53,690 nt of DNA, taken from assembly GCA_021371995.1 (NCBI GenBank), contig JAJFVA010000032.1:1-53690 (forward strand). Reading direction: 5' to 3'. Of the stretch, positions 1 to 53,690 are shown piece after piece (the first letter of the stretch is position 1; the number at the start of each line of letters is the position of its first letter). The DNA is from Methanoregulaceae archaeon (GTDB lineage Archaea > Halobacteriota > Methanomicrobia > Methanomicrobiales > Methanospirillaceae). The notes below the pieces were generated by a model. That model had not been told where the DNA came from and did no database searches. It saw only the letters and a program-made list of their open reading frames with translations. Both the position numbers and the translations under genes were made by a program.

Positions 1-386
1 GACATGACAGGACCGGTATGCCGTGTAACCGCTGCCCGGTACCGCTCGGCAAGCAACACTTTCTTTCTTTTATTCTCATCGCTCTCCTGGCTTTTGGTAT
101 AAGCAGTCAGTACAGCTTTCCCTCCGATGCCGGAGATGATACCGATCACAACAAACGTTGTTGCTGTTGCGGGAGGATTCAGTGAGTATACCAGTGCGGC
201 TGCTACGCCCCCGATGATGAGATCGGCGTAAAAACCAAAATTGACCATGATTGCCTTTTCATTATTGTAGACCTTGTAGGGGAATGTGAGCCCCTTCTCC
301 ATCAACAAGGCAAAAATTATCCCGCCGAATGCTCCCAGCACAAATATCCCGATCACATCCCTGATGAAACTACCAAAAACAGGCAT
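1..386 (-). CDS. Small membrane protein, C-terminus outside window
   Basis: Reading the minus strand from an ATG at 384-386 gives an open frame that continues past the window edge, so the 3' end is missing. About 128 residues are visible. They begin MPVFGSFIRDVIGIF, with hydrophobic segments near residues 8-26 and around residues 55-90 (rich in Ala, Gly, Val, Ile), followed by a charged tail (KSQESDENKRKKV). A purine-rich stretch (AGTGAGAAGGA) lies directly before the ATG. It looks like a small integral membrane protein with two or three helices and a cytoplasmic basic end. I do not recognise the family and assign no function. Confidence 0.6.
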   Translation of the reverse strand, partial: MPVFGSFIRDVIGIFVLGAFGGIIFALLMEKGLTFPYKVYNNEKAIMVNFGFYADLIIGGVAAALVYSLNPPATATTFVVIGIISGIGGKAVLTAYTKSQESDENKRKKVLLAERYRAAVTRHTGPVM

Positions 387-842
387 TCCTTCTCACTTCC
401 CTTTTTTCCAGATTAGAGAAGAGATTCAATAATCTTTTCTACTTATTTTTTGACGGAAGGGTGATACCAGGAGAATACTCGCTGTCCTGCTCTGAATGGA
501 ACGGGATGCAGGGGGTAATCCTGAAAAGAAATTGCATCCAGGAAAAACAGGCAGCTGCCTGTCGGACATGGAATGGGACACGAAAAGGGTGCATTTCAGT
601 TATTCCGGCTAATCATGTCCTGATTCATTGGCGCTGTCCGATAAAAAAGGACATTAACCTTTGAGAGAGAATTCTCTTACCGCAGGAAGGGTGCACCAGA
701 GGGGGGCATACCATCGGATGGGTATCAGGGTCTTCTTGCCGGCACCACAGCAAGAGTGCACCGGAGAGGGGTATATCCATTCTCTGCAGCCTGTTTGAGA
801 ATCTTTGCCGGAGGGAACTATGCATCGCCAGGGTGAGTCAGG
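387..842. other. Intergenic region with imperfect direct repeat
   Basis: No convincing gene is seen; a 67-codon frame at 461-664 has unlikely composition. The stretch holds a 12-bp palindrome AGAGAATTCTCT (666-677). It also holds two similar copies of a 24-25 bp unit, at 691-714 and 756-780, both starting GTGCACC and ending in CCAT. These might be regulatory for the membrane protein gene starting at 843. Confidence 0.3.
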
Positions 843-1436
843 ATGACAATGGGATGTCGTAAGGATAGATCAGCCACAAAAGCCCTCATATCAGGCCTGA
901 TCGGGATCATATTTTTCCTGATCATGCTCATTATTTTCAGATGGATCGCAGTTTCTATCTCCTCGCGGCTCTTCTCCGGGTTTGTCGACCTCCTTTACGC
1001 CAATGCTGCGCTTATCATCATCTTCTCGGTATTGTTCATGTTCGGGGATATCTTCGCCACGTTCGCGTTTCCCTTCAACCTTCCCTTCCCCCTTTTCAAT
1101 GCAGCCGCCAGCGTCCTGCTCATCTCATTCATTATGAGTATCATGGGATTCATCGATTCTTTCTATGCTCTTGGAATTGGCTCTTCCCTCCAGTTTGTGA
1201 AGCTTATCCTGTACCCCCTCGCCTTTGCGGTAGTGCTCATTGCAGGGTACATCTCAATATTTTACCGGAAACCAGAGGAAAGAAATTCTGATACCAATCA
1301 CCAGGCTTCGATACAATCCTGTGAAAGAGAAGAACAAAAAACAAGCAGTCCTTCCTGGGAGGAGATCGGAAACGAGTTCAGGCAGACCGTCTTTGATTTT
1401 TTTCACCGGATAAGGGACGAATTAACCCGGAAATGA
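843..1436 (+). CDS. Uncharacterised four-helix membrane protein
   Basis: A 197-residue protein with a short basic N-terminus (MTMGCRKDR). Four strongly hydrophobic segments follow, at about residues 14-38, 48-75, 83-108 and 116-141. A hydrophilic tail of about 55 residues (YRKPEERNSD onward) is rich in Glu, Arg and Ser. The start is preceded by AGGGTGAGTCAGG, a reasonable ribosome binding site. The charged tail after the last helix should be cytoplasmic by the positive-inside rule (RKPEER directly after the helix). The gene stands alone. No family was recognised. Confidence 0.7.
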   Translation: MTMGCRKDRSATKALISGLIGIIFFLIMLIIFRWIAVSISSRLFSGFVDLLYANAALIIIFSVLFMFGDIFATFAFPFNLPFPLFNAAASVLLISFIMSIMGFIDSFYALGIGSSLQFVKLILYPLAFAVVLIAGYISIFYRKPEERNSDTNHQASIQSCEREEQKTSSPSWEEIGNEFRQTVFDFFHRIRDELTRK

Positions 1437-1546
1437 GACGGGGGCAGTCCCGGTTTTTGAGGAATGTGGATATTTTTCAGGGGGTCTTTCCAGGGTATAA
1501 AAAAAGGATAGACGAGCCTGACGGAAACGACATTATTTCTGGAACC

Positions 1547-1795
1547 CTAATCAGAGGCTGCCCACTCCGGGTTCTCCGCGAGAAAATCTCTCTCCTTTTT
1601 CTCGAGTTCTTCGGGGGAAAACTTTGCAGGCATACAGATGCACCGCTGTTCGACAAATTCGCCTTTCACAAAGCACCCGAATGACTTGTCACGCGGGCAT
1701 GCCCCGTATTCCCCGGCATCATGATTGTGGTACACCAGTTCCTGTCCTTCCCGTTCCGCAATCTCTTTTGCCTCTTTCCAGGATTTTGCAGCCAT
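1547..1795 (-). CDS. Small cysteine-containing hypothetical protein
   Basis: An 82-residue soluble protein starting MAAKSWKEAKEIAEREG, with a GGAG ribosome binding site (GTTGGAGAAAAATT) seven bases before the ATG. The middle carries four cysteines in the pattern C-x6-C-x10-C-x-C (ACPRD, GCFVK, CICMP), which could hold a zinc ion or a disulfide. A charged helix follows (PEELEKKERDFLAENPEW). Composition and start signal support a real gene. The zinc-site idea is inference and no function is assigned. Confidence 0.65.
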   Translation of the reverse strand: MAAKSWKEAKEIAEREGQELVYHNHDAGEYGACPRDKSFGCFVKGEFVEQRCICMPAKFSPEELEKKERDFLAENPEWAASD

Positions 1796-1962
1796 AATTT
1801 TTCTCCAACGATACCTGAGTTCTGACTGGTAATTAAATCCATGATTACTCCCCCTGCAACAGGGTCGGGGGTCATGGACCTGTCAATAATTGTGTAAATA
1901 TTCCTTTTCGTGGTGGGCTATCTTGGCGATAGGAATATATCCCCGGCTGCAAACGAGAGATT

Positions 1963-2970
1963 ATGCACAATAAAGCACGAGGGGTAATCCTATCTCTGAT
2001 CCTTGTCATGCTCATCCCTGCCGGGGTATCGGCACTTGCCACCTACAACGGGGGCCAGGTAACCATCGGCCAGCCCGTGCAGGACGATGTGTTTGCCTCC
2101 GGGGGGACGATCGACGTGAACGCCCCGGTGGACAGCCTGATCGTTGCGGGGGGGACGATCAATCTCAATGCCCCGGTAAAGGGCGATGTGATTGCGGCTG
2201 GCGGAACGATCAACGTCAACGGGGACATCGGGGGAAAACTGGTCGCAGCCGGGGGCACCATCAACGTAAATAGCGGGATTGGGACAAATGCTGTCCTTGC
2301 CGGAGGGACAGTGAACATTGCACAGGGTGCCACGGTCGGCCGTGACGCTATGATATCTGGGGGACAGGTATCCAGTGCAGGGAATATTGCCGGGAACCTG
2401 ACCGTCAGGGCCCGGACTTTTGAGAATACCGGTACTGCCGGTCATGTTGATGTCGAACTTTCGGAGCCCCGGGGTGAGTTCTCCCGCATCTTCACCATCT
2501 TTGGTATCATTTTCACCATCGGGATGCTCATCCTCGGACTTGTCCTCCTGCACGTTGCACCCCGACATTTCATTGCGGTCGAGGAGGAGGTGCGGAAATC
2601 TGCCATCGTTAAAACAGTCGCCGGTTTTTTTGCGATCGTCGTCTCGCTGGTGGTGCTCGTGTTGCTCTCCATCACCATCGTCCTGCTCCCGGTTGCCCTC
2701 CTCCTGTGGATGGCGTTTTTCGCAGCCCTGCTGCTCTCGACCCTGTTCGTCTCCCTCGCACTCGGGAGATTCATCGCCCTGAAGGTCAGGTGGGGGGCAC
2801 CCCCCTGGCAGATGTTCCTTCTCGGTTTTGTCATCCTGAACCTTGCATCCAGGATCCCTGTGGCAGGGATCATCGTCCTTGTTATCAGTGTAAGCCTTGG
2901 CTTTGCGGCATTCTTCGTCACCCTCTACCAGAACAGGGACAAAATTCTCGGAACACCCCTGGCTGAATAA
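1963..2970 (+). CDS. Bactofilin-like beta-helix repeat membrane protein
   Basis: A 335-residue protein with a signal peptide (hydrophobic residues 8-25, ending GVSALA). A repeat region at about 26-150 is built from units of about 17 residues with the core GGTI(D/N)(V/L)N, at least five clear copies. Short repeats with alternating hydrophobic residues are typical of right-handed beta-solenoids of the polymer-forming cytoskeletal (bactofilin) type. After a linker come four hydrophobic helices (about 175-200, 218-240, 242-265, 278-318). The layout suggests an exported beta-helix anchored in the membrane, not a cytoplasmic bactofilin. It is probably a cell-envelope protein of unknown partner. A long antisense frame over this gene is a composition artefact. 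Confidence 0.8.
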   Translation: MHNKARGVILSLILVMLIPAGVSALATYNGGQVTIGQPVQDDVFASGGTIDVNAPVDSLIVAGGTINLNAPVKGDVIAAGGTINVNGDIGGKLVAAGGTINVNSGIGTNAVLAGGTVNIAQGATVGRDAMISGGQVSSAGNIAGNLTVRARTFENTGTAGHVDVELSEPRGEFSRIFTIFGIIFTIGMLILGLVLLHVAPRHFIAVEEEVRKSAIVKTVAGFFAIVVSLVVLVLLSITIVLLPVALLLWMAFFAALLLSTLFVSLALGRFIALKVRWGAPPWQMFLLGFVILNLASRIPVAGIIVLVISVSLGFAAFFVTLYQNRDKILGTPLAE

Positions 2971-3007
2971 CCCCCTCCCGTTTTTTGACCGGAGTACTGA
3001 CAACACC

Positions 3008-3016
3008 TTATAATGA
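3008..3016 (+). promoter_or_regulatory. Probable TATA box for the RNB nuclease leader
   Basis: The sequence CTTATAATG lies about 27 bases before the start of a foldable leader (near 3036-3041). A transcript starting there would carry an approximately 150-base untranslated leader before the nuclease gene. This is inferred from position and AT content only. Confidence 0.35.
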
Positions 3017-3040
3017 TGCCCCGACAGAGGTTTGGAAAAA

Positions 3041-3132
3041 CCGGGCCTGGGACAGGGTTTAATAGTGGAAAGGCCCGTCCGCCACCATTATGGGTGCAGG
3101 GGAGTGAATCGGGTGAGGGAAACGTACCCCTG
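3041..3132 (+). other. Structured 5' leader, candidate regulatory RNA
   Basis: Three nested or adjacent complementary pairs are visible. CGGGCCT (3042-3048) pairs with AGGCCCG (3071-3077). CACC pairs with GGTG around ATTATG (about 3083-3096). CAGGGG (3097-3102) pairs with CCCCTG (3127-3132). The pairs sit between a TATA-like element and the RNB exoribonuclease gene. The leader may autoregulate the nuclease, as RNases often regulate their own mRNA, or may be a separate small RNA. It does not match a riboswitch class I know. Confidence 0.35.
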
Positions 3133-3187
3133 AGAGGCTGGTCTCAAGGGTTTTTTATGCCCTGAAACAAATCTCTTGCAGCGAGCA

Positions 3188-4765
3188 ATGAAAAAACATC
3201 ATTTTATCGACCTGAAAGCCATCGCCTGGGACGCGATGCAAAAATATGGGTTCGAACCAGGGTTTTCGAAAGGAGTGATGAGGGAAGTCGAAAAAATCGA
3301 TGAAATCAGCATTCCGGATAACCGGACAGGCGAAGCACGGGACCTTCGTTCCCTTCTCTGGTCATCCATCGACAATCATGATTCCATGGATCTTGACCAG
3401 ATCGAGTACTGCGAACGTGGTCCCGGGGATGAGATCCAGGTGAAGGTTGCCATCGCGGATGTCGATTTTTTTGTCCCGAAACTGTCGCAGACCGATCTTC
3501 ATGCGGCCCATAACGGGACCTCGGTATACACCGGAATCGAGACATTCCCCATGCTCCCGGACCGGCTCTCAAAAGGGATCAGCTCGCTTCTGCCCGGGCA
3601 TGATCACCGGGCAGTCGTGATAGAATACTCGGTTCTTCCTGACGGAGATGTCCGTCCCGGCGAGATATACCGGGCTCTCGTATACAACAAAGCCAAACTT
3701 GTTTATGAGGAGGTCGGGGAATGGCTGGACGGACTGAGAGAGATACCGGAGAGTGTCCGCGATGTTCCCGGGCTTGAAGAGCAGTTGCGGCTTCAGACCG
3801 AGGCAATGGGCCGGCTGAAAAAGTACCGCATGGACCAGGGAGCTCTCGAACTCGAGACCATCGAGGCCGATGCTATTGCCGAAGACGGCCTTGTCAGGGA
3901 TATCATCGTCCAGAAGAAGAACGCAGCCCGGTTCCTTATAGAGGATTTCATGATTGCTGCGAACGGGACCATGGTGGACTTCCTCGGCGACTCCGGTATC
4001 CCAATGATCCAGCGGGTTGTACGTGTACCGCGGTACTGGGACGAGATCGTGCAGACTGCGGCAGCCTATCATGAGAGGCTTCCCCGCGAGCCGGACTCAA
4101 AGGCGCTCTCGTTATTCCTCCTGCGGAGGAAAGAAGCTGATCCGGAACGCTTCCCGGACCTCTCCCTGACGATTGTCAAACTTCTCGGGCCGGGGGAATA
4201 CATGACACTGGAGCCCGGGGAGCCTCCCACCGGCCACTTCGGCCTTGCGGTCACCGATTATACCCACGGGACGGCCCCGAACCGCCGGTATGTCGACCTT
4301 GTGAACCAGAGACTGGTAAAATCGGTCCTTGACGGGGAAAAGAGCCCGTATACCCCGCACGAGCTGGTTGAGCTGGCTGCCTGGCTTTCCGACCGCGAAA
4401 AGGGCTCAAAGAAGGTCGAGCGGTTCATGCGAAAAGCTGCCGCAGCGGTGCTGCTCAGGGATCGGATCGGCGAGTCCTTCGATGCCCTTGTTACCGGTGT
4501 TACCGAGCACGGGATCTATGCCCGCATGATCTCCCCCCCTGCCGAGGGCCGGATTATGCAGGGCGAACAGGGCCTCAGGGTAGGTCAGAAGATCACTATC
4601 CGTCTTCTGCGGACCGATCCCTACAACGGGTTCATCGATTTTGCCTGCACCGGCAGGGGGGAGAGCGGTCAGGGGGGATATACGGTTCGCACATCCCGGA
4701 CACGTGTCCCGGTGGAAAAAGTGCGGAGGCAGGGCTATGGAAGGAGACAAAGGAGCAGGCGCTGA
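3188..4765 (+). CDS. rnr: RNB-domain 3'-5' exoribonuclease (RNase II/R family)
   Basis: About 525 residues. The RNB catalytic motif is at about residues 60-74 (SIDNHDSMDLDQIEY). It keeps three of the four metal-binding Asp positions of RNase II and has Gln in place of the last, as in the Deinococcus-like branch of the family. Further RNB motifs follow: PMLPDRLSKGISSLLPG, ending in a family-typical YTHGTAPNRRYVDLVNQR stretch (residues about 355-375). A C-terminal S1-like beta-barrel runs from about 430 to 495, then a basic tail. It is predicted to degrade RNA processively in the cytoplasm. The in-frame ATG at 3188 is preferred over a TTG at 3176. RNase R homologs are patchy in archaea; a haloarchaeal one is known to be important. 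It is preceded by a structured leader. Confidence 0.88.
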   Translation: MKKHHFIDLKAIAWDAMQKYGFEPGFSKGVMREVEKIDEISIPDNRTGEARDLRSLLWSSIDNHDSMDLDQIEYCERGPGDEIQVKVAIADVDFFVPKLSQTDLHAAHNGTSVYTGIETFPMLPDRLSKGISSLLPGHDHRAVVIEYSVLPDGDVRPGEIYRALVYNKAKLVYEEVGEWLDGLREIPESVRDVPGLEEQLRLQTEAMGRLKKYRMDQGALELETIEADAIAEDGLVRDIIVQKKNAARFLIEDFMIAANGTMVDFLGDSGIPMIQRVVRVPRYWDEIVQTAAAYHERLPREPDSKALSLFLLRRKEADPERFPDLSLTIVKLLGPGEYMTLEPGEPPTGHFGLAVTDYTHGTAPNRRYVDLVNQRLVKSVLDGEKSPYTPHELVELAAWLSDREKGSKKVERFMRKAAAAVLLRDRIGESFDALVTGVTEHGIYARMISPPAEGRIMQGEQGLRVGQKITIRLLRTDPYNGFIDFACTGRGESGQGGYTVRTSRTRVPVEKVRRQGYGRRQRSRR

Positions 4766-4841
4766 CCGGCACAGCGATGAATACTAATCCTTCTCTCATC
4801 AAGATTTATCCCCTTGAAAGGATAGTGGATGAGTGATCGGT

Positions 4842-5117
4842 ATGTTCATCACGCCCGATTTCATCCATACGCCAGAGGAGTGGATTATATGGCTCCTCGG
4901 CTCAGAATTTCATGATACTGCGACGATTGATATGCTTGTCCAGAGGACGCGGTACAGCCGCGAGGATATCATCTCTTCCGTGGGAGTGCTCGAAAGAATG
5001 AAAGCAATCAGGGTGAACCGGAACGCCGGGAACGCGATGATTATTGATTCGATTGCACTTGTCCCGAATGGAAAAAAGATGTATGGGGAGCTGATTCTTC
5101 GCGCCGGGCATACCTGA
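4842..5117 (+). CDS. Small winged-helix-like protein
   Basis: About 91 residues beginning MFITPDFIHTPEEW. The ATG at 4842 is chosen over an in-frame GTG at 4833 because GGATGAG lies at suitable spacing before it. The pattern of an N-terminal helix, then ATIDMLVQRTRYSREDIISSVGVLERMKAIRV and a strand-turn-strand end, is typical of a winged helix-turn-helix domain reading out a short DNA site. No ligand domain is present. It could be a small transcription regulator or an adaptor. Fold assignment is inference from pattern. Confidence 0.6.
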   Translation: MFITPDFIHTPEEWIIWLLGSEFHDTATIDMLVQRTRYSREDIISSVGVLERMKAIRVNRNAGNAMIIDSIALVPNGKKMYGELILRAGHT

Positions 5118-5139
5118 GCTTTAAAGGCCTGAAGTAATC

Positions 5140-5319
5140 CTATTCCTGAAAATCGTCCGGAAACCGGTAGAAATAGCAGACCCCCCACTCTTTCTTCTCA
5201 CCCGGTTTCATCTCCCGTAACTGGTATTCCGCATGCTCTTCGCAGACCGTTGAACAGCAGCAGCCGAGAATCTGCATCCCGACTGCCTCCTTCCCGCATA
5301 CGTCACAGGTCCTCTTCAT
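5140..5319 (-). CDS. 59-residue zinc-finger-like small protein
   Basis: A short gene read on the minus strand from the ATG at 5317-5319 to a TAG at 5140-5142. The protein starts MKRTCDVCGKEAVGM and contains C-x2-C, then a CCC cluster and another Cys about 20 residues later, then His (VCEEHAEYQ). This is a treble-clef or zinc-knuckle-like arrangement. A GTGGAGACGGC segment gives a ribosome binding site directly upstream. The composition and cysteine spacing make it convincing as a real gene. It is convergent with the winged-helix gene, with 22 bases between their ends. Function unknown. Confidence 0.7.
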   Translation of the reverse strand: MKRTCDVCGKEAVGMQILGCCCSTVCEEHAEYQLREMKPGEKKEWGVCYFYRFPDDFQE

Positions 5320-5680
5320 GCCGTCTCCACGATGTCCGGACGCCCGCTCTCTTCATCCATCGTACCATCATCTCTTTCAACGATTATTCATCCTTCTGTT
5401 CCAGGACATACAGCCTGTTCATTGGATGCTGCCCCTTTTCCCTGCCCGCTTCCATACGTGGATTTTTTGTCGGTTGTCGATAAGCCGGAGAGTCCTGATC
5501 ATGTTACCTGGAAACCAGATCCCTTGAAACATTTGTCGACTTGAGAAAAAAATAGATTTGAGATCCCGGATGCAAAAAAGACATTATCCTGCCGGGAGGT
5601 TCTGCATAATCTGGCGGGTTGAGATCTCGCAACGATACGCACAGGATTATTTTTTACCGTCCCGGAACAATCCTCCTTTT
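5320..5680. other. Intergenic region
   Basis: No credible gene is seen in either strand; the short frames here have unlikely composition. An AT-rich element ATTATTTTTTACC (about 5646-5658) lies 25-30 bases before the dCMP deaminase ATG and may be its TATA box. Confidence 0.3.
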
Positions 5681-6157
5681 ATGCGAACGAACCGCCACCA
5701 GTATTTCCTTGACCTTGCCCTCCGGTGTGCCCACCAGGGAACCTGCCTGCGCCGCAATTTTGGTGCGATCATCGTGGACGAGTATAACACTATCGTGTCA
5801 ACTGGATACACAGGCGCACCAAGGAAGCAGGTGGACTGCACCGAACTGAACCGGTGCTGGCGGAACGATCACAACATCCCCTCCGGGTCAAACTATGAAA
5901 AGTGCAGGAGTGTGCATGCCGAGATGAACGCACTCCTCCAGGCAGGAAAGCTGGCGCGTGGCTGCACCCTCTACCTTGCAGGATTCGAGGTTGAAACCGA
6001 TCAACTCACGCAGATCTGGCCCTGCTTCCTCTGCTCAAAGATGATCGTGAACTCCGGGATCAGGAATGTTATCATGAGGACCGGGGAGACTACCTACGAA
6101 GAGACAGACCCGATTGTCCTTTACCAGAAGCGGAGCCGGGAAGCTCTTGGGGAATAA
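5681..6157 (+). CDS. Deoxycytidylate (dCMP) deaminase family protein
   Basis: A 158-residue protein from the ATG at 5681, the usual length for the family. The zinc/catalytic motif is HAE at residues 79-81, with PCFLC at 114-118 supplying the two cysteine ligands. Additional cysteines at about 53, 59 and 75 match the ComE/dCMP deaminase type, which often carries a second zinc. The predicted reaction is dCMP to dUMP plus ammonia, feeding thymidylate synthesis. No ribosome binding site is visible. A TATA-like run ends about 25 bases upstream, so the mRNA is probably leaderless. A longer in-frame extension to 5558 lacks family similarity. Confidence 0.85.
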   Translation: MRTNRHQYFLDLALRCAHQGTCLRRNFGAIIVDEYNTIVSTGYTGAPRKQVDCTELNRCWRNDHNIPSGSNYEKCRSVHAEMNALLQAGKLARGCTLYLAGFEVETDQLTQIWPCFLCSKMIVNSGIRNVIMRTGETTYEETDPIVLYQKRSREALGE

Positions 6158-6341
6158 AACAGGGACCAGTGAGCCGTTCCGGGTGGTTACGTGCATTCAG
6201 CAGGACAGGCATCATTCGTATCAGATGGGAATCCGGTTTCTTTTTCCCGGTTTAATGTGACACTGGTCGGAATTCCTGCTAAATCCACTGAAAAATGAAA
6301 ATGATGAGTGTGTGGTATCTGCTCTGTCTCTGACGGTCTTT

Positions 6342-6677
6342 TCAGAACTCCTCCAGGACCCCGTACCCCCAGTTCTTCAGGGTGCTGTATGCCTTCATCC
6401 CGGGCATATCAGTGCATTCGAGGCCCCGTTCGCCCAGAAACCGTTCTGCCTGGCGATCCGGAAGGACCACCACAGAATCCGTTTCATTCGGGAACAGAGT
6501 CCATTTATGAAGATAATAGATTCCCTGCCCCTCTCCGGTCCTGTGGTAGTAGATATCCTTCCCCCTCTGCCAGGCAACACTCTCCTGTTCATCGCTTCGT
6601 GGTGCAGAAAAGAGACGTGCGTCGCGATCGGTATTGAGAATCTTCTTCTTTCCGTTGATGATGATTACCTGTTTCAA
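6342..6677 (-). CDS. Conserved-looking hypothetical protein
   Basis: A 111-residue soluble protein, MKQVIIINGKKKILNTDRDA onward. It alternates short beta-like segments with charged turns and ends GVLEEF. It has no cysteines apart from one near residue 87, no membrane segment and no recognised motif. The composition is protein-like, unlike the two plus-strand frames that overlap it, which are Pro/Ser/Arg-rich shadows. Function unknown. Confidence 0.6.
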   Translation of the reverse strand: MKQVIIINGKKKILNTDRDARLFSAPRSDEQESVAWQRGKDIYYHRTGEGQGIYYLHKWTLFPNETDSVVVLPDRQAERFLGERGLECTDMPGMKAYSTLKNWGYGVLEEF

Positions 6678-7032
6678 TCTCGCTGTACCCCCTTCCCGGC
6701 TTTGGGTGCCGGTTACCCCTCGTTTTTGAGGCGATAGTGTCGGGTAATTTCTCCTGTCAGGATAAAGGCGAAATACCCATACATGTTCTGGGGACGTATC
6801 AGTAATAAATATTTTTATTTAAGTATGATTTTGTATGAAATATCTTTACCTATCCCAGATGTGAGCCTGAGATGAGGTAGTGGTCATCATCTGATGCAAT
6901 CTCACCGGCAGTTGGGAGCACCGGGCGCCCATTAAAAGGTCCTCTCTGCTGGTACAGCAGTCAGTGATGAAGTGCGGTTAGATAGGTTACGGGGATCATT
7001 CCGGCCCTGTAACAGGAAAAGGAGAAAAATTT
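6678..7032. other. Intergenic region with AT-rich promoter-like tract
   Basis: No gene is seen. A long AT-rich tract (about 6808-6850, including AATAAATATTTTTATTTAAG) could carry promoters for the minus-strand gene ending at 6342, although it is more than 130 bases from that start. A GTGATGA box C-like sequence near 6965 has no matching D box. Confidence 0.25.
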
Positions 7033-7227
7033 TCATGCCTCATACGCGATCAGGATCGATCCGGTGTCCTTTTCAACGGACTGGATTTTCGAAAGGGCCT
7101 CCTTCGTGAGTTTCTTGTAGGGGTGGACCCTGTCATATGCGACAAGGATTACCCCCAGTTTTCCCTCGAGTTTCCTGATCTCATCGAGCTTGCTTTCCGG
7201 AAGTATGGCAGGGCTTGTACATTCCAT
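7033..7227 (-). CDS. Small hypothetical protein
   Basis: About 64 residues from the ATG at 7227, preceded by GGTGATT at good spacing; an in-frame GTG at 7236 is less likely. The sequence has a charged helix (PESKLDEIRKLEGKLG), a strand (VILVAYD), another Lys-rich helix and a matching strand (SILIAYEA). The two halves resemble an internal duplication: helix then G(V/S)IL(V/I)AY. No function is known. Confidence 0.6.
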   Translation of the reverse strand: MECTSPAILPESKLDEIRKLEGKLGVILVAYDRVHPYKKLTKEALSKIQSVEKDTGSILIAYEA

Positions 7228-7284
7228 GGCAATCACCGGCCCGATTATATTATTTACACTGTGATATTTCTTTTCTCAAATAAT

Positions 7285-7293
7285 ATTTATATA
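7285..7293 (+). promoter_or_regulatory. TATA box before trmO-like region
   Basis: TTTATATAG within an AT-rich stretch lies about 25 bases before an ATG at 7314. It could drive a leaderless 37-codon frame (7314-7427) and the TrmO-like gene downstream. Confidence 0.4.
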
Positions 7294-7313
7294 GGTCAAA
7301 ATATCTTGCATTC

Positions 7314-7427
7314 ATGAAGAGAGGGATCGTCCCGGTATTGACCTATGCACGCCGAACAGAACGTATAAATTCAATGGAGGTGCTGCCTGTTATTCGTGAT
7401 CCTGTAGAAAATACAGTCACTAAGTAG
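7314..7427 (+). CDS. Possible 37-residue leader peptide
   Basis: An open frame from ATG 7314 to TAG 7425-7427 begins MKRGIVPVLTYARRTERIN. It sits exactly where a leaderless transcript from the TATA box at 7285-7293 would begin and ends 89 bases before the TrmO-like gene. It may be a real small protein, an upstream leader frame, or chance. Only position supports it. Confidence 0.25.
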   Translation: MKRGIVPVLTYARRTERINSMEVLPVIRDPVENTVTK

Positions 7428-7516
7428 GAAAAATCGATACGAACAAAACATTAGAATACTCTACTCTGGAGCGTGTGAAAGAATATGAGATTTTTGGGAA
7501 ATAATGGAGCAGAACG

Positions 7517-8071
7517 ATGAATGAGCAAATCAATTCCGGATCCAGACCGCCCCGCGATTTCATTTTGCACCCGGTAGGAGTGATACACAACAGAATCACG
7601 GATCCATTTCTGGTCGCCGGGAAGGACGGCCTTACTATGCGGGAAAGCCATGCGGCCATGGTTGAACGGGTCAGGAGAACCGATACCGAAGTCTCTGAAA
7701 TCGTGATCCGGGGGGATCTTGAAGGCATCCTTGATGGGATCGATGAATATTCCAATCTTGTCATACTTTACTGGGCACATGCCGTTCCCGGTGAACGCCG
7801 TTCCCTGACCCGGGTGCACCCGATGGGAAGAAAAGACCTCCCTGAGGTGGGAATCTTTTCCACCTGCAGCCCAGCCCGGCCAAACCCGGTTCTCACCACC
7901 GTCGTCCGGCTGGTCAGGATAAGAGATAATGTGCTGGAAGTAACCGGTCTTGACGCAATCGACGGAAGCCCGGTCATCGATATCAAGCCCTACGTCAGCG
8001 AATTCTATCCCCGGGAAGGTGTCCGCATCCCTGCGTGGATGGAACAGATCCAGAGTGATATCAGCCTGTAG
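7517..8071 (+). CDS. trmO: TrmO-like tRNA N6-methyltransferase (UPF0066/YaeB)
   Basis: A 184-residue protein with the hallmarks of the TsaA/YaeB/TrmO family: PVGVIHN near residue 20, the central EYSNLVILYWAH, the signature FSTCSPARPNPV (about residues 113-125) and DAIDGSPVIDIKPY (about 147-160). In bacteria TrmO uses SAM to methylate N6-threonylcarbamoyladenosine at position 37 of tRNA-Thr, and archaeal members are assumed to act on tRNA. GGAGCAGAACG precedes the ATG. The convergent gene on its 3' side encodes a separate SAM methyltransferase, with about 15 bases between the stops. Confidence 0.82.
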   Translation: MNEQINSGSRPPRDFILHPVGVIHNRITDPFLVAGKDGLTMRESHAAMVERVRRTDTEVSEIVIRGDLEGILDGIDEYSNLVILYWAHAVPGERRSLTRVHPMGRKDLPEVGIFSTCSPARPNPVLTTVVRLVRIRDNVLEVTGLDAIDGSPVIDIKPYVSEFYPREGVRIPAWMEQIQSDISL

Positions 8072-8086
8072 AGGAACGGTTCCGCC

Positions 8087-8758
8087 TTATACAAACCCCA
8101 CCACAAGCCCCACGAAACCTGAGGTGAACGGCACCGTAGCACGGCTGAAACCCGCTTCCACCAGCATATCCCGGAACCAGGAGACCGTGGTGAACGTGGG
8201 CAGGTGCTTCTCCCGCTGTGCAATCATCCCCTGGACAACGGCTTCTGATGCCCCCCCATGTCTCATACCCCCAAACCAGATCTCTCTCTGCATCTCCTCC
8301 TCCCAGTCGTGCCTGGCGCGGTATACGTCCCCGCAGATGAACCGCCCGCCGGGCGAAAGCACCCGGGCAGCTCTTTGGGCAACCATGACCCGGTCCTCCT
8401 TTGGGACATGGTGGAGGCAGAGGGAGGTGACGATTGCATCGTAGAACCCTTCAGGCCATGCCTCCCTCAGATCCTGCGCTAAGAACCTGACTCCCTTTAA
8501 TTCTGACTGTTCCGATGCCAAGTTCAGCATTTCCGCTGAAAGGTCGATTCCAATGATCTCTGCGTCAGGATAAATCTCCCTAATCATCCTCGTGAGGATT
8601 CCGGTTCCGCAGCCCAGTTCGAGAACTTTCTTTGGATTTTTTGGCAGGTAATTGATGATGGTGGAGAGCAGGAGGGGCTGGCAGGGCACGATACTCCTTA
8701 TGAGATGGTCGTACTGTTCTGCATCCATGACCCCATGCACGTTGTGGGTTTTATCCAT
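8087..8758 (-). CDS. Class I SAM-dependent methyltransferase
   Basis: 223 residues. SAM-binding motif I is KVLELGCGTGILTRMI at about residues 44-59, with the acidic second-strand residue in IIGIDLSAEML (about 71-81) and a later motif YDAIVTSLCLHHVPKEDR (about 108-125). The family (Methyltransf_25/UbiE-like) transfers a methyl group to a small molecule or lipid; the substrate cannot be told from sequence. GGAG lies nine bases before the ATG. It is transcribed divergently from the FmdE-like gene, so the two share an AT-rich 136-base promoter region. Confidence 0.8.
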   Translation of the reverse strand: MDKTHNVHGVMDAEQYDHLIRSIVPCQPLLLSTIINYLPKNPKKVLELGCGTGILTRMIREIYPDAEIIGIDLSAEMLNLASEQSELKGVRFLAQDLREAWPEGFYDAIVTSLCLHHVPKEDRVMVAQRAARVLSPGGRFICGDVYRARHDWEEEMQREIWFGGMRHGGASEAVVQGMIAQREKHLPTFTTVSWFRDMLVEAGFSRATVPFTSGFVGLVVGFV

Positions 8759-8864
8759 TGTTCATCTACTCCAGGTATGGATATCCGGAAATTCTCCGGA
8801 TGCAGGTCCTGAAAATAGGTAGGAAACAATTTTATTTATTTCATACCAATTCTGAATCGTTAAT

Positions 8865-8873
8865 TATAAAATA
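8865..8873 (+). promoter_or_regulatory. TATA box of the FmdE/metal transporter operon
   Basis: TATAAAATA centred about 26 bases before the ATG at 8895 fits an archaeal promoter giving a leaderless transcript. No ribosome binding site precedes that ATG. Confidence 0.5.
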
Positions 8874-8894
8874 TTATTTTACAGATAATAGTGT

Positions 8895-9338
8895 ATGGAT
8901 GCTCACACCCATTCCCACTGTAAATATTATAATATTACTAACGACTTTTCGGTCGCCGAACTTGCCGCATTCCACGGGCACCTTGGACCCTATATCGTGC
9001 TCGGGTACCGGATCGGCAAGTACGTGCGGGGGAGCTTCTGCGATGATCCATTCCAGATGAAGGCCGAGGTCTACTGTTCCGGGACGCCTCCCCAGTCCTG
9101 CCTGGCAGATGGCGTCCAGCTGGGGAGCGGGTGCACACTCGGGAAGCGGAACATCGAGATCGTCCCTTCTGAGACCATCAACTGCGTGTTTAATGCTGAC
9201 GGGAAACGGGTCACCATCACCCCGCGCCCGTTCACCCTCCCGGCCCGGGACACGAACTATGAGGCAGCAATCGAGGCTGTGGCTGAGGAGATGTACTACC
9301 AGCAGGACGCTGAGCTCTTCGATGTCTCATATTGTTGA
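8895..9338 (+). CDS. FmdE-family protein, first gene of a metal transporter operon
   Basis: 147 residues. The N-terminus MDAHTHSHC is rich in His and Cys. The FmdE motif follows as AAFHGHLGPYIVLGYRIGKYV (about residues 24-44), then CSGTPPQSCLADGVQLGSGCTLGKRN (about 62-87) with several conserved Cys. FmdE proteins were named from formylmethanofuran dehydrogenase operons but also occur as metal-binding domains elsewhere. Here the gene is six bases from an ABC-transporter ATPase gene, which suggests a role in metal handling, for example a chaperone or sensor for the imported ion. It lacks the C-terminal zinc ribbon of some FmdE proteins. A 14-bp palindrome overlaps codons 10-14. Confidence 0.8.
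   Translation: MDAHTHSHCKYYNITNDFSVAELAAFHGHLGPYIVLGYRIGKYVRGSFCDDPFQMKAEVYCSGTPPQSCLADGVQLGSGCTLGKRNIEIVPSETINCVFNADGKRVTITPRPFTLPARDTNYEAAIEAVAEEMYYQQDAELFDVSYC
8923..8936. promoter_or_regulatory. 14-bp palindrome, candidate metal-regulator operator
   Basis: AATATTATAATATT is a perfect palindrome placed about 28-41 bases downstream of the expected transcription start, inside the first codons of the FmdE-like gene. AT-rich palindromes of this kind are operators of DtxR/MntR-like metal repressors. The codons (Lys, Tyr, Tyr, Asn, Ile) are AT-rich, so chance is possible. Confidence 0.35.
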
Positions 9339-9344
9339 GGAACC

Positions 9345-10094
9345 ATGGCTTCATCTGACCCGGTCATACTGCTTGAGAATGTCTACACCGCCTACGAAGG
9401 TGCGGACCGACCTACTCTGACGGACATCTCCCTCTCCGTTGGAAAAGGAGAGTTCGTGATAATCGGAGGCCCTAACGGGGCCGGGAAGACCACGCTGCTT
9501 GAAACCATCAACGGGATGCTCCCCCTCACCCATGGAAAGGCTGTCGTCTGCGGACATGACGTGCGGGGGAACGGGGTGGGTGTCCGGCGCCGGGTCGGGT
9601 ACCTCCTCCAGAACTTTGCCTTCGACCCGCTCACGCCGTTCACGGTCGAGGAAGTTGTCCTGATGGGTCGTTTCGGAACGATCGGTCTCTTCCGGAAACC
9701 CGGAAAGGAAGATCACGAAGCGGCGAAAAGAGCTCTGCAGCTGCTCGGGATCGAGGATCTCGCCAGCCGCCCCATTGGGCAGCTCTCCGGAGGACAGCAA
9801 CAGAAGGTGCTCCTCGCCCAGAGCCTGGCCCGCGACCCTGATGTCCTGCTGCTGGACGAGCCGTTCTCCAACCTTGACATGTTTGCCCGGGAGGCAATCA
9901 ATTGTCTCCTCTCCCGGCTGGTCGCATCCGGAATCGCCGTTATTATCGTCTCGCACGCTTTTGATGACCTCCCCGACTGCCGTGTCCGTGTCGTGGTGAT
10001 GCATGACGGCAGGATCTCCCTTGACCGGGAATGCCTCCCGGCAGATGTCGGCCTGCTTATCAGGAACGCCGGGAGCGCATCCCTCAATGCTTGA
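9345..10094 (+). CDS. Metal ABC transporter, ATP-binding protein (ZnuC/TroB-like)
   Basis: 249 residues with a full set of ABC motifs: Walker A GGPNGAGKTT (about residues 42-51), Q-loop LLQNF, signature LSGGQQQKV (about 145-153), Walker B VLLLDEPFSNLD (about 165-176) and switch His in IIVSHAFDD. It belongs to the family that powers uptake of Zn, Mn or Fe. It lies between the FmdE-like gene and the permease gene; its stop overlaps the permease start (ATGCTTGA), indicating translational coupling. Confidence 0.88.
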   Translation: MASSDPVILLENVYTAYEGADRPTLTDISLSVGKGEFVIIGGPNGAGKTTLLETINGMLPLTHGKAVVCGHDVRGNGVGVRRRVGYLLQNFAFDPLTPFTVEEVVLMGRFGTIGLFRKPGKEDHEAAKRALQLLGIEDLASRPIGQLSGGQQQKVLLAQSLARDPDVLLLDEPFSNLDMFAREAINCLLSRLVASGIAVIIVSHAFDDLPDCRVRVVVMHDGRISLDRECLPADVGLLIRNAGSASLNA

Positions 10095-10917
10095 GTTCAT
10101 CATCCAGAACAATATCGTCTGCCATGCGGTGGAGGCGATGCTCTTTGCCTCCATTGCCTGTGCCGTTCTTGGGGTCATCATTACCCAGGTGCAGATCTCC
10201 TCCATCGGTTTTACCATGGCCCATGCCGCCTTTGCCGGAGCGGCGGTGGGAATGTTCCTCTCGTTAAATGTTACCATCTGTGCGATCGTGGCCGGAGTCT
10301 GTGTTGCTTTCCTCATCGGCCCGCTGTCAGATAAGGCCCGTGTCTCTCCTGATACGGCGCTCGGGCTCCTTTTCGGGATCAGCATGGCCGTGGCCATCTT
10401 TTTTATCGCTTACATGCAGACGATTGGCCAGGGTTTCTCGGCAATGGGGCTCCTCTTCGGGGACGTGATCTCCCTGTACCGCGAGGAGATCTACCTCCTT
10501 GCAATCATCTGCGTCGTGTCGGTTGTCTTCGTTGTGGTTCTCTACAAGGAGATTACCGGGATCATCTTCAACAAGAGGATTGCAGAGTCGGTCGGCATCC
10601 AGGTGAAACCGGTATACTATGCCCTCCTCTTTGTCATCGCACTGACCGTAGCCCTCTGCCTCCCAATTATCGGGGGGCTTCTCATTTACGTCTGGCTGGT
10701 CACCCCGGCAGCCATCGCCCTCCAGTTCTGCTACCGTCTTTCAGCGATGTTTGTGGTCGCACCGATCGTGGCGGCTGCCATCAGCGTCTCCGGAGCACTT
10801 GCCGGCCTTGAGTATTCCCTCCCTGTCGCGCCCCTGACTGCCGTCCTCTTCTCGATCGTCTTCATTGCAGCGGTATTCCTCTCTCCGAAACGGCGGGTAA
10901 CATTTCGAAAATCTTAA
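10087..10917 (+). CDS. Metal ABC transporter permease (ZnuB/TroC family)
   Basis: 276 residues from the ATG at 10087, which overlaps the ATPase stop. About eight or nine hydrophobic segments are spread over the protein. The ABC-3 family pattern is visible in ISSIGFTMAHAAFAGAAVG near residues 37-55 and in PIIGGLLIYVWLVTPAAIA near 195-213. It forms the membrane channel for the divalent metal importer with the upstream ATPase and the downstream binding protein. A longer frame from 10003 overlaps the ATPase out of frame and is rejected as a start. Confidence 0.87.
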   Translation: MLEFIIQNNIVCHAVEAMLFASIACAVLGVIITQVQISSIGFTMAHAAFAGAAVGMFLSLNVTICAIVAGVCVAFLIGPLSDKARVSPDTALGLLFGISMAVAIFFIAYMQTIGQGFSAMGLLFGDVISLYREEIYLLAIICVVSVVFVVVLYKEITGIIFNKRIAESVGIQVKPVYYALLFVIALTVALCLPIIGGLLIYVWLVTPAAIALQFCYRLSAMFVVAPIVAAAISVSGALAGLEYSLPVAPLTAVLFSIVFIAAVFLSPKRRVTFRKS

Positions 10918-10942
10918 ACATTTTATCATAAAAAATATATTT

Positions 10943-11926
10943 ATGCAAAAATTTCGTGTGATCTTACCACTACTCCTTTTATTGCTTGTAATACCAGGGG
11001 TGAATGCGCTGAGTGTCGTTTCCACGACAACGGTGCTCTGGGACCCGGTCCAGTATATTGGCGGGGAGAAGGTTCAGGCGATCTATATCGCCGATCCCAC
11101 CATCTGCCCGCACATGCAGGCAGACATCATCCCGAACCGGATCCAGATGGAGAAGGATTTCATCCGTGATGCAGACCTCTTTATCGCTCACAACGGGTCG
11201 GTAGACCAGTCCTACGTGATGCCCTATGTTACGGACTTCATGGCTGCCAACAAGTACGGGAAGGTGGACTGGGTCACGCTGAAGAATCCCTCCATGACCT
11301 GGAATACCCCGTCGGGTGCAAAGAACCTCTCCCGGGAGGTGGCAGGATGGCTGGTCGCTGCAGATCCCGCGAACCAGAGTTATTATGAGGCGCGGCTGAC
11401 CGATTACCTTGTGCAAATCGATTCGGCCGATCTCACCCCGGCGGAGCGTTCTCTGATTGGCGGACAGGACGTGGTAGTGATGGTCTGGCAGCAGGACGCT
11501 GCCCAAAACTGGCTCGGGTTGAATGTCGTCACTATTTACGGTCCTGATTTCTATATGGGAGGGAAATACACCCCGGTAAAAATTGTGGATGATATCGGCA
11601 ATAATACCGATAACTACCGGAATGTCAGGTATGTCGTGGAAAATATGCAGTCAGGCGAGCTGGCAAAGGGCATGGAAGAGGCACTTCATGACAAGGGAAT
11701 CCCTGCAAAGAGGGTTATCTTCACCAACTTCCCAAAATCCATCCCCGGCGTTGACTCCCTTCCTGATGTCATCCGCTACAACAAGGCGCTCGTCACACCG
11801 GAACAGGCTACACCGGGAATGACAAACGCTGCACCAACTCCGACCGAAATCCCGCTCCCGGGAATACTTGTTCTGACCGGTATCCTGGGAGGCTCTTTCC
11901 TGGTCCTGCTCTGTCGCAGGCAATAG
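10943..11926 (+). CDS. Metal ABC transporter substrate-binding protein, membrane-anchored
   Basis: 327 residues. A signal peptide (residues 4-22, ending GVNA) leads into a TroA/ZnuA-like cluster-9 binding domain, with His ligands visible in TICPHMQADIIP (about residue 57) and LFIAHNGSVDQ (about residue 80). Where the third His of ZnuA usually occurs, this protein has VWQQDAAQNWLGL (about 178-190), Gln replacing His, so metal choice may differ. A C-terminal hydrophobic helix (PLPGILVLTGILGGSFLVLL) ends in CRRQ and anchors the protein, as is common in archaea lacking lipoprotein anchors. It lies 25 bases after the permease in the same operon. No clear Shine-Dalgarno is seen. Confidence 0.8.
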   Translation: MQKFRVILPLLLLLLVIPGVNALSVVSTTTVLWDPVQYIGGEKVQAIYIADPTICPHMQADIIPNRIQMEKDFIRDADLFIAHNGSVDQSYVMPYVTDFMAANKYGKVDWVTLKNPSMTWNTPSGAKNLSREVAGWLVAADPANQSYYEARLTDYLVQIDSADLTPAERSLIGGQDVVVMVWQQDAAQNWLGLNVVTIYGPDFYMGGKYTPVKIVDDIGNNTDNYRNVRYVVENMQSGELAKGMEEALHDKGIPAKRVIFTNFPKSIPGVDSLPDVIRYNKALVTPEQATPGMTNAAPTPTEIPLPGILVLTGILGGSFLVLLCRRQ

Positions 11927-12109
11927 GACTCCCTCTTTTTCTCCCGAATGTTATCGTAAAATTGTAGTAAGGATTGATAGGATTTTAATTACCCCTGTCC
12001 CCTTATGCTCCAACCAGACCGTCATCAAAAAAGATGGGTTACCCCGCTACCTGGATGCATCGATCCGCTCTGTCCTTGTAGTTCCCCCACCTTCGTTGAT
12101 GACCAACTG

Positions 12110-14557
12110 TCAGTGAGGTACCCATGCAAGGAAAAATGACGTGATCTCGATCCCGGTCTTTTTGGGTTTCACGACAATCTCCCCGATCTCCTTCGCCGCG
12201 TTCTCCCATTGGGACGTGATTGCCGCTGCTTCTTTCTCAAACTCTTCCTTAAGGTCACGAATTTCATCCGAGAGGGCACGGGCATTCTCTTCTGCCTCTC
12301 TTGCACTCATCCCGGCAGAACTGCTCTGGCGGTACTTGCTTGCGGCGGTCGACCCGGATCGGATACTTTTCCGTCCAAGGAGAACCCCGAGGACCGATTC
12401 CCCGGCCGAGAGCATCGCTTCCCGCTTCCGTGACTCGGCATCGGCATGTTTCCGGTCTACGGTCATCTCGGCCTTCCGAAGCCGGTCACCGAGCGTGTTG
12501 ATCTTCCCCTCGTAGCGTTTCCGGAGGGTATCCACATCCGCATCCCTCCGTTCCCGCGTGGCAAGGCGGACCCTGAGCAGGAACTCGTTCTCCGGTTCAC
12601 CTGGCTTTGAGATGAGTTTTACGACAGGACAGGAGTAGAGCTTCAGCTCCTGCGAATGAACGAGTGAGTTTGTAAGAGCCTGTTTTTCTGATGCAAATTT
12701 TTTCAGGGCGCGAATGGTCTCGGGTGTCACGGAATACCGGGCATCGGGAGACGGGGATGACGAGAGATCAGGTGGGGTTACGGGAGAGGGCAGGGCACTC
12801 TCCCATACTACGTCCCCCCCCGGTGAGAACGGTGCGAGCACGGAGAATCCTCTTTCAGAATCCTGCTCCAGCTTCGGGCTCGAGTAATGGATGCGGCCAG
12901 CGGCAAACACCGCCGGTTCGTACAGCACCGTCGCTCCCTGGACTTTCCCGGGCTTTGATCGAAGCACATCCAATTCTGCGGTCTCGCGGGTGACCCGCAC
13001 AGGGAGGTAACGCTGCGGGATCTCAGGGGGGAGGGCAGGGGGAAGTGCTGATGCCCCGGACGCAGGTTCTGCAGGAGCTACCTGCGGGACTGCCGCTGAT
13101 TGAGGCGTTCCTGATACTATTGCATCCGGTGTTCTGCCTTTCATCAGGACCCGGACCTGCTCACGGCTGAGCGGTCCCCGGAGGTAACTCATCGCCCACC
13201 GGGTCTGGAAGATGACCGGGGCGATCTCGTGCACGTTATGCAGGAGAAAGACGCGGTTATCCAGCGATGAGAGGGTATCGGAAAGCGTTGCCCGGGAGAA
13301 TGTGCTTCCCTGGACAGCCCCTTCAAGCCCGTCAAGAACCCGCTCGCGGTCCTGCACGGTCTGGAGCCTCCCGATGAACCAGGTACCGGTATTCGCGAGC
13401 CCCTTGTAATCGAGGTCGACCGGGTTCTGTGTCGTCAGCACCACGCCGAGACCAAACGCCCGTGCCTGTTTCAACAGGGTGAGCATCGGCTCCTTGCTCG
13501 GCGGGTTTGCAACAGGGGGGAAGAACCCGAAGATCTCATCCATGTAGAGAAGGGCACGGAGACTGGTCGTCCCGGTCTGGGACCGGACCCATGCAAGGAC
13601 CTGGTAGAGGAGGAGCGTGACAAAGAACATCCGCTCGTCCTCGTTCAGGTGTGCAATATAGAAGATCGAATGGCGTGGTTTTCCCTCTCTTGTGGAGAGA
13701 AATCCCGGGATATCCAGCGGCTGCCCGTTCATCCATGACTGGAATGCGGGAGCAGCGATGAGGTGATTCAGCCTCATCGCGAGGGGGAATCGCTCCTTTG
13801 CCGGGAAGAAGGTCTCGATATCAAACGCACCGACCTGTCTTAAGGGCGGGTTCTGGATCGCCTTGATCAGGCTGACCAGATCGAGATCTTTCCCGTTTCG
13901 CCAGAAGTGTTCGAAGAGTGAGGAGAGGAGGATATGCTCGCGGGAACTGAGCGGATCGGCATCCACTTTGATCAGGCCGAGGAGAGCCGTCACGGTCCCG
14001 GAGATCTTCTCCCTGAGCAGTTCGGCGTCGGTCTCCCAGCTGAGCGCTGGTACGGCAAAGGACTGGAGGACAGAGACCGGGATGCCGGCATCACTCCCGG
14101 GGGTATAGACCACGACATCCGCAGCGTCACGGAGGGTCCGGATCCGTGCCCCGTCCTGGCCCCAGGGAGTGAGTCCGTTCTTCCAGGATTCTGCCTGTTG
14201 TGCGGCATATCCTTCGGGGGTCATTCCCTTCCTTCGTGCGTCATCCGGGTTGATCCAGGGGAGAAAATCGGCCGGCGCGAGCTCGGGGAACATGAGCAGC
14301 CGGTTGGTGATATCCCCCTTGGGATCGATGATGATCGCGGGCACACCGTCGATTGCCGCTTCTTCGAGCAGGTCGACGCAGAGCCCGGTCTTGCCGCTCC
14401 CCGTCATCCCGATACAGACGGCATGGGTGGTAAGGTCGCGGGAATCGTACATCACGAGCCGGTCAAGCAGTTTTCGTTCTGCCAGGCTGTACTCTTTTCC
14501 CAGGTAGAATGCGCCCAGTCTCTCAAAGTCCATGGAAAACAAGTACTCTATGCTCAC
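12110..14557 (-). CDS. HerA/FtsK-like DUF87-type ATPase with coiled coil
   Basis: 815 residues. Walker A is GMTGSGKTG at about 50-58 and Walker B is LLYMDEIFGFF at about 340; a sensor-like TTQNPVDLDYKGL follows, as in HerA/VirB4-type ring ATPases. The middle has a Pro/Ser-rich linker (about 490-620). The C-terminal third has a long charged coiled coil (about 650-790, KRYEGKINTLGDRLRKAE onward) and ends in a hydrophobic strand. Such proteins pump DNA or move polypeptides, and bacterial relatives of about 800 residues are widely annotated only as ATP-binding proteins. No NurA nuclease or secretion gene is adjacent. The ATG at 14557 is kept as start, although an in-frame ATG at 14533 is possible. 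Confidence 0.8.
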   Translation of the reverse strand: MSIEYLFSMDFERLGAFYLGKEYSLAERKLLDRLVMYDSRDLTTHAVCIGMTGSGKTGLCVDLLEEAAIDGVPAIIIDPKGDITNRLLMFPELAPADFLPWINPDDARRKGMTPEGYAAQQAESWKNGLTPWGQDGARIRTLRDAADVVVYTPGSDAGIPVSVLQSFAVPALSWETDAELLREKISGTVTALLGLIKVDADPLSSREHILLSSLFEHFWRNGKDLDLVSLIKAIQNPPLRQVGAFDIETFFPAKERFPLAMRLNHLIAAPAFQSWMNGQPLDIPGFLSTREGKPRHSIFYIAHLNEDERMFFVTLLLYQVLAWVRSQTGTTSLRALLYMDEIFGFFPPVANPPSKEPMLTLLKQARAFGLGVVLTTQNPVDLDYKGLANTGTWFIGRLQTVQDRERVLDGLEGAVQGSTFSRATLSDTLSSLDNRVFLLHNVHEIAPVIFQTRWAMSYLRGPLSREQVRVLMKGRTPDAIVSGTPQSAAVPQVAPAEPASGASALPPALPPEIPQRYLPVRVTRETAELDVLRSKPGKVQGATVLYEPAVFAAGRIHYSSPKLEQDSERGFSVLAPFSPGGDVVWESALPSPVTPPDLSSSPSPDARYSVTPETIRALKKFASEKQALTNSLVHSQELKLYSCPVVKLISKPGEPENEFLLRVRLATRERRDADVDTLRKRYEGKINTLGDRLRKAEMTVDRKHADAESRKREAMLSAGESVLGVLLGRKSIRSGSTAASKYRQSSSAGMSAREAEENARALSDEIRDLKEEFEKEAAAITSQWENAAKEIGEIVVKPKKTGIEITSFFLAWVPH

Positions 14558-14593
14558 CGGGTGTTATAAAAAGGAATCGCCCTGCATTCCCCA

Positions 14594-16144
14594 CTACAGG
14601 TGACGGATCATCGCCCCTGTGTTGTCGGCACGGGTCCGGATGATGGTTGCCTTCTGATCCCCAAGGCTATTCCTCGCTGCAGCCTCCAGCCCGGCCAGTC
14701 CCGAATCGGTGATCGCATACACCGCAGGGCCAAAGGAGCTCATCCCTGCACAGGCAGCACCTGCGTCACGGAGATGCGATCCGAGAGACCGGATCCCGGG
14801 AGACTGGCGTTCCCGCTCGATACGCTTGAACCCGATCTCCTGGATCCGGTTGACGGCGGCACCAAAGAGATCGAGGTCGTGCTCCACAACGCCGGGTAGG
14901 AGCCGCATGACAACTTCATGGCAGATCTCCCTGACCTCTCCGATCGGGACCGGGCAGGACTCACGGAAAATATCCTGCTCATCTCTCCCGCTCACCCGGG
15001 TTCCGGGTTCAGGGATTACGAGGAGGATCTCCCAGTCTTCCGGGAAGTCATGCCTTGTAGTGACCTGCGCCGGCCGGATCCCCCCGGACGCCGATGACGG
15101 CCGGTACTCCTGTTTTTCCCTGTCTGGTCCGAAACTGTGGCCGCCGTCGATGATCAGCCCCCCGGATTCGAAGGCTGCCGTACCTATCCCCGATGTTCCC
15201 CCCCTCCCTATTAAAACGGCAAAGTCCCGGACAGGGACTGGCATACCGTAGAGCTCACCGATCGCACAGGCTACGGAGAGGGAGAGTGCGGTGCCGGAAC
15301 CAAGGCCGACATGTCCGGGAGGTTCTGCCCTGATGGTAATCCTTGCACCTCCTGTAATACCAAGTGAGGAGAGCACCTTATGAACCGTATCTCCTGCCCG
15401 CCGGGCTGATTGGGTATCCCCTCCTGCAATGATACAATCACTCGCCCTCTCTGCCGTGATGACCGTCCGGGGAAGAGAGAGGGCGATCCCGATCCCGCCG
15501 TCAATCCTTCCCAGGGCTCCGTTCAGGTCGATGAGGCCAAGGTGGAGACGGGAGGGAGCACTCACGAGAACCCCTGATCCTGCGCAGAATGAGCTTCCCG
15601 GGAATACCTCTTCGATCGAGATGAACGGTTTTCCCTGCCGGATGATACGGTATTTCCTGAAAAGCAGGGGATCTTTTTCGGGAACTCCGAATATACGGCT
15701 CATGGCTCTGTCAGACGCCCGCACCCCCATGTCGGAAATCTCCCGCCGGGATTCGATCGAATGCTTCGCGAGGATCCTCCCGATCGGGATATCGGCCCGC
15801 ATGAGGTCTGATTTGAACCCGGGTTCAAGTCTTTCAAGAGGGGTATCGGAGACTGCAAAGATCAGCACTGCTCCGGTCCGGCTGTTCTTCAGCTCCACCA
15901 CCCTGTGGTTGACCTCACTGCCAGCCCTGATATCCAGCTCTGATGCGGTGTTCGCATCGGCGGGCACCACCTCCTGGGAGAGCGTGGTGATTGTCACCTC
16001 TTCTCCTTCGATCGCTTCAAGAAGGGAGGTAACCGATCCATCGGTGGAGAGAAGGATTTTCTGGAGGGTTGAGAGCGTACCCTGCTCTTTCTCAATGGCT
16101 TGAAAGGATACTGGCATATGACCGGTTCCGGATAACAGCTTCAC
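14594..16144 (-). CDS. mptG: Fused chorismate-lyase-like / beta-RFAP synthase (methanopterin)
   Basis: 516 residues in two parts. Residues 1 to about 190 resemble the DUF98/UbiC-like fold of archaeal chorismate lyase (4-hydroxybenzoate synthase; MJ0807-type), with the core HRVVELKNSRTGAVLIFA. Residues from about 192 form a GHMP-type beta-ribofuranosylbenzene 5'-phosphate synthase (SAPSRLHLGLIDL, and PPGHVGLGSGTALSLSVACA near 280-300). The two activities are consecutive: chorismate to 4-hydroxybenzoate, then coupling to PRPP to make the arene-ribose arm of methanopterin. The fusion implies channelling between the steps. The start ATG at 16144 lies 36 codons before the UbiC-like core. The fused state is seen in the sequence; the reaction order is from known pathways. 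Confidence 0.82.
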   Translation of the reverse strand: MKLLSGTGHMPVSFQAIEKEQGTLSTLQKILLSTDGSVTSLLEAIEGEEVTITTLSQEVVPADANTASELDIRAGSEVNHRVVELKNSRTGAVLIFAVSDTPLERLEPGFKSDLMRADIPIGRILAKHSIESRREISDMGVRASDRAMSRIFGVPEKDPLLFRKYRIIRQGKPFISIEEVFPGSSFCAGSGVLVSAPSRLHLGLIDLNGALGRIDGGIGIALSLPRTVITAERASDCIIAGGDTQSARRAGDTVHKVLSSLGITGGARITIRAEPPGHVGLGSGTALSLSVACAIGELYGMPVPVRDFAVLIGRGGTSGIGTAAFESGGLIIDGGHSFGPDREKQEYRPSSASGGIRPAQVTTRHDFPEDWEILLVIPEPGTRVSGRDEQDIFRESCPVPIGEVREICHEVVMRLLPGVVEHDLDLFGAAVNRIQEIGFKRIERERQSPGIRSLGSHLRDAGAACAGMSSFGPAVYAITDSGLAGLEAAARNSLGDQKATIIRTRADNTGAMIRHL

Positions 16145-16392
16145 CGTTTCTCTGCAGGCATAATAAGGTGATTGTGGCAGAAGAATGTCGTGAAGGAACT
16201 GCCAATAAGATTTTCGCCATGCTTTCCTGACTCGGGCAGACCTGGGAAAAAGGGTTTAAATAATGAGGATTATAGGAGATTTCACGGGCTTAGCCTGGTT
16301 TTTCAGAAAACCCGTGATGCATTGCCATAGAACTGCAATCAGCAGCAATCTGTCTGACTGACCTGACAGATACTACACCAGAGTGGTGACAA

Positions 16393-17520
16393 ATGAATCC
16401 GAAATACATCCATACCATTGACGAGCTCGACAACCTTGTCGGGCTCCCAAAAAAAGATTGCCGGGAGATGGAAAAGGTCTGTGAAACATTCCCGTTCCGG
16501 GCCAATGACTACTACCTGTCCCTTATCGACTGGAAAAATGATCGCGACCCCCTCCGGAAGATTGTCGTTCCCGATCCACGGGAACTGAAAGGCGGCGGTT
16601 CTCTTGATCCTTCATCGGAGAAGGATTTTACGAAACTTCCCGGCCTGCAGCACAAATACCAGGAGACGGGACTTCTGTTGCTCTCCGATGTGTGCGGTGG
16701 CATATGCAGGTTCTGTTTCAGAAAGAGGCTGTTTATCAACAAGGAACGGGAGACGGTGAAAGATGTATCCAAAGGAATGGAGTACATCCGTTCCCACCCG
16801 GAGATCACCAACGTCCTGCTCACCGGGGGAGACCCGCTTATCCTCGAAACGTCATGTCTCGAAAAGATTCTCGGTGAATTACGGGAGATTCCCCATGTGA
16901 GTATTATTCGTATCGGAAGCAAGATACCCGCATATAATCCCTTCCGGATTTTCAACGATCCCCGTCTCCTGGATATGTTTGAACGTTTCAGCGGAGGTGA
17001 GAAGAGAATTTACCTGATGGCCCATTTCAACCACCCAAACGAGCTGACAAGTCATTCGATTCAGGCACTGGAACAACTTCACCATGCCGGGGTGATCGTG
17101 GTCAACCAGACCCCTCTCCTCAATGAAGTGAACAGTGCCCCGGAAACTCTTACCAGTCTCTTCCGCAGACTCTCATTCACCGGGGTGACTCCGTATTACG
17201 TGTTCCAGTGTCGTCCATCTCTCGGAAACCGGGCATTCCAGGTACCGGTCGAGCATTCCTACCAGGTCATCCAGCAGGCATGGCAGGCATGCTCAGGGCT
17301 TGCGAAAAGGGCACGGTTCGTGATGTCACATGCGACAGGAAAGATCGAGGTGGTTGGTAAAAATGCAGGTTGTGTCTTCATGCGGTACCATCAGGCCGCT
17401 GAAAAAGCCCTTATAGGGAAATTCATGGTCATGAAAAGCAATCCCAATGCGGTCTGGTTTGACGAGTACCGGGAATATCCCATGGGGGCATCCCTGCCTA
17501 AAATGGCATGGTTGTTTTGA
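16393..17520 (+). CDS. KamA-family radical SAM aminomutase-like protein
   Basis: 375 residues, shorter than lysine 2,3-aminomutase (about 416). The radical SAM cluster motif is CGGICRFCF at about residues 102-110, preceded by QETGLLLLSDV and followed by ITNVLLTGGDPLIL (about 139-152), the SAM-binding GGD motif. The PLP-lysine region of true lysine 2,3-aminomutase (PGGGGK) is replaced by MSHATGKIEVVGK (about 312-324), and the acidic residues that bind the lysine side chain are not evident. It therefore belongs to the KamA family but the substrate is unknown; ablA is not assigned. GGTGACAA precedes the ATG. Confidence 0.78.
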   Translation: MNPKYIHTIDELDNLVGLPKKDCREMEKVCETFPFRANDYYLSLIDWKNDRDPLRKIVVPDPRELKGGGSLDPSSEKDFTKLPGLQHKYQETGLLLLSDVCGGICRFCFRKRLFINKERETVKDVSKGMEYIRSHPEITNVLLTGGDPLILETSCLEKILGELREIPHVSIIRIGSKIPAYNPFRIFNDPRLLDMFERFSGGEKRIYLMAHFNHPNELTSHSIQALEQLHHAGVIVVNQTPLLNEVNSAPETLTSLFRRLSFTGVTPYYVFQCRPSLGNRAFQVPVEHSYQVIQQAWQACSGLAKRARFVMSHATGKIEVVGKNAGCVFMRYHQAAEKALIGKFMVMKSNPNAVWFDEYREYPMGASLPKMAWLF

Positions 17521-17626
17521 TGGAAGATCGAAACGAACCTGCAGGAAGGCCTGAACCTGCTTTATTCATCTTTTTTTCCGAATAATTGAGTTTGAGCATT
17601 ACACACCCCGGCTATCGGGACTGACA

Positions 17627-18688
17627 TTACACAAGAAACGAGATAATTACCAGAAATCCGATGAGAATCGCAAGGAACCAAATCATACGGGTAATAACCT
17701 GCCGTGACTGTATCTGGGCGAAAAGATCCCTCGGGCCGATATGGAGAAACATGACCCCGAGAATGCTCCCTGCAATGAGACCAACAACGTTCTGGAGCGT
17801 AAGGACAAAAGCCTTCAGGGCCCCCTCCGGGAATAGAGCTAATGATATCCCGGTCACCACCGCTGGAGGGAGGAGTGCTGCTGCAATCGCCACTCCGGCT
17901 ATCCCTTCAGGAATTCCCTTTGACAGGGCTATCATCGTGGCAAAACCCAGGAGAACCGCCATCAGGATGAATACTGCATTGGGGTCCGTTCGGGATAGTA
18001 TCTCCGGGGTCAGGGTCAGGTCGGTGACAAACGAGAGGGCGAATGAGGCTATGGCACCGATACCGACCAGCATGAGGACCATCAGTCCCAGTATCTCGAT
18101 GCACCGCAGGGTTGTTTTTACATCGCCGAGGGCGGTATAGACTGCCAGTGCATAGATCGGACCAAGCAAAGGAGATATTAGCATCGCACCGATGATGATG
18201 CCGATATTATTCAGGAATAAGCCAATCATGGCCACGATTCCGGCAATGGCAGCGAGGATGAATTTTTTCTGATCGAATTCCGTATTCGATTCGGTTGATG
18301 CGATAATCTTCTCGATCGGGGTTTTATCTTCCTTCTTCTTCCCGGTGTATCCCATTTTTTCCCTGAGTTTTTCCACGAAAGGGGAGATAACAAAATCAGG
18401 GGTGGAGACTTCGATGAGGATACTCCGTTCGTCATCTTTTGCCAGGCTCTCATAATCAGGAATAATTCCTGTCCAGATCGGCCGGGAGGGATATGAATCT
18501 TTGACTGAACCATTGGTCTGGTGGATCAGTTCGTCCAGCATCTCGTCGGGAATATAGAGAATGAACCTGGTTGACTGATCTCCTTCATGAACGGAATAAA
18601 TGGTATCCCTGAATGTAGCACGTATGGTATCAGACTTATCTTTTGGAACTTCGATCACTACTCTTTTCATCGAAAGAATCCCAGCCAC
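17627..18688 (-). CDS. DUF389/TIGR00341 membrane protein
   Basis: 353 residues. An N-terminal soluble domain (1 to about 150; starts with hydrophilic MAGILSMKRVVIEVPKD) is followed by six or more hydrophobic helices (about 140-352), including LAAIAGIVAMIGLFLNNIGIIIGAMLISPLLGPI. This matches the DUF389 family (TIGR00341 in archaea), which has no established function. A shorter start at the internal ATG (MKRVV, seven residues on) is possible. It is convergent with the KamA-like gene, about 106 bases between the stops. Confidence 0.8.
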   Translation of the reverse strand: MAGILSMKRVVIEVPKDKSDTIRATFRDTIYSVHEGDQSTRFILYIPDEMLDELIHQTNGSVKDSYPSRPIWTGIIPDYESLAKDDERSILIEVSTPDFVISPFVEKLREKMGYTGKKKEDKTPIEKIIASTESNTEFDQKKFILAAIAGIVAMIGLFLNNIGIIIGAMLISPLLGPIYALAVYTALGDVKTTLRCIEILGLMVLMLVGIGAIASFALSFVTDLTLTPEILSRTDPNAVFILMAVLLGFATMIALSKGIPEGIAGVAIAAALLPPAVVTGISLALFPEGALKAFVLTLQNVVGLIAGSILGVMFLHIGPRDLFAQIQSRQVITRMIWFLAILIGFLVIISFLV

Positions 18689-18897
18689 AGGAATCTATGA
18701 AAAAGGGCACGATAAATGTATTGCAATCCTCCGGGTTGTATCGTTTCATTCGAAGTCCCGATACGCGGGAATGAAGTGTCCGATTTACGGGCTCTGATTG
18801 CCCTCACATGGAGGTTCCTTTTAACGATGTATCGCTTATTTTTAAAAAAATCTGATTCCTGTATGAAATCATATCCGGGAGGGAATATCTCCCGGAG

Positions 18898-19389
18898 TCA
18901 GGGTTTCCTTCTCTCAATGACCATCTCGCAGAAGGAATCCCCGCGACACCGGGCACGTGGTATGGAAATCGTGAACTCAGGGTTCAGGGCCTCAATGGCA
19001 TGCCGCACATAATCCTGGCAGACACGGTTTACTTCCGGAGGAGATATGCCGCGTGTACTTTCCTCCCGGAACATTGCGCATTCGGTCAGTCTGATGACTG
19101 CTTCATCGGGAAATCCTTCGATATACCTTGTTTCGAACTCCGGTCCGAATAAAATGACCGAGACGGCCCCGAGGGTCTGGACGAGGTCTGCAGCATGATC
19201 CCTCGGCATATCGTACCGGTCTGCAATGGAACGGATTTCCTGGGCCATTTCTGAAAACATGCCATTCCGGAATGAGGTCACATCGGCGTTGCCCTCATGT
19301 TCATGGCCAAGAGCCACTACCAGGCGGGTAAGCACATTGGTGGCCATCATCCATCGCGTGGCCTCGGGTATGTCTTTCACTCGTACCAT
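18898..19389 (-). CDS. Uncharacterised protein with V4R-like C-terminus
   Basis: 163 residues from the ATG at 19389, preceded by AGGTGT; the longer frame to 19506 begins with TTG and is less likely. The N-terminus is helical (ATRWMMATNVLTRLVVALG). The C-terminus, ISIPRARCRGDSFCEMVIERR, has the C-x5-C pattern typical of V4R/L-2-aminothiazoline hydrolase-like small-molecule-binding domains. Many methanogen proteins of this shape are unassigned. Function is unknown. Confidence 0.6.
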   Translation of the reverse strand: MVRVKDIPEATRWMMATNVLTRLVVALGHEHEGNADVTSFRNGMFSEMAQEIRSIADRYDMPRDHAADLVQTLGAVSVILFGPEFETRYIEGFPDEAVIRLTECAMFREESTRGISPPEVNRVCQDYVRHAIEALNPEFTISIPRARCRGDSFCEMVIERRKP

Positions 19390-19826
19390 TATTTTACACC
19401 TACACTGTGGTATCCGCGGTCGGACAGATTGGTATCCTGAATTTTCTCTGTTCACTATAAAGCATTTTTCCAGAACTGCATTGTGTACCCGGACCCTCCC
19501 TGCCAATCCGGAATCATGAGCACGGTCTCAAATGATGGCCGGGGCTTCCAATTTTCCAATGTGGAAGAACGGGGTGTCTTCCTGGCGACCACCGTTCTCC
19601 TGCTCTGATATGAGGAGACAGGCAGGTATTCGCGTGGTAACGGCAGAGGAGAAGTGCCCGTCAATTCCTGCTAATATGGTACAGTGAGGACAGCACAATG
19701 TATCAGGAGACAATAAAATTCCGGTGAAGGCGGGAAGCGGGAGGTATTCGATATGCCGAAACATGCAATGTTTTAAAACCTGAAATGTACATTCTGTTTG
19801 CCCTTCATAGGGAGGACTGATGATTT
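19390..19826. other. Intergenic region
   Basis: No confident gene is seen; three overlapping minus-strand frames lack a ribosome binding site and family features. GTTTTAAAAC (about 19769-19778) is a 10-bp palindrome that could be part of the fasciclin gene promoter. Confidence 0.25.
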
Positions 19827-20363
19827 ATGAAATTGCATGTAGTAGGTATAGGGACATTTGTACTCATCATTGCGCTGCTTCTCTGCGCCGGGTGCACCCA
19901 GCCGGTCACTCCACCAGCCACACAAACCCCGACAGCAACCCCTGTTCCGTTACAAAAGGATATTGTGCAGACTGCAGTCGCTGATGGGAGGTTTACCACG
20001 CTTGTTGCGGCTGTGCAGGCTGCAGACCTTGCTACAACCCTGAGCGGTCCCGGTCCGTTCACAGTTTTTGCGCCTACGGATGATGCCTTCAAGAAGCTTC
20101 CGCCAGGGACTGTCGAGACGCTTCTGAAGGATCCGAAAGGCCAGCTCAGCCAGATCCTGCTCTACCATGTTGTGCCAGGAAAACTGATGGCCGCGGATGT
20201 CGTGAAACAGACATCACTCGCGACCGTACAGGGAAAACCATTAAACGTAACAGTTCAGAACCAGACCGTGATGGTTGACGGTGCAACGGTGGTCATCACT
20301 GATATCGAAACGAAAAACGGGGTTATTCATGTGATCGACTCCGTGATGCTTCCACCTGCCTGA
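19827..20363 (+). CDS. Fasciclin (FAS1) domain lipoprotein
   Basis: 178 residues. A signal peptide with lipobox LLLCAGC puts the modified cysteine at about residue 24. A Pro/Thr-rich spacer follows (about 25-45). One FAS1 domain occupies residues about 48-177, with the classical motifs [29 protein letters not shown] and [13 protein letters not shown]1 proteins act in surface adhesion. The protein sits outside the membrane, tethered by the lipid or N-terminal helix. The flanking peroxiredoxin remnant runs convergently. Confidence 0.88.
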
Positions 20364-20431
20364 TGAAAGATTCCCTTTTTTTCGCTCTGATCAGATCTGG
20401 GCTAATGGATATTTGTACCAAATATAAAAGA

Positions 20432-21041
20432 TCAAATCTTTTTGAAACACGGATACCAGTCTTTGCATTCGTATCCCTTGAGAACCGCTTGTCCATCTCG
20501 GAGTTGTTCTTTGGCGCCGGGACGACCACCTTTTCCCCTGGTTGCCAGTTTGCCCGGGTAGCGACACCGTACTTATCAGTCATCTGAAGAGCTTTGATCA
20601 GTCTGATGATCTCCGGAATATATCGACCGTTGGTGAGGGGGTAGTAAATCATAGCCCTGATAATCCCCTGATCATCTATGAAGAAGACCGTCCTGATAGT
20701 AGCAGTTGAGCTCTGTCCGGGATGGATCATTCCGTACTTCTTCGCCACCGCAATATCGAGATCGGCTATGATAGGGAAAGGGATGTCAACCCCTATCTTG
20801 TCCTTCACATTCTTAATCCAGGAAAGGTGGGAGTGAACGCTGTCGATGGAAAGCCCCATCAGCTGTACATTCAGACTCTTTAATTCATCAGCCACACCAG
20901 CAAATGCCATAAACTCGGTGGTGCAGACCGGCGTGAAATCTGCCGGGTGAGAGAACATCACCACCCATTTCCCCTTCAAATCATGATACCATTCGTGGTT
21001 AGAGCCTTAAAATCAGGAGCCGGCCCCCAAATGATTGGCAT
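20432..21041 (-). pseudogene. Peroxiredoxin (Prx6/archaeal 1-Cys type) with two frameshifts
   Basis: Three frames assemble into one peroxiredoxin of about 200 residues. The N-terminus (ATG at 21041) reads MPIIWGPAPDFKALTTNG, then breaks after position 20989, where one base is missing. The next frame continues YHDLKGKWVVMFSHPADFTPVCTTEF with the peroxidatic Cys intact. It breaks again after 20486, where a second base is missing. The last frame reads VLKGYECKDWYPCFKKI and stops at 20432, the expected C-terminus of archaeal Prx6 (GYEC-DWW-C). So the gene would not give a normal peroxiredoxin unless these are sequencing errors. The family reduces H2O2 and organic peroxides in the cytoplasm. Confidence 0.8.
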
Positions 21042-21135
21042 GGCATGGATCCATATTCACTGCACATTCCTTCTCACTCTTTGATTATCTCATCGAGTTG
21101 GGTGATATCCGCTCTTTTTTTTCTGGCATTGTCTC

Positions 21136-22170
21136 TCATTTCTTCCTGGCGTTCCCGGACTCATCCTGAGTGGATGATGGTTTTCTGCTCTTCCAGACAT
21201 CCCTGCCTCGCTCTGTAATATCCGCCGGCAGGTCTGCAAGCTCGAACGGATATGGCGCAAAGAAGGTCTGATCCATGAGACTTGGCTCCTGGAACCGTAT
21301 CACCCATGACCGGAGCAGGTCCCGGGGTTCGGCAAGGGTGGCATGGCCGTTTTTATACCGATCGATCAACCTTAAGCAATACTCTTTTTCCTCGGTCGTG
21401 ACACGATTGCTAAATTGCCCGAATGCATGCTGGAGAACGTTGATATTATTGGTATAGCGGGGAACGTGTGAGAGCGCAGCACAGAGCATCTCGCGGTAGT
21501 GAATAAACAATGTTTCCGGATCAGTCTTAGCCCTGTTTGCAACCCACTGCCCCATTTCGCGCATGAGCTGCTGGTGACAGGCCATCAGGAGGAACTTGTT
21601 GGCTGCATGAAATCGCGCAAGCGCTTCCCGATCCCTGGTTATCTCCATCTCCCTGAATGCTGCAAGGGTAAAGATACCGGTGAGGAAATGGTCACGAATC
21701 CGCGTATTAATCAGGCGCAGTTCATCTTCAATAGGCAGATATGAGAACCGCTTCAGCACTTCCCGGGCAAAAAAGCCGGCAGACCGTTCAATCGCCATGG
21801 ATTTTTCTGCTGATGGATACACCTTGACGTTGCTGGTCCCGGACGTGGGGGAACCCCCTTTCAGGATAAAACCGTCTACAGGAGGAAGGCTGTCCAGAAA
21901 CCGGGTGGCGAAGCTGGTCATATTATTCGTAACATCCCGCCCGGTTGCAGGCTGGATGAGATGGTCGACTCCCTCGATCCGCACAATCCTGACCGTTGCC
22001 CGCGGGATACCAAGACCTATCTCAACCTCCGGACAGACGGGTATGAAGTCAACAAAGGATTTCAAGTGGTCCACCGTAGGAGAAGGTATCTTGGAACCGT
22101 CATACCGGCAGGGATCAAACTCGATACACCTGCTGACCACCACACGCGGCCGGGGATACTGTCGAACCAT
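21136..22170 (-). CDS. DUF523/DUF1722 (YbgA-type) protein
   Basis: 344 residues. The N-terminal half (about 1-165) is DUF523-like: RVVVSRCIEFDPCRYDGS, DFIPVCPEVEIGLGIPR, and FILKGGSPTSGTSNVKVY. The C-terminal half (about 175-320) is the DUF1722/YbgA domain with RFHAANKFLLMACHQQLMREMG. Both domains are widely annotated and have cysteines in the first half (about 15, 21 and 46); their biochemistry is unknown. E. coli YbgA lies next to a photolyase gene; no photolyase is visible here. It lies between the peroxiredoxin remnant and the PPOX-like gene in a redox-themed stretch. Confidence 0.8.
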   Translation of the reverse strand: MVRQYPRPRVVVSRCIEFDPCRYDGSKIPSPTVDHLKSFVDFIPVCPEVEIGLGIPRATVRIVRIEGVDHLIQPATGRDVTNNMTSFATRFLDSLPPVDGFILKGGSPTSGTSNVKVYPSAEKSMAIERSAGFFAREVLKRFSYLPIEDELRLINTRIRDHFLTGIFTLAAFREMEITRDREALARFHAANKFLLMACHQQLMREMGQWVANRAKTDPETLFIHYREMLCAALSHVPRYTNNINVLQHAFGQFSNRVTTEEKEYCLRLIDRYKNGHATLAEPRDLLRSWVIRFQEPSLMDQTFFAPYPFELADLPADITERGRDVWKSRKPSSTQDESGNARKK

Positions 22171-22274
22171 ACGATATCGCTCTCATTTCCATTTCGGCAG
22201 GATAGTTATGAATTCTTGTGTACGATCATCATTATCACATCCTCTGAAACATAATCAATGCGAGGAATCATGGT

Positions 22275-22754
22275 ATGAAGGAACCTATCAAAATCCCAAA
22301 AATGCCGAAAGCAGAGTATGACTCCCTGATCAAACGGCAGCATGTATCACGGATTGCGTTTGGTGCATGTGAGCACCCCTATATTGCTCCGTTCATGTAT
22401 GTGTTTGACGGAAAATACCTTTATTTCCTTTCCACAAAATATGGCAGAAAGATCGAATATTTCAAAAGCAATCCGAAGGTCTCTGTCGAGATAGAGGAAT
22501 ATGCTCCTGACCTTTCTGCATTTACCTTCGTGAGCCTTCAGGGCTTCCTGGAGGAGGTCAAGGACCCCTTACAGAAGAAAGAAGTGCGAAAACTCTTTGT
22601 GGATATGATAAAGAACAAGACCCTTTCACCTCGTGTGTTGAGTGCTTTGGGGCATTCTCCCAGCGAGCCGATCGAAGCCCTCGAGAGGGAAGAACGATCG
22701 ATGGTCTGGAAACTTGTCGGTGTAAAGGATATTGTAGCACTGAAAAACGGTTAA
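22275..22754 (+). CDS. Pyridoxamine 5'-phosphate oxidase-like flavoprotein
   Basis: 159 residues. The split-barrel FMN-binding fold is indicated by LIKRQHVSRIAFGACEHPYIAPFMYVFDGKYLYFLSTKYGRKIEYFKSNPKVSVEIEE, matching the PPOX family of small flavin reductases/oxidases. The typical lengths and the F-x-S-x-x-G-x-L (FVSLQGFLEE) strand agree. The exact reaction (FMN, F420 or heme substrate) cannot be read from sequence. The neighbourhood of broken peroxiredoxin and rubredoxin genes suggests a redox role. No ribosome binding site is obvious. Confidence 0.75.
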   Translation: MKEPIKIPKMPKAEYDSLIKRQHVSRIAFGACEHPYIAPFMYVFDGKYLYFLSTKYGRKIEYFKSNPKVSVEIEEYAPDLSAFTFVSLQGFLEEVKDPLQKKEVRKLFVDMIKNKTLSPRVLSALGHSPSEPIEALEREERSMVWKLVGVKDIVALKNG

Positions 22755-22826
22755 AATATCCTCCAATCTACCTGTTTGATAAAGCAAAATCTCTTTTCTT
22801 TTTGTAGGAAAAATTACGAGAGTTAT

Positions 22827-23173
22827 TTAGGTTGGCACGAATGCACTCTTTCCAATCGTTGCGTAAACGCCACAGACAGGGCACAGGTAGTTGTCCGGCA
22901 AATCTTCAAATGCAGTATCCGGTGTTATCGCGTTCTTTGGCTCTCCTCTTTTCCGGATCGTACACATACCCGCAGGCAATGCAACGGTACCGACCGGATG
23001 GAACGTCAAGTGGGCTGAACATGGTCTTTTCGATCTTTGCTTTTCCACATACAGGACAAGTGTAGGTGCTGGGCAGAACTTCAAAGGCGGTTCCCTGAGG
23101 GATCCCGTTCTTCGGTTCACTCCTTGGCCGGGTCGTAACTATAACCCCAGGCTTCACAAATATAAGGCTTCAT
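22827..23173 (-). pseudogene. Tandem two-domain rubredoxin with two frameshifts and a lost Cys
   Basis: Reading from the ATG at 23173, the first domain starts [17 protein letters not shown]. An extra A at 23121 shifts the frame; the next frame gives [15 protein letters not shown] and [14 protein letters not shown]. The second domain starts [16 protein letters not shown], and an extra A at 22947 shifts the frame again, giving [26 protein letters not shown] and a stop at 22827. Removing both single As restores a clean KGEPKN in each domain. The first domain also has CEAW where CEAC is expected, so one of its four iron ligands is missing. Rubredoxins pass electrons to rubrerythrin, superoxide reductase or flavoproteins. 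This copy cannot make the normal protein. Confidence 0.82.
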
Positions 23174-23378
23174 CTTTTTCAAAGCAGTTCCCCACATTAC
23201 ACAGGGATGAAGAGCGGATAGAGCAACAAAGATACGTGCTCCAGTAACTTCCTCGCGGTCGTTGTCGCTGTTCAAAGGGATTGTTCTATCAATAACGATT
23301 CATACGCCCATTGGTACTAAAATAATGAGTGCCTGAATATTCCTCGTTCTGCTGAAAGGGGGTATCTCCTCTACCTGC

Positions 23379-24212
23379 TCACTCAGAGACGGGCACGAGT
23401 TTGCCTTTCAGTTTCCCCTCGATATCGAGCTTCATCAGTTCAATAACGTTATTGACTACTCCTTTCGTGTAGCTGATTACCAGTTCATCGTTTTTGAAAA
23501 ATTCAGCATCCATACTGCTGTTGAACTCGGGCCCATGCGTCCTGAAGGCGATTCCAAACGGGGCCATGACAAACCCCATCTGCTGGAAATGGAGATAGAT
23601 GTCCATCGCGGTCTTCATTGCTCCGTCCTCGTGGCCATTGACAAGGATCCCTACGATCTTCCCCTCGGTCAGGCCCGGTTTCACGAGATGGAAGAGGTTC
23701 TGCATGCAGGTCGTCCTATCAAGGAAGTCCTTGAGCCGGGCTGACATGGTGTTCCAGTTGATGGGGGATGCAACGATGACGGCTCTTGATGCAGCGATCA
23801 TCTGATGGAAGGCAGGCATATCATCCTCTGAATTCCTGCAGGGATAGGTACAGTACTCGGCCTTCATGCTGTAGCAGCACCAGCAGTGATCGATCCGGTA
23901 TTCATTCAGGTTGAAACGGCGGTAGCTGATGCCCTTTGCCCTGAGTTCGTCTTCTGCGAGGTCGACCATGTAGCCGGTGTTGTTGGACCGGTGGGTGCTG
24001 CCATTGATCAGCAGGACGTCACATTTTTCACCATCGTAGGAAAGCGGGGTATATTTTTTATCCGGAAGAAATTCCCGGGATGAGCTTCCGCATTTCGGGC
24101 ACCCTTTCGGCGGCTTCTCTCCGGTCATGACAAAGCCGCATACCAGGCATCGCCATCTCTTTTCCCTGCCCGCACCAGCCGCGGTTTTCTTTTTGGATTG
24201 TGTTTGTCCCAT
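23379..24212 (-). CDS. Rubredoxin-like / flavodoxin-fold iron-sulfur flavoprotein fusion
   Basis: 277 residues. An N-terminal rubredoxin-type zinc/iron ribbon (about 20-50, WRCLVCGFVMTGE, then CPKC) is followed by an NADPH-dependent FMN reductase fold (about 60-270): VLLINGSTHRSNNT for flavin phosphate binding, and IVASPINWNTMSARLKDFLDR. Near residues 108-128 lies a Cys-rich segment HCWCCYSMKAEYCTYPC, which is in the position of the 4Fe-4S ligands of the methanogen iron-sulfur flavoprotein (Isf) but differs in spacing. The protein may shuttle electrons to O2 or H2O2. It lies next to the rubredoxin remnant and could be its partner. The ATG at 24212 lies before a basic stretch typical of a leader. 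Confidence 0.75.
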   Translation of the reverse strand: MGQTQSKKKTAAGAGREKRWRCLVCGFVMTGEKPPKGCPKCGSSSREFLPDKKYTPLSYDGEKCDVLLINGSTHRSNNTGYMVDLAEDELRAKGISYRRFNLNEYRIDHCWCCYSMKAEYCTYPCRNSEDDMPAFHQMIAASRAVIVASPINWNTMSARLKDFLDRTTCMQNLFHLVKPGLTEGKIVGILVNGHEDGAMKTAMDIYLHFQQMGFVMAPFGIAFRTHGPEFNSSMDAEFFKNDELVISYTKGVVNNVIELMKLDIEGKLKGKLVPVSE

Positions 24213-24717
24213 TTCTGGATTCCCCTATACGTGAGTACCCTTACAAACCAAGAGGCACTGGCAGGGAAAAATCCTTGCCATTAAGGAAAAGGGTATAGTA
24301 TCATTGTTACCACCAGTCGTGCTGACAAATCATGATGAGAACTGTAGTAAAATCCAGTCAGTACTATTTGGGTGGAAAGAGTGTTGTCTGGCTGTCTCGT
24401 ATCCCGTATGCGATAGACCCCGCCGCCCCAAAGTGCGCCACGGCATCGGTTCAATACCTATGCATATTTGACTTGATGAACGAAGGTATCATCTGAAATT
24501 AAAACTGCAGGGAAAACTGCCTCAATGTACCGGGATTATTCCTCGCGTTCGACAAAAAGTCTGGTGGCGAGATCATTACTATACCCAGGGAAATTAGAGA
24601 TTTGAAATTGCCTTTTCCGAAGAATGCATATGCTCAACCTGAACACCTGTATGCAGAGGAACCATCAGCATGAGAAGGAACCGGGGTTTCCTATTCTTAG
24701 GCAAGGAGGAAGTAACC
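24213..24717. other. Intergenic region between redox genes
   Basis: About 500 bases without a supported gene on either strand. I looked for fragments of transposases and small proteins and found none that convince. Promoter-like AT runs occur near 24490-24510. It separates the divergent flavoprotein and CGGC genes. Confidence 0.25.
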
Positions 24718-25164
24718 ATGGGAGAGGCCATTAAACTGGGAATCATCATCTGCGACCGTTACCGGACCTGTGCCGGGGGCAAGTGCCTGCGGGCATTGCG
24801 CAACCGCGAGGGCGCTTTCGAGCGGTACAGAGGAAGAGACGTGGAGCTTGTCGGGTTTGCGACCTGCAACGGGTGCCCCGGAGGGAATGTCGAGTACGTG
24901 CCGCAGGAGATGAAGAAGAACGGAGCCGAAGTTGTCCATCTCGCCACCGGTATGATTGTCGGCTATCCGCCCTGTCCCCGGATTGCCTATTTTTCCCGGT
25001 TTATCAGGGAGAAATACGGGATGGATGTGGTGGTCGGCACGCACCCGATTCCCGAGAACTATTACAAAACCCATCAGGAGCTTGGTTCATGGGATTCGGG
25101 AACGTGGAAAGAGCTGATTGCGCCGACACTCACGGACGAGCGAACCCGGCTTGCGTATGACTAG
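24718..25164 (+). CDS. CGGC-domain protein
   Basis: 148 residues from the ATG at 24718, with GGAGGAAG as a strong ribosome binding site; the frame extends upstream but without support. The CGGC family pattern is present: GIIICDRYRTCAGGKCLRAL (about 8-27) and FATCNGCPGGNVEYVP (about 45-60), with a third pair in GYPPCPRIAYF (about 83-93). The multiple Cys probably bind a metal or a cluster. CGGC proteins occur in many anaerobes, with unknown function. A redox or metal-binding role is inferred from Cys content and location. Confidence 0.8.
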   Translation: MGEAIKLGIIICDRYRTCAGGKCLRALRNREGAFERYRGRDVELVGFATCNGCPGGNVEYVPQEMKKNGAEVVHLATGMIVGYPPCPRIAYFSRFIREKYGMDVVVGTHPIPENYYKTHQELGSWDSGTWKELIAPTLTDERTRLAYD

Positions 25165-25389
25165 GCGGAGGATTCCCTAGCAGGAACAGAACGGCTGAAC
25201 CAGGCTGAGCTGCGATAATGTCAGGATCAACCTGATCGATAAGAGATGTCCCCCGGGCATCTCCCCGTTCACTATTTTTTATACAACAGGCAGGCTGTTT
25301 TGGCAATTCCATCGATCAGGATCAGCACACCGGCCATGGTCTATAGTACCATTCCTCCGGATCCGGACCTGTGAAAAAATTGAGTGAAA

Positions 25390-25548
25390 TTATTTCCCCA
25401 TGAGGGGAATCTTGCAATCAGGACAGGTCTGGCTCCGGCAGGAAACCCCCCGTGTTTTCGGATACTCTTTCCTGCAATTCGGGCAGATGCACGCTTCAGG
25501 CGGCATACCTCTCCGCTGCATCCCCATCCCGGGTCCTCCGTTTGGCAT
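25390..25548 (-). CDS. 52-residue zinc-ribbon protein
   Basis: A short gene on the minus strand from the ATG at 25546-25548 to TAA at 25390-25392. It reads a Gly/Met/Arg-rich start (MPNGGPGMGMQRRGMPPEAC), then CICPNCRKEYPKTRGVSC and CPDCKIPLMGK. Two C-x2-C pairs separated by about 20 residues are a classical zinc ribbon. GGAGATATATC gives a ribosome binding site. Many methanogens carry similar tiny zinc-ribbon proteins of unknown role. Confidence 0.72.
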   Translation of the reverse strand: MPNGGPGMGMQRRGMPPEACICPNCRKEYPKTRGVSCRSQTCPDCKIPLMGK

Positions 25549-25952
25549 GATATATCTCCAAAGGACATACAGGAACGCCTATGGGAAAAAAGAGAGGGAA
25601 GAGGCAAACGGGCAGTCTGTGGGATACCCGTCCTTTCCATCGAATGGTCTTTTACGTACCAAAGACGGGCAGAGTGAGGATTTTCGTAACCTACGTCAAC
25701 ACTGCGAGAGGTTTCGGCCAGCTCTTTCCGGTGTTATCAGGAGAAACGGCAGGGGGAGATATGGAAATGAACCCATGACAGTGAATGGAAAGCAACCGGA
25801 ACAACATCCCTTCTCGCGGGGAGACGCTTCCCTGGTGCCGGTCCAAAAAACCGCTCTTCCAGTAAGGCACGTTCATTCAAAAACCAATGAAGAAAGCCTA
25901 TATCTGCAAAAAGCCCATCAGAGCTAAAGGAATAGTTCAATCGCAGGCATTC
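25549..25952. other. Intergenic region
   Basis: No reliable gene is seen. The plus-strand frames here have a mixture of basic and proline-rich residues and no ribosome binding site. Nothing else stands out. Confidence 0.25.
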
Positions 25953-26513
25953 ATGATCCCACCTGAACTCATCCTGCCGCTCACGATTTTTATCGCACGG
26001 ATAGTTGAAACCAGCCTTGAGACGATACGCACGGTCTATGTCGCACGGGGGCACAAGTATCTTGCAGCGGGTATCGGCGTGGGAAAGATTGCGATCTGGC
26101 TCCTCTCCACCGGTCTTGTGCTCACGAACCTCGATAATATCGGGGGTATCATCGCATATATCGCAGGGTATGGTATCGGGACCGTGATCGGGATGGAGAT
26201 CGAGGACCGGATCAGCCTTGGGGATGTTATCGTCCGGATCATCAGCGCAAAGGATCCAGGGCCTCTCATGTCCCGGCTTTCCGGTATGGGATACGGGATT
26301 ACCCGGCTTGAGGGTTCGGGAGCATTCTCCTCCTCAGTCGCAGTCCTGCTGATGGTGGTTCCCCGAAAAGCGCTCGACCAGCTGATATCCCTCCTCCGGA
26401 GCGATTACCCTGACCTCCTCTACACGGTCGAGGATGTCCGGAAGGCAAGCGAAGGGGGGAAGATCTTCCATGGAAAAGAGAGCAGCTGGATCTCCCGGTT
26501 CTTCGGGTGGTAA
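25953..26513 (+). CDS. UPF0316/DUF2179 (DUF5698) membrane protein
   Basis: 186 residues from the ATG at 25953, where family similarity begins (MIPPELILPLTIFIARIVETSLETIRTVYVARG). There are three transmembrane helices over about residues 3-80, including IAYIAGYGIGTVIGMEIEDR. A soluble C-terminal domain follows (about 90-165: MSRLSGMGYGITRLEGSGAFSSSVAVLLMVVPRK), with DUF2179-like sheet pattern, and a short hydrophobic tail. The family is broadly distributed; its function is not established, although DUF2179 is thought to bind a ligand. The gene lies upstream of cooS in the same direction, about 260 bases away. Confidence 0.8.
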   Translation: MIPPELILPLTIFIARIVETSLETIRTVYVARGHKYLAAGIGVGKIAIWLLSTGLVLTNLDNIGGIIAYIAGYGIGTVIGMEIEDRISLGDVIVRIISAKDPGPLMSRLSGMGYGITRLEGSGAFSSSVAVLLMVVPRKALDQLISLLRSDYPDLLYTVEDVRKASEGGKIFHGKESSWISRFFGW

Positions 26514-26740
26514 CCTGGTCTCACTCATATCCCGACAAGAGTAGGATTTTTGAATAATAACTTTACACTGCTTAAAAAACTCCTCTGTGCCCGTGCGAAA
26601 ATGATACCGGCGATTTTCCTGTCTTCCTTTTTATCCGGGCCCGGTATCATGGTATGGTACGAGGAATCCGGGAGAGATCTCCCTGACGTTCTGCCTCTGG
26701 ATTTGCAGCCAGAAATACATTCTTATACCGTCACCAGCTG

Positions 26741-26756
26741 ATTACCTCGTAGTAAT
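26741..26756. promoter_or_regulatory. Inverted repeat at the cooS promoter
   Basis: ATTAC-N6-GTAAT overlaps the expected transcription start of cooS, downstream of a TATA-like TTATACC (26724-26730). The arrangement fits a repressor site. The arms are short, so chance is possible. Confidence 0.25.
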
Positions 26757-26776
26757 TCCAGAGGAGATTACCGGGT

Positions 26777-28735
26777 ATGAAGAACGAGCCGAAGCCGACT
26801 CTGATCAGGGAGAAGATGGATGTGTGCGAGCTTGACCGTGCACGCCTTGCCCTGATGAATCCCCAGCTCATCGAGCAGAAGAAGGAGGAGAGGACCTTTG
26901 AGGAGACAGCAAAACCGTTCATCGAACTGACCATGAAGGAAGGGATCGAGACGGTCTGGGACCGGTTCGAGATGCAGCAGCCACCCTGCAGGTACTGCGA
27001 ATCCGGACTCTCCTGTTCACGGTGCGCCATGGGGCCATGCCGGATCATTCCCCCGACAAGGATCCGGGGCGTCTGCGGGGCTGATGCCGACCTGATCGTG
27101 GCCCGAAACCTCCTTGACATGATAGCTACCGGTGCTGCCGCCCATTCAGATCACGGGCGTGAGATCGTTATGACCCTGTATGCGGTAGGGAACGGAAGAG
27201 CACCGGATTACATGGTCACCGACAAGGAGAAGCTGAACCGTCTTGCTGCCGAGTACGGGATTGATACAAAAAAGAAGAACGAGAAAACGGTTGCCGCCGA
27301 ACTCGGCCAGGCGATGCTTTGGGAGTACGGGACCCTGAACGATTCGCTCCGGCTGGCAAACCGGGCTCCTCCCGCCACCCGGGAGATATGGAAGAATGCA
27401 GGGATCAGCCCGCGGGGAGTGGACCGCGAGATCGTGGAGGCGATGCACCGCGTCCAGATGGGGGTTGCTGCCGATTATGCAAATACTCTAATCCATGGCC
27501 TCCGGACCTCGCTCTCGGATGGCTGGGGCGGGTCGATGATCGCAACCGAGATATCGGATGTGCTGTTTGGCACCCCAAAACCCAATGAGTCGCTCGTCAA
27601 CCTCGGGGTGGTGAAGAAGGATTTCGTGAATATCTCGTTGCACGGGCACAATCCCCTGCTCTCGGAGATGATCGTCAGGGCGTCATCTGACCCGGACTTA
27701 AAAGCGCTCGCCGCGAAGGTCGGGGCGAAGGGGATCAACCTTGTCGGGCTCTGCTGCACCGGAAACGAGCTCCTGATGCGGAAGGGGATCCCGAATGCAG
27801 GCAATCACTTCAATCAGGAGCTGGTCATCGCAACCGGTGCGCTTGAAGCGATGGTGGTCGACTACCAGTGTATTTTCCCCTCGCTGCCAAGGACGGCAAG
27901 CTGTTATCACACCCATATTATCTCCACGAGCCCGAAGTCAAAGATCCCCGGTTCCTACTACTTCGAGTTCGAACCTGAAAACGCCTATCCGATTGCAAAG
28001 GCGATTGTCAGGATGGCAATCGAGAATTACCCGAACCGGAATCCTTCCCGGATCTTTATCCCGGTAAAACCCGTCAAGGTCATGACCGGCTTCTCGGTCG
28101 AGGCGATCAAGGGTGCACTCGGTGGGTCGTTCAAGCCGCTGATCGACCTGATTGCGGCCGGGACGATCCGGGGTGCGGTCGGCATCGTCGGCTGCAACAA
28201 CCCGAAGGTGAAGCATGATTTCGGCCACGTCACGCTTTCAAAGGAGCTCATTAAGCGGGATATTCTCTGCGTGGAGACCGGCTGTGCGGCAATCGCCTCC
28301 GGGAAAGCCGGGCTTCTCCAGCCCTCAGCAGCATCACTTGCGGGGCCGGGTCTCCGGTCGACCTGCAAGTCGCTTGGGATCCCGCCGGTTCTCCACATGG
28401 GGTCGTGCGTGGACAACGCCCGGATCCTCCACCTTGCCGCCGAGCTCGGTAACACCCTGAACGTAGGCATCCACCGGCTCCCTATCGCGGGAGCCGCCCC
28501 CGAATGGTATTCACAGAAAGCCGTCTCGATCGGGGCATACTTTGTCGCATCCGGGGTCTACACGGTGCTCGGGGTCATGCCAAAGATTACCGGGAGCCCG
28601 GCCGTGGTCTCGCTCCTCACCGAAGGTCTCAAGGGAGTGGTGAATGCTTCGTTTGCCGTCGAACCGGATCCGCTGAAAGCGGCAGACCTGATCACGGATC
28701 ATATCGAGCGGAAGCGGACCGAGCTCGGCATCTGA
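26777..28735 (+). CDS. cooS: Ni-Fe carbon monoxide dehydrogenase catalytic subunit
   Basis: 652 residues, the normal length of monofunctional anaerobic CODH. Cysteines for the B/D clusters lie at about 71-88 (CRYCESGLSCSRCAMGPC). Later the C-cluster ligands appear in NLVGLCCTGNELLMR, VGIVGCNNPK, CVETGCAAIASGKAG and MGSCVDNARI. It oxidises CO to CO2 with two electrons in the cytoplasm, using a Ni-4Fe-5S cluster. A GAGGAGATTACCGGGT precedes the ATG. It is followed without a gap by cooC; no electron-transfer subunit (cooF) or CODH/ACS subunit gene lies alongside, so the physiological acceptor is unknown. Confidence 0.93.
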   Translation: MKNEPKPTLIREKMDVCELDRARLALMNPQLIEQKKEERTFEETAKPFIELTMKEGIETVWDRFEMQQPPCRYCESGLSCSRCAMGPCRIIPPTRIRGVCGADADLIVARNLLDMIATGAAAHSDHGREIVMTLYAVGNGRAPDYMVTDKEKLNRLAAEYGIDTKKKNEKTVAAELGQAMLWEYGTLNDSLRLANRAPPATREIWKNAGISPRGVDREIVEAMHRVQMGVAADYANTLIHGLRTSLSDGWGGSMIATEISDVLFGTPKPNESLVNLGVVKKDFVNISLHGHNPLLSEMIVRASSDPDLKALAAKVGAKGINLVGLCCTGNELLMRKGIPNAGNHFNQELVIATGALEAMVVDYQCIFPSLPRTASCYHTHIISTSPKSKIPGSYYFEFEPENAYPIAKAIVRMAIENYPNRNPSRIFIPVKPVKVMTGFSVEAIKGALGGSFKPLIDLIAAGTIRGAVGIVGCNNPKVKHDFGHVTLSKELIKRDILCVETGCAAIASGKAGLLQPSAASLAGPGLRSTCKSLGIPPVLHMGSCVDNARILHLAAELGNTLNVGIHRLPIAGAAPEWYSQKAVSIGAYFVASGVYTVLGVMPKITGSPAVVSLLTEGLKGVVNASFAVEPDPLKAADLITDHIERKRTELGI

Positions 28736-29574
28736 TGACCACGATACCGATGGCAGTATCCCACCCGGGCGCCGGGAAAGGGAGGAAGATCCGGGTGGTC
28801 ATCACCGGGAAGGGGGGGGTTGGGAAGACTACCCTCACCGCCCTCCTCGCCCACTGCTTCGGGGAGCAGGGGTATCGTGTGCTTGCTGTCGACGGGGATC
28901 CCCAGAAAAACCTTGCTGCAACGCTCGGACTCGCTGAAGCGGAAGCGGCAGCTATCGTCCCCCTGTCGGAACGGGGAGATTACATCGCGGAGAAGACAGG
29001 GATTACCACGAAAAGCCGCGGGCTCATGGTCCTGAACCCCGATACTGCCGATGTCGTTGATCGTGCCGGTGTTATCGTGGGGGATCGCATCCGCCTTCTT
29101 GTGATGGGTGGGGTGAAGAATGCGGGATCCGGATGCCTCTGCCCCGAATATACCCTGCTCTCATCGGTACTCAGGAATGTCCGATCATTGCCTGACGACA
29201 TTGTCCTCCTTGACACCCCTGCCGGTCTCGAACATTTCGGCAGGGCAGTGGCTGAAGGGTTTGACCTGGCCCTCATCGTGACTGACAGTTCATATAATGC
29301 CGTCACCGTAGCCCATGATCTTGTCCGCTTGGCCCGGCAGAGCGGGATCCGGGATCAGGTGCTCGTGGTGAACCAGGTGAAAGAGAACTCGTCGCTGCAG
29401 AAGGTCCGGAACCGGTCGTCAGTGGTATTCCCGAGGATCTTCAGTGTGCCGCACGACCCGTGCGTCACCCGTTATGAACCCTCTGTGATTCCAATGATCG
29501 GGAGCGACTGCCGGGTAGTGGAAGCGGTCCGGCAGCTCTGCGGGATGATCGTGAGGGACAGCTTTATCGGATAG
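28735..29574 (+). CDS. cooC: CooC-type ATPase for nickel insertion into CODH
   Basis: 279 residues from the ATG at 28735, which shares a base with the cooS stop (TGATG). Deviant Walker A GKGGVGKTT lies at about residues 24-32. A LLDTPAGLEHFGRAVAEG motif follows, and the Cys pair in GSGCLCPEYTL (about residues 130-140) matches the CxC metal site of CooC dimers. CooC hydrolyses ATP to help Ni enter the C-cluster of CODH. Translational overlap with cooS supports a joint role. Confidence 0.88.
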   Translation: MTTIPMAVSHPGAGKGRKIRVVITGKGGVGKTTLTALLAHCFGEQGYRVLAVDGDPQKNLAATLGLAEAEAAAIVPLSERGDYIAEKTGITTKSRGLMVLNPDTADVVDRAGVIVGDRIRLLVMGGVKNAGSGCLCPEYTLLSSVLRNVRSLPDDIVLLDTPAGLEHFGRAVAEGFDLALIVTDSSYNAVTVAHDLVRLARQSGIRDQVLVVNQVKENSSLQKVRNRSSVVFPRIFSVPHDPCVTRYEPSVIPMIGSDCRVVEAVRQLCGMIVRDSFIG

Positions 29575-29581
29575 TCCTCAA

Positions 29582-29599
29582 ACGGGAGTATACTCCCGT
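29582..29599. terminator. 18-bp palindrome downstream of cooC
   Basis: ACGGGAGTATACTCCCGT is a perfect 18-bp palindrome starting eight bases after the cooC stop. It lies between cooC and the convergent lipoprotein gene, so it may act as a bidirectional end or RNA-stabilising hairpin. Confidence 0.45.
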
Positions 29600-29622
29600 G
29601 ACAGGGAATATCATCTGGCAAA

Positions 29623-29636
29623 TGACCGGCCGGTCA
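29623..29636. terminator. 14-bp GC-rich palindrome between convergent genes
   Basis: TGACCGGCCGGTCA lies 31 bases before the end of the lipoprotein gene. Together with the 18-bp palindrome it forms a two-hairpin region between converging transcripts. Bases are not T-rich after it, so it may be an RNA end structure and not a classical archaeal terminator. Confidence 0.35.
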
Positions 29637-29666
29637 GTCGATCCTGAAAAATGATCGGAAGGAAGG

Positions 29667-30572
29667 TCAGTAGCCTGCCCTTACAACGGCATCGTGGAGA
29701 AGAATCTGCTTTGCGGAATCAAGTGGATCGGTGATATAGACCTCTTCAGCCTGTCCGGAAACAGTTCCAAATATTCGTTTCGAGAGCATCTCATCAACGT
29801 CCTCCCTCATGTCTTTCACCGATGAAAAATCAGTCCCTCCATACGCCTCGATGACAATGAGGTAGTCTCTCGCTGTCAGTAACTTCTGTTCTGCCATGCG
29901 GTAATCACTCTTCTGATAGTAATCGACCCCTGCCAGCAGGTAGTCTAATGCTCTAATCAGGTGGTCCATTGACCGGACACCTTCAAATCGCTCCACGGTT
30001 TCCGGAATAGTATCCCTGCCAGCGTATTTCTGGCACAGTTCACCGGTAGCCGTTCTGATTTCAGGAGGAAGGGTGGTAACATCGACAGACTCCAGATAGT
30101 TGTTGGCGGAATCCAGGTGAACGATCATCGCATCAAGGTACGTATCAGATTCGGCAATTGTTCTCCTGGCAGATGAGATCTGGTCGGGATCAAAGTTCAT
30201 CAGGGGTAACAGGTGCTCAAGGAAATCGCCCATTGACAGCATCACCTTGTTATACTCGGAAAACCCCAGTAACACCTTTCTGGTGTTTTCCCGTGGTATG
30301 TCCTCCTGTGATGTCCGGGCCGGCGGAGCCGCATCAATCCTTGCAAGGGCGGAATCAAGATGTTGCTGGGAATTCATCACCCGGCTTTTCATGTCAGCGA
30401 TGGCTGTAGCGTCCATTATTGTCAGATCGATCCTGGATATATTCTTCGATGCTGCGGTCATATCACCGGCAACAGCCGGATAATCCACGCCGGTTTCGTT
30501 TGCAAGGCATCCCGCAAAAACTGAAAGAAAAATACAGGTGAGAATGGCAATCACATAAGACTTGACATGCAT
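29667..30572 (-). CDS. Lipoprotein with helical repeats, unknown function
   Basis: About 301 residues from the ATG at 30572 (MHVKSYVIAILTCIF), which gives a clean signal peptide with lipobox VFAGC. An alternative start at 30614 adds 14 residues. The mature part is almost entirely helical and acidic, with long amphipathic helices (IADMKSRVMNSQQHLDSALARID, ARRTIAESDTYLDAMIVHLDSA), similar to membrane-attached helical bundles. No known domain was recognised. It is divergent from the UbiB-like kinase gene. Confidence 0.68.
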   Translation of the reverse strand: MHVKSYVIAILTCIFLSVFAGCLANETGVDYPAVAGDMTAASKNISRIDLTIMDATAIADMKSRVMNSQQHLDSALARIDAAPPARTSQEDIPRENTRKVLLGFSEYNKVMLSMGDFLEHLLPLMNFDPDQISSARRTIAESDTYLDAMIVHLDSANNYLESVDVTTLPPEIRTATGELCQKYAGRDTIPETVERFEGVRSMDHLIRALDYLLAGVDYYQKSDYRMAEQKLLTARDYLIVIEAYGGTDFSSVKDMREDVDEMLSKRIFGTVSGQAEEVYITDPLDSAKQILLHDAVVRAGY

Positions 30573-30892
30573 GACAGGGATTTTTCCATACAGAGTAATA
30601 AGAGTACGTTTCATAAATCCGGGAAGCCTTCGAGAGAACCGGGGGTCAGTAAAGTCAAAAAATGTTATATCCCTGGTACCGGATTTGTCTGAATTATTGG
30701 AAAATCCATGCTGCAGATCTGGATAAGAGGAGAACTGATTACCAGGGTCAATGAACGATTTTAAACACATATTTATTGGCTGCATACTGCTTTTAATCGG
30801 TCCAATGTAGATTTTAACTCTTTATCAGATCCGGATTCCCTGTCAGAACAGATGGAACTCTTTATTCCCGGTGTGGCTGCAATTACACTGGT
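30573..30892. other. Divergent promoter region
   Basis: No gene is seen. It probably holds promoters for the lipoprotein (minus) and the UbiB-like gene (plus). TTTAAACACATATTTATTGG (about 30760-30779) is the most AT-rich part. Confidence 0.3.
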
Positions 30893-32545
30893 ATGCATAC
30901 AAAGACCGTGCCCAGTATCATGCGCTACAAGGAGATCGGCGAGGTCCTGTACAAGTGGGGATTTGGCACAACCTTCCTTGAGGATCTCTCGCCCGGTCTC
31001 AGGGCGATGAACCTCTCTACGAAGCTCCACCCGAATATCAGCGGGATGACGGTCTATGAACGCATGCGGCATGTCCTCGAGGATCTGGGTCCCACCTTTG
31101 TCAAGTTCGGCCAGATCCTCTCTACAAGGCGTGAGATGGTCTCGGTCGAGATGCTTTCGGAGCTTGCAAAACTCCAGGACAAGGTAGCCCCCCTTCCGTT
31201 CGACGATATCCGCGGAACCGTCGAACAGTACTGCGGCCCCATTGCGGAGACGTTCAGGGAGTTTGAGACCGTCCCGTTCGCTGCGGCATCGATATCGCAG
31301 GTCCATAAAGCGATGCTCATGGACGGGACGGTTGTCGCAGTGAAGATCCAGCGTCCGGGGATCAGGGAGGCGATCGAGACCGACCTGCCGCTCTTTGGGA
31401 AGATGGCCGGGAGGATCGAGAAGCTCTCTCCCGATGCCCGGGTATTCAGTCCCACAGTCATGGTGCAGGAGTTTGCCATCCAGATCCGGAAAGAACTCGA
31501 TTTCACCCACGAAGGGAAGAATTCCGAGATCATCGCAGCCAACCTTGCCGATATCCCCGAGATCAGGATCCCGAAGATATTCTGGAAGTACTCGGGGGAC
31601 CGGGTCCTCACGATGGAGTTTGTCAAGGGTTGCAGGGTGGATGATATCGGGACGATCAGATCATACGGGGTGGACCCTGTTCATATTGCCGATATCGGAT
31701 TCCATGCATACATCCGGCAGATATTCAGGGACGGGTTCTTCCATGCCGACCCGCACCCGGGAAACCTCCTGGTCTCCCCGGAAGGCAGGCTGATATTCCT
31801 TGACTTCGGGATGGTTGCCCTCATCAGACCGGAACGGCGGAAGATATTCATCAAAATCCTGATGTCCATTGTCGGTTGCGATGTCGATACCCTGATCGAA
31901 TGCTTCGAGGCACTCGGGCTTGAGTTCAGGCAGGAGGATATCGAACCCCTCAAGGACGAACTGTATGCTGCCCTCAGGGAATACCAGACCACCGAGCTCG
32001 GGCAGCTGAACGTGGGGAGTGCGCTCGACTCCCTGCCAAAGATCATGCAGAAGTATGGCGTGGTGGTGCCCGGCGGGGTGATCATGGTCCTCAAGGTGAT
32101 CTGGATGATCTTCGGGGTGGCGGTAAATCTTGATCCGGCGTTCAACTTCAATGAACGGGTGAAACCGTATTTTGAAGAGATTGTCCGGGGGAGCTATCTC
32201 TCTCCGGATGCCCTGAAGAAACTTCCTCTCTCGTTCATGGAAATGGCTGAAGGGCTGATCAATATCCCAAAGGCTGTTAACCGCACGCTGGACACGATCG
32301 GAAAAGGGGATTTCAAGCTGGAGGTGGAGGTGAACGAGATCCGTACACTCTCGACAAGCATCCAGCAGGCGTCAGGCCGGATCCTGATATCCGTGATCAT
32401 CGCCGCTATCGTTATCGGGTCTTCAATCGTCGTGCACGCTTCGGGTGCGGCAATAACAGGGCCGCTCTTTTATACCGTCTTCTCGGTTTATTTCGCTGCC
32501 ATCATGATCGGGATCGTCACCCTTTACATATCGGTAAAGAAGTAG
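30893..32545 (+). CDS. UbiB/ABC1-family atypical kinase
   Basis: 550 residues with all UbiB family hallmarks: the KxGQ motif FVKFGQILSTRREM (about 64-77), the Ala-rich loop FAAASISQVHKA (about 126-137), the VAB-lysine VKIQRPGI, the HRD-like region GFFHADPHPGNLLV (about 282-295) and DFGMV (about 303-307). Two C-terminal hydrophobic helices (about 500-547) anchor it in the membrane. UbiB members hydrolyse ATP and help handle isoprenoid quinones and lipids. In methanogens the client could be a prenyl lipid, but this is inference. An internal start (MRYKEIG, nine residues on) is possible. Confidence 0.88.
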   Translation: MHTKTVPSIMRYKEIGEVLYKWGFGTTFLEDLSPGLRAMNLSTKLHPNISGMTVYERMRHVLEDLGPTFVKFGQILSTRREMVSVEMLSELAKLQDKVAPLPFDDIRGTVEQYCGPIAETFREFETVPFAAASISQVHKAMLMDGTVVAVKIQRPGIREAIETDLPLFGKMAGRIEKLSPDARVFSPTVMVQEFAIQIRKELDFTHEGKNSEIIAANLADIPEIRIPKIFWKYSGDRVLTMEFVKGCRVDDIGTIRSYGVDPVHIADIGFHAYIRQIFRDGFFHADPHPGNLLVSPEGRLIFLDFGMVALIRPERRKIFIKILMSIVGCDVDTLIECFEALGLEFRQEDIEPLKDELYAALREYQTTELGQLNVGSALDSLPKIMQKYGVVVPGGVIMVLKVIWMIFGVAVNLDPAFNFNERVKPYFEEIVRGSYLSPDALKKLPLSFMEMAEGLINIPKAVNRTLDTIGKGDFKLEVEVNEIRTLSTSIQQASGRILISVIIAAIVIGSSIVVHASGAAITGPLFYTVFSVYFAAIMIGIVTLYISVKK

Positions 32546-32601
32546 GGATCTTCCCCTGACGTTCTCTTCTATGCGGGAAGAAGATCGGGGAAAAGAGACC
32601 T

Positions 32602-32790
32602 TCAGACACTTCGTATCAGTTTCCAGCCAAACACCAGTGCCACGATCCCGAGGAAGATGCAGAGGACTCCGGCGATCTTTTCAAAAAAGTTCATGATAAC
32701 AGGCAGGTCAAAGAGGAGGGCAGCTCCAAGAATGACGAGAATAATTCCGGCAATAAACAAAATGAAGGCGATCCAATCCATTGTTATCAT
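32602..32790 (-). CDS. Small two-helix membrane protein
   Basis: 62 residues starting MITMDWIAFILFIAGIILV, with two hydrophobic helices (about 6-27 and 37-58). A TATA-like TTATAAAT lies about 25 bases upstream of 32790, consistent with a leaderless mRNA beginning at that ATG. It is convergent with the UbiB-like gene (stops about 55 bases apart). Function unknown. Confidence 0.6.
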   Translation of the reverse strand: MITMDWIAFILFIAGIILVILGAALLFDLPVIMNFFEKIAGVLCIFLGIVALVFGWKLIRSV

Positions 32791-33035
32791 TCGGAATGTG
32801 ACAATAGAGGATTTATAATTACCGAAAAATCATGATTGCCGGACAGTTTTTAAGATTTCCTCACGTCATGGCGCCAGCATGTCCCGTGCTGTTACATCGG
32901 TGCCACCAGTCATGGACGATTCAGTATGAGGCCCCGGGCTGCTCAATTTCGCGACAATGGTGGTCGGCCCTGGCGTTGATGGTTCCATCATGGATGGCTG
33001 ATTTGTGGGGAAAGCGTGGTGGTGAACCGGACATC

Positions 33036-34031
33036 TTATGAGAATCCACGGTGCAGGCCATACTTTTTCGCGCATTCTACCGCGTACCGGTACTCCTTAT
33101 CTGTAATCCCTCGTAATAATGGCTCGAATCCGGAAAATTGTGTGAGAAATTCCTGGTGCGGCAGGGACCGGTTCCAGTGGTACTGGTCCATGATGTTCAC
33201 ATACGCATCCTTCGAGACCCTCTCCCCGATGAACTTCATCACGAGGTCCGAATCCGCAAGGTCACCCGGGAGTACGAGATGACGGATGTTCAGCCCCCGC
33301 TCCGCCACTCCGTCGCGAACCACGAGGTCGCCTGCCTGTCGCTGCATCTCGATAATCGCTTCCTGCATGATGGCTGGGTACCCCGGGGCATCAGAGAGGG
33401 CTCTCGCAATCTCCTCCCGGCCATATTTTGCGTCCGGCATATAGATATCGACCACGCCGTCAAGAAGCCGGAGTGTTTCGATCGAGTCATAGGTACCCGT
33501 GTTATAGACCAGAGGGATATGGAGGCCTTCTCCGGCAGCAATAAAGACCGTTTCAAGGATCTGCGGGACGAAATGGCCCGGGGAGACAAGGTTGATGTTA
33601 TGGCACCGGCGGTCCTGGAGTTCGAGCATCATCCCGGCAAGCCGTTCACAGGAGACTTCCGTTCCGTGCCTGAGCTGGCTGATCTCGTAGTTCTGGCAGA
33701 AGATGCACCGCATGGTGCACCCGGAAAAGAAGATCGTGCCTGAACCATGGCTGCCGACAAGGGGCGGCTCTTCCCCGAAATGGGGGCCGTAACCTGACAC
33801 TTCGGGCAGAAACCCTCCCCCGCAGTATCCCCGTTCGCCATTGGTCCGGTCGACCCCGCAGTGCCTTGGGCAGACCGTGCACGATGAGAGGAGTGCCCGT
33901 GCACACATCACCCGCTCTGGAAGTTCGCCGGACACAAGAAGAGCCTGGTAGGAGGGGGCGTTCATCCAGGGGTGAATGGGAAGTGCTGGGTGAAAAAAGC
34001 AGCGAACGTCTGTCACGGGAGATTCCTGCAT
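33036..34031 (-). CDS. PflA-like radical SAM protein
   Basis: About 331 residues from the ATG at 34031; an in-frame ATG at 33965 (MNAPSYQ) is where family similarity begins and could be the real start. Before the core is a Cys-rich segment SCTVCPRHCGVDR and GYCGGG. The radical SAM motif is SGCTMRCIFCQN. Then comes NLVSPGHFVPQILE, as in the pyruvate formate-lyase-activating-enzyme-related proteins of archaea. The enzyme probably generates a glycyl or substrate radical. No glycyl radical enzyme is encoded nearby, so the client is unknown. Confidence 0.82.
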   Translation of the reverse strand: MQESPVTDVRCFFHPALPIHPWMNAPSYQALLVSGELPERVMCARALLSSCTVCPRHCGVDRTNGERGYCGGGFLPEVSGYGPHFGEEPPLVGSHGSGTIFFSGCTMRCIFCQNYEISQLRHGTEVSCERLAGMMLELQDRRCHNINLVSPGHFVPQILETVFIAAGEGLHIPLVYNTGTYDSIETLRLLDGVVDIYMPDAKYGREEIARALSDAPGYPAIMQEAIIEMQRQAGDLVVRDGVAERGLNIRHLVLPGDLADSDLVMKFIGERVSKDAYVNIMDQYHWNRSLPHQEFLTQFSGFEPLLRGITDKEYRYAVECAKKYGLHRGFS

Positions 34032-34227
34032 CAGGATATCGCCGGCCGGGATCAAGGGTGGGGCAGCAGTCAACGGACAGGAGATCCGGGAGAGTTTCCT
34101 TTCTGCCTGTGAAGACCCGGATGTGGACCACCGGTCCGGTTCACAAGGAAATCCGCAGCAGACTCTGCAAAAATAATAAAGGCAGAACGACCTATTGGAC
34201 TACTATAAGGTAACACTGGTGATTCTG

Positions 34228-34632
34228 ATGGTCAAACTGAATGCCGAGATGAAAGAGACGTTTGCAAAGATCAAGCTCTTCCCGGTTGCAACCGCCTCAA
34301 AGAGCGGAGTTCCGAACGTTGCGCCAATTGCTTTTGTACTGCTGGTCTCTGATGACACGATCTGGCTTGCCGACAACTACATGCATAAGACCCTTGCGAA
34401 TGTGAAGGAGAACCCGCACATAGCAATTTACCTCTGGGAGCCGGACAGCCGGAAATGCTTCCAGATCAAGGGAAGGGTTGCGGTGAAGACGAGCGGGCCG
34501 GATTTCGAAAAGATGAAGGCGACGGTCAAAGCAAAGAAGGACGAGTATCCGGCAAAATCCCTGCTCGTGATGAAGATCACCGAGGTCTTCACCTGCTTAC
34601 CTGGTGCTGATGCAGGGAAGAAACTGGTATAG
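34228..34632 (+). CDS. Pyridoxamine 5'-phosphate oxidase-like flavoprotein
   Basis: 134 residues from the ATG at 34228, preceded by GGTGATTCTG. The sequence MKETFAKIKLFPVATASKSGVPNVAPIAFVLLVSDDTIWLADNYMHKTLANVKENPHIAIYLWE matches the small PPOX split-barrel family, with the typical C-terminal strand LLVMKITEVF. This type binds FMN or F420 and may act as a flavin reductase or oxygen-linked enzyme. It is the second PPOX-like gene in the window; the other is at 22275. Confidence 0.78.
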   Translation: MVKLNAEMKETFAKIKLFPVATASKSGVPNVAPIAFVLLVSDDTIWLADNYMHKTLANVKENPHIAIYLWEPDSRKCFQIKGRVAVKTSGPDFEKMKATVKAKKDEYPAKSLLVMKITEVFTCLPGADAGKKLV

Positions 34633-34803
34633 GCCAGCGGACTTCCCTCCCTGTTTTTTCCTGGATCTTTTAACGATTTTTGCGGTTGAGGGATCTCGTT
34701 TTTCCATGGTAGTGACAGAAAAATTATCCCGCAACAGTCTGAATAATATGCGGGTTGCCCCGCAATGATACGAGCAAAAGGAAGAAAAAAGACGGGGTAG
34801 CTT

Positions 34804-35010
34804 TTAGGCGGACATTGCCGCGAGCTCCACATCTTCTTCTTTAAGAGTCTTTCTACCGGCGTGATTGGCCAGTTTGTTCGCTTCTTTCGTCAGCTGTGCA
34901 ATATAATCTTCAGCTTTGGCCGAGAGAGTCATCGCTGCGTCGCGGCCGACCCTCTTTGCACCACTTTTTTTTGCAATTCTAACAATTGCAGCTACAGGTA
35001 AATCTGCCAC
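34804..35010 (-). CDS. Archaeal histone (HMf-like)
   Basis: 68 residues, the canonical length. MADLPVAAIVRIAKKSGAKRVGRDAAM is the first histone helix and DNA-binding loop; YIAQLTKEANKLANHAGRKTL covers the long central helix and the second loop; the protein ends in a short helix (EEDVELAAMSA). Residues that contact DNA (R11, K-R in the L1 loop, and R-K-T in L2) are present. It compacts genomic DNA as hypernucleosomes or tetramers. GAGGTAATC gives a ribosome binding site. A strong TATA region lies upstream. Confidence 0.95.
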   Translation of the reverse strand: MADLPVAAIVRIAKKSGAKRVGRDAAMTLSAKAEDYIAQLTKEANKLANHAGRKTLKEEDVELAAMSA

Positions 35011-35038
35011 CTTGATTACCTCAAACTAATTAACACTA

Positions 35039-35052
35039 TATAAATATTTATA
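35039..35052 (-). promoter_or_regulatory. TATA box of the histone gene
   Basis: TATAAATATTTATA is a perfect 14-bp palindrome lying about 30-43 bases upstream of the histone ATG. Its strong match to the archaeal TATA consensus suggests a highly active promoter. Confidence 0.6.
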
Positions 35053-35265
35053 GTTTTAGGAACCCGGCCCTTTGAATGAGCTGCATCTGGTTTTTCTGGT
35101 TTTCCTGATATGTTCCCCTTTGTCCCATACCAGGGATCCGGTGAGGAGCCCCGGGATATGCTATCACCACTCCGCATGCATGCGGGGGATACTGGCAAAT
35201 TCCCCTGCTGAAAAGATACCTTAATACCGGAGTGGCGATCAGGCTATTTCAACGGAAAAACCGGT

Positions 35266-35925
35266 ATGGCTCGTCTTGCTGACTACATTGGAAAGTTCTG
35301 GACAGGTGCCGAGGTGATGTATGGCGTCATCATCGCCATGACATTTACCAGCATACTCCGCGGTTCACCCGCGGTCCTTGAGATCGCCTTCAATAAAGTC
35401 ATCCTTGCAGCACTGTTCTGCTGCATTGCCTGGGGGATTGCTGACGGCCTGTTTTATGTGTGGGAGAGGAATTATATCATCCGGCGGGAGAACAAGGTAA
35501 TCGAGTTCTCAAAATCGCCGCGGCAGAACGAGTCCGCCCTGTCCCTGATCGGAGAGCAGCTGGATGACACGATTCTCCGGAATATACCCAAAGAAAACAG
35601 GCTGCAGCTGTACGAAAAACTGATCCAGTTCTTATCCGGCGTTGAAGCCAAAGAGTACATCACCCCCCTCCAGGCGGTAACTATCGCGCTTGGCACCTTT
35701 CTGCTCTCGGCAGGTGCCGGGCTTTTTGTTGTCTTCCCGTTCTTCATAATCCCCGATGTCCAGAAGGCCCTGATCGTATCAAACCTGTCCGGGATATTCC
35801 TGCTGTTCGGGGTAGGATATTTGAGGGCGTTTGATCGCGATCTGTTCTCAAAGGTGCTGTTCGGTCTCGGATCCTCCATGGTTGGTATCATTATCGCTGC
35901 AATCACGGTTATTTTCGGGGGGTAG
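35266..35925 (+). CDS. Multi-helix membrane protein, VIT/CCC1-like
   Basis: 219 residues with about five hydrophobic segments (near 15-35, 45-65, 140-170, 175-195, 200-219) and a hydrophilic cytoplasmic loop (about 70-135) between the second and third. The overall shape, with two N-terminal helices, a helical cytosolic insertion and three further helices, resembles the VIT1/CCC1 family of Fe/Mn transporters; I see no clear metal-binding Glu cluster. The assignment is a guess based on layout. Confidence 0.5.
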   Translation: MARLADYIGKFWTGAEVMYGVIIAMTFTSILRGSPAVLEIAFNKVILAALFCCIAWGIADGLFYVWERNYIIRRENKVIEFSKSPRQNESALSLIGEQLDDTILRNIPKENRLQLYEKLIQFLSGVEAKEYITPLQAVTIALGTFLLSAGAGLFVVFPFFIIPDVQKALIVSNLSGIFLLFGVGYLRAFDRDLFSKVLFGLGSSMVGIIIAAITVIFGG

Positions 35926-36292
35926 ATGAGTTCTCATCTCTCATCTCCCTCAAAAAAAGCGGAATGCATGCTGGTATGCAGGGGAGGGAGGATCTTCATT
36001 GTTATTACCCCAAAGGATTGAATCGATGAGCCAGGGGTTTTTGCAACCAGCCGATCCCGCAGAAAAACACCCTTGAATAGGTGCTCATCCCGTCGGAACA
36101 CCTGGCGGAAATATGTCCCTTGCAGTAGTGCCATGCAATGTCGGACTCATCATCTGGCGCATTATCGCCATGCATGATATTTGCACATTATTATAATGCA
36201 AAAATATATTTAAACAAGATAATTATTTGATGTCTGTCGGGGAAGCGGAAATGCGATGCCCCTGGCGAGACCACAGAGGAGGATGGAGCAGA
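35926..36292. other. Intergenic region and TPR gene promoter
   Basis: No gene is seen. AAAATATATTTAAA (about 36201-36214) is a good TATA region about 85 bases before the first TPR protein ATG. ATTATTATAAT (about 36186-36196) nearby is nearly palindromic. Confidence 0.3.
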
Positions 36293-36631
36293 ATGGAAAA
36301 GACAATCGTAAGCATCTCACAGGAAGCCCGGTATTTCTACGACCGGGCAATGGATGCAGAGACCCGGAACAATCCGCAGAAAGTCCTTGAATACTTCGAC
36401 CGGGCAATTGCCATGGATTCCGGATATGCCATGGCCCTGAACGAGAAGGGGAATTTCCTGGACCTGATGGGGAGGCTTGATGAGGCACTGGCCTGCTATG
36501 ATACTGCCCTGGAGCTCGAGCCCGAAGACGCAGAGATCTGGTTCAACAAGGGACTCACCCTGAAGAAGATAGGAAGGGAGAAGGATGCGGTATCCTGTAT
36601 CAACCGCGGTATCGAACTTGCAATCGGATAG
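36293..36631 (+). CDS. TPR-repeat protein 1
   Basis: 112 residues from the ATG at 36293, preceded by AGGAGGATGGAGCAGA. Three tetratricopeptide-like units are visible, with the consensus spacing: residues about 7-40 (ARYFYDRAMDAETRNNPQKVLEYFDRA), 41-75 (AMALNEKGNFLDLMGRLDEALACYDTALELEP) and 76-109 (AEIWFNKGLTLKKIGREKDAVSCINRG). Such helical repeats mediate protein contacts. It is followed after 17 bases by a close paralog, so the two arose by tandem duplication. Function unknown. Confidence 0.82.
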   Translation: MEKTIVSISQEARYFYDRAMDAETRNNPQKVLEYFDRAIAMDSGYAMALNEKGNFLDLMGRLDEALACYDTALELEPEDAEIWFNKGLTLKKIGREKDAVSCINRGIELAIG

Positions 36632-36648
36632 AGAAGGAGGGGGATACC

Positions 36649-36987
36649 ATGACAAAAGCAGAAAAAATGTCACATGAGGCAGATCACTACTACCAGAAGG
36701 CAATCCATGCACAGCACAAGGAGCACCCTGAACAGGTCCTTGAGTACTTCAACCGTGCTATTGCCGCGAATCCCGGGCATGCCATGGCCTGGAACGAGAA
36801 AGCCAATTTCCTTGATTACCTTGGAAAATGCGAGGATGCCCTCACGTGTTATGACATGGCACTCAGGCTCGACCCGGAGTTATCCGAAGCCTGGTTCAAC
36901 AAAGGTCTGACACTGAAGAAGATGGGAAGGGAGAAGGAAGGAATCGCCTGCATCAACAAGGGCATCGGATTTGCGTGCGGAAGGTAG
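36649..36987 (+). CDS. TPR-repeat protein 2 (paralog)
   Basis: 112 residues, MTKAEKMSHEADHYYQKAI onward. Its three TPR units align with those of the upstream gene almost without gaps (LNEKGNFLDLMG against WNEKANFLDYLG; WFNKGLTLKKIGREK against WFNKGLTLKKMGREK). GGAGGGGGATACC is its ribosome binding site. The pair probably forms one transcript and may build a homo- or heterodimer. Confidence 0.82.
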   Translation: MTKAEKMSHEADHYYQKAIHAQHKEHPEQVLEYFNRAIAANPGHAMAWNEKANFLDYLGKCEDALTCYDMALRLDPELSEAWFNKGLTLKKMGREKEGIACINKGIGFACGR

Positions 36988-37288
36988 CAATACCTTTTTG
37001 TCCCCGGATACGATACCGGCACGACCACTCACAACGGGAGAGAATCCCGTCATCACTTCTTCGTTTTGAACCGGTTTTCCGGAAAACCTTTTTGCCGCCC
37101 AGAAAAAATCCATCACCTGATGATTCGAGGAGGGCAATCGATTGATGTCTCCTCATGCAGAGCACCGTGTTTTCTGTTGAGAGTTTTTTTTAAAAAAAGT
37201 GTGGAACCAGTTTTCCCGGGTGAGAGCGATTCGGCCGGGTGACGATACTCAGGCGGGAATCAGGACTCCCGGGATACTTCACTCATTT
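36988..37288. other. Intergenic region
   Basis: Nothing is supported here. Short minus-strand frames overlap the TPR gene end but have no ribosome binding site or recognisable features. A T-run AGTTTTTTTTAAA lies near 37181-37193. Confidence 0.25.
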
Positions 37289-38038
37289 TCAGACGTCAAC
37301 GGTCAGGTCATCGGTTGCGGCAAACAACCCCGGGCATTCCCTCCCATAGGTTCTTTGTATCTCAAACCTCTCCTCAAGCGTCGTGTATTTATGAGGTCCG
37401 AAATGAATCAGGGCAAGTCTTCTGGCATGAGCGTCCCGGGCTATCCGGATTGCATCTTCAGGGTTCAGATGCGGCCATTCGGGGCTTTCTTCGCCTGGTT
37501 TCAATCCGCATTCGGTAATCAGGAGGTCTGCATTCCTCGAAAGATGTACTGCATTGTCACAGGGGCCGGTATCGGTGCAGAACGTGATTTTTTTACCGTC
37601 GATGGTGATCGCGTACCCGAAGCATGAAACAGGATGGACAAGAGCCCGGCATTCGAGCGGGAAGGGAACCTGGTGCCTTCCTTCGGACAGCTCAATGAAT
37701 TCTACGGGGAAGGGGAGGTGATCGAATGGTACGGTGAACGGTTCCCTGACCAGTGACTTGAGCACTGACTGGATCCCGACCTGCCCGCAGATGTGCAGGG
37801 GGTGGCCGAACCTGAATTTTATGAGGGTGTGCAGCCCGGCAATGTGGTCGATATGGTAGTGGCTGATGAAGAGGAAGGTGGGCTTCTCCTGGCTGATATA
37901 CCGGTCGGCTTTTGCAATACCGTTTCCGGCATCAAAAATGATATTGTAATCATCGGTCCGGACCAGCACCGAGCAGGTATTCCCGGTGAGCGTATCATAC
38001 CACCCGTTGGTCCCGAGGAACGTTACTTTCATCTTCAT
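37289..38038 (-). CDS. Metallo-beta-lactamase-fold hydrolase (RNase Z/phosphodiesterase-like)
   Basis: 249 residues. The MBL metal motif SHYHIDHIAG (about 59-68) provides H-x-H-x-D-H. A further His, the Asp in TFCTDTG (about 155-161) and the C-terminal His in LALIHFG (about 213-219) complete two-metal binding. Start MKMKVTFLGTNGW is typical of the RNase Z/ComEC-type branch. It may be a nuclease, cyclic-phosphodiesterase or other hydrolase; the substrate is not known. The gene stands alone. Confidence 0.82.
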   Translation of the reverse strand: MKMKVTFLGTNGWYDTLTGNTCSVLVRTDDYNIIFDAGNGIAKADRYISQEKPTFLFISHYHIDHIAGLHTLIKFRFGHPLHICGQVGIQSVLKSLVREPFTVPFDHLPFPVEFIELSEGRHQVPFPLECRALVHPVSCFGYAITIDGKKITFCTDTGPCDNAVHLSRNADLLITECGLKPGEESPEWPHLNPEDAIRIARDAHARRLALIHFGPHKYTTLEERFEIQRTYGRECPGLFAATDDLTVDV

Positions 38039-38165
38039 CTGATTGTTGCGGGTGAGGCATAAAGACCGGGCATGAGGTTTTTCGTAAATAAAGCACCGTC
38101 CAGTGTCGTCATCGTGTAACTATTGTGCAATTCTGAAAAACCAGGAAATTATTCCCCGGGTAACT

Positions 38166-38636
38166 TCAGGAGACTGCTGTCTCTCTCAGCCTGAGTAAAT
38201 GCTGGTATTGCCAGTCACGTTCCCTGGCCGTTGCACTATCGGCATCAGCAGGGCTGGCATCACGGACAGCAGTGGCAGCGTAAATGGCGGCAGCGATGGC
38301 ATGGGCAGGAACATGGGCAGTTGCTATCGCCTGACCGGCTGCACGGGCAGCAGAACGGGCAGCAGTATCTTCTTGGATCTCGCGGGCAGCTGCATGGGCG
38401 GCAAGTGAAATGCTGCGAACATCAGCCATCCTGAACACACCGGTACGTACCCATTCGCGGCATGCCTCGATAGCTTTTCGTGGACGGGTATCCTCCGGGT
38501 ATTTTCTCTCAAAACAGGGGAGTACACGCTCTGCACAGTCAGAAGCCCATAGTGCTACTATTGTATGGTCGGTCATCCTCGCAAGATCTGCGATTGGCTT
38601 GTCCATTGCCGTAACTGCCAGTATTTTTCGTGCCAT
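38166..38636 (-). CDS. Imm-5-like putative immunity protein
   Basis: 156 residues, MARKILAVTAMDKPIADL onward. The segment ALWASDCAERVLPCFERKYPEDTRPRKAIEACREWV matches the Imm-5-like/putative immunity protein family, which often occurs alone in bacteria and archaea. The second half is very Ala-rich (AARSAARAAGQAIATAH), forming repeated helices. No toxin is adjacent. The name derives from predicted toxin-immunity loci, and function in archaea is unproved. A TATA box (TTTATAAAAG) and a palindrome lie upstream. Confidence 0.75.
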   Translation of the reverse strand: MARKILAVTAMDKPIADLARMTDHTIVALWASDCAERVLPCFERKYPEDTRPRKAIEACREWVRTGVFRMADVRSISLAAHAAAREIQEDTAARSAARAAGQAIATAHVPAHAIAAAIYAATAVRDASPADADSATARERDWQYQHLLRLRETAVS

Positions 38637-38650
38637 ATGAGTATGTGGTC

Positions 38651-38660
38651 TTTTATAAAT
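38651..38660 (-). promoter_or_regulatory. TATA box of the Imm-5-like gene
   Basis: TTTATAAAAG lies about 15-24 bases before the ATG at 38636 on the minus strand, slightly close for a leaderless promoter but the only candidate. Confidence 0.4.
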
Positions 38661-38669
38661 CTCATTAAT

Positions 38670-38686
38670 CCCTTGTTCAACAAGGG
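38670..38686. promoter_or_regulatory. Palindrome upstream of the Imm-5-like gene
   Basis: CCCTTGTT-C-AACAAGGG has perfect 8-bp arms around a single base, just upstream of the TATA box. On the plus strand it is followed by a T-run, so it could also be a terminator. Its placement suggests an operator or activator site. Confidence 0.4.
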
Positions 38687-38755
38687 GTCAGTTTTTTTAA
38701 AACCAAGTCTCAGCCCCAGGGGGGGGTACGTCCTGTAAAAAAGATTGGGGTTCCT

Positions 38756-39008
38756 TCATGCGGTCTTCCCGGAACCCCTGATCAGCCAGTACTCAATCTC
38801 GTAATACCCTGACGGGACCGAGAGGTAGTACGAGGTTTTCTCCTGTACTTCGGCATCGGCGACCTGCCGGAGGAACGATACCTGCTCCCTGTCAGGATGA
38901 CCGGCGCAGGGCCCATTTTTCGTGGTATCGTCCATCTTCCATGACCGGGAAGGGACCGATGCCGGGGGGGGCTGTCACCCCGGTGTCCATCGGGTCGAAG
39001 AATGCAAT
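38756..39008 (-). pseudogene. Broken gene for a small unknown protein
   Basis: On the minus strand, one frame reads IAFFDPMDTGVTAPPG and then EDGRYHEKWALR after a strong AGGAGGTC ribosome binding sequence, and then stops. A different frame downstream gives REQVSFLRQVADAEVQEKTS and continues YYEIEYWLIRGSGKTA to a TGA at 38756. The two protein-like halves join if one frameshift near 38900-38911 is corrected. It lies directly behind the ferredoxin gene. Neither half resembles a family I know. Confidence 0.42.
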
Positions 39009-39064
39009 GACCTCCTGTTACTGGCGGTGCTGCCACCCGTTCCGGCACTATGAGTTCTTCAGGG

Positions 39065-39259
39065 TTACGAGACCCGCATGATCCATCGCGGGGCGATGGC
39101 TTTTGTAGGACAAAAATCCCTGCACCTGAAGCAGGCGACGCATAACTGTTCGTGAAAAGGTTCCGCTTTGTGATTCACGATTTGAAATACTCCCATCGAA
39201 CAGAGATCGACACAGATACCGCAGCCGTTACAAAAGATTCGGTCGACATACACCTCCAT
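39065..39259 (-). CDS. 2x[4Fe-4S] ferredoxin
   Basis: 64 residues from the ATG at 39259. Two cluster motifs are seen: CNGCGICVDLCSMGVF (C-x2-C-x2-C-x3-C, about residues 9-24) and CVACFRCRDFCPTKAI (C-x2-C-x2-C-x3-CP, about 38-53). The typical VYVDRIF start matches small bacterial-type ferredoxins that shuttle electrons in methanogens. A longer version from a TTG at 39289 is unlikely. Broken gene remains follow it. Confidence 0.85.
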   Translation of the reverse strand: MEVYVDRIFCNGCGICVDLCSMGVFQIVNHKAEPFHEQLCVACFRCRDFCPTKAIAPRWIMRVS

Positions 39260-39554
39260 TAAGATTGTCGGGCCGGGGCCTACTTCCAAAACAATCAGCC
39301 ATAACTGGTGTCATCGTCCGGGGACATATACAATTCGATATCAGTGGTCATGAGAGATCCGGGGACCAGGAGATAATTTTCAACCCCGCAAACAAAATTT
39401 ACGCCGGGAGAGTGGCCCTATCCGTTGTCCGGTGTACAGTCCGGTACAAAAGGATATCATCCTTGTACCGGAGATTGGTGAATGGGGAGGGTTTGATCGT
39501 CCCTCTTCCCGGAAGTGAAATCCTATTACTTCCCGGGTCCATGTACCTGATCAG
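39260..39554. other. Intergenic region
   Basis: No gene is seen. The stretch separates the ferredoxin (minus) and the SdpI-like gene (plus), so both promoters lie here. A long minus frame overlapping the SdpI gene is a shadow. Confidence 0.25.
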
Positions 39555-40199
39555 ATGAGGCTGGTCCGCTATGGCATCCTTGCCGTCATCATCCTGACCC
39601 TGGTGATAACGATTCTGGCGTATCCGGAGCTTCCCGACCAGATCCCCTCTCACTGGAATTTTGAAGGAGAGGTGGACGGGTATTTGCCGAAACTCTGGGG
39701 TGCACTGGTTATCCCACTCGTGATGATCCCCTTCACGGCATTATTCTTCCTGCTTCCGCGGATCGACCCGCTGAAAGAGAATTACCGGAAGTTTCAGGGG
39801 TATTACGAAGGATTTATTCTCGTGTTCGCGGTCTTTCTTTTTACCATCCAGCTGCAGATCCTCCTCTGGGGTCTCGGATACCCGATCAGTCCCACACTCC
39901 TGTTACCCCTCACCATGGGGGCATTGTATCTCTATCTCGGCTTCCTTGTCGAGCATGCCGAGCAGAACTGGTTTGTGGGGATCCGCACCCCATGGACCCT
40001 GAGCAGTGAACAGGTCTGGAAAAAGACCCATGCTCTGGGAGGGACGCTCTTCAAGATTGCAGGGATTATTGCCATGATAGGGGTATTTTTCGGGGAATAT
40101 TCATTATGGTTCACCCTGGTCCCGATACTCATTGTCGCTGCCTATATGGTGATCTATTCTTACCTTGAATACAGGAAAGAGAAGGGAACCACAGGGTAG
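39555..40199 (+). CDS. SdpI/DUF1648-family membrane protein
   Basis: 214 residues with six hydrophobic segments. The N-terminal part has the DUF1648 signature PDQIPSHWNFEGEVDGYLPK (residues about 27-46). A later part, VGIRTPWTLSSEQVWKKTHALGG (about 143-165), is typical of the SdpI immunity/growth family. SdpI in Bacillus protects against a toxin and binds a repressor; archaeal members are simply annotated as SdpI family. An autorepressor gene (ArsR-like) is often adjacent in bacteria but is not seen here. Confidence 0.82.
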   Translation: MRLVRYGILAVIILTLVITILAYPELPDQIPSHWNFEGEVDGYLPKLWGALVIPLVMIPFTALFFLLPRIDPLKENYRKFQGYYEGFILVFAVFLFTIQLQILLWGLGYPISPTLLLPLTMGALYLYLGFLVEHAEQNWFVGIRTPWTLSSEQVWKKTHALGGTLFKIAGIIAMIGVFFGEYSLWFTLVPILIVAAYMVIYSYLEYRKEKGTTG

Positions 40200-40311
40200 T
40201 AGTTCCCTGAAAATCCATGTTATACCTTCAAATTCCGGAAAGAATTGTTATTCATGAGATATCACATGGTCAATCAGTATTATATCACCGGATACCCCTA
40301 ATGCTGAACGC

Positions 40312-40749
40312 ATGAAGATTCTGATTGTCTATAAATCCTATCACCTCATGAATACGGAAAAGATTGCGAAAGCAATGGCGGAAGCTACAAACGCCACACT
40401 AATCAGGGTCGATGAGGTCCACCCGGAGGATATCGCCATATATGACCTGGTGGGATTCGGGTCCGGTATTTACGGGGGCAGACACCACAAGGAGCTCTTC
40501 GCCCTGGTCGAAACGATGCCATCCATGGAGGGGAACGTGTTCGTTTTCTCGACATCAGGCAGTGGTAATGAGGCGTATCACCGCCCTCTGAAGGAGGCGC
40601 TGACTGCGAAAGGGTGCCATATCAGGGGTGAGTTCCAGTGCAGGGGCGAGGCCCGCTTCCTGAAATTCATCCGGACGAACAGGGGGCACCCGGATGAAAA
40701 GGACCTGGAAGACGCCCGTACTTTTGCAAAAGGACTTATCACGGCATAG
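40312..40749 (+). CDS. Flavodoxin-family protein
   Basis: 145 residues. KILIVYKSYHLMNTEKIAKAMAEATNA (residues about 2-28) is a flavodoxin phosphate-binding loop, followed by IAIYDLVGFGSGIYGGRHHKELFALVE and VFVFSTSGSGNEAYHRPLKEAL. It is a one-domain flavodoxin and probably transfers electrons using FMN. TATA-like TTATATCA lies about 27 bases upstream, consistent with a leaderless mRNA. Confidence 0.85.
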   Translation: MKILIVYKSYHLMNTEKIAKAMAEATNATLIRVDEVHPEDIAIYDLVGFGSGIYGGRHHKELFALVETMPSMEGNVFVFSTSGSGNEAYHRPLKEALTAKGCHIRGEFQCRGEARFLKFIRTNRGHPDEKDLEDARTFAKGLITA

Positions 40750-40932
40750 TTCTCCTCCGGGAAAGCCTGATTCCTCCGGAAGATGGATCGGGGTAAGGAA
40801 AAGAACGGGATCGATGCGGCGAGATTGCCAAAATCGATCCTACCTCCGGAACAACCCGCCGTATCATCCTGATCCATACGATCTGATGCCCTAATGACCG
40901 GGGTACCTGCCGGGAAGCGTCAGGCTGCCCTG

Positions 40933-41265
40933 TTACCAGCTGGCAAGCGCCTCTCCTTCAGACGGGTAGATAGAGAAGATGGAGGTGAACCCGGCGAGGC
41001 TGAGTATCTTGAACACCTCAGGTGAAAGGCTGCAGAGGCCGAATTTATCCCCGGGTTGTTTCAGTTTCTTTGCTGTCGCCAGAATCACCCGGAGTCCGCC
41101 GCTGCTGATATACGGGACTCCGGAAAAGTCAAGCAGGATCTTCCGGTTGCCCTGCCCGATCTCTTTCGTGATTGCCTGTTCAAGTTCCGGTGCCGCCGAG
41201 GTATCGATCCTCCCGCTGACGGACAGGACCGTCCCTCCCTGCTGGTTCGCGGTTGTTATCTCCAC
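40933..41265 (-). CDS. STAS-domain anti-anti-sigma-like protein
   Basis: 110 residues from a GTG at 41265, the likely start, as MEITTANQQGG fits the family. It is a single STAS domain with DFSGVPYISSGGLRVI (about 46-61), whose serine (S54 or S55) is the site a partner kinase would phosphorylate. Bacterial SpoIIAA/RsbV proteins are antagonists of anti-sigma factors; archaea have no sigma factors, so the output here must be different. It is divergent from the phosphatase and RsbW-like genes, about 100 bases away, completing a partner-switching set. Confidence 0.85.
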   Translation of the reverse strand: MEITTANQQGGTVLSVSGRIDTSAAPELEQAITKEIGQGNRKILLDFSGVPYISSGGLRVILATAKKLKQPGDKFGLCSLSPEVFKILSLAGFTSIFSIYPSEGEALASW

Positions 41266-41365
41266 CGTATTCCCTGAAAGGTATTGTCAGTATTTTAAAA
41301 AGATAACCCTATCCATCCGTATCACGGGCAGGATCCGGTTCCCGGACCAGAACACCTGACCCTTT

Positions 41366-42790
41366 ATGAGCGATCCGTGTGCTATTCCTGTGTACGAGTG
41401 CCTGATCATAGTGTCTCCGATCCTGTCATCACTGCTCATCCTCCTGCAGATGATCTGCGTGATCATCGTGGTAGCCTATCTCCTGACCAGGAGCAGGATC
41501 TTTCCTGAAGTTCTTGACGGGCACCTTACGGTAACAACCCAGGTCATCCTCATCCTGGTTTTCGGGGCCCTTTCTGTCTATGGTACCCTCAGCGGTGTCG
41601 AGATCATGGGAGCGATCGTCAACGTCCGCGATCTCGGGCCGATGCTCGCCGGTCTTCTCGGAGGCCCGGTGGTTGGGGTTGGTGCGGGGTTGATCGGGGC
41701 AGCATACCGGATGAGCCTCGGGGGATTCACGTGTTATTCCTGCTCACTGGCAACGGTGCTTGCCGGGCTTTTTGGGGGGATCATATGGGTTGCATGCGGG
41801 AGGAGGTTTGCCGGGATCACCATCGCAGTGATCTTTGCCATCCTGATGGAGGGGTTCCACATGCTCCTCACCCTCGCGATTTCCCGCCCGTTTGACCAGG
41901 CCGTTGAAGTGGTGTCCACGGTGGCCCTTCCCGTGATCCTTGCAAACGCTGCAGGGATGTTTGTGTTTGCCTTCATCATTGAAAATCTACAGAAGGAGCG
42001 GAAGATGCAGGCGGAGCGGGACACGCTGCTCCGGGAGATGGAGCGGAAGAACACCGAACTGGCCATCGCTGCAGAGATCCAGCAGAGTTTCCTTCCCGAC
42101 ACCATCCCCCAAATCGAAGGGTACGATATTGCAGCAAAAAGCGTGATGGCAAAAGAGGTCGGCGGCGATTTCTTTGATGTGATCCCGCTCGAGGTGATTC
42201 CGCTCGGAATCGGAAAGCTTGGGATCATGATTGCTGATGTTTCCGGCAAAGGCATCCCGGCAGCCCTGTTCATGGCACTCTCCCGTATCGTGGTCCGGGT
42301 CAATGCAGTATGGTACGCGAGCAGACCTGCCGCGGCTATCCGGGATGCAAATACCATCATCGCGAATGATTCGCGGTCCGGCATGTTCGTGACGCTGTTT
42401 TACGGGGTGCTGGATTCCACCACCCGCACCGTTACGTATGTCAACGCCGGCCACAACCCCCCTCTCCACTACACTGCGGCGGATGGCACGTTGTCAGAAC
42501 TTGAGGCAACCGGCATTGCAGTGGGAGTTCTTGACAATGCGGAGTACACGCAGGAGGTCCTGCAGATGGCAAAGGGCGATCTCCTTGTCCTGTATACTGA
42601 TGGGATTACCGAGGCTGAGAATGCGGAGCACGAGATGTTCGATGTCTCCCGGTTAAGGGGGGTCATCCTCGCATCACGGGCATTGTCTCCCGGGGATATT
42701 ATCCAGGAGATCCTTGTTGCGGTCAAAGCCTTTACGGGAGATCACCCCCAATCGGATGATATCACCCTGCTGATACTCAGGAGCCTGTAA
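41366..42790 (+). CDS. Sensor phosphatase: LytS-type membrane domain plus PP2C/SpoIIE
   Basis: 474 residues. The N-terminal half (about 25-205) has six or so helices like the 5TMR-LytS sensor (LGPMLAGLLGGPVVGVGAGLIGAAYRMSLGG). A short linker helix (LQKERKMQAERDTLLREMERK) leads into the SpoIIE-type phosphatase (about 235-474), with AKEVGGDFFDVI, IMIADVSGKGIPAALFMAL and TYVNAGHNPPLHY, which carry the metal-binding Asp residues. It would dephosphorylate the STAS protein in response to a membrane signal. It overlaps no gene but is followed two bases later by the kinase gene. Confidence 0.88.
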   Translation: MSDPCAIPVYECLIIVSPILSSLLILLQMICVIIVVAYLLTRSRIFPEVLDGHLTVTTQVILILVFGALSVYGTLSGVEIMGAIVNVRDLGPMLAGLLGGPVVGVGAGLIGAAYRMSLGGFTCYSCSLATVLAGLFGGIIWVACGRRFAGITIAVIFAILMEGFHMLLTLAISRPFDQAVEVVSTVALPVILANAAGMFVFAFIIENLQKERKMQAERDTLLREMERKNTELAIAAEIQQSFLPDTIPQIEGYDIAAKSVMAKEVGGDFFDVIPLEVIPLGIGKLGIMIADVSGKGIPAALFMALSRIVVRVNAVWYASRPAAAIRDANTIIANDSRSGMFVTLFYGVLDSTTRTVTYVNAGHNPPLHYTAADGTLSELEATGIAVGVLDNAEYTQEVLQMAKGDLLVLYTDGITEAENAEHEMFDVSRLRGVILASRALSPGDIIQEILVAVKAFTGDHPQSDDITLLILRSL

Positions 42791-42792
42791 CC

Positions 42793-43209
42793 ATGGAGAC
42801 GCGGTTTCTGCTGACAATCGGATCGGATATCGCGGAGATCCCGGCGGTTTCAGACCGGCTCTGGGAGGCACTGCAGGCGAACGGTTTTTCTGCCGAGGAG
42901 ATCCTCGACACCCAGCTCGCCGTCGAGGAGGCTATCACCAATGTGATCATCCACGGGTACAAGAGGACGGGCAAACCGATCACGGTATCCTGCTGTATCA
43001 GCCGCAGTCGCGTGGAAGTCCGGGTTGCTGATTCGGCACCACGGTTCGACCCGTTATCGGTCCCGGAGCCGGAACTGGGGGGGGGTATCGAGGAACGCAG
43101 CATTGGGGGACTTGGGGTATATCTCATCCGGAAGGTCATGGATGATGTCTCCTATAGCTACGAGAACGGCCGGAATATCCTGGTCCTGTCAAAACAAAGA
43201 AGGGCATGA
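42793..43209 (+). CDS. RsbW/SpoIIAB-like serine kinase (HATPase)
   Basis: 138 residues. The ATPase motifs are LAVEEAITNVIIHGY (N box, about 42-56), VADSAPRFDP (G1-like, about 78-87) and GGLGVYLIRKVMD (G2-like, about 104-116). This places it with HATPase_c_2 proteins like RsbW, which phosphorylate a STAS antagonist and bind an effector. Start ATG lies two bases after the phosphatase stop, and AGGAG sits in the end of that gene, so the two are translationally coupled. Confidence 0.86.
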   Translation: METRFLLTIGSDIAEIPAVSDRLWEALQANGFSAEEILDTQLAVEEAITNVIIHGYKRTGKPITVSCCISRSRVEVRVADSAPRFDPLSVPEPELGGGIEERSIGGLGVYLIRKVMDDVSYSYENGRNILVLSKQRRA

Positions 43210-43423
43210 GACCGGTCCGGTGATGTTCCGGACAGAGACGGGCATGATCCCGGACGGTAAGTGGAACGGTGGTGTTCCTGGTATCGCGTGAGGGAGCGGA
43301 TGCCGGTGCTGTGAATCACGTTATCATTGTGAAGGTGCTCCCCCGGGATCATCAGATCCATGTGGGAATTACGTTCTATCCGATCAGATCCCCTAAAGTT
43401 CCGCACCGCCACCTTCCCTCCGT

Positions 43424-44731
43424 TCAGATCAGGTACATATTCTCGGCTTCCTCCATCAGCCCGTCCCGGAACTTCGGGTGGGCAAGAGAGATGATCAGGA
43501 GCGCCCGATCCCTCGTGGACCTGCCTTTCAGGCTGACAATCCCGTGCTCGGTGGCAAGGAAATCGGTATCAGCCCGCGGGGTGGTGACCACGGATCCGAT
43601 CGGCAGGCGGGGGACGATGCGGGAGATGGTCCCGCCTTTTGCCGTCGAATAGAACGCGAGGATGGACTTCCCCCCTTTTGAGGCAAACGCCCCTCGCACA
43701 AAATCCAGCTGGCCGCCGGTGCCTGAGAAGGTCGCTCCTTCGAGATACTCGGCGTTTGCCTGCCCCATCAGGTCCACCTCGAGAACCGAGTTGATCGAGA
43801 TCATGGTCTCATTTTTTGCAATGATACCGGGATCGCAGACATAGGAGGCAGGGTAGCTCTCCATGGCCGGGTTGTCGTCCATGAACTCGTACATGGCCTG
43901 CGTCCCGGCTGCGGTGGTAAAGACGTGTTTCCTCGGATGCAGCGTCTTTTTCCTCCCGTTGATCACCCCCGTCTCGATAAGGTCCACCATGCCTTCCGTG
44001 AACAGCTCGGTGTGGAGGCCGAGGTCGGTATGGCCGGAAAGGTACCGGGCGACCGCGTTTGGGAGGTTTCCGACCCCCAGCTGGATCGTCGCGCCGTCCG
44101 GGACCATCCCTGCAATGGCCGGCCCGATGATGTCGTCTTCGGGCTTCCTGTCGGCATTGCGGAGTTCGAGGAGCGGGACGTGGTTCTCGACAATCGCGTC
44201 CACCTCCGAAATATGCAGCTGGGAATCGCCAAAGACACGGGGCATGTTCCGGTTCACCTCTACGATCAGTGTTTTGCAGTGCCGGGCTGCGGTCGAGATA
44301 TAGTCGTTCCCTGTCCCGAAGCTGAAGTAGCCGGCCTTGTCCATGGGCGAGACGGTTGTCATCACGATATCAGCCTCCATGAATTCGGAAACGAGCTTTG
44401 GGATCTGGTGGAGGTAGGAGGGGACAAAGTAGTCCAGCCCGACTTTGACCATATCCCGGTCTGCAGCGCCCACGAACCACGAGTAATTCAGAAGGCAGTC
44501 GCAGAGGTCGGGCATGAGAACCGAACGGGCAGCATGTTCCCGGGGGAGGAACGTGTAGAGCCGGACCCCGTTCAGTGACCCGGCCCGGGCAGCATCGGCA
44601 AAAGCCATGAGCAGCGCCGGCGGTTGGGAAATACTCATCCCGTACACCACGGTAGTCCCGTTCTTCACCAGCCGGATTGCATCCTCCGGGCTGGTCCTCT
44701 TCTTCTCGTATTCCTGGGCACAGGTTGTCAT
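43424..44731 (-). CDS. Acetyl-CoA hydrolase/CoA-transferase family protein
   Basis: About 435 residues from the ATG at 44731, preceded by GAAGGGAGCTGTC; a GTG at 44746 would add five residues. It matches the 4-hydroxybutyrate/acetyl-CoA transferase family: GVGNLPNAVARYL, DLGLHTELFTEGMVDL, INSVLEVDLMGQANAE with the likely catalytic Glu, and SGTGGQLDFVRGA. The enzyme moves CoA between acids or hydrolyses acetyl-CoA. Methanogens use it to recycle CoA or ferment small acids. The exact substrate cannot be told. Confidence 0.86.
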   Translation of the reverse strand: MTTCAQEYEKKRTSPEDAIRLVKNGTTVVYGMSISQPPALLMAFADAARAGSLNGVRLYTFLPREHAARSVLMPDLCDCLLNYSWFVGAADRDMVKVGLDYFVPSYLHQIPKLVSEFMEADIVMTTVSPMDKAGYFSFGTGNDYISTAARHCKTLIVEVNRNMPRVFGDSQLHISEVDAIVENHVPLLELRNADRKPEDDIIGPAIAGMVPDGATIQLGVGNLPNAVARYLSGHTDLGLHTELFTEGMVDLIETGVINGRKKTLHPRKHVFTTAAGTQAMYEFMDDNPAMESYPASYVCDPGIIAKNETMISINSVLEVDLMGQANAEYLEGATFSGTGGQLDFVRGAFASKGGKSILAFYSTAKGGTISRIVPRLPIGSVVTTPRADTDFLATEHGIVSLKGRSTRDRALLIISLAHPKFRDGLMEEAENMYLI

Positions 44732-45189
44732 GACAGCTCCCTTCACCAGTACTCCCGGTTCTGAGATAATATGGATTCGGGCTTCTCCTGGCCGAGATGC
44801 AGCTAAAAATGAAAGACCTCATGAAAAAGCAGCAGGAGATTTTTAGTTTCCCCTGGTAAATTCTGCAGGCACCATGCCCTTCGTGGCTGGGGTTCCGGTC
44901 ATTCCTTATCGATTCCTGCCAGCATCTTATTGACTGGCACCCTGGCGGGTATATCCCCAAACTCTTTTTTTAGGGATACACATGCACTACGAATCCGGCA
45001 TGGTCAGGCAGGTCCATCGGATCTTCATTTTTTCCTTTTCTTAGCGTGCTCATCATGATTCTCCTATCTTCCAGGATTCCTGCTTGTCTGGGATAATCAG
45101 TATTTTGGAATCACCAAAAGTGTTAAAATAACTCATCCATGAATACTGTTGATGCTGAGAGTATCAGCATGGCATATAGGAGGAATGTA
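44732..45189. other. Intergenic region with copy 1 of a 28-bp repeat
   Basis: No gene is seen. It holds an exact 28-bp copy of the 3' end of the secreted-protein gene downstream. The T-run TCATTTTTTCC (near 45024-45034) and TTAAAATAACTC (45123-45134), a promoter-like AT segment, are the other notable parts. Confidence 0.35.
44981..45008 (+). repeat. 28-bp direct repeat, copy 1 (orphan gene tail)
   Basis: Identical to 45969-45996, which encodes the last residues (MHYESGMVR) of the secreted protein. Similarity stops sharply at both ends. It looks like the tail of a lost tandem paralog or a duplication footprint. Confidence 0.85.
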
Positions 45190-45999
45190 ATGAAGAAACT
45201 CGTAATTCTAGTTATCGCGTTGACACTCCTGACAGGGTTTGTCATGGCAGACCGTGGCATCCCGCAGGTTCCCGAGACCCAGGGAATTGTCACCTCCACC
45301 ACTATCGATGCTGTCGGCAACTTCGCATCAGCAAGTGAGATCCAGTGGAGAATCACCACCAACCCCGGGGGGCTGCCGGAAGTACCGGAGCTTTTAATGC
45401 AGTCTGAGATCTATGAGTCGACCTATCAGGAAGACACGGCTAGCAACGGGAACGGCCTGATCCTCTACGACAAGGAACTTGACGTTGAGACCAGCAACCA
45501 GATCTCCGGGCAGTGGAACATCGAAGCCACCAAGGAACTCGCATTTGTCGGCATTGATGGTGCCCGGGTCACTTCGTCCGATGTCATCTTCGTTGACGGC
45601 GCAGGCCAGGTTGACGCAACCTCTGAGAGCGTTATCTGTCCGTTTGCATCCGATGTAACGAACAAATTCCCGGCATACTGCAACCGGGCAGAAGCGGGAA
45701 GCACTATCGACATGACGGTGGCAAACGTAAGGACCACCTCAACGGACCGGTTCGTGATGTCCTCTGGTGACCACCCGGTCGAGCTCAACCATGACATCCT
45801 TGTCACTGAACTCATTGAGGATCTGCCGTCCATGGGGACCGCTTCCGCATACATGGAGGTCCTGATCCAGGAAGGCAGTGCATTAGGAGCAGAGGCTGAA
45901 CTGATGGAGCGGATCGAGTTCTCTGAAGAGACCACGGTCAGCGGTGACATCACCACCTTCGAGAAACTCATGCACTACGAATCCGGCATGGTCAGGTAA
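45190..45999 (+). CDS. Secreted protein of unknown function
   Basis: 269 residues from the ATG at 45190, right after AGGAGGAATGTA. A signal peptide (MKKLVILVIALTLLTGFVMA) directs export. The mature protein is beta-rich, acidic, and rich in Thr, Ser, Asp and Glu, with only two cysteines (VICPF, AYCNR). Its pattern, with regular DGAGQVDATSES-like turns, resembles extracellular surface proteins of Methanomicrobia; no domain was recognised. The last nine codons are repeated upstream as an orphan copy. It is convergent with the TrmB regulator gene. Confidence 0.75.
   Translation: MKKLVILVIALTLLTGFVMADRGIPQVPETQGIVTSTTIDAVGNFASASEIQWRITTNPGGLPEVPELLMQSEIYESTYQEDTASNGNGLILYDKELDVETSNQISGQWNIEATKELAFVGIDGARVTSSDVIFVDGAGQVDATSESVICPFASDVTNKFPAYCNRAEAGSTIDMTVANVRTTSTDRFVMSSGDHPVELNHDILVTELIEDLPSMGTASAYMEVLIQEGSALGAEAELMERIEFSEETTVSGDITTFEKLMHYESGMVR
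45969..45996 (+). repeat. 28-bp direct repeat, copy 2 (gene 3' end)
   Basis: The gene-resident copy, ending one base before the TAA stop of the secreted protein. See the copy at 44981-45008. Confidence 0.85.
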
Positions 46000-46010
46000 C
46001 TACGAACAAA

Positions 46011-46036
46011 GGAGGATACCATCCTCCACCCTTTTT
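46011..46036. terminator. Hairpin plus T-run between convergent genes
   Basis: GGAGGAT-ACC-ATCCTCC forms a 7-bp stem followed by ACCCTTTTTA, twelve bases after the secreted protein stop. It fits a terminator for the plus strand. Confidence 0.6.
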
Positions 46037-46094
46037 ATGGTGCGAAAAAGATTATCCGGGCGTGCTGGCGGTAAGGCGCGACGTATGCCGGGAT

Positions 46095-46967
46095 TTATTT
46101 TTCGTCACGTTGAATGAACCGATTCCAGAACAGCTGATTGAGCATTTTCATCTGGATGACTGCCCCCTTGTTCCGGGTATTCAGGACCGACGCACCTTTG
46201 CTGAAAAACGCTGAACTCATAAGGAGTTCCTCGTCATCCACGTTCAGTTCCAGTATATTCTCGAAATTGAGGAATTTCCAGGCCTCTTCGAATTCAGCGA
46301 GGGTAACACCTGGAGGGGGGGAGCTGAGACTCTCCAGGGGGATGATGTGGATTTCTGCACGTGGTCCTGAGAATTTTTTCCGCATTTTTTCTTCAGTACC
46401 AGGGGATGAAGATAAGATGGTCAGGTGCAGGGGAATATTCCGAACAGGTACATTCTCCAGGAACCGGACGTACCGATCTCCAATGATGCACGAGATATGG
46501 TGTTTCGCCTTTCTGAAGAGTTCCCTGATCTTATATTCAATATTCGCATCGCCGTAAATTGTCCAGAGGGTATCTTCGGTATCGGTTCGCACTTTTTCCT
46601 GTTCGAGCTTTTTTAATTCCGACAGGGCCTGTTCTGACGCTTTTTCATGTTCTCCCATCAGGATGGAAACCGCCATCTCCGGGGATATCGCACGGTATCG
46701 TGCGGGCTTGGATTTTTGTTGTACGGCAAGTCCCTGTCCGGCCAGGTTCCCGAGCGCTTTGTACACGCTTGGCTTTGAGAGAGCAAGGTACTCGACAATC
46801 TCTTTTGCCTCTGCGTGATCAAACAGGACAAGGGTAGCGTACACCCTCGCCTCGTCATTCGTCAGTCCGAGTGTATTGAGTGACGAGATGAGTGCTGGGG
46901 GAATGAGGTCCATACCAGTCATTCCATACCTGCTGTTAAATTGTTTTTTACCGGAAATCTGTATCAT
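46095..46967 (-). CDS. TrmB-family transcription regulator
   Basis: 290 residues from the ATG at 46967, preceded by GAGGAGTTC. The N-terminal winged helix has LGLTNDEARVYATLVLFDHAEAKEIVEYLALSKPSVYKALGNLAGQGL (about 33-80), with a coiled linker (about 100-125, EKASEQALSELKKLEQEKV). A C-terminal ligand-like domain follows with GDANIEYKIRELFRKAKHHISCIIGD. TrmB proteins sense sugars or other ligands and control transport or metabolic genes. It is divergent from the COG1361-RND pair; the intergenic region carries a palindromic operator candidate. Confidence 0.87.
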   Translation of the reverse strand: MIQISGKKQFNSRYGMTGMDLIPPALISSLNTLGLTNDEARVYATLVLFDHAEAKEIVEYLALSKPSVYKALGNLAGQGLAVQQKSKPARYRAISPEMAVSILMGEHEKASEQALSELKKLEQEKVRTDTEDTLWTIYGDANIEYKIRELFRKAKHHISCIIGDRYVRFLENVPVRNIPLHLTILSSSPGTEEKMRKKFSGPRAEIHIIPLESLSSPPPGVTLAEFEEAWKFLNFENILELNVDDEELLMSSAFFSKGASVLNTRNKGAVIQMKMLNQLFWNRFIQRDEK

Positions 46968-47057
46968 GAACTCCTCACATCGAACAGGTTCGGGGTATTG
47001 TGAAGTAATATTAGTTGTTCAAATATTTACTACTTTTTTAGTTATCTTTTTATGGTT

Positions 47058-47071
47058 CAAAGTCGACTTTG
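47058..47071. promoter_or_regulatory. 14-bp palindrome, candidate TrmB operator
   Basis: CAAAGTCGACTTTG is a perfect palindrome in the 147-base gap between the trmB-like gene and the COG1361 gene. A TATA-like run TTATCTTTTTATGG (47042-47055) adjoins it. A TACTAC/GTAGTA inverted pair (47029-47034 and about 47083-47088) brackets it. Confidence 0.5.
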
Positions 47072-47114
47072 TTGGAACAATTGTAGTACCAATACTGCAA
47101 ACAAGGAGCCAAAA

Positions 47115-48491
47115 ATGTTCAGAACGAAGAGAATATCCGGACCGCATCACCTGACGGTTCTCGCAAAAAGTGCAGGTTCAGGGTCACTATTGAGCCGTTT
47201 ATGTTTCGGGCTGCTCATTTCCATCGTACTTGCATGTCTTATTATTCCCCCGGTAAGCGCCGGTGAACGGTACATGACAGGTTCCCCTGAACTGACTGCT
47301 GCCGTATCGGGGACCAATGAATTCAGCCCCGGAGATGATACAGTCATCACCGTCCAGCTCCAGAACGAGGGTCTCAATGAACTGAAATTCGTTTCATCCA
47401 GCATCATCAGTCGGGACGATCAGCCGAATACCGCGAAGTTGATCACAATAACGCTCGATCCGGGGGATTCTCCGCTCATCATCAAGAGCGATCCGCAGAT
47501 GATTGGGGATCTCAAGGGTGGGACCAGCACTCTTGTGAAATTCGATGTGAAGATCCCGAAGAATGCAACCGCCGGCACCTATGATCTCCCCCTGAATATC
47601 AAGTATACCTACCTGTGGATGGCCGAGCAGATCGGGACCGACAGTATCCAGTATATGTACCGGGAGATGAACGAGACCCTTACGCTTCCTGTCAATATCA
47701 AGCCGGTGCTGCAGTTCTCGCTCCTCTCATCTGATACAAAACATCTGAATGCAGGGACGGAAGGGTACCTGACGCTCGTGATACAGAATACCGGGCAGGA
47801 AGACGGGAAGAAGGCGATCGTAAAGATCGGCCGGAACGACAACAGCATGGTCATCCCGACCGATGCCAGCGCCTATATCGGGGACTTCCCTGTCGGGTCC
47901 GAGATCACGTCCGTATTCAAGATCTCGGTGAGCAGGGATGCCGAGAACAAAACGTATCCCCTCGATGTGTACATAAATTATGAGAATTACGAGGGAGATA
48001 TCGTTGATACTGACCGGACGACTATCGGGATTCCTGTCGGAGAGAAGGCTGATTTCACTGTCATCTCGGAGCCGATCGAACTTTCGGCCGGCCAGAAGAA
48101 AGTCGTCACCGTAAAGTACCAGAACACCGGCGGTGCAACGGTCTACAGCGCCCAGGCCCGGATCAGTGCCGTCGACCCGTTCACCAGCGATGATGATACG
48201 GCATTCCTCGGGACCTTTGCACCAAGCGAGATAAAGGAGGCAACCTTCGAGATCTCTGTCGACAGTTCTGCGACAGAGAAGGAATACGGACTGGATTCCG
48301 AGGTACGGTACAGGGATGCCCTGGACAACAGCATCATTTCAGACCCGATAAAGGTCCGGGTCGAAGTGGTCGAACAATCCCATGCCGTTGCCTACCTCCT
48401 GGTCGGCATCCTTATCGTGGGGATCATCGGCGGAGGGTATCACTACTACCGGCGCCGCCGGAATGAAAGCGGGGAAGTGAAATCCGGATAA
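47115..48491 (+). CDS. COG1361-type S-layer-domain/NEW3 surface protein
   Basis: 458 residues from the ATG at 47115, preceded by AAGGAGCC; the frame to 47052 contains the operator and is discarded. A signal/anchor helix (residues about 28-52) is followed by repeated beta-sandwich domains typical of COG1361 (ELTAAVSGTNEFSPGDDTVITVQLQNEGLNELKF; SAGQKKVVTVKYQNTGGATVYSAQARI). It ends in a C-terminal helix (AVAYLLVGILIVGIIGGGYHYYRRRR) that anchors the protein. COG1361 proteins often accompany archaeal RND pumps, as here, where the pump gene lies 73 bases downstream. Confidence 0.85.
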   Translation: MFRTKRISGPHHLTVLAKSAGSGSLLSRLCFGLLISIVLACLIIPPVSAGERYMTGSPELTAAVSGTNEFSPGDDTVITVQLQNEGLNELKFVSSSIISRDDQPNTAKLITITLDPGDSPLIIKSDPQMIGDLKGGTSTLVKFDVKIPKNATAGTYDLPLNIKYTYLWMAEQIGTDSIQYMYREMNETLTLPVNIKPVLQFSLLSSDTKHLNAGTEGYLTLVIQNTGQEDGKKAIVKIGRNDNSMVIPTDASAYIGDFPVGSEITSVFKISVSRDAENKTYPLDVYINYENYEGDIVDTDRTTIGIPVGEKADFTVISEPIELSAGQKKVVTVKYQNTGGATVYSAQARISAVDPFTSDDDTAFLGTFAPSEIKEATFEISVDSSATEKEYGLDSEVRYRDALDNSIISDPIKVRVEVVEQSHAVAYLLVGILIVGIIGGGYHYYRRRRNESGEVKSG

Positions 48492-48564
48492 CCCTCCCCG
48501 TCACTGGAGGAGTTTTATCTGTCGTATCGACCGATGACACACCATACCTGACAAAAAGATCCCC

Positions 48565-50892
48565 ATGATTGAAAAACTCTTTGAAGGCATCGCCCGGACC
48601 ATCAACAAGAGACCGCTCCTCGTAGCTGTGCTGGTGTTAGCCATATTCTCTGTGGCTGTCTTCGGGATGACACAGCTCTCCATGGAGAGCGGATGGAAGA
48701 CCTACCTGGATGAGTCTTCTGAAAAGGGAATCATTTATGCTGAATATATCGATAATTTCCAGCCCGATTCGACCATCATCCTCATCGTTGAGACGAGCGA
48801 CCCTCTGGACCCTTCGATCCTCTCGTTTATCGATGAACTCGAGACAGATATCCGGCAGCAGGAGAATATAAAAGGGACGCTGAGCATTGTCGAAGTCCTC
48901 AAAAGCGCCCATGGAGGGACGCTCCCCACCTCCAGGGCAGAGATCGATCAGATTGTCGGGGCGCTTCCCTCCGCCACACGCGAGCTTGTCACCCCTTCCA
49001 ACAGTCTTACTCTTGTCCAGGTCCAGCTCGAGGAGAGCGTGTCCGAGGACGTCCAGCGATCGGCACTGGACAACGTGGTATCGCTCGTGGAAAGCACGGA
49101 AAGGCCCCCGGGAGTGACCGTAGAATTCTCCGGGACGCCGGCGTTTATGCAGCAGATGGAGCAGGGGCTTGAAAGCAACATGGGGATCCTGATCGGGGGT
49201 GCCATGCTCCTCATGGTCCTCGCGATGGGGATCCTCTTTGCCTATGTCAGGTACCGGTTCATGCCGGTCCTGCTCGTCGGAATCGGGCTGGTGACCTCCC
49301 TTGGGCTGATGGGGCTTGCCGGTATCGGGCTGAACATGGCAGTGATCGGGGCGTTCCCGGTCCTTATCGGGCTTGGCATCGATTACGCGATCCAGTTCCA
49401 TGCCCGGTTTGACGAGGAAGCCAGGAAGGGGTCGCTTGAGGACGCTGTGTTCACGACGGTAACAAAGACCGGCCCCGCGGTCCTTTATGCGATGCTTGCC
49501 ACCTGCATGGGATTTGTGGCCATGTTTGTCTCGGATATCCCCATGATCCGGTCGTTTGGCCTCGTTGCCATTATCGGCATCTTCACCTCGTACTGGGTGT
49601 CCTGTATCGGGGTGCCCACCCTCTGCCTCCTGCTGAAATACAAGCCCAAACAGCCAAAAACAGAGACGTGTTACGCGGTTGGTAGCGATGCCTGCGATTA
49701 CGTCATGGACAACCAGAAAAACGGAAACGGGAAGAAAAGATCCTTTTCATATGGGAAGTTACTCACTGATACCTCGGTAAAGATTGCAAAAAACCCTCTT
49801 CCCCTCCTGCTGGTTCTCGGATGCATCGCAGTCATCGGGTTTGCAATCGACCCCTTCATCCCGGTCCAGACAAACGAGAACTCGTTTGTCCCCGGCGACA
49901 TGCCTGCAAAGATCAATATTGACAAGGTTACGCGTATCATCGGTTCGACAAGCACGGCTGATTTTTATATCAGGGGGTATGGAACAGACCTCGAAACTGT
50001 CCGGTGGATCGAAACGTTCCAGGAGTACGAACTCTCCCACCATAACGAACTGACCGGTGCAGGCAGTATTGTCACCACCATCCTGTCATATAACGGCGGG
50101 GTTATGCCGGAGACGCAGGCAGAGCTCGATGAAGTGCTCTCTAACATCCCTGAAGCAACCAGGGAGGAGTACCTTGGCGGTTCGCTGAGCGGTGTGGTGA
50201 AATTCAGCACCGTTGACCTTGAAATGACCCAGAGAAACTCCCTGAAGCGGCAGATGATCGATGATATCGCATTCCTCGAGCCTCCGGCCGGGATCAGTGT
50301 GGCTCCAATTGGCAGTTTTGATCTGTACACCCTGCTGTTATCCTCGCTTGCAGATTCCAAGGAGGCCATGACCTATCTCGGGTTCATCTTCGTATTCATT
50401 TTCCTGGTCCTTGTCTATCGTCATCTCCATGCAGTAACCCCTATGATCCCGATCATTTTTATCGTCGGGTGGAATGCTGTGGCAATGTATCTTTTAGGGA
50501 TCACCTATACGCCGCTGACCGCCACGCTCGGGTCGATGACAATAGGCGTCGCGGCGGAGTATACCATCCTTGTGATGGAGCGGTATGCAGAGGAGAAGGA
50601 ACGCCTGCATGACAATCTCGCCGCAATCAGGGAGAGTGTCCACAAGATCGGGACGGCAATCACTGTCTCGGGTCTTGCAACCTTCTGCGGGTTCTCGGCG
50701 CTCTGTCTCTCAACGTTCCCGATTGTCAGCAATTTTGGGTATACCACCCTGATTGCTGTCGGCTTCTCGCTCATCGGGGCGATCGTTGTCATGCCTGCGG
50801 TGCTGTCGGTCATGGGGAGGTTTGAAAAGCCCGTATCCCGGAAAGAAGGGACGATCATCCCTTCAGCAAAAGAGGAGAGTAAAACGGTCTGA
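48565..50892 (+). CDS. RND-superfamily (HAE3/MMPL) exporter
   Basis: 775 residues with two symmetrical halves. Each starts with one transmembrane helix, then a large extracellular loop, then five helices. The first half has RPLLVAVLVLAIFSVAVFGM and GVTVEFSGTPAFMQQMEQGLESN. The second carries PTDFYIRGYGTD-like and GISVAPIGSFDLYTLLLSSLADSKE. RND motif GIGIDYAIQFHARFDEE (about 271-288) and the paired GVAAEYTILVMERYAEEKE (about 656-674) are present. It exports hydrophobic or lipid-like compounds across the archaeal membrane. With the COG1361 protein it forms a TrmB-regulated unit. Confidence 0.9.
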   Translation: MIEKLFEGIARTINKRPLLVAVLVLAIFSVAVFGMTQLSMESGWKTYLDESSEKGIIYAEYIDNFQPDSTIILIVETSDPLDPSILSFIDELETDIRQQENIKGTLSIVEVLKSAHGGTLPTSRAEIDQIVGALPSATRELVTPSNSLTLVQVQLEESVSEDVQRSALDNVVSLVESTERPPGVTVEFSGTPAFMQQMEQGLESNMGILIGGAMLLMVLAMGILFAYVRYRFMPVLLVGIGLVTSLGLMGLAGIGLNMAVIGAFPVLIGLGIDYAIQFHARFDEEARKGSLEDAVFTTVTKTGPAVLYAMLATCMGFVAMFVSDIPMIRSFGLVAIIGIFTSYWVSCIGVPTLCLLLKYKPKQPKTETCYAVGSDACDYVMDNQKNGNGKKRSFSYGKLLTDTSVKIAKNPLPLLLVLGCIAVIGFAIDPFIPVQTNENSFVPGDMPAKINIDKVTRIIGSTSTADFYIRGYGTDLETVRWIETFQEYELSHHNELTGAGSIVTTILSYNGGVMPETQAELDEVLSNIPEATREEYLGGSLSGVVKFSTVDLEMTQRNSLKRQMIDDIAFLEPPAGISVAPIGSFDLYTLLLSSLADSKEAMTYLGFIFVFIFLVLVYRHLHAVTPMIPIIFIVGWNAVAMYLLGITYTPLTATLGSMTIGVAAEYTILVMERYAEEKERLHDNLAAIRESVHKIGTAITVSGLATFCGFSALCLSTFPIVSNFGYTTLIAVGFSLIGAIVVMPAVLSVMGRFEKPVSRKEGTIIPSAKEESKTV

Positions 50893-51091
50893 TACGGATG
50901 ACGAACAATTTCCCGGGACAGCCTGCTAAGGGTTAACGAGGGAAGTCCATCACCGGTAAAAGGGTATGGCCCTGCCAAGCGGTCCTATCCACGGGGAGAT
51001 CATCCCGGAGGAAAGGGACTGCGCGAAATAAACCTCCGACAGGCATCATCCCCCATTACTTTTATTTACCCGTATATCGATTCCGCTCATC

Positions 51092-51382
51092 ATGTCACTC
51101 TTTATTGTCCTTGGGAAACTGACCGATAAGGCCATAGAAAAGATGAGGGAAGCAAAACAACGGGATGAGAAGGCAGAACAGATCATACAATCAGCAGGGG
51201 GGAGATTCATCGCCCATTACTATACCTTTGGCCGTTACGACTTCGTGGCAGTCATTGAATTACCGTCAGCTGAAATTCTTGCCAGGGTAATTATCCAGAT
51301 TGGCCAGTGGGGGACCGTCACTACCGAAACCATGACAGCCCTTCTTCCGGAACAGATGTATAAAATGGCAACCGGAACGTAA
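51092..51382 (+). CDS. GYD-domain protein
   Basis: 96 residues. It carries the GYD family features: FIVLGKLTDKAIEKMREAKQR near the start, GRFIAHYYTFGRYDFVAVIELPS (about 46-68) with the G-x-Y-D motif written GRYD, and ILARVIIQIGQWGTVTTETM. GYD proteins are dimeric alpha/beta-barrel-like small proteins of unknown role. TTTTATTTA (51060-51068) is a TATA box placed for a leaderless start at 51092. Confidence 0.83.
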   Translation: MSLFIVLGKLTDKAIEKMREAKQRDEKAEQIIQSAGGRFIAHYYTFGRYDFVAVIELPSAEILARVIIQIGQWGTVTTETMTALLPEQMYKMATGT

Positions 51383-51597
51383 CATGGAGTCCGGGCCACT
51401 TCGGTCACTTTTTCCGGGGATGTCAGTGCCACTGGTGCCACAACCCCCGGGTCCTGCCGAGGCCACCGCCCGGTGCTAATAAGGGAATCCTGATGCTCGC
51501 TGTCCTTTGTCATCCTGCAACAGCGTGACAGGGGTCTGCCAATGGAAGCAGGGTTTTCGTATGATTCGACTCGCTAAAAAATCGAAATAAAAAAAGA

Positions 51598-51625
51598 CCA
51601 GGAATGAATCCTGGCGGGTGTTTTT
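51598..51625. terminator. Hairpin with flanking A and T runs
   Basis: CCAGGA-ATGAA-TCCTGG has a 6-bp stem, an A-run before it and GTGTTTTT after it, giving a bidirectional terminator shape. No confident gene ends close by. Confidence 0.45.
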
Positions 51626-51761
51626 CAGGGTGGTGGAATCGTGCTTGCAGGGCGTTTGAAATGAAACTGAAATGTGCCCCGCTACACGTCATTGGTCTTA
51701 TTCCGGTGGCCGGTGAGGGTCAGTAACGGCCGCTCATGAATCGTGGGTAATGGGGATTTTT

Positions 51762-51860
51762 TCAGTGATAGGGGACCGACCGCCCCGTTCTCCAGAGCAT
51801 CCCCTGCAACAGGAGCCCGATCGCTACGGTGGAAAGGATAGTTGCGTGGCGGCGGGCCAT
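51762..51860 (-). CDS. Possible 32-residue membrane peptide
   Basis: From ATG 51860 to TGA 51762 the minus strand encodes a basic N-terminus (MARRHA), a short hydrophobic segment and a basic end. AGGAAAGGACTC gives a possible ribosome binding site. It has no homologous features that I recognise and may be chance. Confidence 0.25.
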   Translation of the reverse strand: MARRHATILSTVAIGLLLQGMLWRTGRSVPYH

Positions 51861-51923
51861 GAGTCCTTTCCTGTAAGATACTGCCCTGGTATCCTGCCCG
51901 GCTGAAGTATCAGCAAAAAAAAG

Positions 51924-52976
51924 TTATTCCTGTGGATGGATGACTGCTTTTAAACTGCCATCCCGCGGGTGAGCGGTCAGGAGAAACCCTTCACCCGTTT
52001 CTTGTAAGGGAAATACATGGGTTATCATATCGGTCACATTGATTCGGTTATACTGGATCCATTTCAGGGCCGTTGTCAGATTATGGAGATCGGCAGCATA
52101 GGAATGGGTAATGGTAACCTCTTTCTGCCACAGGTTCCAGAGATTGATCCCGGATTCGATTTCAGGATTGGTGGGGGCAAAAAATAAGATCGTTCCCCCC
52201 GGTCCGACTGCTTCAAGTGACTGTTTCACGCAAACGGGGACCGGGGCGGTCATGATAACGGTGTCTGCGCCCACCCCGCCGTTGAATTCTTTAAACCGTT
52301 CAGGGACATCCTGTGCAGCGGGAATAGTTGCATCAGCGCCGAATCTCCGGGCGACCTTCAGCCGATCGGGATTGATATCGGAAACAGCAATAAGTCCTGC
52401 ACCATTCAGCCGGGCCACCTGGGTATGCAGCAATCCGGTGATACCGGCACCAATGATCAGGACCGATCGACCATCCGAGGTCGGAGCCCAGTGCTGCCCA
52501 CGCACAACACATCCGAGGGGTTCAACAAAGGTTCCTGTATCGAAAGAAACCGATCCGGGAAGGCGTACCATACCCCGATCCACGTTGATTGCGGGCAGAA
52601 CAACATATTCTGCAAACGCCCCGAACGCATGTTTGAATTTTGTTCTTTGCAGGGTCTCACATGCGGTTGTATGCCCGCGGATACATGCATTACACGTGTT
52701 ACAGGCGACATGATGGGTGACGACGACCCGGTCTCCCACGTTCCATTTCGAATCGACGCCGGAACCGGCTTCTGCAATGACTCCGGTGCATTCATGTCCG
52801 AAAGCTCCAATGCCACCAGGTCTTCCAGCACGCTTCATCCGATACCATTCCATGACATCCGACCCGCACACTCCGCATGCCATGACCCTGACTTTGATCT
52901 CTCCCGGTCCGACTGAGAGATCGTCAACCTCTTCGGTGCGAATGTCACTGTTCGAATAATAGACTGCGGCTTTCAT
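51924..52976 (-). CDS. Zinc-dependent medium-chain dehydrogenase
   Basis: 350 residues. The catalytic zinc site is CGVCGSD with C37, and GHE (H61, E62). The structural zinc site has cysteines at 92, 95, 98 and 106 (CNTCNACIRGHTTAC). NAD(P) binding is at LIIGAGITGLLHTQVA (about 172-187). This places it with the threonine/sorbitol/sugar-alcohol branch of the MDR family, where an alcohol is oxidised to a ketone. It lies 33 bases after the LsrF-like gene in the same direction, so the two probably work in one pathway for a small sugar or phosphosugar. The physiological substrate is not known. Confidence 0.87.
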   Translation of the reverse strand: MKAAVYYSNSDIRTEEVDDLSVGPGEIKVRVMACGVCGSDVMEWYRMKRAGRPGGIGAFGHECTGVIAEAGSGVDSKWNVGDRVVVTHHVACNTCNACIRGHTTACETLQRTKFKHAFGAFAEYVVLPAINVDRGMVRLPGSVSFDTGTFVEPLGCVVRGQHWAPTSDGRSVLIIGAGITGLLHTQVARLNGAGLIAVSDINPDRLKVARRFGADATIPAAQDVPERFKEFNGGVGADTVIMTAPVPVCVKQSLEAVGPGGTILFFAPTNPEIESGINLWNLWQKEVTITHSYAADLHNLTTALKWIQYNRINVTDMITHVFPLQETGEGFLLTAHPRDGSLKAVIHPQE

Positions 52977-53009
52977 GGTATTCCCTGTGAAAAGTACATT
53001 TTGGAAAAT

Positions 53010-53690
53010 TTAGTCGAGCCTGGATGCACCGGGCAGACATGCCTGGTAAATACCCATGGCTTCCTTTACGGTATGATTTCCATGGACAATTGCACCAATT
53101 GCTTTGATCATGCCGATAGGGTTGTCATCCTGGAAAATATTCCGTCCGAAGTCAACTCCCGCTGCACCCGCCTGGACAGAGTTGTAGGCCATCTGGAGAG
53201 CGTCAGGAGGACTTGAATACTTCCCTCCTGCAACGACGACTGCTGTGGGAGCAACCGCGTCAACCAGTCTGGAAAATTCCTCACAATAATAGGTCTTGAT
53301 AATCCGGGCCCCGGCATCCTGGCAGATACGGGATGCAAGCGCCAGATAGCGCAAATCCCTGGCCATGTTTTTACCGACAGCAGTGACTGCCAGAACAGGA
53401 ATTCCGTATTCTTCGGCCTGGTTGATCATATCGGTGAGGTTCAGAATGGTTTGTTGCTGGTTGGCAGAGCCGATATACACACTGACAGCGACACCGGCGG
53501 CATCCATCCGGATGGCTTCTTTTATCGTTACCGTGAGCTTTTCATCGCTTAACTCTTCATTTAAAACGCTGTTTCCCCCTGTAACGCGTAACATGATGGG
53601 TTTACATCCGAGATCTTCGGTCGCAATATTGCTCCGCACTGCCCCGCGTGTCGTCATCAGGCAGTCGCAATAGGGAAGGAGTGTTTTTAT
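53010..53690 (-). CDS. LsrF-like class I aldolase-fold thiolase, 5' end outside window
   Basis: The last 226 codons are visible; the start lies beyond the window. The order LLPYCDCLMTTRG, RVTGGNSVLNEELSD, VAVSVYIGSANQQ, VTAVGKNMARDLRYLALASRI, GARIIKTYY (catalytic Lys in IIKTYY), VVVAGGKYSSPPDALQM and GAAGVDFGRNIFQDDNPIGMIKAI matches E. coli LsrF much better than the archaeal FBP aldolase. LsrF transfers an acetyl group from 3-hydroxy-5-phosphonooxypentane-2,4-dione to CoA in autoinducer-2 breakdown. No other lsr gene is in view, so another phosphosugar role is possible. Confidence 0.82.
   Translation of the reverse strand: MKTLLPYCDCLMTTRGAVRSNIATEDLGCKPIMLRVTGGNSVLNEELSDEKLTVTIKEAIRMDAAGVAVSVYIGSANQQQTILNLTDMINQAEEYGIPVLAVTAVGKNMARDLRYLALASRICQDAGARIIKTYYCEEFSRLVDAVAPTAVVVAGGKYSSPPDALQMAYNSVQAGAAGVDFGRNIFQDDNPIGMIKAIGAIVHGNHTVKEAMGIYQACLPGASRLD

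Follow-up and report, generated by a model that had tools for sequence, protein, structure and literature searches.

A recently decayed tandem rubredoxin gene, probably a pseudogene, in a Methanoregula-type archaeon

Introduction

Rubredoxins are known to transfer single electrons. In the two-iron rubredoxin AlkG of Pseudomonas putida GPo1, iron is held only loosely by the N-terminal domain, which is dispensable (PMC8918992). In methanogens, rubredoxin is listed among the components of oxygen defence, together with rubrerythrin, superoxide reductase and F420H2 oxidase (PMC4338226). The interrupted gene fucA1 of Saccharolobus solfataricus, which is full length in most relatives, is recoded by a -1 shift (PMC8211752).

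Here we analysed a stretch of 53,690 nucleotides from a Methanoregulaceae archaeon (assembly GCA_021371995.1, contig JAJFVA010000032.1), called the window below, which holds a tandem rubredoxin gene with an interrupted reading frame. We put the probability that this copy is a recently decayed pseudogene in a Methanoregula-type species at roughly 0.9.

Results

Lesions in the window copy

On the minus strand of the window, from about 23182 to 22827, we found the remains of a two-domain (tandem) rubredoxin gene, the pieces of which lie in three frames. These pieces match the Pfam Rubredoxin profile (PF00301) with 42.9, 34.2 and 20.8 bits, the first two passing the cut-off of 23 bits. In neither domain could the four cysteines (CxxC...CPxC) be read in a single open frame, as domain 1 has CEAW and a frame change splits both domains. 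Rfam and tRNA searches at the locus gave no matches, and neither did a DNA search against plasmids. The following features were assigned to the gene, all on the minus strand:

22827..23182 (-): decayed tandem rubredoxin gene, from alignment to intact orthologues
23147..23149 (-): TGG (Trp) replacing the second Cys ligand of domain 1 (CEAW); this column, 12, is Cys in 12/12 intact proteins
23120..23126 (-): first one-base gain (alignment), in the RGEP loop of domain 1, yielding the TGA stop 23119-23117
22944..22953 (-): second one-base gain (alignment), in the homologous RGEP loop of domain 2
22827..22831 (-): third one-base gain/substitution (alignment), at the 3' end, bringing the stop one codon early

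Compared to the intact genes, the window copy has exactly one extra base per domain, located in the same loop in both. The first frame stops at its TGA directly after YDPAKE, and the third frame ends at the stop 22829-22827, near which the window reads CCTAAATAA and the intact genes CCGAATAA. The initial annotation had described a tandem rubredoxin gene with two one-base insertions and a CEAW in place of CEAC, and both observations were confirmed, the TGG codon 23149-23147 being real. It had named the A at 23121 and the A at 22947 as the inserted bases. One gain per domain stands, but not the exact positions: in domain 1, the A at 23125 or 23124 is as good a placement and the exact extra base cannot be fixed, and in domain 2, taking out an A of the AAAA at 22952-22949 is as good a solution as taking out 22947 and restores the RGEPKN of all relatives exactly. 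The KGEPKN that had been proposed as the restored motif is not ancestral. The proposed span of 22827-23173 was too short at its 5' end; the site of the relatives' ATG corresponds to 23182-23180, where the window has TTG, and an in-frame ATG follows at 23173-23171.

Furthermore, the window copy differs at six columns that are invariant in the 12 intact proteins (C12W, I15S, G21S, P29Q, D35V and G85A). The same test on each of the intact proteins gave 0 to 3 changes.

Lesions upstream of the gene

Two further differences are located upstream of the start codon:

23200..23201 (-): 17-bp deletion relative to genome G010, removing the leader palindrome TGTTGC-N5-GCAACA
23224..23231 (-): TATA-like stretch, CTTTGTTG in the window and CTTTATTA in relatives; CTTTA is found in 5/5 intact genus-level relatives

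The palindrome is recognisable, though not always perfect, in five genus-level relatives; among the genus-level copies, it is missing only in the window, and so is the ATG start. Examples in the leaders of intact orthologues are those upstream of 4001 in record L096 and in L099 and L100. The palindrome is possibly an operator or an RNA hairpin. As a regulon-wide operator it was rejected, and no regulon is claimed: matches across the genus were scattered and only modestly more frequent than in the reversed control.

Together, the third gain at the 3' end, the change from ATG to TTG, the 17-bp deletion of the palindrome, the changed TATA-like stretch and the six changes at invariant residues extend the damage beyond what had been annotated initially.

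Intact orthologues in related species

The closest relative at this locus is G010, in which the rubredoxin gene is intact and adjoins the same neighbour. Its protein matches PF00301 with 138.9 bits, and both domains match the profile in intact relatives. Twelve or more related archaea have an intact orthologue. Within the genus these are four further species (G010, G004, G008 and G001), and outside it they include G016 from another genus of the family and G036 from the same order. It is also intact in at least eight further records of the Methanomicrobiales (L099 and L101-L107), including the isolate Methanospirillum stamsii; the G and L sets overlap, as L096, L097, L098, L100 and L103 correspond to G010, G004, G008, G001 and G016, respectively. 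None of the intact relatives carries the extra bases, which was the outcome of the alignment with related tandem rubredoxins that the initial annotation had called for. Because the gene is intact in relatives at the same locus, we take the open gene to be the ancestral state. The type to which the decayed rubredoxin belongs is present in only 5/12 genomes of the genus.

Genomic neighbourhood and proposed transfer

The genes on the side of the 3' end are intact:

22275..22754 (+): PPOX (pyridoxamine 5'-phosphate oxidase-like) gene, intact, convergent; also paired with the rubredoxin in G010, G004 and G008
21136..22170 (-): DUF523 (2-thiouracil desulfurase)/DUF1722 gene, intact, flank of the shared segment

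The PPOX gene lies tail to tail with the rubredoxin gene in the window, G010, G004 and G008, and syntenic orthologues with the PPOX neighbour are thus available in three species. Located 73 bases from the rubredoxin, it shares 96% protein identity and 95% DNA identity over 480 bp with its G010 counterpart, with 0 indels. Relative to G010, the spacer 22171-22274 is also free of indels, and several are found within the rubredoxin unit or flanking it.

Across the genus, the PPOX-rubredoxin pair has a patchy distribution. In G011, where the neighbouring genes match those found in G004, the desulfurase-like and DUF523/DUF1722 flanks are the same, with a different short gene between them. The DUF523/DUF1722 gene of G005 is closest to that of the window over most of its length (91%), with transporter genes beyond it, and neither a PPOX nor a rubredoxin gene adjoins it. 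G010 has its own complete DUF523/DUF1722 gene on C58, which is 78% identical to that of the window. Beside its PPOX-rubredoxin pair (locus L059, G010:C136, 8641-8880), it also carries a truncated and frameshifted DUF523/DUF1722 fragment with 91% identity to the gene in the window. This fragment suggests that DNA was transferred within the genus, from one species to another. We infer the direction: the segment would have passed into G010 from a lineage close to that of the window, at a time when the rubredoxin was still intact.

When the window is compared with G010, synonymous divergence is 0.13-0.20 for PPOX and the DUF fragment vs 1.49 for the paralogous rubredoxin, and the low values fit a transfer. 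For the decayed rubredoxin itself (window 22827-23182 vs L059 7638-7994) it is 0.86, about four times that of PPOX (0.20). This higher value may reflect a later recombination event in one of the two alleles. A similar excess in the rubredoxin was seen between G004 and G008 (0.93 vs 0.23).

Elsewhere in the window, the gene at 12110-14557, encoding 815 aa, has a relative in G010 (C96:7369-9807) with one TAG within the match.

Selection and timing

A change was counted as private when only one of the six closest sequences carried it. The window copy has 11 nonsynonymous and 5 synonymous private changes vs 5 and 16 for the five intact genes pooled (Fisher p = 0.009). Relaxed constraint is seen in these changes and in the six invariant residues, and more weakly in the branch model: in a custom codon likelihood model, the window branch has an omega of 0.15 vs 0.07 for the background (likelihood ratio p = 0.066). 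Since an omega of 1 along the whole window branch was rejected (p = 3e-4), a long-dead gene is excluded; the gene was therefore under selection over most of the branch and its decay is recent. We read these patterns as those of a rubredoxin gene that stayed functional through most of its independent evolution and then broke.

Discussion

A probable recent pseudogene

The ancestor would have been a functional protein of ~118 aa with two rubredoxin domains and two Fe(SCys)4 sites. A working protein would no longer be produced from the window copy. In G010, the RGEP loop is encoded in each domain by a purine tract with a four-G run (AGGGGTGAA and AAAGGGGAGAG), and the one-base gains may have arisen by slippage in this tract, which would be expected to strike both domains at the homologous site. 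The chance that both gains fall at homologous sites is about 3% by a rough estimate, which could hint at something systematic. Gene conversion between the domains was considered as a source of the shared insertion site and rejected, as the identity of domain 1 to domain 2 is 67% in the window and 65-73% in intact genes.

The loss was probably tolerated, because a paralogous tandem rubredoxin is found in all 12 genomes of the genus, intact in that of the window (G000 C38:102109-102432), which also holds several single rubredoxin domains. The decayed rubredoxin is probably a dispensable accessory gene, and its loss is of an ordinary kind.

Alternative explanations

An assembly or sequencing error is the alternative that survives best, although we consider it improbable. 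On this view, the organism has an intact gene, and the fault lies in a poor consensus over about 400 bases. Some platforms typically introduce one-base gains into purine runs, and the purifying selection on the gene for most of its branch is also in line with such an error. However, next to the gains the G runs are interrupted by G-to-A changes, which speaks against simple run-length miscalls, and the damage includes the 17-bp deletion, the start codon change and the Cys codon change. Moreover, the PPOX gene 73 bases away is free of indels, and long genes elsewhere in the window have open frames, such as those encoding CODH (652 aa) and a HerA-like protein (815 aa). The initial annotation had argued for decay and not just a read error. 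We come to the same conclusion, because syntenic orthologues are intact, private changes are in excess (11:5 vs 5:16), the promoter, leader and start codon carry lesions and the adjoining PPOX is clean.

Programmed +1 frameshifting at two homologous sites, giving the full protein, is very improbable. Both shifts are indeed located in the same loop of both domains, and fucA1 provides an archaeal precedent of an interrupted gene. Nevertheless, the shift sites are not conserved, as the extra bases occur in no intact relative. As we read the sequence, a +1 slip at AAG/GAG before the TGA would also lack good re-pairing, and two serial events would leave very little product. The iron ligand of domain 1 is gone, and the promoter and leader are damaged as well. 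A variant in which the two +1 shifts yield a little full protein, with domain 1 re-purposed after the ligand loss, is just as doubtful. Least credible of all is that a surviving frame, of 97 aa or 83 aa, encodes a shortened protein with a function of its own, for example a rubredoxin of one domain: both frames are open, but each contains only part of each domain, the CxxC pairs of one iron site lie in different frames, and the pieces cover Pfam positions 14-43, 17-44 and 1-16. The four ligands of a domain are thus never found together in one frame.

Implications

The recent pseudogene is a well-documented case of gene loss in a methanogen, caught early: selection acted on the gene for most of its history, and the promoter, the leader, the start codon and both domains carry lesions. 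Genome-based inferences about oxygen defence should not count this rubredoxin copy as present.

Comparison with known rubredoxins

The intact protein would be an electron carrier that probably acts in the detoxification of oxygen or peroxide. A peroxiredoxin is encoded near the decayed rubredoxin (20323-20979). Upstream and on the same strand (23379-24212) lies a gene for an NADPH-dependent FMN reductase with an N-terminal rubrerythrin-type rubredoxin-like domain, which is absent at that place in G010. Both neighbours fit an oxygen-defence setting.

Within the same genome, the paralogue on C38 shares the two-domain build and about 61% identity with the decayed copy. However, it lies at another locus, represents a different conserved type, which is distinguished by its C-terminus (CPVCALDPK...), and is not decayed. 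Both domains of the intact relatives are close to the Desulfovibrio-type rubredoxins of PF00301 with solved structures (1rdv and 1rb9), from which they differ in their tandem arrangement, and the window copy differs further in having no whole-domain open frame and in lacking one ligand. Like AlkG, compared here by description, the ancestral protein combines two rubredoxin domains in a single chain, whereas AlkG has an alkane hydroxylase as partner and belongs to aerobic bacteria and not to a methanogen.
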